Origin: Candidatus Fermentibacteraceae bacterium
GTDB lineage: Bacteria > Fermentibacterota > Fermentibacteria > Fermentibacterales > JCC-6
Assembly (NCBI GenBank): GCA_016744855.1
Contig: JADGDO010000001.1
Span: 186,001-250,000 of the forward strand
DNA: 64,000 nucleotides
Reading direction: 5' to 3'
Shown here: positions 1-64,000 of the stretch, one piece after another
Position numbering within the stretch: position 1 is the stretch's first letter
Layout of the letters: each line of letters opens with the position of its first letter
Program-made: the position numbers and the translations under genes
The notes under the pieces: generated by a model
Seen by the model: the letters and a program-made list of their open reading frames with translations, nothing else
Database searches by the model: none
What the model was told of the DNA's origin: nothing

Positions 1-815
1 GCGAGCAGTTTTGGAGCTTCTATGTTGCGCCCCGGTCCAGGAACGGAAACAAAGGCAGCTATTTTTAGTGCACCTCTCCCAAGCCAGCCGGGAAAGTCAT
101 TTCTGATTGCTGTGAAAGCATTGTCCGTAAATGAGTCATCTCCCATAAGCTCTTCAAATTCAATACCTGGTGGAGTTTGAAGGAGTTCCCATGAGGAACC
201 AAGCCAGAGGTTCATTGGGCCGTTTTCAGCTAGTGCAAAGGAACCGTTTGAAAAGAAGTTTATCAATAGCACAGGCAGAATAGCAATCAATAAGCCGTAT
301 GAAGAAGTGAGATATTTCTTCCAGGGACGAATGAAAAAAGCAGATATTGGTAAAAAAAGAAGAATTTCTCCCCTGAAAAGAACCGCACAACCAATAAGCC
401 ATCCGGCAAGGAGAGATCTGTTCCTGCCTGCCGTAAGCGCTAGAGCAAGGAAGGCCGCGGCGGGTGCAGCCGGTAGGATTTGCAACCCTGAGAAGAGAAG
501 AGTTGGTTCTATAGCAAGAATTCCAGCAAAAACAGTGTTTCCGATGCTTTTCTTTCGAAAGAAAAAAAGAGCTATAGCAGGTATCAGTGAAATTGCACTG
601 AAAACGGCTCTCAGTACATCGGGGTTCGATGAAACAGCAGCAAGAAGATAGGTGCCTGGCGGTCTCTCAAATGGAGGAGAATCTCCCATTGTGTACGTGA
701 TTTCATCTACATGAAGGTTTGAACCGAAAAACCAGTCGAGTTGATTGAGTACGGTGATTCTCGCTGTAATACCTGCAAGTAGGAACAGGCAGAAAATAAT
801 GCTCTGTTTTTTCAT
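1..815 (-). CDS. GT-C-type membrane glycosyltransferase-like protein (3' end cut off)
   Basis: The reading frame is open from an ATG at 813-815 to the left window edge, giving 271 codons, so the C-terminus is missing. The product is very hydrophobic: an N-terminal signal anchor (MKKQSIIFCLFLL) is followed by several predicted membrane helices. After the first helix comes an acidic loop with HVDEITY and then FERPPG. This resembles the Asp-Glu and Pro-Pro motifs of the first periplasmic loop of PMT/ArnT-type GT-C glycosyltransferases, which use polyprenyl-phosphate sugars. The family call is inference from this motif and topology, and the acceptor is unknown. Its start overlaps the stop of the upstream gene by 4 bases (ATGA), so the two are probably co-translated. 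Confidence 0.6.
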   Translation of the reverse strand, partial: MKKQSIIFCLFLLAGITARITVLNQLDWFFGSNLHVDEITYTMGDSPPFERPPGTYLLAAVSSNPDVLRAVFSAISLIPAIALFFFRKKSIGNTVFAGILAIEPTLLFSGLQILPAAPAAAFLALALTAGRNRSLLAGWLIGCAVLFRGEILLFLPISAFFIRPWKKYLTSSYGLLIAILPVLLINFFSNGSFALAENGPMNLWLGSSWELLQTPPGIEFEELMGDDSFTDNAFTAIRNDFPGWLGRGALKIAAFVSVPGPGRNIEAPKLL

Positions 816-2224
816 CTGCTTATTGTTCCGTTTTCATGGAGAACATTCAAGTATTCTCTTGTGATAACACCCTCTCGGCTCCAGTTGAGAGATGGAGCTC
901 TTTCCAACCAATTCTCACCGGCTTCCGATGAAAGTACTCCACTTATTATTATCCACGCGGGTTCAGTAAGGTCGAAAAAATCAGATAGCTGTACATTATC
1001 AGGATAGAAGTAAACAGAAGAGGAACGAAACCAGTCTGCTGCGGTAAGAAGAAGATCTTCATTATTCATCCCTGCAAATTTCCTTCTCAACTCCCTGTCA
1101 AAACCACCCTCCGTCTGAATAGAAAGGCTGAATGTGCCACTGGATGGTGATATATCCCATGTCTCTGTGCCATGCTCGGGTTCTTGAAGAGGTGGTAATT
1201 CTGCCAACATGCCTCCCGGCAGAAGTAACCAGAGGGTATCGGGAGCATCCACCCATCCAGCTGGTGAAAGGTATTCTGAAGGCTCCTCAAGTTCCCCTTC
1301 AACTAAAATGAATGATCTATAGAATCCCAGTGGTGACGGTACAAGCGGAAGGATATCGGTTGCGGGAATAACAGGGGCCTCTATGCTCATTACTCTGCAC
1401 ATTGCTGAAAGCAGAGTTGCAGCTTCAATAGGAGTAGCTCTTCTTGAATCGAGTATTTCCTGAAGAGAGCGAACAGTAAATCCGGCGTCGCCTCCTGGAA
1501 AGGGAAGTAACTGAAGTGATTCTGTTATAAGAACACGTCCTCTGGAAACCCTCATTCTCGGAAGGGCACCCGCAGCTCCTGCCTCGATAGCAGCTTCCCG
1601 GAGATCGGGAGGTGTTTCCATTGAAGAAATTCTGGAAGATTCAAGCAGGATGTCCTGTACTTCTGCCCAGTCGGTCGCAGTTGAGAGCCATAGTTCTTTA
1701 GACTCCTGATCAATGGAAGAATAAATTCTTCTATTCCTTCTTTCAGTTTCGGTAAACCCTAAAGAACCTACAGAAAGGTTGTCTACATCCGGGCAGCTGA
1801 CTGTGATTGTGTCCGGTTCATCCCCTGCTATGTATGCGTAAAACAAACCGCTCTCTGCCAGCTTGCCTCTCTCTATCACTTTGAATGTCCATTCCATTGT
1901 CATTCCGGGGCGGAGCCCAGGGAAAGCGACTACTACTGCAAGTGGCCATCCAGTGCTTCCTGTAAGGGTATCGACAGCCCATTCTGGAACCTCTCTCGAC
2001 TGACCGGGAAAGCCATAGGTGGAGTTCAGTACATATATCTCCATGTAATCCGGATCAAAATCCCGGGTAACTCTGAGAAATCTTCCATCATCTCCTGCTA
2101 TTGCTCTGTAGGATACAGTTGTTTCCTTCACTGAACCGTTCCAGTCTATTTCAACATCCACTGAAGTGTATCTGGAAGGGCTTCCGAATAGAGCTGAGCA
2201 AAGAAGAAGGCTGGTAAAAATCAT
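812..2224 (-). CDS. exported transglutaminase-like protein, catalytic residues lost
   Basis: 470 aa with an N-terminal signal peptide (MIFTSLLLCSALFGSPS). The N-terminal half resembles the DUF3857 beta-rich domain found in front of bacterial transglutaminase domains. The later part (about residues 260-350) can be aligned by eye with the transglutaminase core of the next gene upstream. There the catalytic Cys is replaced (ATPIEAATLL instead of a GVC motif) and the His of FDHMI is replaced by Ser (YRSFI). It is therefore probably a non-catalytic paralogue, perhaps a partner or structural subunit. It overlaps its neighbours on both sides by 4 bases. Periplasmic location is inferred from the signal peptide, and the precise function is unknown. 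Confidence 0.6.
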   Translation of the reverse strand: MIFTSLLLCSALFGSPSRYTSVDVEIDWNGSVKETTVSYRAIAGDDGRFLRVTRDFDPDYMEIYVLNSTYGFPGQSREVPEWAVDTLTGSTGWPLAVVVAFPGLRPGMTMEWTFKVIERGKLAESGLFYAYIAGDEPDTITVSCPDVDNLSVGSLGFTETERRNRRIYSSIDQESKELWLSTATDWAEVQDILLESSRISSMETPPDLREAAIEAGAAGALPRMRVSRGRVLITESLQLLPFPGGDAGFTVRSLQEILDSRRATPIEAATLLSAMCRVMSIEAPVIPATDILPLVPSPLGFYRSFILVEGELEEPSEYLSPAGWVDAPDTLWLLLPGGMLAELPPLQEPEHGTETWDISPSSGTFSLSIQTEGGFDRELRRKFAGMNNEDLLLTAADWFRSSSVYFYPDNVQLSDFFDLTEPAWIIISGVLSSEAGENWLERAPSLNWSREGVITREYLNVLHENGTISR

Positions 2225-3903
2225 TGTAACCTCACGGTTCTTGCAGATGTGCCTGAACGGGCGAGAAGTGTTTCCAGTACAAAGTCATTGGAGTTAGTAA
2301 CGTCGGCTGTTTCTGTGTAGAATATTCTTCCAAAGTCAGAGTACATTTCGCAGGAATACCCGGGCGAGAGTACCGAGTCTGGAGTGCTGAGAACGGGTAC
2401 TGGGAGCGATACTGAAACTGTGAGGATTTCTACAGCTGGAGCATCGATTACAAAAGAGTCAGGTGGACAAGGGATCAGCATTGAAGCAACTCTCGAACCC
2501 TGAAGTGATATTTCTCTGAGACCGGGAAACAAGAGCAAATCGTTGTTCCTCATCACTTTCCATTGCCCCTGAATAGTCACCATTTCTCCGTTATAACTGA
2601 CAGAATCACATCTTACTGCTCCGAAAAACCGTCTGAACATTTCATTTCTGTTAGACACGCTGGATCTGGTAAACAAAGTAGTAATCAATTCAAGCGGAGC
2701 TCCTGAAGCCTGTGCAGTCAGTCTTCCGGCTATCAAGTTTTCCTCAAGATCAAGTGCCCCTGAAATATTGATACTCAGAGTGTCATTCCAGCCATGGAGT
2801 GGAATGGTCTGAAGACCTGTACCATCTGGAATCATTGGCAGGTATGTGCATCCTCTAAGACCGAAGCTGAACCCGGCATTCAGAGGGATACCTCTAGGGG
2901 TAGGATCGAGAATTATCCATGAGTTATCAATCGGGCTTCTGTAAACGGTGATCATGTGATCAAAGCTTCTTGCATCTACCACGGGGGTGGTTTCCCCTGT
3001 TGTGCTGGCAAGCGCAGGATAGGCATCGTACCCGGCTTTACGCAACAGCCATGTAAGCAGAACTGCTCTATCCCTACAGACACCAGAGCCATCTTCAAGT
3101 GTTTCAGCAGGAGATCTTGGAGACCATCCTGGCCAAACACCAGCGTCAGCTCCTGTGTAATTTATGTTTTCAGCCACCCATTCTCTCATGGCGCCCGGAT
3201 CCGAACCTGTCTGATCTAAAATTACATCAAGTCTATCACATTCTGCGTGTTCCGGAATATCAAGAGCAATGGAAGCTTCTGCAGACAGTGTTTCAGGAGT
3301 GCCTGTAGCTATTGAAACAGCATCCTGCGACGTGGCGGCCAGCATATGCGAGGGAGCAGGTGAAAGATTTCTAAATTCCCAATAATTCCCCGGTTCGCTG
3401 AAGTAGAGTTGCACGTTAGAATTGTTATCTAATTGAAAAATGGACTGTACAACACTGTCTGTCAGTGATGGTGAGTAAGAATAGCTGTAAACATCAGAGA
3501 GAGGAAGAGAGTTAATTCTTCTTACTATATCAACCTTTACCGTATCTCCGACCTCAAGACCGGGCATCAGCATCGTTGTTTCTCTAAGGGAGGATTCAAG
3601 CCTATTGGTTCTGGACAAAATTCTGTGAGGTCCAGTTGAAATTTCTGCTGTTGAGTTTCCCCGCCCACCGCGCCAGTGACCAACGTAAGCCAGCAATACC
3701 TCTACATCTTCCATACCATCTCTAAAAGCAATGCTCATTGTTGAGAATCTGCTGACACCTCTGCCGGTCAGAGGAATGATCACAGCTTCTGTGTGCTCTG
3801 TAACTGACCCATCCTGTTCAAATGATACTGTAACTTTGTGAACAAGATGGACCGCGTCGGGAGAACTGAAAAGGAACAGCAGCGTCAGGACTGCTGTAAA
3901 CAC
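2221..3903 (-). CDS. DUF3857/transglutaminase-like exported protein
   Basis: 560 aa. It has a short hydrophobic signal peptide, a DUF3857-type domain over roughly residues 20-210, and a transglutaminase/protease core around residues 260-350. The core shows the expected triad: Cys in DGSGVCRDRAVLL, His in FDHMITVY and Asp in WIILDPTPRG. The C-terminal third is beta-rich. Such proteins are cysteine-dependent peptidases or cross-linking enzymes acting outside the cytoplasm, and the substrate cannot be told from sequence. The start is a GTG at 3901-3903, preceded by GAGG five bases upstream and lying inside the end of surE (19-base overlap). Its stop overlaps the start of the inactive paralogue by 4 bases, so the two probably work together. 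Confidence 0.75.
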   Translation of the reverse strand: MFTAVLTLLFLFSSPDAVHLVHKVTVSFEQDGSVTEHTEAVIIPLTGRGVSRFSTMSIAFRDGMEDVEVLLAYVGHWRGGRGNSTAEISTGPHRILSRTNRLESSLRETTMLMPGLEVGDTVKVDIVRRINSLPLSDVYSYSYSPSLTDSVVQSIFQLDNNSNVQLYFSEPGNYWEFRNLSPAPSHMLAATSQDAVSIATGTPETLSAEASIALDIPEHAECDRLDVILDQTGSDPGAMREWVAENINYTGADAGVWPGWSPRSPAETLEDGSGVCRDRAVLLTWLLRKAGYDAYPALASTTGETTPVVDARSFDHMITVYRSPIDNSWIILDPTPRGIPLNAGFSFGLRGCTYLPMIPDGTGLQTIPLHGWNDTLSINISGALDLEENLIAGRLTAQASGAPLELITTLFTRSSVSNRNEMFRRFFGAVRCDSVSYNGEMVTIQGQWKVMRNNDLLLFPGLREISLQGSRVASMLIPCPPDSFVIDAPAVEILTVSVSLPVPVLSTPDSVLSPGYSCEMYSDFGRIFYTETADVTNSNDFVLETLLARSGTSARTVRLQ

Positions 3904-4619
3904 CAGTGCCTCAGATCATTTGCAGGTTCTCCCACGGAGCGAAATGAAGAAATAAGTGTAAAACTTACATGCCCTTCCTGTAAGGCGTGCACATCGGTAC
4001 CGGACTTCTCCGTTACAGACTGTACTTCATATGGGCCGTATCTGAATGAATCACCACTGTCGTCGCGGGTGAAGGGAATTTCAGAAGAAAAACTCCCAAT
4101 TGTTGTTATTCTGTAGTTTCCGCTGGCTCCTTCCGGAACGTTGATATTTAGAAGATAGCCTGGCTCAATCATCTTGTAGAGCTCTTCATCAATAACTTTT
4201 CTGATAACTTCAGAAGAAAGAGTGAAATCAGGAGAAGATGTGTATTCCTGGCTTATGGCAATAGCCGGAATTCCCCAGAATGCAGCTTCAGTTGCTGCTG
4301 CAACAGTACCGGAATACCATGTGTTATTTGCAACATTCGCGCCCGGGTTAATTCCGGAAACAATAAGATCCGGAGGAGTGCCGGTGATAATTTCACTGAG
4401 GGCCAGCTTTACACAATCAACTGGAGTTCCCTCTACAGAATACTTTTGTGGTCCATGTTCTCTGAGAGTAAGGGAGGAATAAAGATTAAGGGACATACTT
4501 GCACCGCTATGGTGATGAAATGGAGCGACTGTATATGTGTCGTGTGTCGCCAAAACATTCTCAAGTGCTTTAAGTCCGGGCTCATTGAACCCGTCATCGT
4601 TAACCAGAAGTATTTTCAT
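3885..4619 (-). CDS. surE: 5'/3'-nucleotidase SurE
   Basis: 244 aa, the usual length for SurE. It begins with the metal-binding motif LLVNDDGFNEPG (residues 5-16). It then has SGAS near residue 38 and SGINPGAN around residue 90, which supply the remaining ligands, followed by YSGTVAAATEA. SurE enzymes are cytoplasmic, metal-dependent phosphatases that hydrolyse nucleoside monophosphates. The usual DRN triplet before SGAS reads FHHH here, a minor departure. It lies 3 bases downstream of the PorV-like gene and overlaps the transglutaminase-like gene, so it is part of the same minus-strand run. Confidence 0.95.
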   Translation of the reverse strand: MKILLVNDDGFNEPGLKALENVLATHDTYTVAPFHHHSGASMSLNLYSSLTLREHGPQKYSVEGTPVDCVKLALSEIITGTPPDLIVSGINPGANVANNTWYSGTVAAATEAAFWGIPAIAISQEYTSSPDFTLSSEVIRKVIDEELYKMIEPGYLLNINVPEGASGNYRITTIGSFSSEIPFTRDDSGDSFRYGPYEVQSVTEKSGTDVHALQEGHVSFTLISSFRSVGEPANDLRHWCLQQS

Positions 4620-4622
4620 GAA

Positions 4623-5513
4623 CTAGAGCGATCGAGAAAGTGAAAAACGATGGGTAGTGCCCAGAGAAAAATTACCGGGAACAAAAGCATAATCCAGTGT
4701 CCAGCCTTTAGTAGTGAGACCGGCACCGGCAGTTAGATCCCCGCTGTCATCATTGATTTTCCAACCTCCGCGCAGTGATGCCCATTGAACAGGACTGTAT
4801 TCAATACCGAAACCTGCTTTAGTACGGTTATCGAGGGGGCGCATTACCTGGCCGGAGAGCGAAAGATTACCAAGAGGAAGATCAGAGTTCCACCTCGAGG
4901 CGAAAACCCAAGTTCTTGGCATTCTGAATTCTTCACTGTTGAGCCTGACAGAAGGACCTGAGTTAAGATAAGCTGCACTGCAAATCAGTGACGAAAAAGG
5001 ATGGTAGTTGAAACCCAGATCTATTGCCCAGGCGTCTGAGGATTCAAGCCACACCTTTTCGTGTATTACCTTGAAGCCTATTCCTGCATCGAAACGACCG
5101 ATCTTTGCTGCAATAGCTGCATTAAGAGAAAAATCACTGGCGTTAAATGTATCGACCGGGTCAGAAGATGGCGTTTCTCTGTATTCTATTCCTGTTGTTG
5201 ACACTGCCTGCATACCGAGTGATCCGATAAGTCTGCTACCCAGTCGGGAGACAGCGGCAACATAGTTCTGAGTAGTTGTTCCGAACCATTCATTGTGCCC
5301 TGCTGAAACAGAAGCTTCCCTTCGGGCAAGTAATGCAGGATTGGAGAAAACAGCGAGATCTCCGCCATTAACTGCTCCGGTACCGCCGAGAGCTGCTATC
5401 CTAGCACCGGTATCCATCTTCAGAAACGGGTAAAGGCCCATACCAGCATCTCTGTAAACACTCGCAGCAGAAATTCCGGCGAGTAGTAAAAGTATTGTTA
5501 TTGTTTTCTTCAT
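4623..5513 (-). CDS. PorV/PorQ-like outer-membrane beta-barrel protein (UPF0164-type)
   Basis: 296 aa from the ATG at 5511-5513. This start is chosen because it opens a clean signal peptide (MKKTITILLLLAGISAASV); extending the frame to 5618 would add about 35 residues in front of it. The mature part starts with an FLKMDTGARIAALGGTGA stretch and an FSNPALL motif, hallmarks of the PorV/PorQ/UPF0164 group related to FadL-type barrels. Alternating amphipathic strands follow, ending in an aromatic/serine-rich last strand (HRFSLSRSL). In Bacteroidetes such barrels take part in type IX secretion, but many paralogues elsewhere have no known role. Only outer-membrane location is inferred here. Confidence 0.75.
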   Translation of the reverse strand: MKKTITILLLLAGISAASVYRDAGMGLYPFLKMDTGARIAALGGTGAVNGGDLAVFSNPALLARREASVSAGHNEWFGTTTQNYVAAVSRLGSRLIGSLGMQAVSTTGIEYRETPSSDPVDTFNASDFSLNAAIAAKIGRFDAGIGFKVIHEKVWLESSDAWAIDLGFNYHPFSSLICSAAYLNSGPSVRLNSEEFRMPRTWVFASRWNSDLPLGNLSLSGQVMRPLDNRTKAGFGIEYSPVQWASLRGGWKINDDSGDLTAGAGLTTKGWTLDYAFVPGNFSLGTTHRFSLSRSL

Positions 5514-5633
5514 ACAACCCCTATACACAAAAATAAGCTTAAGGTTCCCAAGGAAACCGCCTATCACGATGATTCGCCGGACAACTTCCGGCAGGAGAAT
5601 TATATTACTTGTTCTCACGAAAGGATAAAGATA

Positions 5634-6437
5634 ATGAAAACTCTGGCCATCCGTGATTCCTATCAGTCCGGTTATGTAAATATGGCAGTAGATCTTTGTG
5701 CAATGAAGCTTGTAAGGAGTGGAGAGGCAAAGGCTATCTTCCGTACTTACCTATGGAAACCTCATTGTCTTTCGATAGGCCGATTCCAGAATCCGGAAAA
5801 AGAAGTTAATACTGCGAGACTTATAGCAGACGGATACGATATTGTACGAAGACCGACTGGAGGGAGAGCAGTCTGGCACGGACATGAACTGACATATTCT
5901 GTTGTGGCTAGCGAAGATCATCCTCTGGTATGTGGATCTATTTCAGAAAGTCTTGAAAAAGTAGCTTCGTTACTTGTTAAGGGGTTGGAACAATCCGGCG
6001 TTCCTGCTGCACTGAATAACAGGACTCGGGAGCTTGCAAAAACAGGTAGGGAGTTTAACCCTTGTTTCACATCTCACGGCAGATCTGAGATAATGACACC
6101 CGACGGCAGGAAGATTGTTGGAAGTGCTCAGGCAAGAAGTCATGGTGTTTTCATTGAACATGGATCTATATTATTTACGAATCAGCAGATAAAAGCGGTT
6201 GATTATCTTCCCGATGCCGCTTCAAGCGCACTGAAAGCGAAAATGAAGGAGATACTTCTGGGTAGTGTTGGAACGGTTCTTGAATACAATCCTGAACTTA
6301 CTCCCGGCCTTCTTGCAGAAAACCTCCATGATCAGTTTGCTCTCTGTGTTGCTGAAAAACCGACCCCATTCCTCTCTTCCGATTTGCCGGATTTGGAGGA
6401 AGCGGTTTATGAAAGGCGCAGAATCATTGAAAGTTGA
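5634..6437 (+). CDS. lipM: octanoyltransferase, LipM type (lipoate/biotin ligase superfamily)
   Basis: 267 aa of the BPL/LplA/LipB superfamily. It has RRPTGGRAVWHG with the following THELTYS-like stretch, then PCFTS, then GRKIVGSAQ and FIEHGSILF. The Cys in PCF followed downstream by KIVGSAQ is the pattern of LipM, whose catalytic cysteine carries the octanoyl group. LplA-type ligases lack this Cys. LipM moves octanoate from acyl carrier protein to a lipoyl domain, and LipA then inserts sulfur. The next gene is lipA, overlapping by 29 bases, which supports this pathway. LipL-like or LplA activity cannot be fully excluded. Upstream, AAAGGA lies 10 bases before the ATG. Confidence 0.8.
   Translation: MKTLAIRDSYQSGYVNMAVDLCAMKLVRSGEAKAIFRTYLWKPHCLSIGRFQNPEKEVNTARLIADGYDIVRRPTGGRAVWHGHELTYSVVASEDHPLVCGSISESLEKVASLLVKGLEQSGVPAALNNRTRELAKTGREFNPCFTSHGRSEIMTPDGRKIVGSAQARSHGVFIEHGSILFTNQQIKAVDYLPDAASSALKAKMKEILLGSVGTVLEYNPELTPGLLAENLHDQFALCVAEKPTPFLSSDLPDLEEAVYERRRIIES
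6395..6400 (+). promoter_or_regulatory. ribosome binding site setting the lipA start
   Basis: GGAGGA sits 8 bases before the ATG at 6409, inside the 3' end of lipM. This favours 6409 over an in-frame start further upstream (6265), which would add 48 residues with no family match. Confidence 0.75.
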
Positions 6438-7290
6438 AAAAAAGCCGGATTGGCTGAAAATGCCCACAATTGGAAATCAATCTGCAGGAGAAGTTCGTAG
6501 AATTCTCTCCAGCAGAAATCTTAATACTGTGTGCAATGAAGCAAAATGTCCGAACAGAGGCCACTGTTATGAAAGGGGCACTGCTACATTTCTTATACTG
6601 GGGTCTGTATGCACCAGGAACTGTGCATACTGTGCCATTGAAAAGAACGTGCTGACTCCTCCCCCTCCGGAAAAAGATGAGCCGGAAAGAATAGCTCAGG
6701 CTGCGAAAGCAATGAAGCTCAAATACGTTGTTCTTACATCTGTAACCAGGGACGACCTGATGGATGGAGGCGCAGGACATTTCGCTGAAACCGTAACGAG
6801 GTTGAAGAATACGATAAAAGGAGTTCGTGTTGAAGTTTTAACTCCGGACTTTTTGGGTTCCGAGTTATCGCTGAAGGTTGTTGCTGATTCAAAACCAGAC
6901 GTATTCAATCACAACATTGAGACAGTAAGAAGGCTTTTTCCATTGCTACGCCCCATCGCATCTTACGAGCAATCCCTCGCCGTTCTTCAAAAATTTGGAG
7001 ATATCGCACCGAACATTCCAAGGAAGAGTGGAATAATGGTTGGTCTCGGTGAGACTGCAAAAGATATTGAGGAATCACTCTCTGACCTTCGGAAAAAAGG
7101 AGTATCTCTTCTTACTATTGGACAGTATTTGCAGCCAACAAAGCAGCATATGCCTGTTGTAAGGTATGTTGAACCCGCTGAATTCGAACAATGGGAGAAG
7201 ACTGCTCTCGGGATGGGATTTACCGGAGTAGCAAGCGGCCCTCTCGTTAGAAGTTCCTTCCATGCTGACCTTCTGGCGGAAACTGGATGA
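6409..7290 (+). CDS. lipA: lipoyl synthase
   Basis: 293 aa from the ATG at 6409. Radical-SAM enzyme that inserts two sulfur atoms into protein-bound octanoyl groups. Both iron-sulfur motifs are intact: the auxiliary cluster ligands in CNEAKCPNRGHC, and the radical-SAM CX3CX2C in CTRNCAYC. The C-terminal RSSFHA motif, whose first Ser coordinates the auxiliary cluster, is also present. The gene overlaps lipM by 29 bases and the following dus gene by 4 bases, so the lipoylation genes are co-expressed with a tRNA-modifying enzyme. Confidence 0.97.
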   Translation: MKGAESLKVEKKPDWLKMPTIGNQSAGEVRRILSSRNLNTVCNEAKCPNRGHCYERGTATFLILGSVCTRNCAYCAIEKNVLTPPPPEKDEPERIAQAAKAMKLKYVVLTSVTRDDLMDGGAGHFAETVTRLKNTIKGVRVEVLTPDFLGSELSLKVVADSKPDVFNHNIETVRRLFPLLRPIASYEQSLAVLQKFGDIAPNIPRKSGIMVGLGETAKDIEESLSDLRKKGVSLLTIGQYLQPTKQHMPVVRYVEPAEFEQWEKTALGMGFTGVASGPLVRSSFHADLLAETG

Positions 7291-8261
7291 ACAAGGAAAA
7301 AAGCTTAATCCCTTTCTACACACATGGTATTACCATGGCACCCATGGCCGGTGTTACTGATTCCGCTTTCAGAAGAATCTGTATTAAACTTGGAGCGACC
7401 TGTCTTGTTACAGAAATGGTTACAGCTGCTGGCTTGTCGCGGAAAAGTGTAAAAACAAAGAAAATGCTCAGGTATCACCCTGACGAACAACCTCTTGGTG
7501 TTCAACTCTTCGGGGCAAAGGCTGATGATTTTGCGAGGGCTTCAGATCTGGTTACACCGCTGGGATTCAAATTCATAGATATCAATGCAGGATGCCCGGT
7601 GAAAAGGGTTCTGAGAAGTGGAAGCGGAAGTTCCCTGCTTGGAGACATCCCAAGACTTCTAGAAATAATCAGAGTTACAAAACAGAACACTGATCTTCCG
7701 GTTACTGTAAAGATACGCCTGGGTCTCACCCGGGAAAATCCTGTTCCCGACAATATTGGAACCCTTGTATCCGAAGCTGGAGCATGCTGCATTGCAGTAC
7801 ACGGACGCTTCAGGCCTGATTTTTTTGCAGGTGAGGTTAACAAGGAAGGTATCAAGAGAATCGCTGAGCTCTCCCCTGTTCCTGTGATTGCGAATGGAGA
7901 CTCAACATCTGTTGAAGCGGCTTTAAGCCTTCGCGATGATACGGAATCAGATGGTCTGCTGATAGGAAGAGGAGCTTGGGGTAATCCATGGATTTTCAGA
8001 GGAATTGCAGGTGGTAAGGCTTCTCCAGAACCCGGTGAACTTCACGACACAATTATGGAGCAGCTGAGCATGATGATGGAGTACATCCCCTCACCGCAGG
8101 TGTTTCATATTTTCAGAGGGCATCTGGTTCAATACTTCAGAGGGTTTCACGGAGCTGCTGCTTTTAGAAAGCGTGCTGTTGGAACAGTCTCTCTTGAAGA
8201 TGTGGACATCGTTGCCCGAGAAGCAGATATTGCTATGCACACTCCAGCGGAGGACTTTTGA
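7287..8261 (+). CDS. tRNA-dihydrouridine synthase
   Basis: 324 aa TIM-barrel flavoenzyme that reduces uridines in tRNA using NADPH and FMN. Family motifs are MAPMAGVTDSAFRR near the N-terminus, QLFGAKADDF, and DINAGCPVKRVLRSGSGS, which holds the catalytic Cys. VKIRLG, AVHGR, VIANGD and GLLIGRGAWGNPW follow. It is closest in pattern to the DusB class, though which uridine is modified cannot be read from sequence. The ATG overlaps the lipA stop (ATGA), and its stop overlaps the TTG start of the next gene. Confidence 0.93.
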   Translation: MNKEKSLIPFYTHGITMAPMAGVTDSAFRRICIKLGATCLVTEMVTAAGLSRKSVKTKKMLRYHPDEQPLGVQLFGAKADDFARASDLVTPLGFKFIDINAGCPVKRVLRSGSGSSLLGDIPRLLEIIRVTKQNTDLPVTVKIRLGLTRENPVPDNIGTLVSEAGACCIAVHGRFRPDFFAGEVNKEGIKRIAELSPVPVIANGDSTSVEAALSLRDDTESDGLLIGRGAWGNPWIFRGIAGGKASPEPGELHDTIMEQLSMMMEYIPSPQVFHIFRGHLVQYFRGFHGAAAFRKRAVGTVSLEDVDIVAREADIAMHTPAEDF

Positions 8262-9016
8262 AATCAACAATATGCACACTTGCAATTTTTGTTTTACTGT
8301 CGGCTTCCTGTACCCGTTCCACAGTTCTTCAATCCCGCTATGTGATACAGGCTGAGACTTCGGAAACTGCGGAATCGAATTGCGTATACATCTGGCAGTC
8401 GGGGGACTACTGGGAGTTCCTTGCCTGGGCACTTCTGGATGATGTTTCAGCTTCCTCAGTTCTTGCCATTACTTCAGGCTATTCACCGGAACTGCTTCCA
8501 TCACCCGGAACAGAGATAAAAATCCCTATTCCTGAGGAGTACGAGGAGGCTGCCTCTAACCGGATGGCAGCAGCAAGACTGGTACAAAGAGCAACTGATG
8601 CTCGCCAGGCAGACCGCAACGAGTGCATGGATCTCCTTGAAGAAGCTATTGATACTGATCCATCATGGTCTGTCCCTGTTACCAATATTACAGTTTTGCT
8701 GATCGAAGACGGAAGAACCGATGAGGCTTTGGAGATGCTTCAACCAATGTCCCACAAGAATACACCGGCTCTTGTCCTGGCAGGTTTGGCATGGCGCCGG
8801 GGAAGCTCGGAATGCGCACTTAGACATCTTTCTGAAGCACTGGCTACATCTTCTCCGACACCTGACGTTTTAGCCGCCGCGGGGATTGCATGGTCTGTTA
8901 CCGGAGACAGGGAAAGAGCAGGCAATATTATCAGGCAGCTCCTGGAGAATCCGGATGCCCCATCTGATCTTAGAGTACTAGCCCTTAAGTATGCTCTCAT
9001 GCTTGGAGAAGACTAA
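8258..9016 (+). CDS. TPR-containing putative lipoprotein
   Basis: 252 aa starting at a TTG that overlaps the dus stop codon (TTGA). GCGGAGGAC lies just upstream and supports the start. The N-terminus is a signal peptide with a possible lipobox (LLSASC), although Ser rather than Leu at -3 makes lipidation uncertain. Residues about 45-90 (YIWQSGDYWEFLAWALLDD) look like a divergent LysM-type domain, which would bind peptidoglycan. From about residue 110 there are helical repeats of TPR type. No enzyme motif is seen. The protein converges tail to tail with the HAD gene, 4 bases away. Confidence 0.6.
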   Translation: MKSTICTLAIFVLLSASCTRSTVLQSRYVIQAETSETAESNCVYIWQSGDYWEFLAWALLDDVSASSVLAITSGYSPELLPSPGTEIKIPIPEEYEEAASNRMAAARLVQRATDARQADRNECMDLLEEAIDTDPSWSVPVTNITVLLIEDGRTDEALEMLQPMSHKNTPALVLAGLAWRRGSSECALRHLSEALATSSPTPDVLAAAGIAWSVTGDRERAGNIIRQLLENPDAPSDLRVLALKYALMLGED

Positions 9017-9020
9017 GCAA

Positions 9021-9875
9021 TCAGCTCTTTATGAGAGACTGGCTGAAGTCGCTTTGAATATACATCGCTACGCTGTCATCGTTGTTGCTTCCGATAATTT
9101 CTGTTGCGTGTGTTTTCACAACTTCAATTGCGTTGGATACAGCAATAGATCGGTCTGCTGCTTGGAACATTCTGAGGTCATTTGCATTGTCACCAAATAC
9201 AACAACTTCTCTTTCTGCAAGACTCATCATCTGTTGCAGTTTTATGATAGCACGATCCTTGGTGGCATTCTTGTCGTGAGCTGTCAACCAGTAGAACCCT
9301 GGTGAATACGTATCTTCCAAGCAGTGAATCTCAAGCAAGTTTGTGAATTTTTCCCGCAATTCAGATTCAAGCTTCGAGAGAACATCGAGCTTGCCAATCA
9401 CATTGAGACAGATCACGGTATCATTGAATGAGCTAGCTATGTCAGTCACAAATCTGAGACGTTTATCGTTGTGGGCACGGCGGTCATTCAGATACCACTT
9501 CACCCCTTCATTGGTTACACTGCTGTAGTAGAGACGATCTTCAGTTCCGGTGAAGGTGGAAACGAATGGAGAACAACCGTGTTTGCTGATGAGGCTGGAG
9601 AGCTTTTCAACAAGATGACGGGCAATGCTGTTTACAAAAAGGTGCTTACCTGTTTCCAGATCAGAGATGATAGCACCATTGAATTCAATAACGGGAAGAG
9701 GAAGTTTCAAACCCTTGAATATGTCCTGGATTGATGCTACACTTCTTGCGCTCGCAGTCGTAACCATTGCCCCATTAGAAATTACCTCTCTCAGAATTTT
9801 AGCAGTTCGTGGAGAGAGCGTACCGTCATCACTAAGCAATGTGCCGTCAAGATCTGTTATGTAGAGCGAATTCAT
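9021..9875 (-). CDS. HAD-superfamily (Cof-type) phosphatase
   Basis: 284 aa with HAD motif I ITDLDGTLL near the N-terminus, motif II in TTASARS, and motif IV in VVFGDNANDLRMF, arranged as in Cof/IIB hydrolases with a large cap domain between. Members dephosphorylate sugar phosphates, FMN or nucleotides, and the substrate here is unknown. The gene lies 8 bases downstream of a small hypothetical gene, at the end of the minus-strand run that begins with the ABC/GTPase cassette. Confidence 0.9.
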   Translation of the reverse strand: MNSLYITDLDGTLLSDDGTLSPRTAKILREVISNGAMVTTASARSVASIQDIFKGLKLPLPVIEFNGAIISDLETGKHLFVNSIARHLVEKLSSLISKHGCSPFVSTFTGTEDRLYYSSVTNEGVKWYLNDRRAHNDKRLRFVTDIASSFNDTVICLNVIGKLDVLSKLESELREKFTNLLEIHCLEDTYSPGFYWLTAHDKNATKDRAIIKLQQMMSLAEREVVVFGDNANDLRMFQAADRSIAVSNAIEVVKTHATEIIGSNNDDSVAMYIQSDFSQSLIKS

Positions 9876-9883
9876 GTAGAGGA

Positions 9884-10114
9884 TCAGCCCTTGTATCCAA
9901 AGAACTTACCTAACTTGTCCATTGCAGGAGTGTACTTCTCTTTTTCCAGATAGAGGATATAGGCTCCATTTTCAGGAGTCATCCAATCTTGATGGTCCGA
10001 TTTGGAGAGATCACTAAAAGAACCGACTTCAGCCTTGAATCCATGCTCTTCCAGGTGTTTCTTTGCTGAATTAAGAAATTCCAATTCATCCATTTGAAGT
10101 ACCGCAATAAGCAT
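9884..10114 (-). CDS. small hypothetical protein (possibly DUF2007-like)
   Basis: 76 aa, alpha/beta in pattern: helix ELEFLNSAKKHLEEHG, strand FKAEVGSF, an acidic loop with the short DWMTPEN stretch, strand GAYILYLEK and a final helix. The order of elements recalls DUF2007 putative signal-transducing proteins, but I cannot confirm it. The ATG has GGAG about ten bases upstream. It lies 8 bases ahead of the HAD gene and about 100 bases after the zinc-ribbon gene, so it may be transcribed with either. The 103-base gap upstream (10115-10217) shows no clear gene or hairpin. Confidence 0.55.
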   Translation of the reverse strand: MLIAVLQMDELEFLNSAKKHLEEHGFKAEVGSFSDLSKSDHQDWMTPENGAYILYLEKEKYTPAMDKLGKFFGYKG

Positions 10115-10217
10115 TTGACATTCTCCAATGAGTACGAGATTACATGAGATTTATCTTTAGCAAATTCCCAAAGCAAAGAGTATTTCCTGCTCTGAAATAT
10201 ACCTGGTGATTTCCCTT

Positions 10218-10460
10218 TTAGTAACCTATACCGGCAGGTTTTACATTCGCAGCATCAAAAGCATGACATGGTGTAACTCCATAAACCATGCCGCACCCGG
10301 GACACTTGTCTTCGAATGAGGCCATCTCGAAAGTTTTGCCGCATTCTACACACTCAATATCGAGTGGAACAGGAAGCGGCTGCGAATCGAATCCCATTTG
10401 TCTTACCTTGTCTACTACCTGCCTGTCACTCTCGAAGCTTCCAGCGCATCCGTCATGCAT
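10218..10460 (-). CDS. small zinc-ribbon protein
   Basis: 80 aa. Two CxxC pairs, CVECGK (about residues 37-42) and CPGCGM (about 53-58), form a rubredoxin-like zinc ribbon. Two more Cys lie in MHDGCAG at the N-terminus and TPCHAFDA near the C-terminus and could bind another metal. It starts 12 bases after the stop of the ABC ATPase gene, so it probably belongs to that cassette. A role as a metal-binding partner of the cassette is inference. No named family is recognised with certainty. Confidence 0.65.
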   Translation of the reverse strand: MHDGCAGSFESDRQVVDKVRQMGFDSQPLPVPLDIECVECGKTFEMASFEDKCPGCGMVYGVTPCHAFDAANVKPAGIGY

Positions 10461-10472
10461 GATACAACTCCT

Positions 10473-11483
10473 TTATGTGTTTTGTATTTTCGTGATTATC
10501 TCACCCTGGCGCAACTTTGTACGATAAGCGAGAAGTGTTTTATCCATTTTTTCAAGGGTGGAAAGAATTGTTCTTTCATCATCTGTTGTGTCTATGACTT
10601 TAAAAATACCACCATTTTTAATCACAATTCTTCTGTCACCCATCAGAGCAAGTACGGGGTCGTGAGTTGCCATTAGAACGATCTTGTCTTCAGAGAGAAG
10701 AAGACCCAGAGCTTTTTTTCTGTCGATCCCGGCATTTTCAATTTCATCGATAAGAATGATGGGAGATTTGCTGAGAATGGCAGTGTCAGCTATCATGAGA
10801 GCACGGCTCTGTCCTCCGCTAAGGCTTGTGATTGGAGTCTCTGGGGTGAATGATTCTCCAGCCAGACTGTTTGCCTTATCAATGATTCGTTCGATAACCT
10901 GCTCTCTGTTCTCAACCATTCGGCTTTCTGCGTGAAGTTCAACAAATTCGTATACGGACAAATCCATAACGAAATTCATATTCTGGCTTAACTGGGCCAC
11001 AAGTTTATCTGCCGAAGAAAATCTCCACTTCTTGTCAGGTACATCCTCATTGATCAGTATAGAGCGGCCTGTGGGCGTATCACCCTGTGCAACCCACTCT
11101 ATGTCTCCGAGCAATCTACTTTTGCCAGAGCCTGTGGGACCCACGATGCAGATAATTTCACCCTGTCTTATCACAAGTTCATTGAAGTTCTCAGCTTCGC
11201 CTGATTTGTCTTTGCCCGGAAGTATTGTAACAGTTTTCACTACTTCATCTTCTTTTCCAAGGAAAGCAATCATCTGTTTAATGAATTCACCTATCTGGGC
11301 TGTCAGTACCTCGGGGTCAATTGCCTTGTCTTCAATCTCATCTTCATCAAACCCGGCAAAGTATTCACTGAGAGTATTTTTCTCTTTACCTGCTATTTCC
11401 AATCCATTGTCATTGAAAAATGAAGTCAGAAAAGGAAACTCGGAGATGAGATCCGAAATTTTTCTGTTGCTGATACTGTCCAT
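10473..11483 (-). CDS. ABC-type ATPase without permease, with an N-terminal DUF1858-like domain
   Basis: 336 aa. Residues 1 to about 75 form a helical domain (ISDLISEFPFLTSFFNDNGL and following) that resembles the N-terminus of the solute-binding-like protein two genes upstream. From about residue 100 it is an ABC ATPase: Walker A GPTGSGKS, signature LSGGQSRAL, Walker B IILIDEIENAG and switch His in MATHDPV. Walker B carries Asp-Glu and the adjacent residues are unusual (ENAG). There is no membrane segment, and no permease gene lies nearby. Such a soluble ATPase may drive a conformational change in a cytosolic partner rather than transport. Its ATG shares one base with the stop of the GTPase gene (TAATG), indicating tight coupling. 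Confidence 0.8.
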   Translation of the reverse strand: MDSISNRKISDLISEFPFLTSFFNDNGLEIAGKEKNTLSEYFAGFDEDEIEDKAIDPEVLTAQIGEFIKQMIAFLGKEDEVVKTVTILPGKDKSGEAENFNELVIRQGEIICIVGPTGSGKSRLLGDIEWVAQGDTPTGRSILINEDVPDKKWRFSSADKLVAQLSQNMNFVMDLSVYEFVELHAESRMVENREQVIERIIDKANSLAGESFTPETPITSLSGGQSRALMIADTAILSKSPIILIDEIENAGIDRKKALGLLLSEDKIVLMATHDPVLALMGDRRIVIKNGGIFKVIDTTDDERTILSTLEKMDKTLLAYRTKLRQGEIITKIQNT

Positions 11484-12175
11484 TAATCTTCAACTTTCAT
11501 CTTGCGGACATTACCCATCTGATAGCTTTCTCCAATTCTTGTTTCACCAAGACAGTAGGAACAGAGAGCAGCAGGCATTGGGAAACGTAGCTCCATCCCC
11601 TTTAGTGAGTTGATATTAAGCTCTTCTTCATAGAGTAGTGTACTCAATTCAAAACTACCCTGACCGGTTAACCCGTTGATGTTCATGATAACGGCCGAGG
11701 GATTTACGGTGTTTACCCTGGAAGCAAACACCTCACGCTCAGCTTGAGAGACAATATCTCCCTTTGTGATAACAACAATATCAGCTGTTTTCAGCATTGG
11801 GCCAATTTTTTTCGGGGTATTGATTCCGCTCAGATTATCTATTACACAGACCGCTTTGATTCCCTTGATATAGGGTGAACATCTGTTGCACAATCCAGCA
11901 GACTCACTAATCAGAATATCAAAATCATTTTTTAGTGCCCAGTTTGTAATCTCCTCAACATTGCTCACGAAATAGTGATCGGGACACAGGGCTCCCGACA
12001 ATCCCTTGCGCACAGGAATACCCGCCTTTTCGTAAAGGATATCGTCATCGGTATAGAGGCAGTCAAACTTTGCTACTGCAACCTTTAATCCTCTTTTTTT
12101 TAAAGAATCGATAGTTTTCAGTATAACTGATGTTTTCCCCGAGGAGGGCGGTCCTGAAACTGTGACCAGATTCAT
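11483..12175 (-). CDS. HypB/CobW/UreG-like P-loop GTPase
   Basis: 230 aa. Walker A is GPPSSGKTS at residues 8-16. A Walker B-like region ILISESAGLCNRCSP carries a CxxC. The base-recognition motif is TKGDI, and a second pair, CSYCLGE, lies near the C-terminus. This is the layout of SIMIBI-class metallochaperone GTPases (HypB, UreG, CobW), which load nickel, cobalt or zinc into enzymes. The two CxxC pairs would suit metal handling. No hydrogenase, urease or cobalamin genes are in the window, so the target is unknown. It sits between the solute-binding-like gene (3 bases) and the ABC ATPase gene (1-base overlap). Confidence 0.8.
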   Translation of the reverse strand: MNLVTVSGPPSSGKTSVILKTIDSLKKRGLKVAVAKFDCLYTDDDILYEKAGIPVRKGLSGALCPDHYFVSNVEEITNWALKNDFDILISESAGLCNRCSPYIKGIKAVCVIDNLSGINTPKKIGPMLKTADIVVITKGDIVSQAEREVFASRVNTVNPSAVIMNINGLTGQGSFELSTLLYEEELNINSLKGMELRFPMPAALCSYCLGETRIGESYQMGNVRKMKVED

Positions 12176-12178
12176 GAT

Positions 12179-13402
12179 TTATCCAATCGCTTTATTAAAG
12201 AGTGTTTCACATTTATGTATAAGACCACTGATATCATTACTGTAGATGTAATCCCAGCCAAGCCACATAAATTTGTTCTCTGGTGGAATTCTGTTATCCA
12301 GGTCGGGATGCACGCTTGGGAACAAACCACTGTGTGAAAGAACTTTTCCAACTTCAACAGAAGCAAAGAAATCGACAACCTGTTGGAGCTTCTCAATTTT
12401 TTCTTTCTTTGCGAGCATGAAAATGGGGCTGATAATAGCTCCATCTTCAGGCCAGACAGCAATCATAGGTCCTCCCTCTTTTACAACTTTGGTAAAGAAA
12501 TAGGGCATTATCGTAACAATTGGCTTGTTCGTTTTAAGGCGATTGCTCTTTACCATTTGTGAGGGGTGCATGGACTGTAGCAGGCTTCTGCCCAATTTTG
12601 TTACACCTTCTTCGCCGTACTTCTTGTATATGTTGAGAAGAATTCCATTGAACAGATCAAAATCACCCACTGGAAGAGAAACCCTCTTCTCGAATTCAGG
12701 TTTCATAATGTCTTCCCATGTTCGAGGAACATCTCTTCCGTTCAGTTCGTCTTTGTTAATGAGGAAGACTGCCGGAACAACACCAATCAAAGCGTAGTGT
12801 CCCCTGGGATCCTTGAGATTCAATCCATCAAAAAGGGAATTGAATGTATCGAGAGACGTTGTATCTGCAAAAACACCCTGTTTTTTGAATTTGCCTATCA
12901 TTTCCTCGTCAAAGAACATATCGAAACCCGCTGATATAAACAGATCTGGAAGATCCTCCGGATCGGAGAGTCCTTTTATGTTCTCCTCTACCCATTCCAG
13001 CCCCATGGACGCTGCTTTAAGCTCATGGTTGATCGGAACATCACAGTTGTTCACAAATTCATTGAACTTCTCAAGCAAGGGAATTCTGACTGGGCATGGA
13101 AGAAGTCCTACCACGTTGAGAGCATCAGCTTCCCCGTCTTTGTTCCTTTTGCCTGATTTTGCAAGAGTAACATCTATGGAAGAATCATCGTGTTCTATCG
13201 CTTCTACAATCAGCTTGACGAAAGTGTCCATGTCAATCTGTTTAAGCGTAAGAGCGGTCTCCAGAGTGATTGACCCGGCGAATTTAGCCCTCTGCTCATC
13301 GTCTTTCATTTGTGGAAATCCATTGGAAGCAAATACTGGGATGGTCTCGGGATATTTCTCGGTAATTTCCTGCAGAGTAGTGTTTTTTCCGAAGTATTTC
13401 AT
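12179..13402 (-). CDS. cytosolic solute-binding-like protein with an N-terminal DUF1858-like domain
   Basis: 407 aa. Residues 1-70 (LQEITEKYPETIPVFASNGF) look like a DUF1858/ScdA-N type helical domain. The rest has the fold pattern of type 2 periplasmic binding proteins of the Fe3+/thiamine group, with ISAGFDMFF, VPAVFLINKD, PRTWEDIMKPEFEKRVSLP and a late VWPEDGAIISPI. Unlike transport receptors it has no signal peptide, so it should stay in the cytoplasm. GLLPCPVRIPLLEKF near residue 100 holds a conserved-looking Cys at the start of the binding domain. It is the first gene of the cassette with the GTPase and the ABC ATPase, and the ligand is unknown. AAGGA lies about nine bases before the ATG. 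Confidence 0.75.
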   Translation of the reverse strand: MKYFGKNTTLQEITEKYPETIPVFASNGFPQMKDDEQRAKFAGSITLETALTLKQIDMDTFVKLIVEAIEHDDSSIDVTLAKSGKRNKDGEADALNVVGLLPCPVRIPLLEKFNEFVNNCDVPINHELKAASMGLEWVEENIKGLSDPEDLPDLFISAGFDMFFDEEMIGKFKKQGVFADTTSLDTFNSLFDGLNLKDPRGHYALIGVVPAVFLINKDELNGRDVPRTWEDIMKPEFEKRVSLPVGDFDLFNGILLNIYKKYGEEGVTKLGRSLLQSMHPSQMVKSNRLKTNKPIVTIMPYFFTKVVKEGGPMIAVWPEDGAIISPIFMLAKKEKIEKLQQVVDFFASVEVGKVLSHSGLFPSVHPDLDNRIPPENKFMWLGWDYIYSNDISGLIHKCETLFNKAIG

Positions 13403-13451
13403 ATGTCAATCCTTACTTTAGCTTACTCTCTAAATTCTTGAGTACATTGGT

Positions 13452-13481
13452 ATGATATGAAATTCGTGTGCAATTGTGCAA
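13452..13481 (-). promoter_or_regulatory. possible sigma-70-type promoter of the solute-binding/GTPase/ABC cassette
   Basis: On the minus strand TTGCAC (13476-13481) and TATCAT (13452-13457) are 18 bases apart, about 50 bases before the start codon at 13402. This 111-base gap is one of the few real intergenic spaces in the region. The match is fair but not compelling. Confidence 0.35.
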
Positions 13482-13513
13482 ATAATAACAATCGGGTTAA
13501 ATGCCGTTACCGA

Positions 13514-16285
13514 TTACTTGACTTCAGGAATTGATTCACCCAGAACAGAACTCAATTTGTCCGACAAGTCTTGAAGGGAAAATGGCTTAGAGATGAAGGG
13601 AACTCGATTATCGGATCCTGTTCTATCCTTAATTTTATCTCCGGAGTAACCGGACATGTATACAACCTTTAAGTCAGGAATTAGTTTTAGAGCTTCCATG
13701 TGCAGTTTTTCTAGACTGATACCCGGCATGATTACATCGGTAAGCATCAGATCTATGCTGTCTCTGTTTGCTTCAATCACTCCAAGAGCTTCCTGGCCGG
13801 ATGATGCATTAAAAACTGTGTATCCGAATCGCTTGAGAGCGATAACAGAGATTTCTCTTACCTCATCGCTGTCTTCAACAACCAGAATGGTTTGATTGGA
13901 AGAAGTCTTCTCTGCAGAATGTGATTTTTTCGTTTCGATTATTGTCTTGTCAGATATCGGAAGAAGAATGGTGAACGAGGAGCCCTCTCCCGGGGCGCTT
14001 TCAACGCTGATACTGCCTCCATGCTGCTGAATTATACCGTAAACAGTTGCCAGGCCGAGACCGGTCCCAAGGTCTCCCTTTGTAGAGAAGAAAGGCTCGT
14101 AAATTTTGTTGATGGTGTCCTCGTCCATTCCGGTTCCGTCATCGGAAACCTGAAGAACAGCACATTTCTTATTGAGTACATTGCTCGCTGATAATGATGT
14201 ATGAATCAACATATTACCACGACCGGGCATCGCATCCTGTGCATTCACAGCCAGATTTGTCAAAACCTGCTCGAGCTGACTGGGATCTCCGTATATAGGA
14301 AGAGGTGATTCTAAAAGATCAAAAGTTATGGAAATGTCTTCCCTGATTGTTCTGCGCAGCAGATTCATGTAGTCGGATACAACAAGGTTCAAATCAATTA
14401 CTTCGAGTTTGAGTACCTGTTTACGCCCGAAAGCAAGAAGCCGGTTCACCAGCCCCTGTGCACTCTTCCCTGCCCTCAGTATTTCGCTGTATGGTTGAGG
14501 ATTGGTATCCTCATTCAAATCAGAAAGCAGCATCTCAGCGTATCCTATTATGGGAGTCAATAGATTATTGAGATCGTGTGCTACACCACCAGCCAGCTGG
14601 CCAATTGACTTAAGTTTCTGTGCCTTGTCGACCTGGATTTGTAATCTCTTCTGTTCAATTTCTGCGTGTTTCCGGGGAGAAATATCCAGATGTATCCCGG
14701 TCATTCTGAGTGGATTCCCTGATTCATCTCTCTCCAGAATGGTGCCTTTGTCTACCACCCATATCCAGTTACCATCAGTGTGTTTTAACCTGAAGGTAGC
14801 CTCATAGGATTCTGTGACACCATCAAAATGCTCCTGCAGCTGCAGGTATGTTTCGTCGATGTCCTCGGGATGAATAAGGTCTTTCCAAAACTCCTCTGTA
14901 ACCGGTGATATCTCAGAAAGGGAATAACCTATAATTTTAGCCCAGCGATCATTTACAATAATCCTTCCGGTAACCAGGTTCCAATCCCAGGTTGCAGCGC
15001 CGATTCCTCTGAGAGCCAGATCCATACTTTCTTCACTTTGCCTCAAATCGTTCATTGTCGATTTCAACCGGTGAGTTAGCCGACTGAAATCTGCAGACAA
15101 CTCATTAACTTCTTCCATCCAGTGTGAAGCGAAATCCTTTTCTTCACCTTTTAGCAATTGTCTGACTGTGACCCTGAGATCCTGCAGAGGTTTTGAGATA
15201 AGTTTCGCAACAAACATTCCAGTTAGCAAGGCAACAAGAAGAGAAACAGCAAGGAGAAGAAGAGTAATTCTTCTGTTCTTCTCAAGAAAATTCAGAAAAT
15301 CAGAATCTTGAATGACAGTTACGATAAAGTAGGTTTTGCCTATTGAATCTTGAAAAGGAACCACCTGTACGAAAGAATTCAGACCCGGTTCTTCAAGAGC
15401 GAACTCAAGTGTTGAATCAATTCCTGAAAAACCTCCGTACAAGCTGTCTATATGAAGAGCTGTTTCGGAAACAACCAGATTTTCGTGCTCTCTTGCAGGA
15501 AAAAGAGAACTACCATGACTGCTATCCTCATTTATAGAGGAGGTTAGAATATTGCTTTCGGGGTCAGTTATAAAAATAACCCCTTCCTCTCCAATATTAA
15601 TTGTTTCAAGAAAATTACCCATGTATGAGAGAAATACATCGCAGGAAACTACTCCTGCTATATCTCCGGAGTCATCAAAAACAACAACGCTCGTTGAAAT
15701 AGAAACATTGTCTCCTGTAAAAACCTGAAAAGGATCTGTTCTTGCTGGAGAACCATTAGCCAGGAGGGCCATCGTGAACCAAGAACGGCTTCTAGCGTCA
15801 AAATTCGGGATTTCGGCTAGCAGCTCAACTCTGTTTCCAAGGCTGTCGACACGATGTTTGTAGAATGAACCTGCTGAGTAGTTTTCAGTTTCGATTGTAT
15901 AGAATTCTCCGGATGTCTCCCGCCCGGCGTTTATAAGCCCTCCGTCCATGTTTCCGAAATAGATACTGCTTATCTGAGGGAAAGCATGAATCAGTTCAAG
16001 AAACACCAGCTGCATTTCATGGGGATTTTTCAGATTAAGTAATCCTCCTGCAGCGAGTCGACTGGTTAAATTACAGATGATTTGGGGTGCTTCAAGGAAG
16101 CTGCTGGTACGAGCCTGAACCCTGAAAGCAATTTCTTCTCTGAATTTTAGTGATGCACTGGAAACTGAATTTCTACCATTCTCCAGTGAGAAGTACCCCA
16201 CAAGAAAAACAGATACCAGAATTAGAAGAATGATCGGCACAACAATCATTTTTCTTAACGAAATACGTTTCAGTTTAAAGAGCAC
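13514..16285 (-). CDS. hybrid sensor histidine kinase (extracytoplasmic sensor-HAMP-PAS-HK-receiver)
   Basis: 923 aa from a GTG at 16283-16285. Order of parts: membrane helix at about 14-33; a large extracytoplasmic sensor of dCACHE type to about 335; a second helix at about 340-363; HAMP; a PAS domain at about 420-540 (WDWNLVTGRI to GIHLDISPRK); a HisKA domain with His about 570 in GGVAHDLNNLL; an HATPase_c with NLAVNAQDAM, GTGMD and GTGLGLATVYG; and a C-terminal receiver with phospho-Asp in LTDVIMPG. All catalytic motifs are present. No output regulator lies next to it, so its partner is elsewhere. The chosen start follows an almost perfect Shine-Dalgarno; an ATG-like start at 16336 would overlap the methyltransferase gene. 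Confidence 0.92.
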   Translation of the reverse strand: MLFKLKRISLRKMIVVPIILLILVSVFLVGYFSLENGRNSVSSASLKFREEIAFRVQARTSSFLEAPQIICNLTSRLAAGGLLNLKNPHEMQLVFLELIHAFPQISSIYFGNMDGGLINAGRETSGEFYTIETENYSAGSFYKHRVDSLGNRVELLAEIPNFDARSRSWFTMALLANGSPARTDPFQVFTGDNVSISTSVVVFDDSGDIAGVVSCDVFLSYMGNFLETINIGEEGVIFITDPESNILTSSINEDSSHGSSLFPAREHENLVVSETALHIDSLYGGFSGIDSTLEFALEEPGLNSFVQVVPFQDSIGKTYFIVTVIQDSDFLNFLEKNRRITLLLLAVSLLVALLTGMFVAKLISKPLQDLRVTVRQLLKGEEKDFASHWMEEVNELSADFSRLTHRLKSTMNDLRQSEESMDLALRGIGAATWDWNLVTGRIIVNDRWAKIIGYSLSEISPVTEEFWKDLIHPEDIDETYLQLQEHFDGVTESYEATFRLKHTDGNWIWVVDKGTILERDESGNPLRMTGIHLDISPRKHAEIEQKRLQIQVDKAQKLKSIGQLAGGVAHDLNNLLTPIIGYAEMLLSDLNEDTNPQPYSEILRAGKSAQGLVNRLLAFGRKQVLKLEVIDLNLVVSDYMNLLRRTIREDISITFDLLESPLPIYGDPSQLEQVLTNLAVNAQDAMPGRGNMLIHTSLSASNVLNKKCAVLQVSDDGTGMDEDTINKIYEPFFSTKGDLGTGLGLATVYGIIQQHGGSISVESAPGEGSSFTILLPISDKTIIETKKSHSAEKTSSNQTILVVEDSDEVREISVIALKRFGYTVFNASSGQEALGVIEANRDSIDLMLTDVIMPGISLEKLHMEALKLIPDLKVVYMSGYSGDKIKDRTGSDNRVPFISKPFSLQDLSDKLSSVLGESIPEVK

Positions 16286-16295
16286 ATCACCTCCT
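16286..16295 (-). promoter_or_regulatory. strong Shine-Dalgarno setting the histidine-kinase start
   Basis: The minus strand reads AGGAGGTGAT directly before the GTG at 16285. The upstream methyltransferase stop (TGA, 16287-16289) lies inside it, so ribosomes finishing that gene can restart here. Confidence 0.6.
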
Positions 16296-17060
16296 GCTCG
16301 GGCTACCAATCTTAGAAATTTCGTTTTTCTTTGCAATCATGAAATAACCCAAAGGGAATCTAGCTGATGTCGTCTTCGAGACTTTTCTGCCGAATTTTGT
16401 TTGAATGAAGAGAGATGTTAACCATTGGGCAGAAATTGCAAGACATTTGCCGATCAGAGGTATTCTCAGAATGCTCTTGGAGTAGATATCCGTCAAAATT
16501 TCCGGGACCCCCCCGGTCGGACTAAGGCTGATAACATCAAACCCTGAGGATTCCGCAAGGTTTCGCAGTGCAAACTCTGTATACCTGTAAAAATCATGGG
16601 GTTCCTCGTGCAACCAGTAGAAAAAGGGAACATTCAGAAAAAGAACTCCACCGGAAGAGAGAACTCTAGATATCTCGCTCATTAGCAATTCAGGCTGTGG
16701 AATGTGCTCCAGTACATCAGAAAGAATAACTGTATTGTATTCAGCTTCTTTGAACGGTAGTGGTTTTGTGAGATCACACTCGAAATCAAGGTGTTCATTT
16801 TTGTGCAGAGTGCTTCCCCAGTCAACACATGTATTTTCAGATACATACTCTTTGTAGGCTGCGTATAGAGGAACCTTTCCACACCCCAAGTCCAAGAGAC
16901 GTCCCACCGCATAGGTTTTGAGATTCTTGTCGTAATACCCGGCTGTAATGTCAGTTACCAGTCTTGACCCGGGAGAAACCTCAGTACAGTCTCTTGAAGC
17001 AGCAAGCGCGCTTCTTCTGTAGATGTATTTACTCGGGGCCCAGCTTTCAATTGACAGCAT
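16287..17060 (-). CDS. class I SAM-dependent methyltransferase
   Basis: 257 aa from the ATG at 17058-17060; a TTG at 17111 would add 17 residues. Motif I is LLDLGCGKVPL, and a motif IV-like region is VILSDVLEHIPQPELL, followed by ISRVLSSGGVLFLNVPF. This is the Methyltransf_11-type fold, common in polysaccharide and lipid decoration clusters. The substrate is unknown. A carbohydrate or lipid acceptor is suggested only by the neighbouring glycosyltransferase and LPS genes. Confidence 0.82.
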   Translation of the reverse strand: MLSIESWAPSKYIYRRSALAASRDCTEVSPGSRLVTDITAGYYDKNLKTYAVGRLLDLGCGKVPLYAAYKEYVSENTCVDWGSTLHKNEHLDFECDLTKPLPFKEAEYNTVILSDVLEHIPQPELLMSEISRVLSSGGVLFLNVPFFYWLHEEPHDFYRYTEFALRNLAESSGFDVISLSPTGGVPEILTDIYSKSILRIPLIGKCLAISAQWLTSLFIQTKFGRKVSKTTSARFPLGYFMIAKKNEISKIGSPSRR

Positions 17061-17162
17061 TATTTTATCAAACTTTCTTTGGGGTGGTCGCGAACACCAT
17101 AGGCTTCTCAAAACATATATGTGACTTTTACCTCTGGAGCAAGTACGTTAGATCCTGAAAGC

Positions 17163-18293
17163 TTACCCGGTATAAATCTGAAAAATTTTCCTGAAGCAAG
17201 CATCCCAGGTGTACTTTTCTGCAAAATGCCTGAAATCGTCTTGAGCACTTTGGTCCGCCTCACATGCGGTGAGAATTGCATCTGCAAGTGCTTTGCCGGA
17301 ATCCCATGGTGCATATGTTGAATTACCTCCAGCTCCTGCAACGAGTTCTGAAGCTGCTGCTGCTGAGCAGGCCGCAACTGCTGTTCCAGAGCAGAGAGCT
17401 TCCAGGGTAACAAGAGAAAAGGTTTCAAGTGGTCCCGCTGATACAAAAACATCTGCACTTGCCATAAGTTCTGCTGCCTTGTTTCTACTGTTGACGGCTT
17501 GAAGGAGTTTTATTTTTCCGGGGTTGAGCCGGGCTGCTTTCCTGACTTGTCTCTTCCAGTGGCCGGAGCCTACTATGGCAATCACAATGTTACTCTGTTT
17601 GAAAAGGTGCTTGGAAGCTTTAAGGAGAACGTGAATTCCTTTTTCAGGGGCGAGTCTACCCATGTAAAGAATCAACTTTCCGTTTTCGGGAACTCCGAGA
17701 GTTCTTCTTAATTCATCAGATCTTTTCATCGGGTGAAAAATGTCAGGGTTTGTACCAAGGGGGACCTTGTGCAAATTTGTTAATCCAGCTTTATGAAGCT
17801 TGCTGATTGAGTAGTCACTTGCTGCAATTACACTTTTAAGCGGCTCATAGGCTCTTCTGAGAAGAGGATTTGAGAGTCTTTGGAAAAGGCTGGTAAGAAC
17901 GCCTTTACTTATTCCAAGTACGCTCATTGGAAGAGTTTCGGGCCAGTTGGAATGAAAAAATGCGAATCCAGGTATCTCCGTGATAGACCGGTGGACCATT
18001 CCGGGAACAACCATGCCGCTTCCAAGCTCAACAACATCGGGGTTGAAACTCTCCAGTGCCTTTCTTATTGGCTTTCCTCTGGTAAAAAAATGGTATCCGC
18101 TCCCTGCCAGGGCCGGTGATTTTAATCCCATTGCAATGCTGCCATTAAGAGAAATAGATCTGTTTTCAGAAGCAGGGTAAAGAAGCATGTTTTCAATACC
18201 ATTGGCTTTACACCACTTCATCTTCTCGTGGTGATAGATCTTTATTCCACCACCAGAAGGCGAGTAAAGGTTGTTGATATCAAGGACTCTCAA
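17163..18293 (-). CDS. glycosyltransferase family 4 protein
   Basis: 376 aa, GT-B fold. The C-terminal donor-binding half shows ILYMGRLAPEKGIHVLL, VGSGHWKRQV, ASADVFVSAGPLETFSLV and TLEALCSGTAVAAC. The Glu-x7-Glu region is typical of retaining GT4 enzymes, modified here to PLETFSLVTLE. The N-terminal acceptor half begins MRVLDINNLYSPSGGGIKIY. It probably adds a sugar to a surface glycan or lipid. Its ATG overlaps the stop of the NlpC/P60 gene by 4 bases. Confidence 0.88.
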   Translation of the reverse strand: MRVLDINNLYSPSGGGIKIYHHEKMKWCKANGIENMLLYPASENRSISLNGSIAMGLKSPALAGSGYHFFTRGKPIRKALESFNPDVVELGSGMVVPGMVHRSITEIPGFAFFHSNWPETLPMSVLGISKGVLTSLFQRLSNPLLRRAYEPLKSVIAASDYSISKLHKAGLTNLHKVPLGTNPDIFHPMKRSDELRRTLGVPENGKLILYMGRLAPEKGIHVLLKASKHLFKQSNIVIAIVGSGHWKRQVRKAARLNPGKIKLLQAVNSRNKAAELMASADVFVSAGPLETFSLVTLEALCSGTAVAACSAAAASELVAGAGGNSTYAPWDSGKALADAILTACEADQSAQDDFRHFAEKYTWDACFRKIFQIYTG

Positions 18294-18832
18294 AGGAACC
18301 TTCCCGCCGAGACATAGCGACTGGAGTAGTATGGATGGCTGAGAATATCTCTGACTACTCCCCTGCTGCTGGATGCATGAACAAACTCGCCATTTCCCAG
18401 ATAAATACCGCAGTGGGAGATACCCGAACCTGAGGTGTTGAAAAAGATGAGATCACCGAATCTGAGATTATTCCTGCTTACGGTTTGGGCTGCTGCAGCC
18501 TGCCTGGAGGCGCGTCTGGGGATCTCAATATTCACTGAACGGTAAACAGCCTGTGTGAAACCTGAACAATCAACCCCACTTTTTGAAACTCCTCCATACA
18601 CGTATGGGGTTCCCATCCAGCTATCTATTTCACCTTGTATTCTATGCTCAACAGAGGTAGATGGGTTTGGAGGCGTTGTAATCTCAGTAACACCTGATGT
18701 ACCAGAGGTACCGGACGATCCAGTAGTAGACGGCATCGGTCCTCTGCAGTTAACTCCATCTCCGCGGTAGACTGGAGCTGAAGAGCAACCCGCAAGTATT
18801 AGAAAGCAAGTCAGGGCAAAAATCTTGTTCAT
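18290..18832 (-). CDS. NlpC/P60-family peptidoglycan hydrolase, lipoprotein
   Basis: 180 aa. Signal peptide with lipobox LILAGC, then a Ser/Thr/Gly-rich linker (about residues 25-60). The NlpC/P60 domain has catalytic Cys in VDCSGFTQ, His in SHCGIYLG and a polar third residue in FVHASS. These enzymes cleave gamma-D-Glu-diaminopimelate bonds in the cell wall. The dapF gene in this window fits with meso-diaminopimelate in the wall. It sits 12 bases after nadB and overlaps the glycosyltransferase gene by 4 bases. Confidence 0.92.
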   Translation of the reverse strand: MNKIFALTCFLILAGCSSAPVYRGDGVNCRGPMPSTTGSSGTSGTSGVTEITTPPNPSTSVEHRIQGEIDSWMGTPYVYGGVSKSGVDCSGFTQAVYRSVNIEIPRRASRQAAAAQTVSRNNLRFGDLIFFNTSGSGISHCGIYLGNGEFVHASSSRGVVRDILSHPYYSSRYVSAGRFL

Positions 18833-18844
18833 AAACTCCCTGTG

Positions 18845-20431
18845 CTACATGTTTATCTTAAGCACCGTATCGGTTCTCGTGTGTGATGTGTAGGGGCAGT
18901 CCACCAGAAAGTGAAGCCCGACACTTTCTCTTCGCTTAAGAGCACTTCTTATAATTATCCTTGCAACCGTGGTAAGGTTCCGGAGCTCCAGCTGTTCTAT
19001 CGTAGGCATAAGTGTCCAGTAGTCTTCTTCGACCTCTTCTGCGAGTACATCCAGAAGCTTAAGAGCTCGTCTTAACCTTTTGTCTGTTTTTACGATACCG
19101 ACATAATCCCACATCACACTTCGAAGGCTAGCCCAGGAGTGATCAACGAGGACGCTTTCCTCGAGAGGTTCTGCTCTACCAAAAGACCAGTCCCTGATCT
19201 CTGTACTTGGAATTTGCCCGGGCATCTCGGAGGAAAAGGATCTTGCACACAGCAGACCCATGACTCCTGCTTCAAGGAGGCTGTTGCTACCTAGTCGGTT
19301 AGCACCGTGAAACCCGGTAGATGCAGCTTCCCCGATAACCCGGAGACCGGTCATCTCTGTTCTTCCATCTGTTGCAGCCACCACTCCCCCTACGCAGTAA
19401 TGTGCAGCGGGGACCACTGGGATTGGTTCCTCCCAGGGCATGATTCCAACAGAGGTAACTCCTGAAGTAACTTCCGGGAAGTGTTCTTCAAGAAAATCTC
19501 TGGAGAGGTGGGTGGCATCGAGAAGCATATGATCAGTTCCATTGCGTTTCATTTCACTGTCTATGGCTCTGGCAACCACATCTCTGGGGGCCAACTCCAT
19601 CCGTTCAGGATCATAGTACTTCATAAATCTCTTCCCGGTTCCGTTGATAAGCCTCGCTCCCTCGCCTCTTAGAGCTTCTGTTATAAGGAAGTTGCGTTTA
19701 TCCGGATGATACAGACAGGTGGGATGGAATTGATAAAACTCCATATTTCTAACCGTAAGCCCAGCTCTGAATGCCATTGCTATGCCGTCGCCTGTAGAGG
19801 AATCCTGATTGGATGTGTAACGGTAGGTTTTACCCGCCCCACCGGTAGCCAGTACTGTTTCTCTGGCTAGAAAAGTGACAACCCTGTCTTCTATGAGTAC
19901 ATAGGCACCAAGACATCTGTCACAACCTTTTCTAAGGAGAGATAGAGCTTCTCTCGACGCTGGAATAAGATTTATGGCAAAAGCATTTTCTATAATCGTG
20001 ATATTGCTGCGTTTTCTGCATTCATCTGCAAGATGCTCTGCAATAAATCTGCCAGTCTGATCGAAATAGTGAAGCACTCTACGGAAAGAGTGCCCTCCTT
20101 CCATTCCTCCCCCGTCGCCATTGGAACCCTCCAGGGTAACTCCCCATCCGGAAAGTCTGTGCACGAGCTCAGCTCCCATTGAAATAATTTGTCTGGCTAC
20201 TTTTTCGTTAACCATACCGGCTCCGGCTCTTTGGGTGTCTCTAAGGTGATTGTCGATACTGTCATTCTCTGAAGTAACAGCAGCCAGCCCCCCTTGTGCC
20301 AGAAAAGTGCTTCCAGTGGGTAACTCGATTTTACTGAGTATTGTAACGGAGAAATTATCGGGAATTTCGAGAGCGCATGTCAGTCCTGCCATTCCCCCAC
20401 CGATTATCAGAATATCTGTAGCTTTTGTCAT
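18845..20431 (-). CDS. nadB: L-aspartate oxidase
   Basis: 528 aa, the normal size. It oxidises L-aspartate to iminoaspartate in NAD synthesis, using FAD. Visible motifs: dinucleotide binding ILIIGGGMAGL, AQGGLAAV, HSFRRVLHYFDQTG, TGGAGKTYRYTSN, FYQFHPTCLYHP and the Arg-containing TEALRGEGARL. The C-terminal helical domain (SLRSVMWDYVGIVK) is that of the succinate dehydrogenase/NadB family. No nadA or nadC is in the window. The gene overlaps lpxK by 4 bases, so it is carried in the lipid A operon. Confidence 0.95.
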   Translation of the reverse strand: MTKATDILIIGGGMAGLTCALEIPDNFSVTILSKIELPTGSTFLAQGGLAAVTSENDSIDNHLRDTQRAGAGMVNEKVARQIISMGAELVHRLSGWGVTLEGSNGDGGGMEGGHSFRRVLHYFDQTGRFIAEHLADECRKRSNITIIENAFAINLIPASREALSLLRKGCDRCLGAYVLIEDRVVTFLARETVLATGGAGKTYRYTSNQDSSTGDGIAMAFRAGLTVRNMEFYQFHPTCLYHPDKRNFLITEALRGEGARLINGTGKRFMKYYDPERMELAPRDVVARAIDSEMKRNGTDHMLLDATHLSRDFLEEHFPEVTSGVTSVGIMPWEEPIPVVPAAHYCVGGVVAATDGRTEMTGLRVIGEAASTGFHGANRLGSNSLLEAGVMGLLCARSFSSEMPGQIPSTEIRDWSFGRAEPLEESVLVDHSWASLRSVMWDYVGIVKTDKRLRRALKLLDVLAEEVEEDYWTLMPTIEQLELRNLTTVARIIIRSALKRRESVGLHFLVDCPYTSHTRTDTVLKINM

Positions 20432-21507
20432 TTTTTTCCTTCTACCAATTCCAGGATTTTACCTAGAAGCTCATCTTCTGCGGACTGTTCGGTAACAGAT
20501 AGTCGGATTGGAAGAACTCTTGCATTCAGTGTTTTAAGTAATCCTGAACCAAGTCTTGCAGCATCCTTCTCTGTAGTAATGAGGTAGTCTGCTGTTGATT
20601 TTTTCAAGCTATCCATCAAATGATCAATATCGCTATCCGTGAAAGCCCAGTGATCAGGATAAATCAGAAATCTGGTGATCTCAAACCCGGTTTTTTCAAG
20701 CGTGCGCTTGAATCCGTATGGTTTTCCTATTCCACAAAATGCAACAACTTTGCCAACCTTATCTGGATTTCCATCATGCTTAAGTGGTTTTCCAGGAATT
20801 ACACTGCTGGAAACAAATGGTGATTTCCAGTTCTTCCCGGATACAAGTCGTCTGGCAAGGGACAACTGCGTGTCTGATGTAACCCCATTGATCCAAAGAT
20901 AATCAGCGCTGGCAAGAGCTGAGGAGGATTCTCTTAGCGTGCCGGCTGGCAAAGCTCCTCCCTGTCCAAAAGGGTGATCTGCATTCAAAACAACTACATC
21001 TAAGTCGCGATGAAGTTTGTGATGCTGAAAACCGTCATCAACAATAACTACATGGGGCTTCATTTCTCGAACTGCTCTTTCAACCGCCGAAGTCTTGTCT
21101 TTCCCTGTGTAAACAGAGCAAGTGTTTCCAAGAACTCTACCCAGCAGGATAGCTTCATCACTCAGCTGTGTTCCACCAGATGAATTACCTTGCCTGACAG
21201 CAACAGGTGAACCTCTTCCAGCAGACAGATTTTTGCAAACAACAGAAGTTCTGACACCCATGGCAGCAAGTTTTTGGGCTATTCTGATGGTCACAGGAGT
21301 TTTCCCCACACCACCCACTTCGATGTTCCCAATACTTACAACAACTGTGTTAAAAGTTCGTCTTGACAGTATTCTCTTTGAATAAAGAAATCTGTTTACC
21401 GAAGAGCCGATAAGATAAAGAAAGGCCACAGGCTGAAGAAGCCAGGCAACCCACAGCCAGAATCCTTCTCTGCTGCACAACTTCCTGTGAATTTCGTCGA
21501 GTCTCAT
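20428..21507 (-). CDS. lpxK: tetraacyldisaccharide 4'-kinase
   Basis: 359 aa. Inner-membrane enzyme that phosphorylates the lipid A disaccharide at the 4' position. An amphipathic N-terminus (about residues 15-45) is followed by SIGNIEVGGVGKTPVT with the P-loop at 60-70. The family block VDDGFQHHKLHRDLDVVV and then NADHPFGQGGALPAGTLRE come next. YLITTEKDAARL near the C-terminus is also typical. It lies between the WaaA fusion and nadB with 4-base overlaps on both sides. Confidence 0.96.
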   Translation of the reverse strand: MRLDEIHRKLCSREGFWLWVAWLLQPVAFLYLIGSSVNRFLYSKRILSRRTFNTVVVSIGNIEVGGVGKTPVTIRIAQKLAAMGVRTSVVCKNLSAGRGSPVAVRQGNSSGGTQLSDEAILLGRVLGNTCSVYTGKDKTSAVERAVREMKPHVVIVDDGFQHHKLHRDLDVVVLNADHPFGQGGALPAGTLRESSSALASADYLWINGVTSDTQLSLARRLVSGKNWKSPFVSSSVIPGKPLKHDGNPDKVGKVVAFCGIGKPYGFKRTLEKTGFEITRFLIYPDHWAFTDSDIDHLMDSLKKSTADYLITTEKDAARLGSGLLKTLNARVLPIRLSVTEQSAEDELLGKILELVEGKK

Positions 21508-23291
21508 ACAGAAATTTCCATTTTGCCTAAAAGAGCCTTCATTTTTGTTAGAAAAAGATCAGAGTTGTATTGAGCGGGGACTTTTTCTGATACGCAAGTG
21601 AGATCAAGCAATTCATTTGCGGATACAACACCCTGCTCTACGGTAGAAAACACTCTACAAATATTGTCTTTAGTAGCCATCTTCACAACATCTGCAAAAT
21701 GATGGTGGCTTGGTCCTATGATTATCGGGACGCTGTGAGAAAGAGGTTCCATGACGTTGTGTCCACCGAGATTGCCCAAAGTCCCTCCCACAAAAGCGAT
21801 GTCAGAAAGGCCGTAAAGAGATGCCAGAACGCCTCTAACATCAACAATGAGACAGGTTGAATCTAGCGGATTATCACTCCAGAGATCGGGCTTGAATCCG
21901 TAGCGTTCAGCAAGAGAATAAACTTCCTTAAGACGATTCTGGTGCCTTGGGACAAGCACTGGTGTCAAACCGGTCTGTAACGCAATCTCTAGTATTACTT
22001 TTTCCTCACCTGCCCGTGTAGACCCCGCAACAATAATTCCTTTGATGCCGGGTTTGATCTTTTTTATCCAGTTTTCCGGTGGGTCTGCTGGTTTGACAAC
22101 AGCTTTCCCATCTCCGGCAATTTGTGTTTTGACACCGAGACTCAGGAACCTGTCCGAGTCCTTTTGTGATCTTGTTAAAATACCCCGGAAACATGAGAGT
22201 GTTTTGCTGAATAGGGGCTTAATAAGTTTGTAGCCAGAGGTGCTCTTTTTTGAGAGTCTGGCATTCACCATTCCTGCCGGAATTCCCCTGGACATAGTTT
22301 CATAAAGAAGAACAGGCCAGTACTCTGTTTCTGCAAGAATCAGTGCTCCGGGTTGAAGCCTATCCAAGAAACGAGTTACAGCCTTTTGTGTATCGATAGG
22401 CTGATAGGAACCGGTCAATCCCTGCTGATTTATAAACTCTCTGGCTGCGGGTGTTGTGCATGTGATGAAGAATCGTATTCCGGAAGTTTTCAAGAGATCA
22501 ATTACAGGGAGCAATCCCTTTAACTCTCCAAGGCTTGAGCCATGAAGCCATACGGGTCTACTTGAAACTACAGGTATAAGACCGCTTCGTTCGTTCCGTT
22601 CTTCCGGGGAACGGAAACGAAGAATCAGTTCAGTCAGGGGAGTCAGAATCCAGCCAGCAAGTTTTGCAAAAGAAATCAGTGCTGAGGCAATTGGACAGGT
22701 AAAAAGTTCAGCTCTTCTGCTTTCAGCTTTAACAGCTGCTGTAAGGGTTTCCTGGTTGCAGTTCCTCGGTAGAACTGGTCTCCCCTCGCTGATAACAAGT
22801 TTTGCAAAAGGAAGTGGAATCAAAAATTTGTCCCAGCTTTTCAATCTTATAGCTGGAAAAGCACTGACTCCGTATGGAACCACCGGTGTTCCGGCCCTCC
22901 TGGGGATAACAGAAAGACCTCTCTTGACAACTTCGGAAGGTCCTTTAGGTCCATCTGGGGTAATCGCAACGGGTTCCCCTTCTTTTAGCGCATTAACAAG
23001 TTCCCTCGCAGCAGACATGCCTCCTCTGCTTGAGGAGCCTCTGACTGTTTTAAAACCCATGTATTCGCACAAAGATGATGCAAGAGAGCCATCTCTACTA
23101 CGACTGATAAGTATTTTGATTCCCATGTTGCGATGCGTGAAAATAAGAGGCAATTGAACACCATGCCAGAATGCAAAAAGGATAGAATTTCCCTTAATTC
23201 CTGACGCAGGACGCAATCTGGTTATTCTCCAGGTTCTCCCCAGCAGGCTTAACAATACTCTTCCTGCAGTTCCAGCAGTTTGTGCCTTCAT
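21504..23291 (-). CDS. waaA: fusion of a DUF374 acyltransferase-like domain with Kdo transferase WaaA
   Basis: 595 aa in one frame. Residues 1 to about 205 match the DUF374 lysophospholipid-acyltransferase-like family: FAFWHG at 39-44, SRSRDGSLAS at 63-72 and TPDGPKGP at 111-118. From about 210 the protein is a WaaA/KdtA Kdo transferase: a membrane-proximal helix, VWLHGSSLGELKGLLPVI, TCTTPAAREF, ILAETEYWPVL, then a C-terminal GT-B half with IVAGSTRAGEE and PLSHSVPIIIGP. WaaA adds Kdo to lipid IVA. A DUF374 domain joined to it is unusual and may add an acyl group or dock the enzyme at the membrane. It overlaps lpxB and lpxK by 4 bases each. Confidence 0.88.
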   Translation of the reverse strand: MKAQTAGTAGRVLLSLLGRTWRITRLRPASGIKGNSILFAFWHGVQLPLIFTHRNMGIKILISRSRDGSLASSLCEYMGFKTVRGSSSRGGMSAARELVNALKEGEPVAITPDGPKGPSEVVKRGLSVIPRRAGTPVVPYGVSAFPAIRLKSWDKFLIPLPFAKLVISEGRPVLPRNCNQETLTAAVKAESRRAELFTCPIASALISFAKLAGWILTPLTELILRFRSPEERNERSGLIPVVSSRPVWLHGSSLGELKGLLPVIDLLKTSGIRFFITCTTPAAREFINQQGLTGSYQPIDTQKAVTRFLDRLQPGALILAETEYWPVLLYETMSRGIPAGMVNARLSKKSTSGYKLIKPLFSKTLSCFRGILTRSQKDSDRFLSLGVKTQIAGDGKAVVKPADPPENWIKKIKPGIKGIIVAGSTRAGEEKVILEIALQTGLTPVLVPRHQNRLKEVYSLAERYGFKPDLWSDNPLDSTCLIVDVRGVLASLYGLSDIAFVGGTLGNLGGHNVMEPLSHSVPIIIGPSHHHFADVVKMATKDNICRVFSTVEQGVVSANELLDLTCVSEKVPAQYNSDLFLTKMKALLGKMEISV

Positions 23292-24394
23292 TGAGTTAAA
23301 CCTGTGATTTTAAGTATCTCTTTTGCCGCATTCATGGCAGGGTCACCATCTCCCAAAGAGTTTCGAACGAGCTCAAGCTTTCTTACTGCTTTATTTGCTA
23401 CTGCTTCATTTACAAAGAAAGGTTCAATACTTTTCTGCATCATGAGAGGAGTTACATCACTCTGTATAAGCTCTTGTGCAACCATTTCACCAGCAATGAT
23501 ATTTGCCAGACCTATCTTATCAACTCCTTTTACAAGATGTTTAGCCAAAGAGTATGTGAATCCGCTTGTTTTATAGCAAATCACGAAAGGAACACCGTAA
23601 AGAGCTGTTTCGAGAGTCGCAGTGCCGGAACAGACAAGTGCAGCTCTTGAAGATGAAAGAACTTCTGCTGTTCCATTTACCAGCTCGACTCCTGGAACTG
23701 TTAGAGCTTCTGAATACACTGAAGTTGTCAGGTGATCAGAAACCGCGAGAAGAGCTTTTTCGACAATTCCCTTGTTTCTAAGCAGAACAAAAGCTGCAAG
23801 CATATCAGGAAGGAGTTTCTCCACTTCCTGAAGGCGGCTTCCCGGAAGAAGGCCCAGTGCTCTGCAGTCTTTCTTGTTCTCTTTCTGCCGAGGAATCATT
23901 TTTTTTAGGGGATGCCCAGTAAAAACAGCATTAACCCCTCTTTCCCTGAAAAAAGGTTCCTCAAATGCGAAAAGTGTTAGAAGAATATCTGTGCTTTTCT
24001 TGAGTTTCCGAACACGCCATGCCCCCCATGCCCACATCTGAGGAGCAACATAGTGAATTACCGGGATTCCTTTTTTTTTCGCCCATCTACCGAGGCGCAT
24101 GTTAAATCCGGGATAATCTACAAGAAGAATACAGTCTGGTTTTTGATGCAGACAGAGATCTTCAAGTTCTTTCTGAAGCTTCAGAAATCGATTGAGTGAT
24201 CTAAGTATTTCTCCGAACCCCATTACCGCATAATTGCTGAGATTGTGGGTGACATTCATACCTGCTGCGGCAAGCCTGCTTCCACCCAGACCAAAAGCCT
24301 CCACTGGGTTACTGGAGAGGCTCCTTAGGGCAGAAAGAACCTCTGCCCCCCGTTGATCTCCTGAGGCTTCTCCTGCAGAGATTAGGATTTTCAT
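23288..24394 (-). CDS. lpxB: lipid-A-disaccharide synthase
   Basis: 368 aa, GT19 family. It condenses UDP-diacylglucosamine with lipid X. Family motifs: ISAGEASGDQRGAEVL, FGLGGSRLAAAGM, MGFGEILRSL, LVDYPGFNMRLG, HYVAPQMWAWGAWR, FTGHPL, LLPGSRLQEVEKLLP and CSGTATLETALYG. Four-base overlaps on each side tie it to the WaaA fusion and to the oxidoreductase gene. Confidence 0.97.
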   Translation of the reverse strand: MKILISAGEASGDQRGAEVLSALRSLSSNPVEAFGLGGSRLAAAGMNVTHNLSNYAVMGFGEILRSLNRFLKLQKELEDLCLHQKPDCILLVDYPGFNMRLGRWAKKKGIPVIHYVAPQMWAWGAWRVRKLKKSTDILLTLFAFEEPFFRERGVNAVFTGHPLKKMIPRQKENKKDCRALGLLPGSRLQEVEKLLPDMLAAFVLLRNKGIVEKALLAVSDHLTTSVYSEALTVPGVELVNGTAEVLSSSRAALVCSGTATLETALYGVPFVICYKTSGFTYSLAKHLVKGVDKIGLANIIAGEMVAQELIQSDVTPLMMQKSIEPFFVNEAVANKAVRKLELVRNSLGDGDPAMNAAKEILKITGLTQ

Positions 24395-25308
24395 GGGAGA
24401 GCTAAAAGGCTCTTTTCAGATTTCTCAAGTATTGTAGTTGCTGCTTTAAGAGCTTTGAGACCCTGAACACCCGGAACTGCAACAGCTGTGCCCTTGCTTA
24501 CTGCACTGAGGAAACTGCTTATCTCCGCGGTAAGTGCATCACCTTCAGAAACAGCAACAGGCACAGGAAGAATATTGCCCTTGTCGAGTGTTAGTGCTGT
24601 AACTGTCCTGCCACCAAAGTCTACTGAAACATAGCCGTGTTTCTGGAAGAATCTTAGTTTTCGTATTGGCTCTGATGAGATTCGGCTCGCAGTCAGATTT
24701 GCCACAGCTCCGTTCTCAAACAGAATTCTCGCGTTGCAAATATCAACAGTTTCTGTAAGTACTGGTACACCTGATGCATGTATTTCAGCAACAGGAGATT
24801 TGGCCATCCAAAGAACTATGTCTATGTCATGAATCATGAGGTCCATCACAACAGAAACATCAGTGCACCTAACATTGAAACCGGCCATCCTGTGGCCTTC
24901 CATGAAGATAGGTTTATCAATCACAGCTTTTGCTGCAAGCATGGCAGGGTTGAATCTTTCTATATGCCCCACGGCAAGAACCAGTCCTTTGCTCTCCGCA
25001 GTCTCCACCATTTCAGTGCCCTGCTTTGCAGTAGCTGCAATAGGTTTCTCTACAAGAACCGGTACATTGGCTCCGAGGGCTTTTAAAACTACATCGTAAT
25101 GAGCAGAGGTTGTGCATGCGACATCTAGAGCGTCTGACCACTCGATGAGTTCCTCAAGGGATCCAGCGGCACGGATTCCAAGCTCACCGGACACTTTTTT
25201 CAACCTGTCTGCGTCTGTATCATGAATCATTACATCATCTGCCAGAGTTTTCATTATTCTGGCGTGGTGATAACCAAGATGACCTACACCGGCCACTCCT
25301 GCTTTCAT
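24391..25308 (-). CDS. Gfo/Idh/MocA-family oxidoreductase in the lipid A operon
   Basis: 305 aa. N-terminal Rossmann fold (VAGVGHLGYHHARIM), the family signature VLVEKPIAATAKQG and a second domain with VMDLMIHDIDIVLWM. Members oxidise or reduce sugars with NAD(P). Homologues beside lpxB in other phyla include GnnA, which oxidises UDP-GlcNAc at C3 so that GnnB can aminate it. No GnnB-type aminotransferase of the DegT family is in the window, so this function is only a possibility. Start and upstream stop touch directly (TAG then ATG). Confidence 0.85.
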   Translation of the reverse strand: MKAGVAGVGHLGYHHARIMKTLADDVMIHDTDADRLKKVSGELGIRAAGSLEELIEWSDALDVACTTSAHYDVVLKALGANVPVLVEKPIAATAKQGTEMVETAESKGLVLAVGHIERFNPAMLAAKAVIDKPIFMEGHRMAGFNVRCTDVSVVMDLMIHDIDIVLWMAKSPVAEIHASGVPVLTETVDICNARILFENGAVANLTASRISSEPIRKLRFFQKHGYVSVDFGGRTVTALTLDKGNILPVPVAVSEGDALTAEISSFLSAVSKGTAVAVPGVQGLKALKAATTILEKSEKSLLALP

Positions 25309-26340
25309 CTAAATCTCCTTTTTTATTTGTTTAACTGCTTCTTCTATAGATTGCTGGTTCAGGGAAAGATGGGTTACAATACGAATTGAACTCGAGTCAA
25401 GAGAAAGAACCGATAAACCGATTGCTTTCAGTCTGGATACAAGTTCATCCGCACCATTATTGTCTGTCTGAAGAAAAAGAATATTGCTATCAACAGCTTC
25501 GAGGTCTACTTTGAACAGGCCTGTAACCTGGAATGCTTGGGCAAGTTTTCGGGCATTGATATGAGTTGTTTTCAGCTGTGGAAGATTGTTGTCGAGTGCC
25601 CAGTGGCAGGCTGCTCCCAGAATCCCTACCTGTCTCATAGCACCTCCCATTCTCTTTCTAAACCAACGTGCTTTTTCTATGAGTTCTTTAGATCCGAGCA
25701 CCATTGAGCCCACTGGAGCGCCAAGTGCTTTGGAAAAACACACGGAGATCATATCGAAAGGGTCAGCCAGTTCATGCAGCGGAGTGCCCGTTTCAGCGTG
25801 AACGTGCCACAACCTTGCGCCGTCAAGAAAAGTGTGAACGCCTTTTGAGTGGGCATAATTGCAGGCTTCAACCAGGTCATTCTGCGGAACAATTCTTCCA
25901 CCCAGCAGATTGTGTGTATTCTCGAGAGCAAGAATCGTAACTGGTGCACAATGAATGTTAGGCCCAGAGCCTAGAACCTTTTCAATATCAGCCATAGGAA
26001 TCATTCCGTTAACCTGCTCGTCAACACGGTGCATCTGCAAACCACAATTCATGGAGAACTGATCACCTTCATAATTGTAAATATGGCTTTTACTTCCGCA
26101 CAGTATCCGCTCTCCGGGATGTGAGAGTGTTCTAATCGCAAGGCCATTGCTCATAGTTCCTGATGGTACGAAAAGCCCATCTTCCTTGCCCATCAAATCG
26201 GCGACACGTCTCTCGAGGGAATTTATTGTAGGATCTTCACCGAAGACATCGTCTCCTACCTCAGCTTCAGCAATTGCTTTCCTCATTTCGCTGCAGGGGA
26301 TAGAAAATGTATCACTTCTTAATTCGAGTTTTACGCTCAT
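25309..26340 (-). CDS. low-specificity L-threonine aldolase
   Basis: 343 aa PLP enzyme of fold type I. It splits threonine or allo-threonine to glycine and acetaldehyde. Motifs: LRSDTFSIP at the N-terminus, GDDVFGEDPTIN, FVPSGTMSNGLAI, THNLLGGRIVP, HTFLDGARLWH with the PLP-binding Asp, and the Schiff-base Lys in VCFSKALGAPVGSMV. All are intact. It overlaps ddl by 4 bases and abuts the oxidoreductase gene, so it is expressed with wall and lipid A genes, although no direct link is obvious. Confidence 0.93.
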   Translation of the reverse strand: MSVKLELRSDTFSIPCSEMRKAIAEAEVGDDVFGEDPTINSLERRVADLMGKEDGLFVPSGTMSNGLAIRTLSHPGERILCGSKSHIYNYEGDQFSMNCGLQMHRVDEQVNGMIPMADIEKVLGSGPNIHCAPVTILALENTHNLLGGRIVPQNDLVEACNYAHSKGVHTFLDGARLWHVHAETGTPLHELADPFDMISVCFSKALGAPVGSMVLGSKELIEKARWFRKRMGGAMRQVGILGAACHWALDNNLPQLKTTHINARKLAQAFQVTGLFKVDLEAVDSNILFLQTDNNGADELVSRLKAIGLSVLSLDSSSIRIVTHLSLNQQSIEEAVKQIKKEI

Positions 26341-27362
26341 TTCACTTCCAGACCATGTTCATCCCGAGAGAGAGTTTCCTCCAGGATAAAGTTTAACAAC
26401 TCGTCAGATTTCATCCCGCTAGCAGCCCAGAGTTTAGGGAACATGCTTATGCTTGTGAAGCCGGGAATTGTGTTAATTTCATTAAGCCAGATACCTTCTG
26501 AATTCATCAGAAAATCGACTCTGGAGAAGCCTCTTCCTCCGAGCAACGCAAATGCTTTCTCCGCCATAATTCTGATGTCTTCTGTTACAGATGCAGAAAG
26601 ATCAGCTGGAACAGCAAGTTTCGAGTCTTCACAATGGTATTTGGCTTCATAGTTGTACCATTCTTTTCCAGGTAAGACCTCGCCGGGAAGAGAACTGAAT
26701 ATACGATTTCCATTACCGATAACGCTGACTTCAATCTCACGCGGGGAGTCGACGGCTTTCTCAATAAGAATAAGGTGATCGAACTCCGATGCTGTCTGAA
26801 CAGCAACTGATAATTCTTCATGGTTCTCTGCCCTGCTGATACCGACACTGGATCCAAGACGTGAGGGTTTAACAAAAACAGGGAATCCGAGTAAATCTAT
26901 ATGCTCCCTTAGGATTTCAAGGGAAGTGTTCTCATTTTCGTCTATAAATACCCAAGGCACAACCGGTAAAGATTCATTCTGTGCCAGTTTTTTCAGTGTG
27001 TGCTTTTCCATGGCTACAGATGAACCCATAACAGGAACCCCTGTGCAAGGCCAACCAGCAGTTGCGCAAAGTCCCTGAACAGTACCATCTTCCCCATAGG
27101 AACCATGAAGTACAGGAAAAACAACATCGAAATGAATTTGTGTTTTTTCTGAGTTTCCGGAAAAGATCTTCCAGGGAACAGGTCCGGTTTCAAAGGATGT
27201 TTCCTCTGAAGATCCGTCAATAACCCAACGTCCATTTTTTTGAATAATCAAATCAATTACAGTATGACCGGCCCTTCTGAGTTCACCGGATACCCATTTT
27301 GCAGAGAGAAGACTGATCTCTCTTTCTGCTGACCTTCCACCTGACAAGACAAGAACTTTCAT
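26337..27362 (-). CDS. ddl: D-alanine--D-alanine ligase
   Basis: 341 aa ATP-grasp ligase that makes the D-Ala-D-Ala end of peptidoglycan precursors. Motifs: VLSGGRSAEREISLLSA at the N-terminus, FPVLHGSYGEDGTVQGL, MEKHTLKKL, PVFVKPSRLGSSVGISR, REIEVSVIGNG, FSRVDF and LNEINTIPGFT. The start at 27362 is chosen over 27380 because AAGGAGGT lies just upstream of it. It is the first gene of the long minus-strand envelope operon. The 119-base gap to the divergent epimerase gene should hold promoters for both, but I cannot pick convincing -35/-10 boxes. Confidence 0.96.
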   Translation of the reverse strand: MKVLVLSGGRSAEREISLLSAKWVSGELRRAGHTVIDLIIQKNGRWVIDGSSEETSFETGPVPWKIFSGNSEKTQIHFDVVFPVLHGSYGEDGTVQGLCATAGWPCTGVPVMGSSVAMEKHTLKKLAQNESLPVVPWVFIDENENTSLEILREHIDLLGFPVFVKPSRLGSSVGISRAENHEELSVAVQTASEFDHLILIEKAVDSPREIEVSVIGNGNRIFSSLPGEVLPGKEWYNYEAKYHCEDSKLAVPADLSASVTEDIRIMAEKAFALLGGRGFSRVDFLMNSEGIWLNEINTIPGFTSISMFPKLWAASGMKSDELLNFILEETLSRDEHGLEVK

Positions 27363-27366
27363 GAGG

Positions 27367-27374
27367 ACCTCCTT
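27367..27374 (-). promoter_or_regulatory. ribosome binding site setting the ddl start
   Basis: AAGGAGGT on the minus strand ends 4 bases before the ATG at 27362. The in-frame ATG at 27380 lies upstream of this site. Confidence 0.75.
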
Positions 27375-27469
27375 CGTCATCGGTAGCTGTAATTATAAAG
27401 GAGTGGAACATGAAAGGTCTATCTTTGCTATATTTCCGAAAACCATCACTGGCCAACATGAAAATTCAC

Positions 27470-27474
27470 GGAGG
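27470..27474 (+). promoter_or_regulatory. ribosome binding site pointing to a TTG start of the epimerase gene
   Basis: GGAGG stands 7 bases before the TTG at 27482. Starting there puts the Rossmann strand (MKILITGGAGFIG) at the very N-terminus, as expected for the family. An ATG at 27410 would add 24 residues. Confidence 0.65.
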
Positions 27475-27481
27475 TAGTAAA

Positions 27482-28420
27482 TTGAAGATTCTTATTACTG
27501 GCGGAGCCGGTTTCATCGGATCAAACATCGCAGACGCACTTCTAGAAGCCGGACATAACGTACACATTCTTGATGACCTTTCAACCGGATTCCGCAAAAA
27601 CATAAGCGAAGGCATCACCCTCCACGAGTTGGATATCAGGTCAGATGAGGCAGCAACTCTAATTGAGAATGGCGGTTTCGATATTCTCTGTCACCATGCA
27701 GCACAGATGGATGTTCGCAGATCTGTACGCGAGCCTCAATTTGATGCTGATGTAAACATAAAAGGCACTCTGAATATTCTCGAAGCAGCAGTAAAAGGCA
27801 AAGTAAAAAGAGTTGTATATGCATCAACAGGAGGAGCTGTTTACGGTGAGCCTCAGTACATCCCCGTAAAAGAGGATCACCCGATTAATCCCATATGTCA
27901 TTATGGAATAAGTAAACACACAGTGGAACACTATCTCTACCTCTACAGATACCTTTACAACTTAGGGTATGTTGTTCTTCGCTACCCCAATGTTTACGGC
28001 CCGCGTCAGAATCCGTTTGGAGAAGCGGGTGTTACCGCAATATTCACAGTAAAATATCTTAAAGGAGAAGCTCCAGTAATAAACGGTGATGGCCAGCAAA
28101 TGCGCGATTACGTTCATGTTAGAGATATTGCTAGGGCCAACATCGCAGCCATGGATCTGGAAAGGTCTGACATTGAAGGTGAGATATTCAATATCGGCTG
28201 GGGTATTGGAAGTTCTGTAGAAGAGCTGGATAGAATTATTCGTGGCTATGCAGGTACAGACCTGAAACCATCCTACGGCCCAGCCCTTGCGGAAGAAATT
28301 CTTAAAGTCGCACTGGATCCATCAAAAGCTAATTCCGAACTTGGCTGGAAGGCTGAGATTGCCTTTGAGGATGGCCTGGAAGATCTTGTTGAATATCACA
28401 GAAGCAAATCATCTGAATGA
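27482..28420 (+). CDS. NAD-dependent sugar-nucleotide epimerase (UDP-glucose 4-epimerase type)
   Basis: 312 aa extended short-chain dehydrogenase. ITGGAGFIGSNIADALL binds NAD. The catalytic set is in YASTGGAVYGEP and HYGISKHTVEHYL (Tyr-x3-Lys), followed by LRYPNVYGPRQNPFGEAG, DGQQMRDYVHVRD and FNIGWG. It is closest in pattern to GalE-like epimerases of deep-branching bacteria, and the exact sugar (Glc/Gal or their N-acetyl forms) cannot be told. It overlaps gmhB by 4 bases, suggesting supply of sugars for LPS or a surface polymer. Confidence 0.88.
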   Translation: MKILITGGAGFIGSNIADALLEAGHNVHILDDLSTGFRKNISEGITLHELDIRSDEAATLIENGGFDILCHHAAQMDVRRSVREPQFDADVNIKGTLNILEAAVKGKVKRVVYASTGGAVYGEPQYIPVKEDHPINPICHYGISKHTVEHYLYLYRYLYNLGYVVLRYPNVYGPRQNPFGEAGVTAIFTVKYLKGEAPVINGDGQQMRDYVHVRDIARANIAAMDLERSDIEGEIFNIGWGIGSSVEELDRIIRGYAGTDLKPSYGPALAEEILKVALDPSKANSELGWKAEIAFEDGLEDLVEYHRSKSSE

Positions 28421-28980
28421 TGCTTCCAATATATCTTGACCGTGATGGTGTGATAAATGAAAACAGGGCGGATTACGTAAAAAACCCGTCAGAGTGGATC
28501 CCACTTCCCGGAGCAATCTCAGCAATGGCGGCTCTCTCCAAAGCAGGGCACCCTCTGGTTGTTGTAACTAATCAGTCTGGAATAGGTAGGGGTTATTACA
28601 CATCAGAAGATGTTAATCTTATTCATGATGTGATGCAGAATGCTTTCAGCTCTGCCGGAATAACTCATGTTCCAATTCTATTCTGCCCCCACCATCCGGA
28701 TAACAAATGCGCTTGTAGAAAACCAGAGACCGGAATGATAGATCGGGCAAAAACTGACCTACGCCTTCCTGAAGGCGGTTGGATGATAGGTGATGCTCAC
28801 AGTGATATCGAACTGGGAAGAAAATCAGGTCTTACTACAATTCTTGTTCTTACAGGAAGAGGCAGGGTGCAACTCGAGATGATAAAAGCGGAGAACCTGG
28901 CGATGCCGGATTATGTTACCGATTCACTGGTCTCCGCTCTTGAAATTCTGCTACCCTCTACTCCATTGCGAAGATTGTGA
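28417..28980 (+). CDS. gmhB: D-glycero-D-manno-heptose-1,7-bisphosphate 7-phosphatase
   Basis: 187 aa HAD-family enzyme of heptose synthesis for the LPS core. Motif I is YLDRDGVINE, VVTNQSGIGRG follows, and the zinc-binding loop is CPHHPDNKCACRKP with the expected Cys and His ligands. The last HAD motif is MIGDAHSDIELG. The 3' end overlaps that of the convergent M42 peptidase gene by 23 bases. The rest of the heptose pathway is not in the window. Confidence 0.93.
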   Translation: MMLPIYLDRDGVINENRADYVKNPSEWIPLPGAISAMAALSKAGHPLVVVTNQSGIGRGYYTSEDVNLIHDVMQNAFSSAGITHVPILFCPHHPDNKCACRKPETGMIDRAKTDLRLPEGGWMIGDAHSDIELGRKSGLTTILVLTGRGRVQLEMIKAENLAMPDYVTDSLVSALEILLPSTPLRRL

Positions 28981-29980
28981 TCAGATCAATTGTGGCCTTT
29001 ATTGCATCTTCGTGAGTTCGCTCTATTGCATGTGAAGCATCAACTCCCGGCCCAACTAAGGCATGTCTGGCATCGAGTCCCATGCGCATGGCCGCACCAG
29101 CATCGGAACCGTAAAAAGGGAACGTATCTACTGTATATGGAATACCGTTCATGTCAGCCAGATTAATAAGATGCTTTGTAAGTTCATAGTTGTAGGGCCC
29201 TGAACTATCAGCAGCACAAACTGTTACTTTTTTCTCGTCTGAAGTTTGATCAACACCGCAAACACCCATGTCTACAGCAAGGAAGTCGGAAATATTTTCC
29301 GGTAGCCATCCTGCGCCACCGTGCCCTACTTCCTCGTGGACAGTAAAGAGGAAATGAATGTTTCTCTGGGGCTTCACTTTTAGTTTGACCAGACTTTCTG
29401 CAACACCTACTAACACAGCGACTCCAGCTTTGTCATCAATATGTCTGCTCTTTATGTAGCCGCTTGCAAGATGCTGGGCTCTTGAATCAAAATGTACATA
29501 GTTACCAACACTGATACCTAGATCCTTGACCTCGTCCGATGAAGCTGCACTTTCATCAATTCTTATGTACATATCTTCGTGTGTTCTCTTTGCGCTGCAT
29601 TTATCCCGGCCATAAGCATGCACGGAAGTGTTTTTATAGAGTATTGTTCCTTGAATCAGTTTGCCGGTGAATGTTTCTACAAGGCAATACTCTCCCTCTA
29701 TGCTGTTGGGAGTAAAACCTCCCACGCACTTGTATTTAAGAGTACCACTGTCAGTTATCTGTGAAACGACAGCACCCAGTGTGTCAATATGAGCGCTGAT
29801 AACTGCAGAGTCACTTGTAGTTCCCTTCATCGACGCTATAAGAGAACCCTTGTTAGTCATCCGGACTTCGAGACCAAGTGAACTCAGCCTAGTTCTAACG
29901 ATCTCGGCAGCAAGCTCTGTATTACCGGATACGCTTCTTGTTCTCAGCAGCTGCATGAGAAATTCTATTGTATTCTGCAT
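28958..29980 (-). CDS. M42-family metallo-aminopeptidase
   Basis: 340 aa. The ATG at 29978-29980 has GAAGGGAA about six bases upstream and is preferred over 30046, whose extra 22 residues match nothing. Dinuclear metal ligands expected for M42 are seen: ISAHIDTLGAVV, SRHIDDKAG, FTVHEEVGHGGAG with the catalytic Glu pair, AVDMG and a late SHAIERTHEDA. M42 enzymes are large cytosolic oligomers that trim peptides from the N-terminus. The insertion with CSAKRTHEDMYIRID is normal for the family. Confidence 0.92.
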   Translation of the reverse strand: MQNTIEFLMQLLRTRSVSGNTELAAEIVRTRLSSLGLEVRMTNKGSLIASMKGTTSDSAVISAHIDTLGAVVSQITDSGTLKYKCVGGFTPNSIEGEYCLVETFTGKLIQGTILYKNTSVHAYGRDKCSAKRTHEDMYIRIDESAASSDEVKDLGISVGNYVHFDSRAQHLASGYIKSRHIDDKAGVAVLVGVAESLVKLKVKPQRNIHFLFTVHEEVGHGGAGWLPENISDFLAVDMGVCGVDQTSDEKKVTVCAADSSGPYNYELTKHLINLADMNGIPYTVDTFPFYGSDAGAAMRMGLDARHALVGPGVDASHAIERTHEDAIKATIDLITIFAME

Positions 29981-30023
29981 AAAGTTCCCTTCTTGTGTTT
30001 CAGCGATTATATTCGTCAATACT

Positions 30024-30926
30024 ATGGCAAGAAAAGGAAAAATCAAACAGCTGTTACCAATATTGCTCCCAATTCTTCTCCCCGTGGCCCTTCTTTTGAC
30101 ATACCTTGTCAGAGAAAGCCTTGGGCAGTTGAATGATCCTGTACAGATACTGGCATCAATTGATCCCTCCGGAGATGGAACAGCATACCTGTCAACAATT
30201 CTTCCTGATGGTGCCCAGGCTGTCTGGACCTGCAGTTCCGGAAAATTTACTGATACAGATTCATCTGAGGGTTTTGGCAGAAGCGTAACCTGGCAGGCAT
30301 CAGCCGGCTATCTGGATAGCGTGACGGTTATTGTAGTCACCCCTTCGGCAACAGATACAGTAAGGTTTCTTCCTGTCATTCTGGAAGTAACTCCGACAAT
30401 TACAGTTTCCAGTGCATATCACCTTGCTATTCTTGAGCGATCACGTTTTCTCTCTCTTCCTGCGGGTAGTTATACCATTATTGTAGAGAATGATAATCTT
30501 TCAGAATATGATGGTCTGACAATTCTTATTGGTCATTTCCCCGGAAATGTGAGAGACGCCTGGACCCTATTCCCAGGAGATACGATGAGCATCGACCTTC
30601 CTCTCGGAGCAGAATTTGAAGCGGTTGGTCTGGACAAGCTAGAGAGCGCTCTCGACAACACAGGATCCATATTTATCAGATTCCTTCGTGACGAGTCCGG
30701 CTCTGCGTCTGATGTACCTGAGGAAGCTTTAGTGGAGCAGGAAGAAGATACAGTTGAAGAAGAGATTATAGATGAGGTCATTGAGGAAGATACATCTGTT
30801 GTAATTCAGGAAGACACTCTACTTATAAGTGAGCCGGCACTGCTGGAAGACATTTATGCAGATCCTGTTCCTCTTCAAGAAGACACCTTGCCTGCTGATT
30901 CGACTTTATCTGAATCTCCGATTTAA
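30024..30926 (+). CDS. membrane-anchored hypothetical protein with an acidic tail
   Basis: 300 aa from the ATG at 30024. One N-terminal membrane helix (LLPILLPILLPVALLLTYLV) is followed by a beta-rich region (about 35-215) with Ig-like strand patterns such as AVWTCSSGKF and GSYTIIVEND. The last 70 residues are very rich in Glu, Asp, Val and Pro and likely disordered. No family was recognised. The start has no good Shine-Dalgarno and lies 43 bases from the divergent peptidase start. It converges with the ComEC-like gene, overlapping by 21 bases. Confidence 0.6.
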   Translation: MARKGKIKQLLPILLPILLPVALLLTYLVRESLGQLNDPVQILASIDPSGDGTAYLSTILPDGAQAVWTCSSGKFTDTDSSEGFGRSVTWQASAGYLDSVTVIVVTPSATDTVRFLPVILEVTPTITVSSAYHLAILERSRFLSLPAGSYTIIVENDNLSEYDGLTILIGHFPGNVRDAWTLFPGDTMSIDLPLGAEFEAVGLDKLESALDNTGSIFIRFLRDESGSASDVPEEALVEQEEDTVEEEIIDEVIEEDTSVVIQEDTLLISEPALLEDIYADPVPLQEDTLPADSTLSESPI

Positions 30927-32057
30927 ACCGTTCCATCGGGAAAAAACCCTTAATCCTATCAATAGAACTCCCCATACCGGATAAAGAACCGAATTTGGGA
31001 GCACAAGCGGTGTGTGGCTGAAAAATCCAAGAATATCTACCCACAAACCGGCCACTGGCGTAAGAACAGCAGATACTTCATACAGGCCGGCAGAGGATAA
31101 AAAACCAAGTACCATTACGGCTAGCATAAAGGGAAGAGATACCACAGTAGCTGTTGGTCCAAGAAGAGAAAGACCTCCATATATGTTTGTTATCAATGGA
31201 GACAGCGACACTGTTACAACCACTCCTGCATAAAAAGGCGAGAGAAGAGCTGAATACCTGCTCGAGAATTTCCTACCGAAAAGAATCAAAGAAAGAACGG
31301 CACCATAGGACATCTGCGCACCCTTGTCCTGAAGAATTCCAGGCAGACAAAGAAGAGAGAGTATTAGTGCGGCCCACCATACTGTAAGAAGGTGCAATTT
31401 TCCTCCCCTGTGACTAATCCACAGTACAGCAAAACTAGCCATGATTCCTGCTCTAACGGTTGATGGTCTTCCTCCCGACAAGACCACAAAGAGATAAATG
31501 CCCAGAACAGTACTCCATCCGGAAAGTATCCCCCGGCCGATTATCAATCTTGAGAGGAAGAGAAGCATCAAAGCAATGATTCCTGTATGGAGACCTGACA
31601 GGGCAAGAAGATGCGATGTACCTGAGTTTTTAAAAGCGGTTGCAGTCTCTGAAGTAATCAATCCCCTTAGGCCCATTAGAAGACCACCCGTGAGCCCTCT
31701 TGCTACCGGATCCTCTATGGTCGCATTTAGTCTGTTTCGATATTGTCTTCGCAGGATGGAAGTATTTGTAATTGATGGTTTCAACCTGATACTGAAGGGA
31801 GATATGAACATTCCTACGCGATACCCAACAACAAGTACAGAGTCGCCCTTTAGAGAGCTGCCAGCAAGAAGAACGGATGAGAGCCAGTAGTTCCCCTCGG
31901 TCGTAGAGAATATCCCGCCTTTGGCTGTTACTGTAGATAGTTCACCTCGCCACACACCGTGCGACGTTTCATTTGATTCAGGTTCTTCTGCGATTGCAAA
32001 AAACAGAATCGCAAGAATGAGGAAAAGAGCCGCAGTTAATTTGTTTGATAATTCCAT
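30906..32057 (-). CDS. ComEC/Rec2-family membrane protein lacking the nuclease-like domain
   Basis: 383 aa from the ATG at 32055-32057 (a GTG at 32081 would add 8 residues). The N-terminal part has a signal anchor and a small beta domain. From about residue 120 the ComEC competence domain is clear: ARGLTGGLLMGLRGLI, GTSHLLALSGLHTGIIALM, SGGRPSTVRAGIMA and QMSYGAVLSLILFG, with about eight helices. ComEC forms the channel for single-stranded DNA uptake. The usual C-terminal metallo-beta-lactamase domain is absent, which occurs in many genomes. No other competence gene is in the window. Confidence 0.82.
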   Translation of the reverse strand: MELSNKLTAALFLILAILFFAIAEEPESNETSHGVWRGELSTVTAKGGIFSTTEGNYWLSSVLLAGSSLKGDSVLVVGYRVGMFISPFSIRLKPSITNTSILRRQYRNRLNATIEDPVARGLTGGLLMGLRGLITSETATAFKNSGTSHLLALSGLHTGIIALMLLFLSRLIIGRGILSGWSTVLGIYLFVVLSGGRPSTVRAGIMASFAVLWISHRGGKLHLLTVWWAALILSLLCLPGILQDKGAQMSYGAVLSLILFGRKFSSRYSALLSPFYAGVVVTVSLSPLITNIYGGLSLLGPTATVVSLPFMLAVMVLGFLSSAGLYEVSAVLTPVAGLWVDILGFFSHTPLVLPNSVLYPVWGVLLIGLRVFSRWNGLNRRFR

Positions 32058-32102
32058 ACCACGAATAACCGCAGTAGACACTGGTTTTTCAAGTGCTGTA
32101 AA

Positions 32103-32513
32103 CTACTTGTAAACCTGAATTCCGAAAATGGCATCGTTGAGAACAAAAGCGCGAATAATATTGGAATCCTCGTCCTGAGGGAAAATGAAAAAACCGGAAT
32201 CTTCTGGATTTGAGTGCCTGGATTCTATTCTCCCAAGAAACTCTTCTCCATCTTTAAAAGAGACGATAACTTTTTTTCCGTAGGATGTAGAGTTTGTGTT
32301 CTCGATATCTGGAGTTTTCTCCCTCGAAAGAAAATTGCCTTCAAGTGACTTGACAAAGAAAACGGCTTTGAGATCTTTCAGCTCTATAATCTGGTTTGTT
32401 CTGACCATACCGTCGTTACTGGAAAGAAGGAAAGAAGGTTTGTGACGGGAAAAATCCCCCGTGTATCCTTTGTATAGGTCTCCCCCTGTTGTCCGAACCA
32501 CAACCTTATTCAT
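32103..32513 (-). CDS. small beta-rich hypothetical protein (DUF6982-like)
   Basis: 136 aa from the ATG at 32511-32513, with GGAG nine bases upstream. The sequence opens MNKVVVRTTGGDLYKGYTGD, then FLLSS and ELKDLKAVFFVKSLEG, and ends in VIVSFKDGEEFLGRIES and FVLNDAIFGIQVYK. The pattern of short strands with Gly turns resembles DUF6982/PilZ-like small beta-barrels; this is from memory and uncertain. No catalytic motif. It lies 45 bases upstream of the ComEC-like start and is probably co-transcribed with it. Confidence 0.6.
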   Translation of the reverse strand: MNKVVVRTTGGDLYKGYTGDFSRHKPSFLLSSNDGMVRTNQIIELKDLKAVFFVKSLEGNFLSREKTPDIENTNSTSYGKKVIVSFKDGEEFLGRIESRHSNPEDSGFFIFPQDEDSNIIRAFVLNDAIFGIQVYK

Positions 32514-32557
32514 AGAATAACTCCAACCCTGAAAGAGAGTTGTTGATTTAATCACCA

Positions 32558-32610
32558 CAACAGACAGCATAATCATCAATATCTGATTCGACAAGTCTTC
32601 TCAAGGAACT
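32558..32610. repeat. 53-base direct repeat, copy A
   Basis: This stretch matches 35164-35216 at 47 of 53 positions by eye (the first 26 are identical). It lies upstream of the small beta-rich gene, in its likely leader region. It marks the left edge of a block that seems to have been duplicated together with the sulfatase and the end of polA. Confidence 0.75.
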
Positions 32611-32683
32611 GGTCAGTAGGTTAATACATATAGTATTAGTATCCTTATTGACCTTTTCTAAATTTGATGATAGGATTGCACCC

Positions 32684-33166
32684 ATGTTCACCGGCAATTA
32701 CCCTCTGTTTATACTTGACTCCTTAAGAAGTGCTTTCAATGTGGGGTCAGTTTTCCGCACAGTTGAATCCATTTCCCCAGCTGGAATTCTGCTTACTGGT
32801 ATATCCGCAAGACCTGGTGGCAGAAAGGTGGGACGTACATCAAGAGGAACCCATGGTCTTGTTCCATGGAGATGGTTTCCTTCATCACTTGATGCGGTGA
32901 AATTCAGCCAAACTAACAGAATGGTCATTGCCGTGGAAAACACCGCCGATGCACTTCCCCTCCATGAAGCAGATTTCCCACTCGATGCAGCATTTATTCT
33001 TGGTAATGAAGCTGATGGAATTTCTGATGAAATTTTAGATGTGTGTCAGATGAAAATCATAATACCCCAGTCTGGTTTGAGGCGATGTATCAATGTATCA
33101 AGCACTGCCGCTATGATTGCCTGGGAAATACAGAGAAGAAGACTGACAGGAGAAAGAAATGTTTAA
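32684..33166 (+). CDS. SpoU/TrmH-family RNA 2'-O-methyltransferase
   Basis: 160 aa from the ATG at 32684; a TTG at 32648 would add 12 residues. SPOUT knot motifs are present: motif 1 in LDSLRSAFNVGSVFRTVES, motif 2 in FILGNEADGISDEIL, and motif 3 in IIIPQSGLRRCINVSSTAAM. LRRCINVS replaces the usual SLNVS, a small change. These enzymes methylate ribose in tRNA or rRNA with SAM. The target base is unknown. It overlaps the ferredoxin gene by 8 bases. Confidence 0.88.
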   Translation: MFTGNYPLFILDSLRSAFNVGSVFRTVESISPAGILLTGISARPGGRKVGRTSRGTHGLVPWRWFPSSLDAVKFSQTNRMVIAVENTADALPLHEADFPLDAAFILGNEADGISDEILDVCQMKIIIPQSGLRRCINVSSTAAMIAWEIQRRRLTGERNV

Positions 33167-33635
33167 AATTATTGCTATTGTATTTCTGTTGCTTGTCCCA
33201 ATCAGGTGGATATATGTGGTAGACAAAGGGAAATGTAACGGTTGTGGTAACTGTCTGGCTCACTGCCCTCAGGGTGCATTAACCATGATGGGCCCGGATG
33301 CATACATCGATCCTGAACTGTGTGATGGATGTGGAAACTGTGTTCACTTCTGCCCAAGAGATGCTATTTTTCAAGAATGGTATACGGGCATTGAAGAAGA
33401 AGAATCTGTCGGTGAATCTATCTCTTTCTCTTGTAACCCGGTAACTGGCGCTTCTGTTACCATACTGGGACTCTACCCTCAGGCGCAGGTTATGATCATA
33501 GATCAATCAGGTAGAATTGTTGTTCAGGACAATGCCGACTGCCGGGGAGAATATTTGCTTGACATGTCTGACAAACCTGAAGGAGCATATCTTGTCGTAT
33601 CGGATAATCGTATTTCAACCTTTACTTCTATCTGA
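33159..33635 (+). CDS. membrane-anchored 2x[4Fe-4S] ferredoxin with a beta-rich C-terminal domain
   Basis: 158 aa. An N-terminal hydrophobic helix (MFKIIAIVFLLLVPIRWIYV) is followed at about residues 25-72 by two complete cluster motifs, CNGCGNCLAHCPQG and CDGCGNCVHFCPRD. From about 88 a beta domain runs to the end (VTILGLYPQAQVMIID to EGAYLVVSDNR). It looks like the type A C-terminal sorting domain of type IX secretion, with its PxGxY-like turn, but could be a plain beta sandwich. The ferredoxin part should carry electrons near the membrane. GGAGAAAG precedes the ATG. Its end overlaps that of the convergent sulfatase gene by 8 bases. Confidence 0.75.
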   Translation: MFKIIAIVFLLLVPIRWIYVVDKGKCNGCGNCLAHCPQGALTMMGPDAYIDPELCDGCGNCVHFCPRDAIFQEWYTGIEEEESVGESISFSCNPVTGASVTILGLYPQAQVMIIDQSGRIVVQDNADCRGEYLLDMSDKPEGAYLVVSDNRISTFTSI

Positions 33636-34962
33636 TGTATCCGAGATTCTGGAGTTCCCTGGTGACTGACTCGCTGTAATTAACGAGAGGGGGCTCTCCT
33701 AGTGGAGGTGTAGCCCAGTAGTACTCTGCAGCTTCTATCATCGAAATCTCAGGTTCAATTACGTCCATTTCATGAGGATCAGAAGCGAGATCATAAGCCT
33801 CCAGGGAATCATCTTCAACTGACCAGAGAAGCTTCATGTTGTCTGATACAATACCAACAAGAGGACCCTCTGGTCTCCAAAGAACACCGCTTGCTGGAAT
33901 ATCTCGTCCGGAATTAACTGTTTCAGCCAGGTTTACAGCAGGTTCAAGTATTGTAAATTCAATTCCAACAGCAGCTACAATTGTTGCGGCAATATCCAGT
34001 TGCGCAACTGATTCAGAAATAACTCTGCCAGTATTGAAGCCGGGACCTGCAATTATTAGTGGAACATGAGTTGTTTCCTGATAGAAATTATCCCCATGCT
34101 CGACTCTACCGTGTTCAAGGAATTCCTCACCATGATCACCGACAACAACGATAATAGTGTTTTCGTGAAGTCCTCTTGATCTCAACTCCTGGAAGAGCTT
34201 GCCAATTTCAGAATCCATATAAGCCAATTCCCCATCATAAATTGCAATAAGATTGTTGATGTCTGCTTGAGATGGCGTTAGTATACCGGAATTAATATCA
34301 ATGATGCTTTCAAAAGTCTCACCCCAGGTTTCATCATAAACACCGGTATAATCCGGATCAGTGTAGAGTGACCTGAATGGTTCAGGAGCGTTATAGGGAA
34401 CGTGTGGATCATAGCAATGAACAGCTGCAAAGAATGGTTTACTCTCTTCTCCAGAGTCGAGCCAAATCAGGAAATCGTCAACGGTCTGTCCTGCTCTCCT
34501 GAGGCTGGTTCCACTGGCAACACCCTGACAATCAAAATGCTGGAAACCCCAGTGAAAACCAAAATCTTCATTCATGAACATCGTGTTAAAAAAAGCAGCC
34601 GTTCTATAACCTTCATTGTGAAAGGCAAGTGGAAGCCACGGAATAGAGCGGGAAACACCATAAGTATTCATGTCAGGTCTTCCTGCTCCGTGAACGACAG
34701 GACTTACACCTGACAGTATTGTGGTCATTGCTGGAAGAGTCCAAGAAGACTGTGCATGACAATTCAAGGCAAATGTTCCCTGCAATGCAAGGCTGTCAAT
34801 ATTAGGTGTTGTATTTCTGTGATATCCATGGCAGCTCAAATGATCAGCTCTGACAGTGTCTATCAAAACCAGCAAAACATTTGGTCCCTCATCCTTTCCA
34901 CATGAAATTATCATTAAACAAAGAAAGGTAATCAGAATCGGGAATAGATTTGCTTTTTTCAT
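33628..34962 (-). CDS. sulfatase-family lipoprotein, copy 1 of a tandem pair
   Basis: 444 aa. Signal peptide with lipobox MIISC. The alkaline-phosphatase-type fold shows VLLVLIDTVRADHLSCHGY with the metal Asp, the nucleophile region SSWTLPAMTTILSG, and VVVGDHGEEFLEHG with Asp-His metal ligands. Classical sulfatases have a Cys or Ser modified to formylglycine in a CxPxR motif. Here the site is SWTLP, so Thr is the probable nucleophile, as in phosphoethanolamine and lipoteichoic acid transferases. Phosphodiester or phosphotransferase activity outside the cytoplasm is therefore as likely as sulfate ester cleavage. It is closely similar to the gene at 35229-36557. Confidence 0.85.
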   Translation of the reverse strand: MKKANLFPILITFLCLMIISCGKDEGPNVLLVLIDTVRADHLSCHGYHRNTTPNIDSLALQGTFALNCHAQSSWTLPAMTTILSGVSPVVHGAGRPDMNTYGVSRSIPWLPLAFHNEGYRTAAFFNTMFMNEDFGFHWGFQHFDCQGVASGTSLRRAGQTVDDFLIWLDSGEESKPFFAAVHCYDPHVPYNAPEPFRSLYTDPDYTGVYDETWGETFESIIDINSGILTPSQADINNLIAIYDGELAYMDSEIGKLFQELRSRGLHENTIIVVVGDHGEEFLEHGRVEHGDNFYQETTHVPLIIAGPGFNTGRVISESVAQLDIAATIVAAVGIEFTILEPAVNLAETVNSGRDIPASGVLWRPEGPLVGIVSDNMKLLWSVEDDSLEAYDLASDPHEMDVIEPEISMIEAAEYYWATPPLGEPPLVNYSESVTRELQNLGYIR

Positions 34963-34971
34963 TTCTTTTCC

Positions 34972-35150
34972 TTAATGACCCGCATCAAGCCATTTGAGAC
35001 CCAAGCCGGTTTCCACTGCAAGAGGGATTTCCAGATGGAAGGCTCCCTCCATCTCCTATTTAAGAATGACCTCTGCCCTCTTTGTGTTTTTAGAGCAAGT
35101 TAGAACAAGCTCATCATGAAGCAGTAATAATGCGGTCACACTCCGGGTTG
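34972..35150 (-). pseudogene. decayed duplicate of the polA 3' end
   Basis: In the minus-strand frame ending at the TAA at 34972-34974 the sequence reads LLLHDELVLTC, then ILK, a TAG stop, EMEGAFHLEIPLAVETG and KWLDAGH. The true polA ends HDELVVTC, ILKE, EMEGAFKLKIPLTVETG and NWLDAGH. One codon is missing and one in-frame stop is present. The distance to the sulfatase start (about 10 bases) is the same as between the real polA and the second sulfatase. This is clearly a remnant of a tandem duplication and is not expected to be expressed as a polymerase. Confidence 0.92.
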
Positions 35151-35163
35151 AATTATTTACAGA

Positions 35164-35216
35164 CAACAGACAGCATAATCATCAATATCGACTCCCACAA
35201 GTCTTCTCATGGAACT
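35164..35216. repeat. 53-base direct repeat, copy B
   Basis: Matches 32558-32610. It lies between the polA remnant and the end of the second sulfatase gene, in the gap 35151-35228 that holds no gene. It marks the join between the two duplicated units. Confidence 0.75.
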
Positions 35217-35228
35217 TACTCATCTATT

Positions 35229-36557
35229 CTATCTGATATAGCCCAGATTTCTTAATTCTCTTTCTGCTGTTGCGCTGTGATCAACGGCCGGAGCCTCCCC
35301 CATTGGTGGCGTTGCCCAATAGAATTCTGCTGCATTTATCAGATCCGCTTCGGCTTCTATAACCTCAAGCTCTCCGGGATCTGTAAGCAAATTGAAAGCT
35401 TCATAGGAATCATCTGCCACTGACCAAATAATCTTGTTTTTGTTTGATACAATCGAAACAAGGTCACATTCAGGTCTCCAGAGTACTCCGCTGGCAGGAA
35501 TCTCACGATGAGGGTCAACTGCGCCTGTAAGAATTACAGCCGGGGCATAAGATGGAAACTCAATTTCTGCTACAGCAGCAATTGTGCCGGCTATATCTAG
35601 TTGCCCGACAGATTGTGAGATAACTCTGCCTCCATTGAAACCAGGTCCTGCTAGAATGAGTGGAACGTGTGTTGTCTCCTCGTAGAGAGTTCTTCCATGT
35701 TCTATTCCGTCATGCTCCAGAAATTCCTCACCGTGATCTCCAACAACTATGATGAGAGTATTTTCAGCAAGACCTCTCGTTCTTAAGCTGGCCAGCATTC
35801 TTCCAATCTCAGCATCCATATATGTAAGCTCGCCGTCATAGAGGGCGATAAGATTTGCAATATCCGCAGGCTCCGGAACGACTTGTCCTAAGTTTATTGC
35901 CATCATCTCGTTTACACCCTCTCCCCACGAATCACCGTAGTCACCCGAGTAGCCGGGGTCTGTGTACATTGACATGAAAGGCTCTGGTGCTTTGTAGGGA
36001 ATATGCGGATCGTAAAAATGCACAGCAGCGAAGAACGGTTGATTCCCATCGCTCGAATCCAGCCAGGAGAGGAAGTCATCTACAGTTGGTCCTGCTTTTC
36101 TGAGACTATTTCCACTTGCTACCCCTTGGCAGTCAAAATGCTGAAATCCACGATGAAATCCGAAATCTTCATTCATAAACATAACGTTGAAGAATGCAGC
36201 AGTTCGATATCCTTCTCTATGAAAAGCTAATGGAAGCCATGGTGCATCAGGTGATATACCATGGAAACCTGTATCTGTTTTTCCAGCACCGTGCACTACA
36301 GATGTCACACCTGACATAATGGTTGACATAGTCGGAAGGGTCCAGGAACCTTGTCCCTGGCAGAATTCAGCAAGAGTTCCAGCTGCTGCAAGACTATCGA
36401 TACAGGGTGTTGTTTCCCTTCCATATCCGTAACAGCTGAGATGATCGGCTCGAACCGTATCGGTGAGGACAAGAAGAACATTGACCTTGTCTTCAGAGGC
36501 GCAAGCAAGGGTGAGGAGAATGAAAAATCCGACAAGTGATGACATGTATATTTTCAT
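35229..36557 (-). CDS. sulfatase-family lipoprotein, copy 2 of a tandem pair
   Basis: 442 aa, similar to the 33628-34962 product over its full length and identical in many blocks (for example MFMNEDFGFH, GFQHFDCQGVASG, VVGDHGEEFLEH and the ending NLGYIR). Signal peptide with lipobox TLAC. Metal and nucleophile motifs are LTDTVRADHLSC and GSWTLPTMSTIMSG, again with Thr rather than Cys at the active site. Because the copy directly downstream of the intact polA is this one, it may be the parent. The two copies have clearly diverged in the middle (about residues 210-240) and near residue 335, so they may have split substrates. Confidence 0.85.
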   Translation of the reverse strand: MKIYMSSLVGFFILLTLACASEDKVNVLLVLTDTVRADHLSCYGYGRETTPCIDSLAAAGTLAEFCQGQGSWTLPTMSTIMSGVTSVVHGAGKTDTGFHGISPDAPWLPLAFHREGYRTAAFFNVMFMNEDFGFHRGFQHFDCQGVASGNSLRKAGPTVDDFLSWLDSSDGNQPFFAAVHFYDPHIPYKAPEPFMSMYTDPGYSGDYGDSWGEGVNEMMAINLGQVVPEPADIANLIALYDGELTYMDAEIGRMLASLRTRGLAENTLIIVVGDHGEEFLEHDGIEHGRTLYEETTHVPLILAGPGFNGGRVISQSVGQLDIAGTIAAVAEIEFPSYAPAVILTGAVDPHREIPASGVLWRPECDLVSIVSNKNKIIWSVADDSYEAFNLLTDPGELEVIEAEADLINAAEFYWATPPMGEAPAVDHSATAERELRNLGYIR

Positions 36558-36567
36558 TTATTTGTCC

Positions 36568-39222
36568 TTAGTGACCAGCATCCAGCCAGTTCGTTCCGGA
36601 TCCTGTTTCTACAGTAAGAGGGATTTTTAGCTTAAAAGCTCCCTCCATTTCTTCTTTCAGTATTGTCATGGTTCTCTGCCTGTCCTCTTCCGGACAGGTA
36701 ACAACAAGTTCATCATGAACCTGTAATACAAGATTTGCTGAAGGAAGTTCCTTTCGCAATCTTGATTCAACTTTGATCATAGCCAGTTTGATTATATCGG
36801 CGGCAGAGCCCTGTACGGCTGAGTTAACAGCTGCTCTTTCCATTTGCTTCCTGTTGTTTCCCTTTGCCTCACTCATTCCGGTAAAGAGGCGCTTTCTCCC
36901 CATGACTGTGCGAGTCTCACCGGTTTCTGAAGCAGTTTTTACCATCTCTTCGTAAAAACGCTGTACTTCGGGGTAGGTGTCGTAATAACGGGAAATAATA
37001 CCCGCTGCTTCCCCACGGGAAATTGATAGTCTCTGGGCAAGCCCGAAAGCGCTGATGCCATAGATGATAGAGAAGTTAACTTCCTTTGCTCTTCTTCTGT
37101 TGTCTGGTGATGCATCACCGAAGACAGCTACGGCAGTTCGGGAATGAATATCAGCATTTTCACTGTAAGCTTCTCGGAGTATTCCATCTCCAGCAAGATG
37201 GGCAAGGATTCTAAGCTCTATCTGCGAATAATCTGCCGTAACAAAAATGTGGCCTGGAACAGGGGGAATGAAACATTTTCTAACTTCCTGTCCCCTGCTT
37301 GTTTTTATAGGGATATTCTGCAGGTTTGGGTTGCTTGAGCTTAGTCTGCCCGTGGCAGTGACAGCCTGATTGAAACTTGTATGAATAAGACCTGTTTGAG
37401 GATTAATGTAGCCGGGTAGTTTCTCAATATAGGTGTTGAGAAGCTTTGAAAGCTCTCTGAATTCTATAAGGGTTTCCACAAAAGGATGTTCACTTTTCAG
37501 TTTTGTCAGAACGGTCATGTTTGTCGAACGGGCACCTTTGGAAGTTTTCCTGACGGGCTTGAGTTGTAGAGTATCAAAGAGAACTGAAGCAACTTGCTTT
37601 GGGCTGGCCAGATTTATAGATCGTCCAATCTGATCCGATGCGGTTTGCATAAGGCTGAAAATTTCTTTGCTTATCATATCACCTTCAGCACGAAGAGAGT
37701 CACGATCAATTCCGATTCCCGTATTCTCCATGCCGGCAAGTACTGAGGAAAGGGGAAGTTCAATCTCTCTGTATACCTTTTCCAGTTCTGGGTCTTTGGC
37801 AAACTCTGTATTCATGGTCTTTGAGAGAGAAAGAGTTGATGCTGAATCACTGCAACAGTATTCTGCTACAGTTTCAACGGGAACACCAATAAGAGAACCG
37901 GTTCCGGAAGATGCCTCATCGAATGTTTTCATGGTCTTTCCGAGCCAGTGAGGTACAATCTTCTTGAGCGAGTGAGTCGTGGAATCAGGCCTCAGAAGGT
38001 AATCAGCGAGATAGGGATCATCAGATGGCACCGGTAGATGTACGCCGTGTCTCTGAAGGACCCGACTGTCATACTTTGCATTCTGAGCGATATATCCTCT
38101 TGAGTTTAAAAGCTCACCTAGAGAATTCAGTATGCGGTCTTTATTATCCGATTGAGAGACGGGTACATACCAGCTTTCATTCTCGATTGTGGTTACAGAA
38201 AAACCTATCAAGTCAGCATCTAAAGGATTAACAGATGTTGTCTCGGTATCAACACAGACCGGTCCGTCTCCCGGTAAAACAACTTCATCAGTGTTGTTGA
38301 TAATGTTGACTTTGCATGAAAACTGTTCGTCAACAGGAGATGCTTCGGATAAACTTGTTAAATCCAACTGAAAACGATCTGCTATTTTTGTGAGAGAGAG
38401 CCTGGAGAGAAGCGGCATGGCTTTCTGGAGATCCGGTTCGTTGCCGTTCAAGTCAATCTTTCTCACCTTGTCAGATAGAGGCAGGTTTAGTTTTGTGAGG
38501 CTCAGGCTGAGTTCAACCATATCCTTTGATTCGACTAGCTTATTCAGTATTGATACGGGCTTAATATCTGAGAGGTTTTCGTATATACTGGAGATGCTAC
38601 CAAATTGAGTTATTAGTTTTACTGCACCCTTGGGACCTATCCCTCTTGCTCCTGGAATATTATCAGCGGAGTCCCCAGTAAGAGCGAGGTAGTCGGCAAC
38701 AAATTCAGCTTGAACACCCATGATGCCGATAACATCCCCCTCCTTAACCAGTGTTGGAGGGCGACCGTATTTCCCCGGACGAAGGACAGATACATTGCTA
38801 GTGACAAGTTGAAGCAGATCCTTGTCGGGAGATAGAACAAGAACAGGAAGAGATGATTCAAGTGAAAATCCGGCGATAATATCATCAGCTTCAAGACCCT
38901 CTTCTTCAATAAATGGAATACCTAGAAGGGGTACGAGTTCTCTTGCGAGTTGTGTCTGGATAACTAGTTCTTCAGGTGTTGTAGATCTGTTTGCTTTGTA
39001 TTCTGGAAAAAGATCTTTTCTGAAAGTCGGTCCAGGGGCATCGCTGACTGCTACAACAAGTGAATCCGGATTATTGTCTACAAGTGAAAAAAGTTCTTTC
39101 AGAAGAAAATTCAAGCCGCTGGTAACGGTTCCATCACGTCCCTTAAGTGGACTATTGATAAGTGCGTAATGACCTCGATATAGAACGCTCAGTGTGTCTA
39201 CAAGAATCAGTTTTTGCGGCAC
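36568..39222 (-). CDS. polA: DNA polymerase I
   Basis: 884 aa from a GTG at 39220-39222. The start fits the family N-terminus (MPQKLILVDTLSVLYRG) and has GGAAGG 8 bases upstream; an ATG at 39252 would add 10 residues. All three domains are present: 5'-3' exonuclease (GLEADDIIAGF, LALTGDSADNIPG), a 3'-5' exonuclease with intact ligands (VDTET, NAKYDSRVL, YCCSDSAS), and the polymerase with motif A VTADYSQIELRILAHL, motif B RRRAKEVNFSIIYGIS and motif C LQVHDELVV. Proofreading is thus probably active, unlike in many polA of thermophiles and Gram-positives. It stands 10 bases upstream of a sulfatase gene. Confidence 0.97.
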   Translation of the reverse strand: MPQKLILVDTLSVLYRGHYALINSPLKGRDGTVTSGLNFLLKELFSLVDNNPDSLVVAVSDAPGPTFRKDLFPEYKANRSTTPEELVIQTQLARELVPLLGIPFIEEEGLEADDIIAGFSLESSLPVLVLSPDKDLLQLVTSNVSVLRPGKYGRPPTLVKEGDVIGIMGVQAEFVADYLALTGDSADNIPGARGIGPKGAVKLITQFGSISSIYENLSDIKPVSILNKLVESKDMVELSLSLTKLNLPLSDKVRKIDLNGNEPDLQKAMPLLSRLSLTKIADRFQLDLTSLSEASPVDEQFSCKVNIINNTDEVVLPGDGPVCVDTETTSVNPLDADLIGFSVTTIENESWYVPVSQSDNKDRILNSLGELLNSRGYIAQNAKYDSRVLQRHGVHLPVPSDDPYLADYLLRPDSTTHSLKKIVPHWLGKTMKTFDEASSGTGSLIGVPVETVAEYCCSDSASTLSLSKTMNTEFAKDPELEKVYREIELPLSSVLAGMENTGIGIDRDSLRAEGDMISKEIFSLMQTASDQIGRSINLASPKQVASVLFDTLQLKPVRKTSKGARSTNMTVLTKLKSEHPFVETLIEFRELSKLLNTYIEKLPGYINPQTGLIHTSFNQAVTATGRLSSSNPNLQNIPIKTSRGQEVRKCFIPPVPGHIFVTADYSQIELRILAHLAGDGILREAYSENADIHSRTAVAVFGDASPDNRRRAKEVNFSIIYGISAFGLAQRLSISRGEAAGIISRYYDTYPEVQRFYEEMVKTASETGETRTVMGRKRLFTGMSEAKGNNRKQMERAAVNSAVQGSAADIIKLAMIKVESRLRKELPSANLVLQVHDELVVTCPEEDRQRTMTILKEEMEGAFKLKIPLTVETGSGTNWLDAGH

Positions 39223-39230
39223 TTTATTTT

Positions 39231-39236
39231 CCTTCC
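39231..39236 (-). promoter_or_regulatory. ribosome binding site supporting the GTG start of polA
   Basis: GGAAGG on the minus strand stands 8 bases before the GTG at 39222. Confidence 0.55.
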
Positions 39237-39261
39237 ATTGAATGATGAGCAAATATAGTTA

Positions 39262-40212
39262 ATGCAGAAACGAATGCAGTCATCACCCTTTCTTGACAAA
39301 TCAGCACTCCTGAGAGTATTCTCCTTCACTATGAAGAAAACACCATTCAAAGCTTTCAGGCATGCTTTAACGAATCCTGCAATCAGGTTGGTAATATTCC
39401 TCTCGGTTGTTTCACCGAGGTGGTTATCGCGAATCAATGCGTTTGCATTCGGTTGGATCCTCTCTATTCTGCCACTCGCTTCCAATAAAGTAGTCAGAGA
39501 TCATCAGCGAGGTGTAATGCGAGACAATGGTATCTACACTTCGGTTTCCACCGTATACTCAAGTGTTTTATCAGGTTTCTTCGATTTTTTCTATTTTTCA
39601 TATCGCAGCGATGAAAAATTCAGAAAAGTGATTGATATTAAAGGAAGCCATCACATGGAACAGGCTCTTGCGTCCGGCAAAGGCATTATAGCGGTAACCG
39701 CTCATTATGGTCCCTGGGAGCTGCTTCCTCGGGCAATGAAGCTTCTCGGTTATGATTTAGCAGTAGTAGGCAAAGAGCTCTCTCAAAAGGGCGCTGCTGA
39801 TGTGCTTAATAAACTGAGAGGAAAACCCGGCATTAAAACTATCGACCGCGATGCCGGTGCGGCTCCTATTATTCGTTATCTAAGAGAAAACAAAACACTT
39901 GGAATGCTTATTGATCAGGATACCAGAGGCGTACAGAGCGAATCTGCCTGCTTTATTGGTAAACCTGCACAAACGCCTGTTGCACCTGCTGTTTTTGCCA
40001 GGAAGCTTCAGGTGCCTGTGGTGACCATGCACATCACCAGACAGAAGGATCACACATATCTCCTGGAAATTGATGAGCCCTTATTTTTTACACAAAGTGA
40101 TTCTGTTACAGACATATTAACTTTATTGAATCTACGAATAAGCAGATGGATTCTACATGCTCCGGAGCAATGGGTATGGTTCCACAAGCGCTGGCGTCGC
40201 AAACCGGGTTAA
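39262..40212 (+). CDS. lipid A late acyltransferase, LpxL/HtrB-like
   Basis: 316 aa. The start is uncertain; a Met at 39331 is also plausible. A membrane-embedded N-terminal helix is followed by the acyltransferase motif VTAHYGPWELLPRAM (His-x4-Glu), DRDAGAAPIIRYL, GMLIDQDTRGVQS, a small pocket FIGKPAQTPVAPAVFARK, and the terminal QWVWFHKRWRR. These are the marks of the LpxL/LpxM/HtrB family, which adds secondary acyl chains to lipid A on the inner membrane. It is divergent from polA across 39 bases and meets the next minus-strand gene at a shared TTAA stop. Confidence 0.87.
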   Translation: MQKRMQSSPFLDKSALLRVFSFTMKKTPFKAFRHALTNPAIRLVIFLSVVSPRWLSRINAFAFGWILSILPLASNKVVRDHQRGVMRDNGIYTSVSTVYSSVLSGFFDFFYFSYRSDEKFRKVIDIKGSHHMEQALASGKGIIAVTAHYGPWELLPRAMKLLGYDLAVVGKELSQKGAADVLNKLRGKPGIKTIDRDAGAAPIIRYLRENKTLGMLIDQDTRGVQSESACFIGKPAQTPVAPAVFARKLQVPVVTMHITRQKDHTYLLEIDEPLFFTQSDSVTDILTLLNLRISRWILHAPEQWVWFHKRWRRKPG

Positions 40213-41372
40213 TTTCTCATTAATTTGCTGTTATGTCGTATACTGTCAATAATGAAAGCCGAAATATTATGACAGGCCATCTGAAATCTGTTTTTACCCT
40301 TACACTCGTTATAAAAGCTTACCACTTCTGCTACCTGTCGTTCTGTAGCATGGCCATCCGGCTGGTGGAATGAGTGCTCCAGAAGTTCATTTCTGATGCT
40401 TTCGTACTTATCCTCATTAAGGTTAGCTTCGATTGCCGGTAAAATATCCTTCTCTTCATAAAGAACATCACCTGCCTGCCAGGCGTAAGTATTTGAAAGA
40501 TGCTCAGATGAAGGCTTGTACTTGTCCGGTGCTGGGTTGGCAAAAATAATTGGCTTTTTCAAATGGAACCACTCGTAGCAGACAGCTGATATATCAGAAA
40601 TCATTATGTCAGCCTGATGCATATACTGTGTTATATCAGAATCCCATACAACTTTCACGTTTTTTTCAGCCCCAAGATTCTGAATACATTTATCTATTTC
40701 ATCATATATCTCTCTACTGTTCGGATTCACACGGGAATGGTATTTGATTATCAAGTTCCATCTTGGAGCAATAGCTCGTATGAGTTTCTCTCCCCAGATG
40801 GGAAGTGAACTCTCGCCGTGTTCGGAAAAACTCAATCTTGTCCCTGAACCTTGAGAAATCCATGTCGGTGCGTAAAGAATTGTTGGTTTGTCATTGTCAA
40901 ACAGAGGAGAATAGGAAAGAGTATTTGATAACAGTTTATCGAACTTGGGATAACCCACGATCTTAAATCTTTCAGGATGCTTGAGTTGGTATTCACCGAC
41001 GATTTTATCCATGTGCTTCCTTCCTGGAAGCAGGAGAAGATCATACAGTAGTATTCGGTGATGCTTCAAAAGATAGTGTTTGTCCGAGGCACCATGGAAA
41101 ACCTGTACAGAGTAGCCCCAGAATATCATCTGAAAGCCTGTATACACAACTACTTTAGTTTTCAATTTATTCAGCAGAAATTTTGCATGCGTGGAATTCT
41201 TAACAAGTCTGAGATCCTGCAGAAGGTAAGGAAACTTCTCTTTAAGAAAGTTGAAAACAGTAGGGTTTTTTGTAAGAATCACTCCCCCTAGACTGTCGTA
41301 TATAGGACGGATGTGAGCAAAGTGCTGAACATCAGTTCGTATCCAGTATGCTATTTTATAAGTTTCCGCCAT
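40209..41372 (-). CDS. CDP-glycerol glycerophosphotransferase-like protein (TagB/TagF family)
   Basis: 387 aa. The family pattern is visible: VFHGASDK (HGxxxK), VGYPKFDKLL, ILYAPTW, IIKYHSR, ADIMISDISAVCYEWF and KPIIFANP. In wall teichoic acid synthesis such enzymes transfer glycerol-phosphate from CDP-glycerol to a lipid-linked acceptor on the cytoplasmic face. No clear membrane helix. It is last in a run of related genes that also includes a TagD-like cytidylyltransferase. Whether it is a primase or a polymerase cannot be told. Confidence 0.8.
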   Translation of the reverse strand: MAETYKIAYWIRTDVQHFAHIRPIYDSLGGVILTKNPTVFNFLKEKFPYLLQDLRLVKNSTHAKFLLNKLKTKVVVYTGFQMIFWGYSVQVFHGASDKHYLLKHHRILLYDLLLLPGRKHMDKIVGEYQLKHPERFKIVGYPKFDKLLSNTLSYSPLFDNDKPTILYAPTWISQGSGTRLSFSEHGESSLPIWGEKLIRAIAPRWNLIIKYHSRVNPNSREIYDEIDKCIQNLGAEKNVKVVWDSDITQYMHQADIMISDISAVCYEWFHLKKPIIFANPAPDKYKPSSEHLSNTYAWQAGDVLYEEKDILPAIEANLNEDKYESIRNELLEHSFHQPDGHATERQVAEVVSFYNECKGKNRFQMACHNISAFIIDSIRHNSKLMRN

Positions 41373-41381
41373 GTAGAAGTT

Positions 41382-42479
41382 TTACCTTTCTTTTCTCAAA
41401 ATAGAGTCAATGCATTCTTTAACTCTTTGTGAAGCTTTACCGTTCAACCCGGTAAAATAGTAGTTTCTGTATTCAGTAAGTTTGTTCTTCATTGATTCTG
41501 TAGGAGAAAGGGCTTGCTTCAACGCTCCTCTGAGTTGTTCCGGATCTGATATATGTGGAAATGCACCTATAAGCCAGTCCACGGGGTCAATTGAAAGAAC
41601 AGGCATTCCGTCAGAGTGTTTCAATTGTGAATGGGGTAACTCATAGATTATTCCGTGTTTTCCAAGTGCGAGAAACTCATTAACAACACTTGAAGTATCA
41701 CTGATCATTGTATCAGCGAGATTTAAGTATGGATAAACATCGAATTCTTCTTTGGGTACAAGGTAGACCTCTTTGTGGTTCTCTGCAAGTTTCTGATAGA
41801 ATTTGTGCTGAGAGTGAGGAGCATATTTGCCTCCCCAGGAATACGGATGAAGCTTTATTACGAGATTGAACTCAGGAATGACATCAAGTATCCTGTCACC
41901 TATGTGATCCATGCAGCTGGGTTTGTATGAGGGTGCGAAGAGAACAGTTTTTTTTCCAGGATCAAGTCCGAGTTTATCCTTCAACTCGCTACTGTTATAG
42001 TTACCCGGCCAGAAGAAAGGATCCAGTTTCGGCAATCCAGTGATGTGAAAATCTGCTTTATCTTCATGCCCGATGCTTTTTATGTAATCGTACCAGTATT
42101 TGCCCTCCAGAAAGACATTGTATCGTACATTCTTCTGTTTTACAATGTTCCTGATCCTCAATGTCTTGATGCCCACACCGTGGTCGAGGTGAAACTTGGG
42201 TACGTCATCGTATCTCCCCGGATTTTTAAGAGCATCTCCGCAGATAACTGCATCAAATCCGGTTGTTTCATCTGTGACCTGGAAGCCCTTGTTCAACAGG
42301 TCCTTTTCTATCCGTGATCTGTTGGAGACAAGAAACAGACCGAGAAAACGATGTTGATCTTTGCCTACCCTGATCCAAAGGTCATAGTCCGGATCGTTGT
42401 GCATAGCAGAGTAGAGTGGTTGAAGGGAGTTGAAGTAGTACTCCTTTTTGAGGTCAAATAGTATTCTGTATTTAGTCAT
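41382..42479 (-). CDS. CDP-glycerol glycerophosphotransferase-like protein (TagB/TagF family)
   Basis: 365 aa from the ATG at 42477-42479, with GGAGG about nine bases upstream inside the end of the ATP-grasp gene (8-base overlap). Family motifs: LDHGVGIKTLR, ITGLPKLDPFF, VLFAPSYKPS, LVIKLHPYSWGG, LADTMISDTSSVVNEFL and a final Tyr-rich FTGLNGKASQRV that recalls the DGxAS motif of TagF enzymes. That last motif makes it the best candidate for a true polymerase in the cluster. An upstream in-frame start at 42611 is rejected because it lies within the ATP-grasp gene. Confidence 0.82.
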   Translation of the reverse strand: MTKYRILFDLKKEYYFNSLQPLYSAMHNDPDYDLWIRVGKDQHRFLGLFLVSNRSRIEKDLLNKGFQVTDETTGFDAVICGDALKNPGRYDDVPKFHLDHGVGIKTLRIRNIVKQKNVRYNVFLEGKYWYDYIKSIGHEDKADFHITGLPKLDPFFWPGNYNSSELKDKLGLDPGKKTVLFAPSYKPSCMDHIGDRILDVIPEFNLVIKLHPYSWGGKYAPHSQHKFYQKLAENHKEVYLVPKEEFDVYPYLNLADTMISDTSSVVNEFLALGKHGIIYELPHSQLKHSDGMPVLSIDPVDWLIGAFPHISDPEQLRGALKQALSPTESMKNKLTEYRNYYFTGLNGKASQRVKECIDSILRKER

Positions 42480-43491
42480 CAGAGTTTTCCTCCAGAATCT
42501 TGCAGAAGTGTTCAACTCTGAGTTTGAAACTGTTGTTTTGGTTGAAATTGCCCTTCTCAAAAACAAATTCACCGTCAATGTACAATAATCTCCCGGGAAG
42601 CCCATCGACATACATCAAGTCTTCTGTAGATTGCCCGAATATGGATTGCAGCTCGTTGACAAGAAATCTACCATCAATAGTCTCAAAGATATCCACCGCC
42701 ATGGAGACAAATTTTCCCTGATCACAGATTTCCCTGACCATATGCAAGAGCTTATCAGGTGGTCTACCCCAGCCTTTCAGCATTGCACCACTGGCGAAAC
42801 TGCCCTTAAGAAGTTTCTTATGTCCAAAAAAGGACTCTCCTATTTTGACCATTCTCCATTCCCATTTTATCTTCTCAAACTTCTGAAGGAGCATTACATG
42901 TTTTTCAATGACACCTACCGCGGGGACTTTGATAAAACTACCGGATTTAACTGGAGTATATCCCTTCGTTAGCGCAGGACTTCGGTAGATACCAAAGATT
43001 TTACGACCTATACTCCTGGCCATCTTTCTATTTCTTACAATCTTTACTCCTGATGACTTGGCTCCGATATTGGATTTATAAACCATGGGGTATTCATCGT
43101 GTCCATCTAGGAATTCTAACAGATCTCTTTTTCTGTAAAACACATGAGTATCTGTGTGTGGAAAATTGTTAACCTTCAACCAGTAACTCATCATGCGCTT
43201 GTTTTCATAGATGAAGAGTTCATTGTAGGTTGGATAAATCGTCTTCTTCATGTACTCTGTTAGTACAAGAAGTCTTTCATCAAACATTGTCTTCTGTTCC
43301 TGTATTTTAGAAGGTGGCCTGCAGAGAAAACCGTCGCAGTTGCTTTGCTCAACTAGTTGAATCCAATCAGGTGAAATAATATCTATAACTTCATAGTGAA
43401 TTCCCAGATCTTTACATGATTTTACATACTGTCGATACTCTCTGCAATAGCTTTTCAGTATTCCGAGCTTAAGTTTCGGCTTGTTTTTCAT
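42472..43491 (-). CDS. ATP-grasp ligase in the polymer cluster
   Basis: 339 aa. ATP-grasp signs: YPMVYKSNIGAKSSGVKIV (phosphate-binding loop), IEKHVMLLQKF, WEWRMVKIGESFFGHKKLL and AVDIFETIDGRFLVNELQS (metal-binding Glu-x-Asn). The N-terminal pre-ATP-grasp domain begins KLKLGILKSYCREYRQYV. Such enzymes join a carboxylate to an amine or thiol, and the pattern is near RimK and YheC/YheD. Set between two glycerophosphotransferase genes, it may add an amino acid or peptide to the polymer or its precursor. That role is inference. Confidence 0.78.
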   Translation of the reverse strand: MKNKPKLKLGILKSYCREYRQYVKSCKDLGIHYEVIDIISPDWIQLVEQSNCDGFLCRPPSKIQEQKTMFDERLLVLTEYMKKTIYPTYNELFIYENKRMMSYWLKVNNFPHTDTHVFYRKRDLLEFLDGHDEYPMVYKSNIGAKSSGVKIVRNRKMARSIGRKIFGIYRSPALTKGYTPVKSGSFIKVPAVGVIEKHVMLLQKFEKIKWEWRMVKIGESFFGHKKLLKGSFASGAMLKGWGRPPDKLLHMVREICDQGKFVSMAVDIFETIDGRFLVNELQSIFGQSTEDLMYVDGLPGRLLYIDGEFVFEKGNFNQNNSFKLRVEHFCKILEENSDD

Positions 43492-43497
43492 AATATG

Positions 43498-44649
43498 CTA
43501 CTTCTGTCTTCGCTTTATTGATGTCAGATTCTCTTTGTTTTCACAGTAACTCATTATCGCACCTGCTGCCTTTACAGATCCGGAATTATTCCCCAAGTCA
43601 AAGTATTCGGGAATTCTCTTTTTTTGCAGGGAAACATAATCAGTGTTTTCCTGAGCCTTTCTGATGTCCGAAAGCAGGGTATCCAGGTTGTTTATAACAG
43701 GACCATACTCCCAGAAACGGTAATCAGGATTGTTTTCCCATTCTACGGCATGGGTATTCAGGAATAAACAAGGGCGGGGTTTCATTGCAATGAACTCGTA
43801 AACCATGCTGCTTACATCTCCTATGTAAATATCAGCATGTCTTAAATAACCACCGTTGGTACTAAGCGTACTGCCGAAATCAACAATCGTGTTATCTGAG
43901 TTGTATCTTTTATATGAAATATCATACCCATGTTGTACATGCCAGTGTTTTACAAGAACATGAGGAGCAAACACAAGATTGTAATTTGTGTTTTTGCGAA
44001 AGAATTCCAGAATACCCTCTGCATATTTATTGTATGATGACAAAGCAGGTTCCCAGTGAGGGCAGTAGAGTATTGTAGGATTAGAGTTTTTGAACAGCTT
44101 CAGGTTGGCTGAACCGGTATAATCAAACTTTGGCCAACCGACTACAGACATGTTTTCTTCAGGCAGAATACCTTCCGATACCAGTCTTTTTTTGTGATAA
44201 TGACCGGGGAGCAGCATTAAGTCAATTCGGCTGAGTGCCGGGTCGAAACCGTATTTTCTGTCCCCACACCCGTGATACTGATAAATGATTGCTGGTTTAT
44301 CAATTCCGTACTTGTTAAACATTCCAGCTGTTCCATGCGAAGTCGTAACGACAGCGTCAGAGCATTTTAGAATGGGAGCAGCTCTTTTAACCATTGCATT
44401 CACGTAGGGGTAACTCTTCTTTTTGAAGTTCAGATACTTGTATCTGAAAGGTTGCTTAAGAGTAAGAATTCTGGTCTGGGTCTTGGGATACCGACTCCGG
44501 ATTTCATTAAGAATTTCTGTGTGTTCTCTGTTACATGAAAGAGCTGTTACATCAGCATCTTTGTAGCTGATTCCCAGTTGCATAGCAGTCATTGCGGTGT
44601 GATAGAGTTGATGTAACCCGTTTAGAAAGAGAAAAGAAATCTGTTTCAA
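43498..44649 (-). CDS. CDP-glycerol glycerophosphotransferase-like protein (TagB/TagF family)
   Basis: 383 aa, start codon TTG at 44647-44649, which overlaps the stop of an 18-codon mini-ORF (TTGA). Motifs: YQYHGCGDRKYG, VVGWPKFDY, ILYCPHWEP, LVFAPHVLVKHW, RHADIYIGDVSSMVYEFI and FLNTHAVEW. Note the changed HGCGDRK (Arg-Lys) compared with HGxxxK in its neighbours. It is less like the others and may use a different acceptor or alcohol-phosphate donor. AGGAG lies about ten bases upstream. Confidence 0.78.
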   Translation of the reverse strand: MKQISFLFLNGLHQLYHTAMTAMQLGISYKDADVTALSCNREHTEILNEIRSRYPKTQTRILTLKQPFRYKYLNFKKKSYPYVNAMVKRAAPILKCSDAVVTTSHGTAGMFNKYGIDKPAIIYQYHGCGDRKYGFDPALSRIDLMLLPGHYHKKRLVSEGILPEENMSVVGWPKFDYTGSANLKLFKNSNPTILYCPHWEPALSSYNKYAEGILEFFRKNTNYNLVFAPHVLVKHWHVQHGYDISYKRYNSDNTIVDFGSTLSTNGGYLRHADIYIGDVSSMVYEFIAMKPRPCLFLNTHAVEWENNPDYRFWEYGPVINNLDTLLSDIRKAQENTDYVSLQKKRIPEYFDLGNNSGSVKAAGAIMSYCENKENLTSIKRRQK

Positions 44650-44702
44650 ACCTTCAGTTCTCCTGTATTTAGAGTCGAGTAGCTCACAAAAGACCCCAAC
44701 AT
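44646..44702 (-). CDS. possible 18-residue leader peptide
   Basis: ATG at 44700-44702 with GAGGAAAGA just upstream; the peptide is MLGSFVSYSTLNTGELKV. Its TGA overlaps the TTG start of the following gene in the same TTGA manner used elsewhere in the window, so it could couple translation. A still shorter frame (44710-44733, seven residues, with GGGAGA upstream) precedes it and ends within its ribosome binding site. No conservation data are available, so this is a weak call. The remaining gap to 44877 shows no gene. Confidence 0.25.
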   Translation of the reverse strand: MLGSFVSYSTLNTGELKV

Positions 44703-44877
44703 TCTTTCCTCATCTGTTAAATCCTGGATTCATAACAATCTCCCTGATTCATTGAAACCATCTGCAGTCTTTCCTTTTCAGCTCCGATTATACACAAAAT
44801 CAAAAAGCTCAGAAGAAAAGAGAATTCTAGAAAAGTGTCGAAAAAAGCGATTTTCAGAAAGAAACTTGCTGTTCCAG

Positions 44878-45915
44878 CTACCTGAGGTAACCTTTCCTGA
44901 ATCTGCTGTGATACAATACCTGCATTTTTCTGAACAAATTCATGGGTTTTCTTCGCCTACCGGCAGGCAGCTTCCCAGCCATGTTCTCTAACAGTGACAA
45001 AACTGTGCTGGATATGCTGCAGTCCAGCCTCGGATTAACTTCTTTCAGGTGTCTCTCCCTTTCCTCTGCGAATTCAAGAGGATACTCAAGGGATCTATCG
45101 AGAGCTGATCTTAACTGCTCTGTAGAATTAATATTGATTCCTTTGTCTTCTCTGGAAAGTGTATTCATGGTGATAACAGGTTTGTTCAACGCCATGAACT
45201 CATAGAGAACCGAGGATGTGTCTGAAACAAGGACATCAGCCAGATGAAGGTAGGGTGTTATGTCATAAGAATCAACTATCACAAGATTGTTTTTTCGAAG
45301 CTGATCTAGAACATTTTTTCCTATAAACTCATGAGGTTTACAGAACCATACCTCATCTTCTTTCATTATGCTATCAATTATTGAGGTAATACTATTCGCT
45401 GATTCCATTCTGCTACTGTGAGTTGGAGCATACAAGATGACTTTCTTACCGTCAGGTATCTCGTAGTGAGCTCTGAGGTCGGATGTGTCGTATGATAGTA
45501 TATGATCCATCTTCGGCCACCCAGTTTCTATCACACTGAAGTATTCGTGCTTTTTCTGAATCTTCAAAAAACGCTGTGTTACTACCGGACCGGAGGTCAG
45601 ATAGATATCAAAGAAATGGCGAATCTTGTAGTGTGACGGTTTTTCAATTCCAATACCATGGAAGAGTTCAACCTTGATGCCCGGAAGACGAAAGTCAACA
45701 AAATTCCCCGGACAAAGGACATAGTCAGCTGAAAATTCAATGGCATCATGGAGATCTCTGAAGACCGTTGCATTCGAAAGAGAGGTCGGCAGATTTCTCT
45801 CTACTTTACTGCTTGCGAAAATAGCATAATCAATATTCCGTCCAAGCGCTTCTTTGGCTAAAGGTTCAATTACGGGAAGAGAGTAGAGTTTTGATACGTA
45901 AAAAAGCAGTTTCAT
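44878..45915 (-). CDS. CDP-glycerol glycerophosphotransferase-like protein (TagB/TagF family)
   Basis: 345 aa, the shortest of the four. Motifs: VELFHGIGIEKPSHYK (HGxxxxK), ETGWPKMDHIL, ILYAPTHSSR, VWFCKPHEFIG, HLADVLVSDTSSVLYEFM and KPVITMNT. Cytoplasmic or peripheral membrane enzyme, likely transferring glycerol-phosphate or ribitol-phosphate. Its ATG overlaps the TagD-like stop by 4 bases, which fits use of the CDP-glycerol made by that enzyme. Confidence 0.82.
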   Translation of the reverse strand: MKLLFYVSKLYSLPVIEPLAKEALGRNIDYAIFASSKVERNLPTSLSNATVFRDLHDAIEFSADYVLCPGNFVDFRLPGIKVELFHGIGIEKPSHYKIRHFFDIYLTSGPVVTQRFLKIQKKHEYFSVIETGWPKMDHILSYDTSDLRAHYEIPDGKKVILYAPTHSSRMESANSITSIIDSIMKEDEVWFCKPHEFIGKNVLDQLRKNNLVIVDSYDITPYLHLADVLVSDTSSVLYEFMALNKPVITMNTLSREDKGININSTEQLRSALDRSLEYPLEFAEERERHLKEVNPRLDCSISSTVLSLLENMAGKLPAGRRRKPMNLFRKMQVLYHSRFRKGYLR

Positions 45916-46316
45916 TTTGAAATAGATTTGCCGTTTTGCACAGTATTTTTAATCTCTGTTGTAGATATCTTCTCTGTTCTGGGTAAGTAAACCACCTCAC
46001 AGTACTCCTTGAGAAAGTCGAATTTACCTTCCCAGTCATGACCGATAACAAAAATATCTATAGAGTAATTTTTAACATCCTCTATTTTCTGTTCCCATCT
46101 TGTTTCCGGGATAACCTCATCTACATACTTAATTGCTTCAACTATTTGTGCACGGTGTGAATATGGGTATACACACTGCTTGTGTTTGCCTATATTGAAT
46201 TCATCAGTTGATATTGCTACTGTTAGATGGTCTCCGAGGGCACGGGCTCTTTTGAGAATATTCAAGTGACCGATGTGGAAAAGGTCAAATGTTCCGTATG
46301 TGATTACTCTTTTCAT
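45912..46316 (-). CDS. tagD: glycerol-3-phosphate cytidylyltransferase (TagD-like)
   Basis: 134 aa, as expected for TagD; the ATG at 46314-46316 is chosen because the nucleotide-binding strand follows at once. Motifs: TYGTFDLFHIGHLNILKRA (HxGH), CVYPYSHRAQIVEAIKYVD, IGHDWEGKFDFL and RTEKISTTEI. It makes CDP-glycerol from CTP and glycerol-3-phosphate. Its place at the head of four glycerophosphotransferase-like genes makes this substrate more likely than ethanolamine or heptose phosphates. Confidence 0.88.
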   Translation of the reverse strand: MKRVITYGTFDLFHIGHLNILKRARALGDHLTVAISTDEFNIGKHKQCVYPYSHRAQIVEAIKYVDEVIPETRWEQKIEDVKNYSIDIFVIGHDWEGKFDFLKEYCEVVYLPRTEKISTTEIKNTVQNGKSISK

Positions 46317-46321
46317 TTGCA

Positions 46322-47212
46322 CTACCATCCAACCCGTATAAGTGTAGCCCATTGTTCCAAGAACTGTGTATCACCAGTGGCCGGCTCAGAACCCCATCCT
46401 GAAAATGCTTTCTTTCTATCGAGACCGATTACCGGAACTCCAAGTGCTCGAGCATGTATCCACAAATCTCTTCTCGTAGTTGCCACTGCGGATGCTCCAG
46501 CAACTATCGCAGCAATTATGCCTTCGCTGGCATCAGATGGGATATTGCTGCCTTTGCCGTCTATCAGGACAATTTTCAGAGGAACCTCTGCCCTTTTCTT
46601 TTCAAAAACAGCTGCTGCTGCTTCTGTAGCAAGAATGTAAGGTAAAGTTCTGTGGGAAACCGGCGATAGGATGGAAGAAGCTTCGTCAGCTAGCACACGG
46701 GGAACAGCGGGTTTCCAAGCGGTGTCTGTCTTCAGTTTAAGTACACTCATAATTCCATGAATATTTTCAGGGAAAAGAGTTGTAGCAGTTTTTATTCTGA
46801 TATTTATCGAAGGGTGTTCTATTGAAGAAACGCAGGCTAATGGAGAAACTTTATCCACAAATTTAAGCAATTCATCTCCGGGTTCAGGGCAGAAGAAAAG
46901 GACCCCTTCTGGCAGTTTGGGTTCAATTGACCCCGGAGTCCCTGAGTATATGTGCATTTCCGGTGTCCATGGAAGGAAACCAGCCAATTCACTTACTTTC
47001 TGGTGAGAAGCAAAGTGTACCGGAATATTCGGATATGCATCCTGGAGTGCTTTTGCCATATATACAGCCGACCAGGCTTCTGACACATCAGACGAGCAAA
47101 ACACACCAACTGAGTTTGGTTTCAACACATCCGAAGGGAATCTGAAATCAGTCCAATTCGACAAGACTTTCGTCTCTCTTCTCTTACCGAACAGTTTTTT
47201 AACAAATTTCAC
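46322..47212 (-). CDS. hypothetical protein, possibly a divergent GT9/heptosyltransferase fold
   Basis: 296 aa. It begins with a basic stretch (KKLFGKRRETK), then two Rossmann-like halves: SVGVFCSSDVSEAWSAVYMA, ALQDAYPNIPVHFASHQK and, later, IVLIDGKGSNIPSDA, AIVAGASAVATTRRDLWIHA and GVPVIGLDRK. The helix-strand spacing recalls heptosyltransferase (GT9) proteins, with the second half mimicking the donor site, but the usual GT9 motifs are not clear. Five bases separate it from tagD. A role in the polymer cluster is likely by position only. Confidence 0.55.
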   Translation of the reverse strand: MKFVKKLFGKRRETKVLSNWTDFRFPSDVLKPNSVGVFCSSDVSEAWSAVYMAKALQDAYPNIPVHFASHQKVSELAGFLPWTPEMHIYSGTPGSIEPKLPEGVLFFCPEPGDELLKFVDKVSPLACVSSIEHPSINIRIKTATTLFPENIHGIMSVLKLKTDTAWKPAVPRVLADEASSILSPVSHRTLPYILATEAAAAVFEKKRAEVPLKIVLIDGKGSNIPSDASEGIIAAIVAGASAVATTRRDLWIHARALGVPVIGLDRKKAFSGWGSEPATGDTQFLEQWATLIRVGW

Positions 47213-47880
47213 TGTTCAAATCCTTCCATAATACTCCTGGCGAGTAATCCTGCGGTAGTGTTGGTTGAATCTACAGAGGCTAAGACTCCGGATGATTCTG
47301 CAAACTGCCCGGTAACCTGAAGACACAAACCATACATCACATCACCTAAAGCATCTCCTGGAAAATGGGTGTGAATCAACCGGGAAAGATAAAGAGCGTG
47401 CTCATATTTTCCTAGAGCCAGGTAAGCAGAACAGAGGTCAATTGCACTCCAGAAAGCTTTTCGGGAGGTGGATGCAGATGCAATGGAAAGGGTAAGCTCT
47501 TCAACAGCAGTTTCCGCATCATCTCTAAAAAGTGCTGCGAGACCATGGGCCCTATGGAAAAGCCACGGGTCATCGGGAGACATTGCATTGAGCTTCTCTG
47601 AAGCATAGCTGGATAGTCCTGAAATCCATGCTATTCTCGCATCCCAGAAATTTTTCAGGTCCTCATCTCTGCAAATACTCTGTAGTTCGAGAGAAAGCAC
47701 AGCAGCCCGCCTTCCATCGCCACTATATATTGCTTCCTCAATCAGTCGACCCATTACTCTAATCTGCCCAGAGAGGTTTCCCTCTTCTTCCCAGGCAGCG
47801 CCGGCCTCCGGTAATTTACCGGCCTGCTCCAGCTCCAGTGGTGAGAGTGCAAAAAAGATCAAAATGAATAAAGTTGTCAT
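47209..47880 (-). CDS. exported TPR-like hypothetical protein
   Basis: 223 aa. N-terminal signal peptide (MTTLFILIFFALSP), followed by helical repeats of TPR type, for example LFHRAHGLAALFRDDAETAV and LCSAYLALGKYEHALYLSRL. No catalytic motif. It overlaps both neighbours by 4 bases and may act as a scaffold in the periplasm. Confidence 0.6.
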   Translation of the reverse strand: MTTLFILIFFALSPLELEQAGKLPEAGAAWEEEGNLSGQIRVMGRLIEEAIYSGDGRRAAVLSLELQSICRDEDLKNFWDARIAWISGLSSYASEKLNAMSPDDPWLFHRAHGLAALFRDDAETAVEELTLSIASASTSRKAFWSAIDLCSAYLALGKYEHALYLSRLIHTHFPGDALGDVMYGLCLQVTGQFAESSGVLASVDSTNTTAGLLARSIMEGFEQ

Positions 47881-48509
47881 TGCATATACCTCTGTATAAG
47901 TCTTCTTGAAAACCTGAAATAGCTTATCACCCCAAGAATAACGGCAACCGGTGTAAGTACCTGAGCAATTGCAGTCAGTTTGAGGAATATGCTCTTGTCA
48001 GGATAAGCAAATGAGCCAGCCGCGGTTAGAACAAGAATATAGCTCAAAATAATGGTTAGTCTCTCGCTTGTAGTAATGGCGACAACAGGGATTTTTATGC
48101 TCCAGGAAACTATGAGAAGCCCAAGAACAACAATGATGTGATACCATGCAGGAATCAACGCAAGCAGCGTATTGACAGCACCCAACCTAGCTAGGAAAAT
48201 AAGCATTACGGAAAGAAAAAGTTTGTCTGCCAGAATATCAAGAGTTTTTCCGGGAGTCGTTGATTTTCTAAGTTTTCGTGCTAACCACCCATCCAGATAG
48301 TCGCTGGCAGCAGCTATAAGGCAAAGCCAGAACATGGCTGTGAAATCTGATTTCCAACCTGTCCATAGACATAGAGGAAGTAGAACAATCCTTGTCCATG
48401 ATACAAGAGCAGGGAGAATGGGTAGCTGTTCCTGGGTTCTTTTGATCATATCGGTGGCTCTATTCAATTGCTCGAGACGCCACTCCTGAGTATCGTTCAA
48501 ATTCCTCAT
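47877..48509 (-). CDS. CDP-alcohol phosphatidyltransferase
   Basis: 210 aa with several membrane helices. The family motif D-x2-DG-x2-AR-x8-G-x3-D-x3-D is complete: SDYLDGWLAR, then TTPGKTLDILADK. Such enzymes swap CMP in a CDP-alcohol for another alcohol, as PgsA does in making phosphatidylglycerol-phosphate. It may be the cell's PgsA or may make a lipid anchor for the polymer of the adjacent cluster. Sequence alone does not decide. Four-base overlaps on both sides. Confidence 0.88.
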   Translation of the reverse strand: MRNLNDTQEWRLEQLNRATDMIKRTQEQLPILPALVSWTRIVLLPLCLWTGWKSDFTAMFWLCLIAAASDYLDGWLARKLRKSTTPGKTLDILADKLFLSVMLIFLARLGAVNTLLALIPAWYHIIVVLGLLIVSWSIKIPVVAITTSERLTIILSYILVLTAAGSFAYPDKSIFLKLTAIAQVLTPVAVILGVISYFRFSRRLIQRYMQ

Positions 48510-49102
48510 TGCAAAACAGTTTCAGATTGAAAGATATGCTCGAGTGAAGCTGTTGTGAGAATTTTCATTTCATCCGAGATAGTCGGAAAATAACTCGATA
48601 AAATATGGATATCCGATACCGACACCAGATCCTCACCATGAAACAAGCCGTCAGAGCGAGTTGTCATCCATCCAAGGGCACAGACAGCACCACACTGGTC
48701 TGCGTGCATAGTTCCCTGCATGTCCGGCGGAATGATCGGATTAAGAGCAACTAAAGGATAGAGCTGGTATCGTTGAAACCATGCGAGAGCATCAAGAAGA
48801 TCATTTCTTGTTGCAGGCACATCCCTGCCTTCGAGGTTCCAGTACAATTCAGCAAGGCTTGTATTTCCCTGTGAAACCAGAATTGCAGTAAGTGGAACGG
48901 TAAGCGATGCATCACCGCCATCTATTCCGTCGAGGAGATACTCGTTGGAGTAATCTCTGGTTACTGAAGCAACTACATTGTAGTAAAGCGGAGCCCCGGG
49001 TACAGCAGGAATAGTCTCCGTGAGATTTCCAGCTCTTAATTGCCAGAGATCCTGAACCTGTGGTTGCTCAGCCGAAATCAGTAGCATAAGCAGAAGAATC
49101 AT
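48506..49102 (-). CDS. exported hypothetical protein
   Basis: 198 aa with a short signal peptide (MILLLMLLISAEQPQ). Regions such as LYYNVVASVTRDYSNEYLLDG and LLDALAWFQRYQLYPLVAL show no family I know. Its stop overlaps the phosphatidyltransferase start by 4 bases, and it lies 25 bases from dapF, so it may belong to either transcription unit, both on the same strand. Confidence 0.55.
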   Translation of the reverse strand: MILLLMLLISAEQPQVQDLWQLRAGNLTETIPAVPGAPLYYNVVASVTRDYSNEYLLDGIDGGDASLTVPLTAILVSQGNTSLAELYWNLEGRDVPATRNDLLDALAWFQRYQLYPLVALNPIIPPDMQGTMHADQCGAVCALGWMTTRSDGLFHGEDLVSVSDIHILSSYFPTISDEMKILTTASLEHIFQSETVLQ

Positions 49103-49127
49103 GAGGTCGTATTCGAGTTCGTTCTTC

Positions 49128-49931
49128 TCAAGAAACTATCTCCGTTCTGTATACTATTCTAGCTTCACCCTGAAGCCACCAACCGAAAGAATCTTTGCCA
49201 ACAACAAGTTCGAGGCCGCTGCGTACTGTTATACCTACAGGAAGTGATATGTTATCAAATCTCTCTGAAGCAATAAGAGCAGAAGCAACAGCTCCGGTAC
49301 CGCAGGCAAGAGTTTCACCCTCGACACCTCTTTCGAACGTCCTCATCTGCAAAGAGTTGTCAGGGTTCACTCTGACCCAGTTTACATTAGCGCCCTCAAT
49401 TCCAAATTCATTGTGCGACCTCAAAAGGGCTGAATTCTTTTCAAAGCACCCATCTTCAAGATCAGTCACCATAACCACAACGTGTGGAACGCCTGTATTC
49501 GCAAAGCCAACCTGTATTTTTTCCCCAAGATCAATTGTCTTTTTAGTGAAGTGGAGAACAGGTTCTGTCATCCATATTCTTGCTTCTTCGTTACCCGTTA
49601 CAAGACCCCTGTGAATGCCTGCGTCACTCTTGAAGGAGAATTCTTCTCCCTGCTGCACAATACTCAGTTCGACTGCAAATCGGCAGATGCATCTAGCGCC
49701 GTTGCCGCACATCTCAGCAGCACCACCATCTGAATTATAGTATTTCATTGCAAAAGAGCTTGTGTCATCTTTCCTCAGCTCAATAAGACCATCTGCTCCA
49801 ACAGAAAGTCCCCTTCTGCAAAGGTTTGCAATTCGCTGCGGAGTCAGAGCTGAGGTGTATTCTCCCTCTCTGTTATCCACCATGATGAAGTCGTTTCCTG
49901 CCCCGCTCATTTTAAGAAATTTTATAGTCAT
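49128..49931 (-). CDS. dapF: diaminopimelate epimerase
   Basis: 267 aa. It converts LL- to meso-diaminopimelate for lysine and peptidoglycan. Both catalytic Cys are present: AAEMCGNGARC in the first half and ETLACGTGAVASA in the second. KMSGAGNDFIMVDNR at the N-terminus and PHVVVMV are also typical. The presence of meso-DAP metabolism fits the NlpC/P60 hydrolase at 18290. Its ATG overlaps the stop of the membrane protein gene by 4 bases. Confidence 0.96.
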   Translation of the reverse strand: MTIKFLKMSGAGNDFIMVDNREGEYTSALTPQRIANLCRRGLSVGADGLIELRKDDTSSFAMKYYNSDGGAAEMCGNGARCICRFAVELSIVQQGEEFSFKSDAGIHRGLVTGNEEARIWMTEPVLHFTKKTIDLGEKIQVGFANTGVPHVVVMVTDLEDGCFEKNSALLRSHNEFGIEGANVNWVRVNPDNSLQMRTFERGVEGETLACGTGAVASALIASERFDNISLPVGITVRSGLELVVGKDSFGWWLQGEARIVYRTEIVS

Positions 49932-52069
49932 AAGTTGTTTCTTCCCATTCTTTCAATAATTTCCATATGGTGGTCAGCTCTCTCGTTAAGATTGCTGTTC
50001 CGGAGTAGTCTTACAAGGTCCAGGCGCAACTGAGGGTCGGGGCCCCATGCAGAAAGATAGGAAATGAAATCCTCTTCAAGTTCATCCACAGGATACTGCC
50101 CCCCTAGATGGGCCATAAGAAGTTCCTGAAGCAGACTGATTGCAGCATCTGCAGGAACTTCATCACTGTTGTTTGAAAATATAAGCAGAGCTGCAGAAAT
50201 CTTCTCATAATTTCCAGTGGTAATTCCCTGATCAGCAAAAAATATTCCGGTTTCAACAGGTGTGTTCACCACGGCTGCAGCTATTTCACTTTCATAGATA
50301 AAAGGAGCGTAAGCAGCTTCCCACAATGGCTGTCTCAAGAGTTCAGGAGTATCTCCATCGAGTTGAAATATCCGGATTGAAGGTCCCTGCCATACAAGAA
50401 TAAGTCTTTCAAGCGATGATGGGTAATAGTGTAGCCTGATTGCTAGAGACCCATCTGGTACTTCCATTAATTCAGCCAGGTAGAGGAGGCCTTGGGGTGA
50501 TTTGTCGAAAATGAAATCAGCCTGATAAGCAAGATATTCAGCACCGTTCTCCACCATAAAATCTATCATTTTATCTTCATCAGAGAAGATTTTGTCTGCG
50601 TACTCAATTATTGTTTCTCTGTTTCTGGTATTTTCAAAAAATGTGTGAGTAACAACAGGCATTTCAGCATAGGCTGAAAGCAAGCCTGAGATGTGCCAGA
50701 ATGAGAGAATAGGTTCTTCTTTGCCTTCTGCCCAATCGATTAAATCATCGAGTTCGGAATCATGCAGGAGAGAAGAAGAATTTCCCAGAGACATCCCAGC
50801 TTCGGCGAGGGCGGATGCCATTTTCGGAGCAAACATTGCCTGTACTCCGAAAATACAGAGAATTACAGGAAGAATCCAGTTCCTACCGCGTGTTGCTGCA
50901 ACAACCGGTGGAATCAGAGCTATTGCAAGAAGTACATGAAGTCTATCAAAAAAGAGGTACCCGGCCAAGGAAAGAGGCAGGAGAAAAAGCATTATGGAAC
51001 CACTCACTTTTTCTCTAAAAGGTTTCCATCCGATGAAAGCAATAACAAGAGCTATCCCGAAGAGAAGAAGTACCTGACCAGGAGAGGGACTTGTATAACC
51101 GCTTACCCAGAAAAGGCGTGCATCATCAGAAAGAAGAGCAGGATTTTCAGGATGACTAAACATAAACTTAAGCTTGGCTGCGATAACAGAAGCCACATGA
51201 CCGCTTGAAGAGCTGCTGAGAAAAAAACCGGAAACTATTGAAACAAGTAATCCTGATAAAGGAAGAACTCTGCCTTTAAAATAAGAGGAAGCCAGGGCGA
51301 AAACAGCCATAAACGAAGCCGGTGAGAGCAATGCCACGTCATGGCGCATATGTGAAAGCAGAAGAGATGCTGCGATCTGGCTAATGACCATAGGAAGGAC
51401 CGTTCTAATGGTTGGTTTTCTGAAGGCAAGCCATGTGAAAAGGAAAAATGAGATAAAACCGGTTACTTTCCATGATGCAAGAGCGAGGAAAAGGGTAACT
51501 GCAGCAGCTATGGAATATTTAAGTTTGTCTCTCTTGTTGCTTCTAATTCCTATATCAGTCAGTGCAAAGGTCAATGTGATGAGAGGAAGTGCAACCGTTT
51601 CTCTGTAGAAGCTCTCCCCTCTGGTTCTAAGTAAAGCGGGAAGGAATACTGCGTAAATCCCAGCTCCTGCGAGGGCCTCCTGAAGAGAAAATCTTGAGTA
51701 ATACATCCAGAAGAAGAGAACTGGCAGGGTTAACAGAGGGAAAAAACGACAGAAAATAATAAGAAAGGCGTTCACGTCGCCTCCGATTAATCTGTGGATT
51801 CCACCAGCAATGTACTCTTCGAATATTGAGTTCTCGGTTGTGGCAAAACCATCAGGACGCATTACAAGTGTATCTATCTCAGGAATCTGCTCGCCGTTGG
51901 ATATCATTCGCGTATATCTATAAGCCTGAGTAGTTTCTCCCTGCATTCTAGAAGGGGGTTGCATTACAGATTGCGCAAAAACTGTGCGGAAAACAAACCC
52001 CCCCGCTACAAGAAAAAGCAGCAGGAGGAGTATGGAAAACTTTTTAGTTAAATCAGCCCGTGCGCGCAT
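49928..52069 (-). CDS. large membrane protein, STT3/GT-C-like
   Basis: 713 aa. An N-terminal anchor, then about ten helices to residue 430, then a soluble region of about 280 residues. The first loop has AYRYTRMISNGEQIPEIDTL with an Asp, and FEEYIAGGIHRLIGG follows. This resembles the first periplasmic loop of STT3/AglB oligosaccharyltransferases and related GT-C enzymes. No clear WWDxG motif was found, so oligosaccharyltransferase activity is not supported. The tail has helical, TPR-like spacing (LLQELLMAHLGGQYPVDELE). It overlaps the MglA-like gene by 17 bases. Confidence 0.6.
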   Translation of the reverse strand: MRARADLTKKFSILLLLLFLVAGGFVFRTVFAQSVMQPPSRMQGETTQAYRYTRMISNGEQIPEIDTLVMRPDGFATTENSIFEEYIAGGIHRLIGGDVNAFLIIFCRFFPLLTLPVLFFWMYYSRFSLQEALAGAGIYAVFLPALLRTRGESFYRETVALPLITLTFALTDIGIRSNKRDKLKYSIAAAVTLFLALASWKVTGFISFFLFTWLAFRKPTIRTVLPMVISQIAASLLLSHMRHDVALLSPASFMAVFALASSYFKGRVLPLSGLLVSIVSGFFLSSSSSGHVASVIAAKLKFMFSHPENPALLSDDARLFWVSGYTSPSPGQVLLLFGIALVIAFIGWKPFREKVSGSIMLFLLPLSLAGYLFFDRLHVLLAIALIPPVVAATRGRNWILPVILCIFGVQAMFAPKMASALAEAGMSLGNSSSLLHDSELDDLIDWAEGKEEPILSFWHISGLLSAYAEMPVVTHTFFENTRNRETIIEYADKIFSDEDKMIDFMVENGAEYLAYQADFIFDKSPQGLLYLAELMEVPDGSLAIRLHYYPSSLERLILVWQGPSIRIFQLDGDTPELLRQPLWEAAYAPFIYESEIAAAVVNTPVETGIFFADQGITTGNYEKISAALLIFSNNSDEVPADAAISLLQELLMAHLGGQYPVDELEEDFISYLSAWGPDPQLRLDLVRLLRNSNLNERADHHMEIIERMGRNNL

Positions 52070-52631
52070 GGCGCTTGGCTATCTGAGTAGCAATGATCTT
52101 CAAAGTTTCAGCTGGGCCGCTTCCGCCGATAGCAACAGATTCTACTGTAGGCCAGCCAAATTTGTTCAGCTCTGAATTCATTCTGCTTGTTGACATTATT
52201 CCCGGCAGATCCCTCTTGTTAAACTGAAGGACCATAGGAATCATTGACATATCAAGACCATAGCTCTTTAAATTATGCTCGAGATCATCGATAGTACTGA
52301 GATTTGCCTCAGCTCGCTCTTTCTGACTGTCGGCTACAAATACTACACCATCTATTCCGTCAAGAATAACCCTTCTACTGAGAGCATAGTAAGCCTGACC
52401 GGGAACAGAGTAAAGATGAAGTTTTACACGCATATCGCCAATGCGTGCGAAATTAACCGGTAGAAAATCGAAAAATACGGTTCGCTCACACCTAGTACAT
52501 AGAGTTACAAGCCTACCCCTGTTTTCCGGTGCAATGATGTCTCTTATGCCCCTGAGATTCGTGGTTTTCCCCGAAAGCCCAGGACCATAATAAACAATTT
52601 TGTAAGCAACTTCGTTACCCGACCTGTGCAT
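52053..52631 (-). CDS. MglA-like small GTPase 1
   Basis: 192 aa from the ATG at 52629-52631; a GTG at 52655 would add 8 residues and cannot be excluded. Ras-like G motifs: G1 YGPGLSGKTTN, a G3 region LYSVPGQAYYALSRR (Gly-Gln with no Asp-x2-Gly), DGVVFVADSQ and G4 FNKRDLP. This is the MglA group, which sets cell polarity and controls motility or trafficking with its partner MglB. No mglB/roadblock gene is beside it. It lies between hslU and a large membrane protein gene. Confidence 0.88.
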   Translation of the reverse strand: MHRSGNEVAYKIVYYGPGLSGKTTNLRGIRDIIAPENRGRLVTLCTRCERTVFFDFLPVNFARIGDMRVKLHLYSVPGQAYYALSRRVILDGIDGVVFVADSQKERAEANLSTIDDLEHNLKSYGLDMSMIPMVLQFNKRDLPGIMSTSRMNSELNKFGWPTVESVAIGGSGPAETLKIIATQIAKRHARTG

Positions 52632-52666
52632 CCCTCCCCCTATCGATGATGGCACCCCATGGAACG

Positions 52667-53986
52667 TTAAAGAATATAACCTTCTTCGTCCTTTCTTTCA
52701 ACCAGCACACCAAGCCGTTCTTCAGCTTTCTTTCCCGTGAGTCTAACACGGCCGCGGATAAGATCAGGAGCTCCAAAGAGATATTCATCCAGAAGGAAAG
52801 ATAGAACCGCCCGGAGTCGTCTTGCTCCGATGTCTTCTTTCTCCTCATTTAAGTACCTTGCAGTAGCTGCAATCCTAATTTTAGCCTGCTCCTCGACAAC
52901 GAGCTCAAGGTTGTCAGCGGCAAGAAGCATTATGTACTGGTCCAGGATGCAGCTTTCTGGTTCAGTCAGTATTCGAAGAAGATCAGTTTCTGAGAGAGGA
53001 TCAAGAGAAACCCTTAGGGGAAATCTCCCCTGAAGTTCCGGAATAAGATCTGCCGGACTGCTTCCATGAAATGCTCCCGCAGCTATAAACAGGATGTGAT
53101 CTGTTTTGACTGGACCGTACCTGGTAGAAACAGTACTGCCTTCGACAAGAGGAAGAAGATCTCTCTGAACACCCATTCTGGACACATCAGGTCCGCTTCC
53201 ACCTTCCGATCCAATTATCTTGTCGATCTCATCAATGAAAACAATACCTTCTTGCTGTGCAAGCTTAAGACCTTCTTTAATGTGATCCCCACCATCAAGA
53301 ATTCTGCTTATTTCGTCATCGAAAAGCTTTTTTCTTGCTTCTGCTACAGTAAGCCGTATCTTTTTCCGCTTCTTACCTATTACCTTGTCAAGCATTTTTT
53401 TCATCTGGTCGTTCATCTGGTTGTCGAACCCTTGGCCCGGTATCATCGGAAAGACCTCGACACCCATTGCTTTCTCTGTAACGGTAAGCTCTATTTCTAT
53501 CTCATCAAGTTTGCCATTTGTAATCAACTCTGATAGTTCTTCAGGAGAGCCGTAATCAATTCCGTTCGCAGAGACAGCATCAAGAAGCCTCTTGCTTACA
53601 CGGGTTTCTGCCTCATCCTTTTTCTCCTCACGTGCTCTGGCGGTTGCAAGATTAACAGCAGAGCGAACCAGATCTCTTATTATTCCCTCAACATCCCTGC
53701 CTACATAACCTGTCTCAGTGTATTTGGTTGCTTCAACCTTTACAAAAGGAGCACCGACAAGATTAGCCATTCGTTTTGCAATCTCTGTCTTTCCAACACC
53801 GGTGGGACCCATCATAATGAGATTGCTGGGATATATTTCAGTCTGCATAGGCTCTTCAACAAGTCTTCGCCTATACCTGTTTCTCAGAGCGATTGCAACA
53901 GTTCTTTTGGCTTTTGATTGGCCGACTACATGTCTATCAAGCCATGTAACTATCTCAGCTGGAGTCATCGTTTTTGTGTTTTGCAT
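52667..53986 (-). CDS. hslU: HslUV protease, ATPase subunit
   Basis: 439 aa from the ATG at 53984-53986, with GGAGG six bases upstream; a start at 54025 would add 13 residues. AAA+ unfoldase: TPAEIVTWLDRHVVGQ, Walker A MMGPTGVGKTEIAKR, KVEATKYTETGYVGRDVE, the I-domain insertion (about 110-230), Walker B VFIDEIDKI, sensor ELQGRFPLRV and the C-terminal end VERKDEEGYIL that docks on HslV. It overlaps hslV by 22 bases. Confidence 0.96.
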   Translation of the reverse strand: MQNTKTMTPAEIVTWLDRHVVGQSKAKRTVAIALRNRYRRRLVEEPMQTEIYPSNLIMMGPTGVGKTEIAKRMANLVGAPFVKVEATKYTETGYVGRDVEGIIRDLVRSAVNLATARAREEKKDEAETRVSKRLLDAVSANGIDYGSPEELSELITNGKLDEIEIELTVTEKAMGVEVFPMIPGQGFDNQMNDQMKKMLDKVIGKKRKKIRLTVAEARKKLFDDEISRILDGGDHIKEGLKLAQQEGIVFIDEIDKIIGSEGGSGPDVSRMGVQRDLLPLVEGSTVSTRYGPVKTDHILFIAAGAFHGSSPADLIPELQGRFPLRVSLDPLSETDLLRILTEPESCILDQYIMLLAADNLELVVEEQAKIRIAATARYLNEEKEDIGARRLRAVLSFLLDEYLFGAPDLIRGRVRLTGKKAEERLGVLVERKDEEGYIL

Positions 53987-54513
53987 ATTTCCTCCGACTG
54001 GAGCTCTCCTCCGGTATAGATGCATATGTCACTTGCAACTGAGATAGATTCTCTGGCTATTTTCAAAGGACCCATACGTGTGTGTGTCATAAGGGCACGA
54101 GCGGCTGCAATAGCATACGGGGAACCGGAACCAACTGAGACAATACCATCAGGAGATTCAACAACTTCTCCCGATCCACCGATGATCAGAGCGTGGTTGC
54201 AATCTACCGCAGCAATCATAGCATTGAGCTCCCTGAGGTACTTGTCACTTCTCCATTCTCTTGCAAGCTCAACAGCTGCCCTTGGCAGATTTCCTCTGAA
54301 AGCTTCCAGCTTCTCCTCAAGTCTTTCCACAAGAGCAAAAGCGTCCGCTCCGGCGCCGGAAAAACCTACAAGTACAGTTCCACCACAAAGTTTTCTCAAT
54401 TTCTTTGCGGACATCTTCATGATGGTGTCACCCAGGGTTACCTGTCCATCAGCAGCCATGGCGGCTTTACCGTTCTTAACTATTCCAATTACAGTTGTTG
54501 ATCTTATATCCAT
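53965..54513 (-). CDS. hslV: HslUV protease, peptidase subunit
   Basis: 182 aa threonine protease of proteasome type. The N-terminus MDIRSTTVIGIV implies removal of a short propeptide to expose the catalytic Thr (residue 6). MAADGQVTLGDTIMK, GFSGAGADAFALVERLE and SVGSGSPYAIAAARAL are family blocks. Its ATG shares one base with the stop of the DUF2723 protein gene (TAATG). Confidence 0.96.
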   Translation of the reverse strand: MDIRSTTVIGIVKNGKAAMAADGQVTLGDTIMKMSAKKLRKLCGGTVLVGFSGAGADAFALVERLEEKLEAFRGNLPRAAVELAREWRSDKYLRELNAMIAAVDCNHALIIGGSGEVVESPDGIVSVGSGSPYAIAAARALMTHTRMGPLKIARESISVASDICIYTGGELQSEEICKTQKR

Positions 54514-57455
54514 TAATCCTCCAGCGATCCGGCAAGACTCTGCCCGGAAAGACTTAATCTCATAGCATCTTCCTGCACCATACCCATATCGTTAACAAGA
54601 ATGGCGTAACTGAGTCCGGTAAAACCGTTATCTGCAAGATTAACAGCCCTGGCTCCTGGTGAAAATGTTCCTGTTGAAAGAAGGAACCAAAGGGAAATCT
54701 CCTCTGCGCGATTAGGGTCTGCAATGAAGGCTTCACAGAGGTTTAGAATAATCGGTGCCTCATCTTCGGATTCCAGAGCTGGAGCCATTATACTTCCCAG
54801 GCAAATCGCAGACATTACACTACCTCTTGAGGCCAGACCGACCATTTCAACAATTACTGCTGAAGCTGAGATACCCTCCTGCCATTCCAAGGTTTCACTT
54901 GCCTGGTCAGTGTGTGAGAAAACTGCTGCAAGAGCTGTATCAATCATACTGAGCCCGCTGTTTACCGGACTGTATATTGTGTATCTGTCGATTGTTTTCT
55001 CCATCAGATCGATAAGTTGCTCATTGCCTACTATCCATTCAGTACTCAATTGCTCGAGAACTCTTCTGGCTGCTATGTAATTCCCAAAGGAAAGATCTTT
55101 CTCTATTCTCATCCATTCCTGAGCGGGTGAACCATCGCTCATCATGTCTATAACAGCATCAAATGCAGCTTCCTGCTCAAACTCACGTGCAACAGCCCTA
55201 AGCTGAGCTGCTGCGGCTGAGACGTTTTGATTTCTGTAGGCTACTGCCATGCTGTCCATGTATGCTGTTTCTTCCACAACATAGGCTCCCGCTGCATCAG
55301 CACCCAGGTATCCGTGCAAAAATCTTGCCTTTAGAAGAACAAAGCTGGGCATAATAGTCAGCCATTCTTCGGGCATAGCGGCAAACAGGTTCTCTGCTCT
55401 TTCCAGGCAGACCTGAACCATCTCGACGTTACCTTCAGCCATATACTGATATGCCAATCGGTTATATGCACTGACGTAGTTTCTGGCAATCTGTATAGCC
55501 TGGTCATCTTTAAAAACTCCTGCATCTTGAAGCCCTGTAATGAGGAAATTGTCTGCCAATTCCCATCCAACTTCGGTGTTAACCTCGAGATTAACAGGGC
55601 TGTCCATTACCCTAAAAGCAATTCCCTGCATCTGAAGATAGTCCTCCACATATTTTCGGTTATCTCCTGAAACGGTTCCTGCTATCATGATATCTCTGCC
55701 ATGGATATCCCTATTTCTTACCATATTAATTAGGAGAAGATCCTGCATGGCAACAGATCCCTGGTTCCCGCGTCCCATAGAGGGGACCGGAATGCTTATG
55801 GAGTTTTCACTGAAGGACCATGGCCATGAACCTGTGAAAGTTTCATCCAGCGTTTGCCTGTCTATTTCGCTTGTAAGAGGCAGACCTTCTGAAGAAACAT
55901 GGAAGAAGTTGGGTCCCCAAACAAAAACAGGCTGCATGTTTTCAACAGTGTTCTGACTGTAGCTCAGCAGGGTTGGATCTTTTGCCATCAATTGCTGTAC
56001 ATACCACCTGGTGTTCATCAGACTGAGATTGGAAATGATAACATCACGGCGAACACCCAATACGCCCTGTGCAAACCACAGGGGGAATGTATCGTTATCT
56101 CCGTTTGTAATAATTACAGCATTTTCCGGACAAGATTCAAGCAGATTTATCCCGTAGTCTCTTGCTACAAAATCACCTGATCTGTCGCAGTGATGCCAAT
56201 TCATTGTAAGTGAAATCATCGGAAAAAGAAGCATGCTCCATGCTGCATTTTTCAGAATCTTACTTTTAGCTGAGGCGAAAAGAGAGCCTAGTCCAATCAT
56301 TGAAAGAACAGCGTAGAAGATGAAAGATGCGCCAAAGAAATAATCTCTTTCGCGGACTTCCCCCAGTGATGTTCCTTCGGGCCCTGTCTTAAAATTGAGA
56401 TAGATCACAAAAGCCAGGCTGGCCATTATGAATGAGAGCCCTATAAGAAGCAGCATATCGGGCCGTCTCATACCGATTGCAACGAGTCCTGTAACAGCAA
56501 GAATGGCGGTTCCCATCCAGAGAAAAGCCCAGAGAACGCCACCGGGTGTGCCCATAGGGCTTGTCCACGCCTCGGGTCTGCCAACCTGCCATGAGAGGTA
56601 TTCAGTAAAAAGCCCCAACTGCTCCTGGAAAGGTCCCTTCCTGCTGAAAATTGACACCTGTCCGTACTGCTTTCTCTCGATTGCTTCTTTGAATTCGCTC
56701 CATACCGATGGATTTGTTTCATTGATTTCCGGATTCTGTATAGCACGCAAAGGCATATAAAGATGAATGCTGAAAGCGAGTATCATCAGCCCGAAAAACA
56801 TCACAATAAATCCAGGGGACTTCCACTCATGTGCTTTTTTTCTGAATGCATAAAGTACATACATTGAAATAATTGGTAAGGTTACAATTAGAGCACTCAG
56901 GTGATTTCCTATAGCAAGAGTCATCAGATACCCTGTGAGAAGCAGCTGTCTACCTGCTGGCTTTCCACCAAGTCGTCTCTCTATCCAAAGATCAAAAACC
57001 CATAAAATTAGAAGTGAGAGAAGCGCTGCCATCGCGTAGGTCTCTGTGGCATTGTTGTTTCGCCATACCGTGTAACTGAAAGCAGCCATTAAAGCTCCGG
57101 CAAGCGAAATTGGCCTGTAGAGCCATGGCTCAAATTTAAGTCGGATACTCCATCTCTGTATCAATCTTGCAACAAGACCTATTGTAACAGTTCCAGCCAG
57201 AGCGCACATAAGATTTACTCTGGCAGCAATAGATGGAATGAAGCTGAAAAGAATTGTGCTGACTCTGCCCAGAAGAACAAAGAACGGTACACCGGGTGGA
57301 TGGGGAATCCCAACAACCCAGGAACACGTAATGTATTCCCCACTGTCCCAAAAGCTTACAGACGGGGCCAGTGTAATGATATAAACCATGAAAGCAGTAA
57401 GTGCTGCTGCAATTGCTACAACTCGATCAGTAGTGAAAACACCTTTAATACTCAC
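54513..57455 (-). CDS. DUF2723 membrane protein
   Basis: 980 aa. About twelve helices to residue 430. The first loop has LAPSVSFWDSGEYITCSWVV and GIPHPPGVPFFVLLGR, the hallmark of DUF2723 proteins; the Asp in WDSGE occupies the catalytic place of GT-C glycosyltransferases. FRERDYFF-like VRERDYFFGASF follows near residue 370, then ITNGDNDTFPLWFAQ. The long C-terminal part is helical with TPR-like repeats. DUF2723 proteins are common in Bacteroidetes and other FCB phyla, where some act in O-glycosylation; the acceptor here is unknown. It overlaps the recombinase gene by 4 bases. Confidence 0.88.
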   Translation of the reverse strand: MSIKGVFTTDRVVAIAAALTAFMVYIITLAPSVSFWDSGEYITCSWVVGIPHPPGVPFFVLLGRVSTILFSFIPSIAARVNLMCALAGTVTIGLVARLIQRWSIRLKFEPWLYRPISLAGALMAAFSYTVWRNNNATETYAMAALLSLLILWVFDLWIERRLGGKPAGRQLLLTGYLMTLAIGNHLSALIVTLPIISMYVLYAFRKKAHEWKSPGFIVMFFGLMILAFSIHLYMPLRAIQNPEINETNPSVWSEFKEAIERKQYGQVSIFSRKGPFQEQLGLFTEYLSWQVGRPEAWTSPMGTPGGVLWAFLWMGTAILAVTGLVAIGMRRPDMLLLIGLSFIMASLAFVIYLNFKTGPEGTSLGEVRERDYFFGASFIFYAVLSMIGLGSLFASAKSKILKNAAWSMLLFPMISLTMNWHHCDRSGDFVARDYGINLLESCPENAVIITNGDNDTFPLWFAQGVLGVRRDVIISNLSLMNTRWYVQQLMAKDPTLLSYSQNTVENMQPVFVWGPNFFHVSSEGLPLTSEIDRQTLDETFTGSWPWSFSENSISIPVPSMGRGNQGSVAMQDLLLINMVRNRDIHGRDIMIAGTVSGDNRKYVEDYLQMQGIAFRVMDSPVNLEVNTEVGWELADNFLITGLQDAGVFKDDQAIQIARNYVSAYNRLAYQYMAEGNVEMVQVCLERAENLFAAMPEEWLTIMPSFVLLKARFLHGYLGADAAGAYVVEETAYMDSMAVAYRNQNVSAAAAQLRAVAREFEQEAAFDAVIDMMSDGSPAQEWMRIEKDLSFGNYIAARRVLEQLSTEWIVGNEQLIDLMEKTIDRYTIYSPVNSGLSMIDTALAAVFSHTDQASETLEWQEGISASAVIVEMVGLASRGSVMSAICLGSIMAPALESEDEAPIILNLCEAFIADPNRAEEISLWFLLSTGTFSPGARAVNLADNGFTGLSYAILVNDMGMVQEDAMRLSLSGQSLAGSLED

Positions 57456-58342
57456 TTTTTCCCCCTGGGGTGTGACTTCAAGTATACACCTTTCAACTTC
57501 TCAGTTGTAAGGTGTGTGTAAATCTGTGTTGTTCCTATCCCGGCATGGCCGAGGAGTTCCTGTACGGTTCTGATATCAGCTCCTCCATTAAGAAGATGTG
57601 TGGCAAAACTATGCCTGAACGTGTGAGGAGTAGCTCCTGCAGCTCTTGCTGCTTTGTCTACGCCTGCTGAAACAATACGCCGAATATCCCTCGGGTCAAG
57701 CTTTCGTCCTCTTATGCTCACAAAAAGAGTACCGGAGTCGCCCTTACAGGAGAATTGCTTGCGGATTTGAACCCATTTCGCAAGATATTCAGACGTCCCC
57801 ACTGGTATCGGAACAATCCTTTCTCTTTTCCCCTTGCCCATAACCTTAACAGTTCTGTTCGAAATGCTAGTGTCAGAGAGCAGAAGTGAAGCCACCTCAG
57901 CTGCTCTGAGGCCTGCACCATAGAGAAGTTCGACAATGGCTCTGTCCCGGATTCCCTTCGGCAGGGAAACATCATATGCATTAAGAACACTCTTTACTTC
58001 ATTAACACCAAGAAAGCCGGGAAGGCTTCTGTGTATTCTAGGGGGTTGAAGCAATTGAGCATGATCTATATCAGAACGCCCAGTTTCCACAAGCCACCTG
58101 GAAAGTGTATGAAAACAGCTGACCATACGAGCTATAGTACGTGGAGACAAACCCGCCGAAGAACGTTTCATTAAGTATTCACGCATTGGGGTTACACCGA
58201 ATCCGTTGCCAATAGACCCTCCGTCGTCAATGAAATCAGTAATTTGAGAAACGTAGGCTTTGACGGTATGAGGGGAAAGCCCTCTTCCGTAGCGAAGCTC
58301 GTCCTGGAATGACTGCAGAATCAGTCTATCTTCTTCTTGCAA
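57452..58342 (-). CDS. tyrosine recombinase, XerC/XerD type
   Basis: 296 aa, the size of XerC/D. An N-terminal SAM-like core-binding domain (SFQDELRYGRGLSPHTVKAY) precedes the catalytic domain with the full set: Arg in YGAGLRAAEV, Lys in MGKGKRERIVP, HTFRHSFATHLL with His and Arg, LGHAGIGTTQ with His, and IYTHLT with the nucleophile Tyr. A housekeeping role in resolving chromosome dimers is likely, given the topA and hslUV neighbours. A dif site is not visible. It overlaps topA by 22 bases. Confidence 0.93.
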   Translation of the reverse strand: MQEEDRLILQSFQDELRYGRGLSPHTVKAYVSQITDFIDDGGSIGNGFGVTPMREYLMKRSSAGLSPRTIARMVSCFHTLSRWLVETGRSDIDHAQLLQPPRIHRSLPGFLGVNEVKSVLNAYDVSLPKGIRDRAIVELLYGAGLRAAEVASLLLSDTSISNRTVKVMGKGKRERIVPIPVGTSEYLAKWVQIRKQFSCKGDSGTLFVSIRGRKLDPRDIRRIVSAGVDKAARAAGATPHTFRHSFATHLLNGGADIRTVQELLGHAGIGTTQIYTHLTTEKLKGVYLKSHPRGKK

Positions 58343-60519
58343 CTGGGACAGTACACCCCTTTCTTTCTCTCTTCAAGAAGGGGGAATCCGCATCTGGGGC
58401 ACTCTTTTGCAAGTGGTTTACTCCACATTGCGAACTCACAATCGGGATATCTGCTGCACGAATAGAACAACTTACCTTTTTTTGATTTTCTTTCAACCAG
58501 GTCTCCGGTACATTTCTCAACGGGACATTTTACTCCAACTGGAACAGGTTGGGTGTTGCCGCAGGAAGTGTCAGGACAAGCAAGATATCTACCATATCTT
58601 CCATTGCGCAGGAGCATATTCTTTCCGCATTTTAAACAATCAACACCTGATTCAACCGCTTTTTCAGGTTCCCCAAGAGGGCGTGTGTATCTGCAGGCCG
58701 GGAAACCGCTACATGCAAGGAATTTTCCGAATTTACCCATTTTTTCCAGGAGCATTTTTCCGCATTCCGGACATTTCTCAGTTGTTTCCTTTATCATGGA
58801 TGCTTTGATTTCTGGAAGACGTCTCATGGCTTCTTCCAGAGATGCGGCAAGTGGAGTATAAAGTTGAGAAACTGCTTCTTTATAGGTTTTTTTACCCGAG
58901 GCCACAAGGTCCAGAAGTTCTTCAAGTTCAGCTGTAAAACCTACATCAAAAAGATGTGGGAAAAGCTTGATAAGGAGGTCTGTTGTAACCATTCCAACCT
59001 GAGTGGGATGAAGTTTCTTCTCAACAAGTTCGACATAAGTTCGTTTCTTGAGTGTGGCTATGATTGAAACATATGTTGATGGTCTTCCTATGGCTTTCTT
59101 CTTCATTTCAGAGACAAGCGCTGCTTCTGAATACCTAGGGAGAGGTTTTGTGAATTTCTGTTCTGTGGAAACTTCTTCCAGGCTAACCGGACCTTCAGTT
59201 AAAGATGGAATTTCGCTGGTAACTTTCAGCTGGGCCGGGTCTGCAACAGAGAAACCGGGATCAACAATTTTCTGCCCACTTGTTTTGAATACTGCATCTG
59301 TACCCGAGACAAGCACAACAGTTTCCGCTACGATGGCGTCGGCCATTTGCGTAGCAGCAAATCGTCCCCATATGATAGAATAAAGTCTAAGATGTCTTGG
59401 ATCAAGAATGCCCGCCATAAGTTCTGGAGTTCGCTTGATGTCAGTTGGTCTTATTGCCTCATGGGCATCCTGCGCACCACCGCTTGAACGGTAGCGCCTC
59501 GGCTTGGGAGAAAGGGCCTTCTTTCCCCATTTATCAGTAATGTACTGTCTGCATTCTTCTATGGCAGCTGGCTCGATGCGAACTGAATCTGTACGCATAT
59601 ATGTAATGAGACCAGTTGTTTCACCATCAATTTCGAAGCCTTCGTAGAGGTCCTGAGCAAGTCTCATTGTTACTGAAGGAGGCATCGATAAACGGCTTGA
59701 AGCCGCTACCTGGAGAGAACTTGTAATGAAGGGGGGAACAGGTTTTCTGTTCTTGTTTTTTTCCGTTACAGAGCTGATTTCCCATTGGCTTTTTCTAACA
59801 TTTTCAAGAATGCCATCTGCTTCGAGCTTGTTTCCGGGAGAGTACTTGTCTCCATCCGCTCTTTTCCCTGCAAACTTGAACAGTTTAGCATTGAAGGTTG
59901 ATTCCTCCTGGTTGAAGCTGGCGGTAACAGGCCAGAATTCATGCGGTACAAAACTTTCTATTGCAAGTTCACGTTCAACTATCAGCCTCAGCGCAACTGT
60001 CTGTACTCGTCCGGCACTGAGCCCCTTCCCCACTGTTCTCCACAGATAAGGGCTGATCTTGTAGCCGACTAAACGATCCATAACGCGTCTAGCCTGCTGC
60101 GCGTCCACGAGGTCCATGTCGATGTCTGCTGTTGCCTGTGAAGCTGCTTTAATGGCTTCTCTTGTAATGGAATTAAATCTGATTCGCTTGAATACAACAT
60201 CTTTACTCTGCCCCTGAAGGAGCTTGTAGATGTGCCAGCAGATTGCCTCTCCCTCTCTATCGGGATCACCAGCAAGATAGATTTCTTTGTAGGGTGCGGC
60301 TATTTTCCGAAGCTTTGCAACTGCTGCCCTTTTTGGGGGGAGGACTGTATAGGTAGGTTCAAGAGTTTCTGTATTAACCCCGATACGATTAAGTGGAAGA
60401 TCTCTGACATGACCGTACGAGGCAATAACATCCCAACCTTTACCAAGGTAGTTTTTAAGACTCTTGGCCTTTGCTGGGGATTCTATAATAACAAGTTTTC
60501 TTTTACTATCTCTTGACAT
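58321..60519 (-). CDS. topA: DNA topoisomerase I
   Basis: 732 aa type IA topoisomerase. The Toprim domain has VIIESPAKAKSL and GDPDREGEAICWHI. The active Tyr is in TGLITYMRTDS, and GRPSTYVSIIATLKKR follows. The C-terminus carries four four-Cys zinc ribbons: CPECGK with CSGFPAC, CLKCGK with CPDTSC, CPVEKC with CSRYPDC, and CPRCGF with CPSC. It relaxes negative supercoils. GGGAG lies ten bases before the ATG. Confidence 0.97.
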   Translation of the reverse strand: MSRDSKRKLVIIESPAKAKSLKNYLGKGWDVIASYGHVRDLPLNRIGVNTETLEPTYTVLPPKRAAVAKLRKIAAPYKEIYLAGDPDREGEAICWHIYKLLQGQSKDVVFKRIRFNSITREAIKAASQATADIDMDLVDAQQARRVMDRLVGYKISPYLWRTVGKGLSAGRVQTVALRLIVERELAIESFVPHEFWPVTASFNQEESTFNAKLFKFAGKRADGDKYSPGNKLEADGILENVRKSQWEISSVTEKNKNRKPVPPFITSSLQVAASSRLSMPPSVTMRLAQDLYEGFEIDGETTGLITYMRTDSVRIEPAAIEECRQYITDKWGKKALSPKPRRYRSSGGAQDAHEAIRPTDIKRTPELMAGILDPRHLRLYSIIWGRFAATQMADAIVAETVVLVSGTDAVFKTSGQKIVDPGFSVADPAQLKVTSEIPSLTEGPVSLEEVSTEQKFTKPLPRYSEAALVSEMKKKAIGRPSTYVSIIATLKKRTYVELVEKKLHPTQVGMVTTDLLIKLFPHLFDVGFTAELEELLDLVASGKKTYKEAVSQLYTPLAASLEEAMRRLPEIKASMIKETTEKCPECGKMLLEKMGKFGKFLACSGFPACRYTRPLGEPEKAVESGVDCLKCGKNMLLRNGRYGRYLACPDTSCGNTQPVPVGVKCPVEKCTGDLVERKSKKGKLFYSCSRYPDCEFAMWSKPLAKECPRCGFPLLEERKKGVYCPSCKKKID

Positions 60520-60540
60520 GGATTATGAACTCCCGTTTTC

Positions 60541-60592
60541 AAAACTATGTAAACTTCCAAAACTTCGCAAAATTCGTCAACTACGCAAAATT
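60541..60592. repeat. short imperfect direct repeats upstream of topA
   Basis: Within about 50 bases, units AACTTCGCAAAATT and AACTACGCAAAATT recur, with weaker copies AACTTCCAA and AACTATGTAA before them. They lie 20-75 bases upstream of the topA start and just after the stop of the zinc-ribbon protein gene. They could be an operator or chance AT-rich similarity. Confidence 0.4.
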
Positions 60593-60599
60593 GAAAAGC

Positions 60600-62054
60600 C
60601 TATTCGATGGAGGAAAGCCACTCAGCAAGCGGGCCACTGATTGATTCCCAGCAATCGTCTCTGTAACCTAAAATGCCCTGAAACTGTCTTGGGCTGAGAA
60701 CGCCTTCCGCATCCGGAAATGATTCGCGAACAAGACTGAACAGAATAGCATCCTGGTAGCGGTTCTCTCTGTATATGAGAACTAGCTGGTCAACTTCCGT
60801 CGGAATCAACCATGCAGCCGTTTCCCGCATCAGTTTTATCCGAAGCCCGGCATCAACAGGGTGAAGAAGAACAAGTACTAGCACACTCGTAGTATCATGA
60901 TAGACAACAAATGCACCGTCATCCAGTTCCACAGGGATCGATGAGGCTAAAAGTTCCATTTGAGCAAAAAGAATTTCGCTTTCATCTTCTGGAATGTCGG
61001 CAGATATTCCATTTGGAAGGCTTGTGCGGTAGCTGATTTCTGCAGGTTGATCCGAAGGGATACATGACTCTGGCAGCGAAATATTCCGCACAACAAAAGG
61101 GTCTTCCAGTAAAAGAGTATCCACAAGCAAATCTGTTGAATCGATTTTGACAGCTACAGTCTCCATGGAATCAGATTGAACATCAATGCTCATTGAGTCA
61201 GGAGTGTCAGAATCTGTCTCGGTTATGTCAACGTCATCAGGAACTATTGCAGAATTGTTCTCATCGAATAAGTTCATCGGATCCATAAAGTAGAAGACTG
61301 CGGCAAGAGCAGCAATGAATAAAAATGCTGCGGCTGCAATTCTGATAGCATATGACTTCTTGTTTTCATCTTCAGTTTCCGGCTCTTCAGAATCAAATTC
61401 CAGACCTTCGTCAGCTTTTGCCTGCATACCCTCGTTGGCTCTATCAACAGTTTTACCTTCTGTAGCGCAATGGTTGCAGACGTGAGCAGTTCTGTCAAAA
61501 CAATTTCTGCAGGTTAAATCGCCACAGGTTCTGCAGGGAGCAAGCCTCTCTCCATCAGTCGGGGTTCTGCCGCAAATATGACATCTGACTGTGGCAACAA
61601 TTTCCTCAGCGGCTGTTGTTGTCACGATAGGTTCATAATCGAAATCGCTATTGCTTTTGGGAGTGAATGCTGGTTCATCAGCTTCAGATTCAGCTTCTGT
61701 TTCAGCTTCAGTTTCAGGTCTGTGTTCAGGTTGCTCCTCATCACTCTCGGGAACAGGAGCGTCCTGTTTTTCATCAGCATGGACTGGTTCTTCTGTTTCC
61801 ACTGGCTCACCGGTAGATACAGCCTCGTCATCAAGTCTCGGAAGTAGATCAATATAAGGGTAAAGATCCTTCTGTATGATCCGAGCTTCATTCATCGGTA
61901 CGGCTTCTTTAATCACAGAAGGTGAATTGTTTACAGCATTCTCGGCATCAGTAACTGATAAATCAAGATTCGTAATAAGAAGTTTGAGGACTTTCTTTTT
62001 TTCCTCTTCCCTACCAAGTCTTACGAGAAGCAGATCGACAAAAGAATCAGGCAT
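60600..62054 (-). CDS. membrane protein with an L7/L12-like domain and zinc ribbon
   Basis: 484 aa. Residues about 18-70 (KVLKLLITNLDLSVTDAENA, then PSVIKEAVPMNEARII) look like the C-terminal domain of ribosomal protein L7/L12. An acidic, Glu/Thr/Ala-rich linker follows (about 75-140). Next is a Cys-rich module, CHICGRTP, CRTCGDLTCRNC and CNHCATE (about 157-197), of B-box or double zinc-ribbon type. One membrane helix (IRIAAAAFLFIAALAAVFYF) lies near 240-260, and the rest is an unknown domain outside the cytoplasm. Its start shares a base with the MglA-like stop (TGATG), so the two are made together. No named family covers the whole chain. Confidence 0.7.
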   Translation of the reverse strand: MPDSFVDLLLVRLGREEEKKKVLKLLITNLDLSVTDAENAVNNSPSVIKEAVPMNEARIIQKDLYPYIDLLPRLDDEAVSTGEPVETEEPVHADEKQDAPVPESDEEQPEHRPETEAETEAESEADEPAFTPKSNSDFDYEPIVTTTAAEEIVATVRCHICGRTPTDGERLAPCRTCGDLTCRNCFDRTAHVCNHCATEGKTVDRANEGMQAKADEGLEFDSEEPETEDENKKSYAIRIAAAAFLFIAALAAVFYFMDPMNLFDENNSAIVPDDVDITETDSDTPDSMSIDVQSDSMETVAVKIDSTDLLVDTLLLEDPFVVRNISLPESCIPSDQPAEISYRTSLPNGISADIPEDESEILFAQMELLASSIPVELDDGAFVVYHDTTSVLVLVLLHPVDAGLRIKLMRETAAWLIPTEVDQLVLIYRENRYQDAILFSLVRESFPDAEGVLSPRQFQGILGYRDDCWESISGPLAEWLSSIE

Positions 62055-62656
62055 CAGGCTCTTCCCTCCAGAATTTCGAATTGCTTATGCAATCTTCCAA
62101 TTACCATTCGGCTTACCCTGCGTAGAGTCTCAAAAACTCCTTTTCCGTCAGAAGCAACTGCTTCAAGACAGGCAACCCGAGATAATCCGAGTTCACGAAC
62201 AATTTCAGCGACAGGAAGAGCGTCAGGAAGGTCTCTTTTATTACACTGCAAGACCAGACTGACTCCTTTCCTTCTTTGAGTTCGGAGATTTTCTTTTAGG
62301 TCTCTCAGGCTTGCAATGTTTGCATCCATTCTGGACTCCTGAGAATCAGCTACAAAAACTATACCATCTACCCCCTGCAATATCAGCCTTCTGCTGTCAG
62401 AATACATTGCTTGCCCTGGAACGCTGTAAAGGTGAAGGCGTATTTTAAAACCATTAATTTCACCGGAATCAAGTGGTAGAAAGTCGAAGAACAATGTTCT
62501 ATCATTACCAGCTGCAAGAGAGATTAATTTCCCCCTTGAATTGGATGATACCTGTCCGTGGATATACTTAACGTTTGTGGTTTTGCCTGAAAGGCCGGGT
62601 CCTGCATAGACAATTTTGCAATCGATTTCTTTTGCGCTGTAGCTAACAGTTGCCAT
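62054..62656 (-). CDS. MglA-like small GTPase 2
   Basis: 200 aa. G1 YAGPGLSGKTTN, a G3 region LYSVPGQAMYSDSRRLIL, GIVFVADSQ and G4 QCNKRDLP match the MglA group and the gene at 52053. The N-terminus MATVSYSAKEIDCKIVY is like Myxococcus MglA. It is cytosolic and may bind the membrane protein whose gene follows with a 1-base overlap. No MglB homologue was seen. It lies 6 bases downstream of tatA. Confidence 0.9.
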   Translation of the reverse strand: MATVSYSAKEIDCKIVYAGPGLSGKTTNVKYIHGQVSSNSRGKLISLAAGNDRTLFFDFLPLDSGEINGFKIRLHLYSVPGQAMYSDSRRLILQGVDGIVFVADSQESRMDANIASLRDLKENLRTQRRKGVSLVLQCNKRDLPDALPVAEIVRELGLSRVACLEAVASDGKGVFETLRRVSRMVIGRLHKQFEILEGRA

Positions 62657-62662
62657 ACAGAA

Positions 62663-62869
62663 TTACTCCTTGTTCTTCTCTTTTATTTCGTCTTCCTTCT
62701 TCCCATTATTATCAACATCTAAATCAACATCACGCATGCCCTTTTTGAATTGACTCATAGATTTTCCGATTGATCTGGCAATATCGGGAATTCGCTTCGC
62801 CCCGAAGAGCAAAAGCAGCACTACAAGAATCAATACAAGCTCAGTGGTTCCTATTCGGCCCAAAATCAA
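62663..62869 (-). CDS. tatA: twin-arginine translocase subunit TatA/TatE
   Basis: 68 aa; probable TTG start at 62867-62869. A short N-terminus, one membrane helix (ELVLILVVLLLLFGAKRIPD) with the FGxxRIP-type hinge, an amphipathic helix (IARSIGKSMSQFKKGMRD) and a charged tail. It forms the pore for export of folded proteins. tatC is not in the window. Confidence 0.93.
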   Translation of the reverse strand: MILGRIGTTELVLILVVLLLLFGAKRIPDIARSIGKSMSQFKKGMRDVDLDVDNNGKKEDEIKEKNKE

Positions 62870-62881
62870 CCCCCATTACGG

Positions 62882-63154
62882 TCAGAACCATTTGTAAAGT
62901 ACACCAACAGCAAGAAGGCCGGCAAATGACATGATATTCAGCTTCAAGGCAATCTCTGCGAGGTGGAACCTAAGAATGTACAGATCAAAACCCAGCGGTC
63001 CCAGAGAAAACTCAGCTCCTCCACTGAAAAATTGTTTCAATGCAACAGAGCCATCCGGTAAAACAGCACCTATCGCTTCCCCAAAAACAGTGCCTGTCAT
63101 CATACCTGCAAAAGTCAGGAAAACCCAGAAACTTGTTGACCTGCCGTGTAACAA
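62882..63154 (-). CDS. DUF4321-like small membrane protein
   Basis: 90 aa, TTG start at 63152-63154 with AAGGAAG upstream. Two membrane helices flank a loop: SFWVFLTFAGMMTGTVFGEA, then SLGPLGFDLYILRFHLA and a final hydrophobic stretch. The LGPLGFDL segment resembles DUF4321 proteins of unknown function. It stands 12 bases upstream of tatA. Confidence 0.65.
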   Translation of the reverse strand: MLHGRSTSFWVFLTFAGMMTGTVFGEAIGAVLPDGSVALKQFFSGGAEFSLGPLGFDLYILRFHLAEIALKLNIMSFAGLLAVGVLYKWF

Positions 63155-63185
63155 TATACTTCCTTTCCTACCTGTGTATTTTAAT

Positions 63186-63704
63186 TTAACACTCGGCCGT
63201 GCGCAATGCTCCAGTTTCAGAGGTCCTGTTCAGGGTCTTTCTGGCAACAACACCAACGACGGCACCGGATAAGATTCCCCAGATAGTAAGCAACAATACA
63301 ATATTCTGCAACGGAAGCCCTGACAAAACAAGGCTGGCAACAAAAAGTTGAACCCAGAGGGAAGCAACAGCACCAGCAACAGAGAGACCTGTTAAAGATA
63401 ATCTGTTTTTAAAAAGATATTTAAGCACTCCCATCGCCAGGGCACTTACTGCTGCTCCAGAAATTGAAAGAAGGAACGAAGGAGTAGCAAGAAGACCGGT
63501 AATTAAAGCCACTGCAAAAGCCCGAACAATGTTTAGTTCGAGGGTTTTCAACAAACCGTACCTGTGAATAGCAATCACAGCGGGTACGTTTGCAAGTCCA
63601 AGTTTCATAAATGGAAGAGGTCTTGGAATAAGACTGTCAACCACCCCGAGAGCAGTTGCAGTGAGAATGAGAATTGTCAGGTTTTTGTTGCTTTTATCAG
63701 ACAT
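63186..63704 (-). CDS. Gx transporter / heptaprenyl diphosphate synthase component I-like membrane protein
   Basis: 172 aa with about five helices. The family block LIPRPLPFMKLGLANVPAVI is clear, followed by TLELNIVRAFAVALITG and SISGAAVSALAMG. This group (Hpre_diP_synt_I) resembles ECF-type substrate-binding subunits and is often found near isoprenoid or quinone genes. Its substrate is unknown. It overlaps the upstream glycosyltransferase gene by 28 bases. Confidence 0.82.
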   Translation of the reverse strand: MSDKSNKNLTILILTATALGVVDSLIPRPLPFMKLGLANVPAVIAIHRYGLLKTLELNIVRAFAVALITGLLATPSFLLSISGAAVSALAMGVLKYLFKNRLSLTGLSVAGAVASLWVQLFVASLVLSGLPLQNIVLLLTIWGILSGAVVGVVARKTLNRTSETGALRTAEC

Positions 63705-64000
63705 TCTTCTACTTTCCCGAACAGAGAAGGTCCGCTGAAAAGACGATGAGCTTTCGAGAGTGCATTTGCAGATAGTTTTTTTCTTAAGTTGTGAGATTGC
63801 TCAAGCATGTTCACGGCTCGCTTCAACTCCGAAGAATTCCCAGTGGAGAAATGCAGACCTGTTTCCCCGTGATCGTTTATCCACGTAACACCTGTGGGAA
63901 GATCACTTGAAATAACAGGGGTTCCGCATGCCATAGCTTCAACCTGAACCATACCGTAAGCTTCGCTTCTCTGAATTGAAGGGAGAATCAATGCTTTAGC
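63677..64000 (-). CDS. glycosyltransferase family 4 protein (N-terminal part cut off)
   Basis: The frame is open to the right window edge, leaving the last 107 residues. It shows the donor-site end of a GT4 enzyme: ALILPSIQRSEAYGMVQVEA with the Glu-x7-Glu pattern, MACGTPVISSDLPTGVTWI, HGETGLHFSTGN and a C-terminal helix. The start and acceptor half are outside the window. Confidence 0.88.
   Translation of the reverse strand, partial: AKALILPSIQRSEAYGMVQVEAMACGTPVISSDLPTGVTWINDHGETGLHFSTGNSSELKRAVNMLEQSHNLRKKLSANALSKAHRLFSGPSLFGKVEECLIKATKT

Follow-up and report, generated by a model that had tools for sequence, protein, structure and literature searches.

The window, i.e., the whole 64,000-nucleotide stretch of DNA analyzed here, carries a cassette of four co-oriented minus-strand open reading frames within 10218-13402, all of them as first described. 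The cassette and the features next to it are, in the direction of transcription:

13440..13492, minus strand, promoter-like block 5' of the binding-protein gene (TTGCAC, 18 bases, TATCAT), conserved in the genus
12179..13402, minus strand, binding protein of 407 aa with a DUF1858 domain (approximately residues 1-70) and an SBP_bac_6 domain (approximately 94-407)
11483..12175, minus strand, HypB-like SIMIBI GTPase of 230 aa with C64-P-D-H67, C96-N-R-C99, and C205-S-Y-C208
10473..11483, minus strand, soluble ABC ATPase of 336 aa with a DUF1858-like domain at its N-terminus
10218..10460, minus strand, zinc-ribbon protein of 80 aa, partly HypA-like
9884..10114, minus strand, 76-aa protein 3' of the zinc ribbon, kept across the genus
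9021..9875, minus strand, HAD-family hydrolase (Hydrolase_3 in Pfam), which closes the genus-conserved gene run

Read 5' to 3', the first two genes of the cassette are 3 bases apart, the second and third overlap by one base (TAATG), and the third and fourth are separated by 12 bases. These are the four genes and the spacing that the preliminary description had reported; its statement that the ABC ATPase has no membrane partner also agrees with the four-gene cassette of the window, where no permease gene occurs. The HAD-family hydrolase is possibly a mere neighbor of the cassette. In sister genomes a small ferredoxin gene, missing from the window, stands between the zinc-ribbon gene and the 76-aa gene. 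Upstream, at 13514-17111 of the window, histidine kinase and methyltransferase genes occur in swapped order relative to two sister genomes (L018 and L019).

Across 84,980 species genomes, at least 562 stretches were confirmed to encode the GTPase, and anaerobes carrying the cassette number in the hundreds. In the best 80 of these at least 562 loci, which belong to Fermentibacterota, Cloacimonadota, Neomarinimicrobiota, Spirochaetota, Bacillota (Tissierellia and Halanaerobium included), Bacteroidota, Acidobacteria, and Aminicenantes, GTPase identity was 76-97%, with values of 95-97% inside the window's genus and approximately 77% between phyla. Within the window's own small phylum, a phylum-wide search found the cassette in the window's genus only; outside the genus, GTPase matches were present in 7 genomes of the relatives sample. 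Gene order was examined across 88 loci, which are best-scoring relatives and related to one another: the binding protein was at -1 in 83 and the ATPase at +1 in 85, with the zinc ribbon present in 62. Because both order and sequence are conserved between phyla, the cassette stands far above chance. A permease conserved beside the trio had been named beforehand as the observation that would speak against a permease-less system, and none was found beside the orthologous cassette among the 88 loci. In sister genomes L015, L017, L018, and L019 the operon is followed by a UPF0014 (FetB-like) permease that comes with an ATPase of its own; this permease occurs in only some genus members and is absent downstream of 9021-9875 in the window.

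The binding protein matches SBP_bac_6 (2.3e-80) and DUF1858 (3.7e-13) in Pfam. It begins with the DUF1858 domain and therefore has no signal peptide, as had been claimed from the outset, and a signal peptide is likewise absent from the aligned homologues. The structural model (pLDDT 89) is nearest in fold to ferric-binding proteins, with Z of 22-24 over approximately 288 residues at approximately 11-13% identity. The fold is held in common with the FbpA/FutA-type ferric-binding proteins (SBP_bac_6 and relatives), whereas the cassette protein differs from these in being cytosolic, fused to DUF1858, without a permease, and without the Tyr pair, the Tyr-Tyr of C. jejuni FbpA aligning with F302-F303. 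Four residues of the binding protein are invariant (C103, H279, M283, and W383); the first of these, an invariant Cys where the SBP domain starts, also sets the protein apart from FbpA/FutA and probably lies close to the position of the FbpA His ligand.

The GTPase matches the cobW/HypB/UreG family (Pfam, 5e-13), contains the G1, G3, and G4 motifs, and scores below the cut-off of the HypB model TIGR00073 (48.5 vs. 121.2 bits). RecA matches to it were dismissed as repeat-inflated Walker A matches. Three motifs are invariant in the family, C64-P-D-H67, C96-x-R-C99, and C205-x-x-C208; the last two are the CxxC pairs pointed out in the preliminary description (C96/C99 and C205/C208), which left the equally invariant C64-P-D-H67 unmentioned. 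When the family profile was compared with HypB structures (2hf8, E 6.8e-12; 2wsm, E 4.9e-11), the Cys-His of HypB aligned with C64PDH67 and its second metal-site Cys with the C96/C99 region. We take this Cys-His and the second Cys of the G domain to be the metal ligands of HypB, and the alignment indicates that the cassette GTPase retains and extends this Cys-His/Cys metal site. The similarity to HypB thus comprises the SIMIBI GTPase fold, metal ligands at the aligned Cys-His and Cys positions, and a zinc-ribbon partner; unlike HypB, the cassette GTPase has an additional C-terminal CxxC and expanded CPDH and CNRC motifs, and its partners are an ABC ATPase and a binding protein.

The ABC ATPase (ABC_tran, 2.6e-15) has a complete and invariant set of motifs, namely Walker A, the Q residues, LSGGQ, Walker B, and the H-loop histidine. 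Comparison by hhalign relates its DUF1858-like domain to the one in the binding protein (probability 89.6, E 1.9e-6), and this relationship suggests that the two domains may serve a common docking function. The 80-aa protein gave only zinc-ribbon-like Pfam matches, with HypA at 18.5 bits, under the cut-off of 28.9; H2, G4, C5, and the CxxC...CxxC pattern are invariant and PCHAFD is conserved. At the N-terminus, where HypA has its MHE motif, the protein starts with H-[DE]-G-C, the His being preceded by further residues in some homologues.

The commonest neighbor family of the cassette was hybrid cluster protein (Hcp), an enzyme that removes nitric oxide, found at 22 of the 88 loci and usually 2-4 genes downstream, while three quarters of the loci had no Hcp nearby. 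Other recurrent neighbors were Rrf2 regulators (19 loci), Crp-family (HcpR-like) regulators (14), FrdX-type ferredoxin (12), and flavodiiron protein (8). Pfam and NCBIfam models confirmed the identity of representative neighbors. A small cupin gene was present at 12 of the 88 loci, Cloacimonadota among them, often directly 5' of the binding-protein gene (e.g., L061:4430-4807). Co-occurrence extends beyond gene neighborhoods. In Clostridia, Hcp was present in all 12 cassette genomes vs. 102 of 216 genomes overall, with a hypergeometric probability of 9e-5, or 0.002 with the exclusion of four genomes in which the cassette had already been known, values that overstate independence because the loci are related to each other. 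Hcp was also present in 43 of 49 other cassette genomes (those of the fetched loci) and in 6 of the 7 cassette genomes of the relatives sample beyond the genus, the seventh being G348, which is 99% complete and has no Hcp match. In the window genome an rrf2-hcp pair lies on a different contig from the cassette.

An HcpR2 operator, GTAACnnnnGTTAC, was published in 2005 (PMC1274295), and perfect copies of it were found 5' of 23 of 96 cassettes at loci of Bacillota, Bacteroidota, Acidobacteria, and Aminicenantes. Among 837 other genes of the same loci it occurred 5' of Hcp genes in 9 cases, as sites common with the cassette promoter in 12, and elsewhere in 3. With Hcp genes and common promoters excluded, 3 of approximately 800 other genes thus have a copy (Fisher p 7e-21, again overstating independence, as these are related loci). 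An Rrf2-type operator, GGTATTnnnGTACC, precedes the cassette in L066, L068, and L070 (Cloacimonadota and Spirochaetota), and the rrf2-hcp promoters in the window's genus contain TATAGTGGCATTAGAGTACCACTATA or near variants, which are related to GGTATTnnnGTACC. The sister genome G004 has a match to the Rrf2 operator 5' of its cassette (24.1 bits); in the sequence upstream of the window cassette no perfect HcpR2 site was found and the top Rrf2-operator score was 0.5 bits. In C. difficile, resistance to nitric oxide (NO) requires Hcp and FrdX, under the control of HcpR (PMC12915319). The cassettes of Clostridia, Bacteroidota, and others have the operator GTAACnnnnGTTAC in common with this regulon, and hcp and ferredoxin genes adjoin cassettes; the regulon members listed in the papers examined are hcp, frdX, and others, with the cassette not among them, and the window's genus differs from it in having Rrf2 beside hcp instead. 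From these sites we infer that the cassette is under NO-linked regulation. Operon context, operators, and co-occurrence link the cassette to NO defense in other phyla. Neither the cassette nor its link to Hcp was found described in the searchable text of the open-access literature, and a term search of a 2026 survey of Hcp gene neighbors (PMC13056359) turned up no such cassette.

Taken together, these results favor metal-center loading or repair as the best reading of the cassette anatomy, at chances that we put near even. We give similarly balanced credence to the fuller statement that the cassette is a soluble metal-center loading or repair machine that is switched on in the NO defense of many anaerobes, beside or together with Hcp. 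The earlier proposal, in which metal or cofactor handling is the task of a cytosolic machine driven by ATP and GTP, gains from the HypB metal-site alignment, the ferric-binding fold, the intact motifs, and the lack of a permease; its emphasis on nickel, cobalt, or zinc is not supported. Under metal-center loading or repair, the binding protein would capture a cytosolic metal ion or small metal complex, partly via the invariant C103. The ATPase would dock on it through the related DUF1858-like domain and spend ATP on opening or releasing it, and the GTPase, helped by the zinc-ribbon protein, would accept the metal at its Cys/His residues and pass this metal on upon GTP hydrolysis. The client is likely to be iron or an NO-damaged iron-sulfur center, with Hcp as the leading candidate for a single client, though not the sole one. 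A more specific version is tentative and, in our estimate, has the lesser part of the probability: that the cassette is a new type of metallocofactor machine for rebuilding NO-damaged iron-sulfur centers, Hcp included. In this version the HypB-like GTPase and the HypA-like zinc ribbon would be supplied by the Cys-bearing binding protein of the cytosol and its permease-less ABC ATPase, and paralogous machines would act in metal-chelate uptake and on nitrogenase-like enzymes.

An ABC ATPase acting on metal centers without a permease is familiar from SufBCD and other iron-sulfur assembly systems with soluble ABC ATPases. The cassette has such a soluble, permease-less ATPase in common with SufBCD, but differs in having a GTPase and a solute-binding protein, and neither SufB nor SufD was seen among the recurrent neighbors of the 88 loci. 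Importantly, the cassette is a concrete and testable candidate for iron-sulfur repair after NO in anaerobes and for the making of the hybrid cluster of Hcp; if true, this would mean that binding proteins and ABC ATPases have been recruited from transport to cytosolic metal handling. A replacement of the iron-sulfur repair protein RIC/ScdA by the cassette was considered and rejected, since ScdA_N was found in 8 of 37 cassette genomes vs. 5 of 43 controls, with no inverse relation.

The same adjacency, common operators, and co-occurrence would also be expected of a dedicated Hcp maturation factor that builds or inserts the hybrid iron-sulfur-oxygen cluster. We regard this as improbable, at something like one chance among six, for the cassette is absent from most Hcp-bearing genomes, is present without an Hcp match in the nearly complete G348, and is not matched by an Hcp lineage of its own: the Hcp tree mixes proteins from cassette and non-cassette genomes. 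An initial tree, in which non-cassette Hcps were few, had shown a split suggestive of specificity for one Hcp clade; the idea was given up when a larger sample proved mixed. Since there is no separate Hcp clade and many Hcp genomes have no cassette, the distribution indicates that the cassette has an accessory role and is not an obligatory factor in Hcp maturation.

Slightly less probable again is a system for handling or sensing a small molecule in the NO response, in which the ligand of the binding protein would be an organic molecule or an anion in place of a metal, with regulatory roles for the ATPase and GTPase. The SBP fold family also holds binders of pyridoxal phosphate, phosphosugar, metal-citrate, and polyamine, and the absence of the FbpA Tyr pair is in keeping with such a ligand, but this reading has to contend with a HypB-like metal site and a zinc ribbon within one cassette as well as with the Cys that is invariant where the SBP domain begins.

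Delivery of nickel to a nickel enzyme in the manner of HypA/HypB, to which the relationship of the GTPase to HypB and the HypA-like zinc ribbon with its H-[DE]-G-C start would both lend themselves, is very unlikely. Many cassette genomes have no NiFe hydrogenase match: beyond the genus, NiFe hydrogenase was found in only 4 of 33 cassette genomes and Ni-CODH in 14 of 33 (one of them a fragment), in a search that used PF00374 at E 1e-20, so that divergent or low-scoring hydrogenase groups could be missed, and that covered Ni-CODH as the only other nickel enzyme. Neither enzyme was matched in the window genome or in three genus members, and a His-rich HypB separate from the cassette GTPase is encoded in the window genome beside a HypE-like gene. 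NiFe hydrogenase and Ni-CODH are consequently disfavored as clients, and with them the earlier emphasis on nickel, cobalt, and zinc; the link to Hcp and the NO regulon was not visible to the preliminary description. The His-rich HypB lies 3' of the HypE-like gene in L001 (G000:C63) at 976-2043, yet that genome has no PF00374 match at E 1e-20.

Least probable of all, by a small step, is an ABC importer of the usual kind, with a permease encoded at another place and a binding protein that only seems cytosolic, for although the cassette parts resemble importer components and distant paralogues adjoin FecBCD-type importers, the aligned binding-protein homologues have no signal peptide, the orthologous cassette has no conserved adjoining permease, and the FecBCD importers near the paralogues carry their own ATPases where these were seen.

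The distant paralogues themselves occur in several contexts. GTPase-ATPase pairs in L158, L161, and L162 adjoin FecBCD-type importers and a SAM methyltransferase, and those in L045 and L159 adjoin a protein that, judged by eye, resembles DUF364. A general metal-cofactor role of the GTPase-ATPase core would fit the contexts of the paralogues. In Tissierella praeacuta (L163:9112-14580), a paralogue consisting of GTPase, ATPase, and binding protein is followed by a NifH-like gene and two nitrogenase-component-1-like genes.
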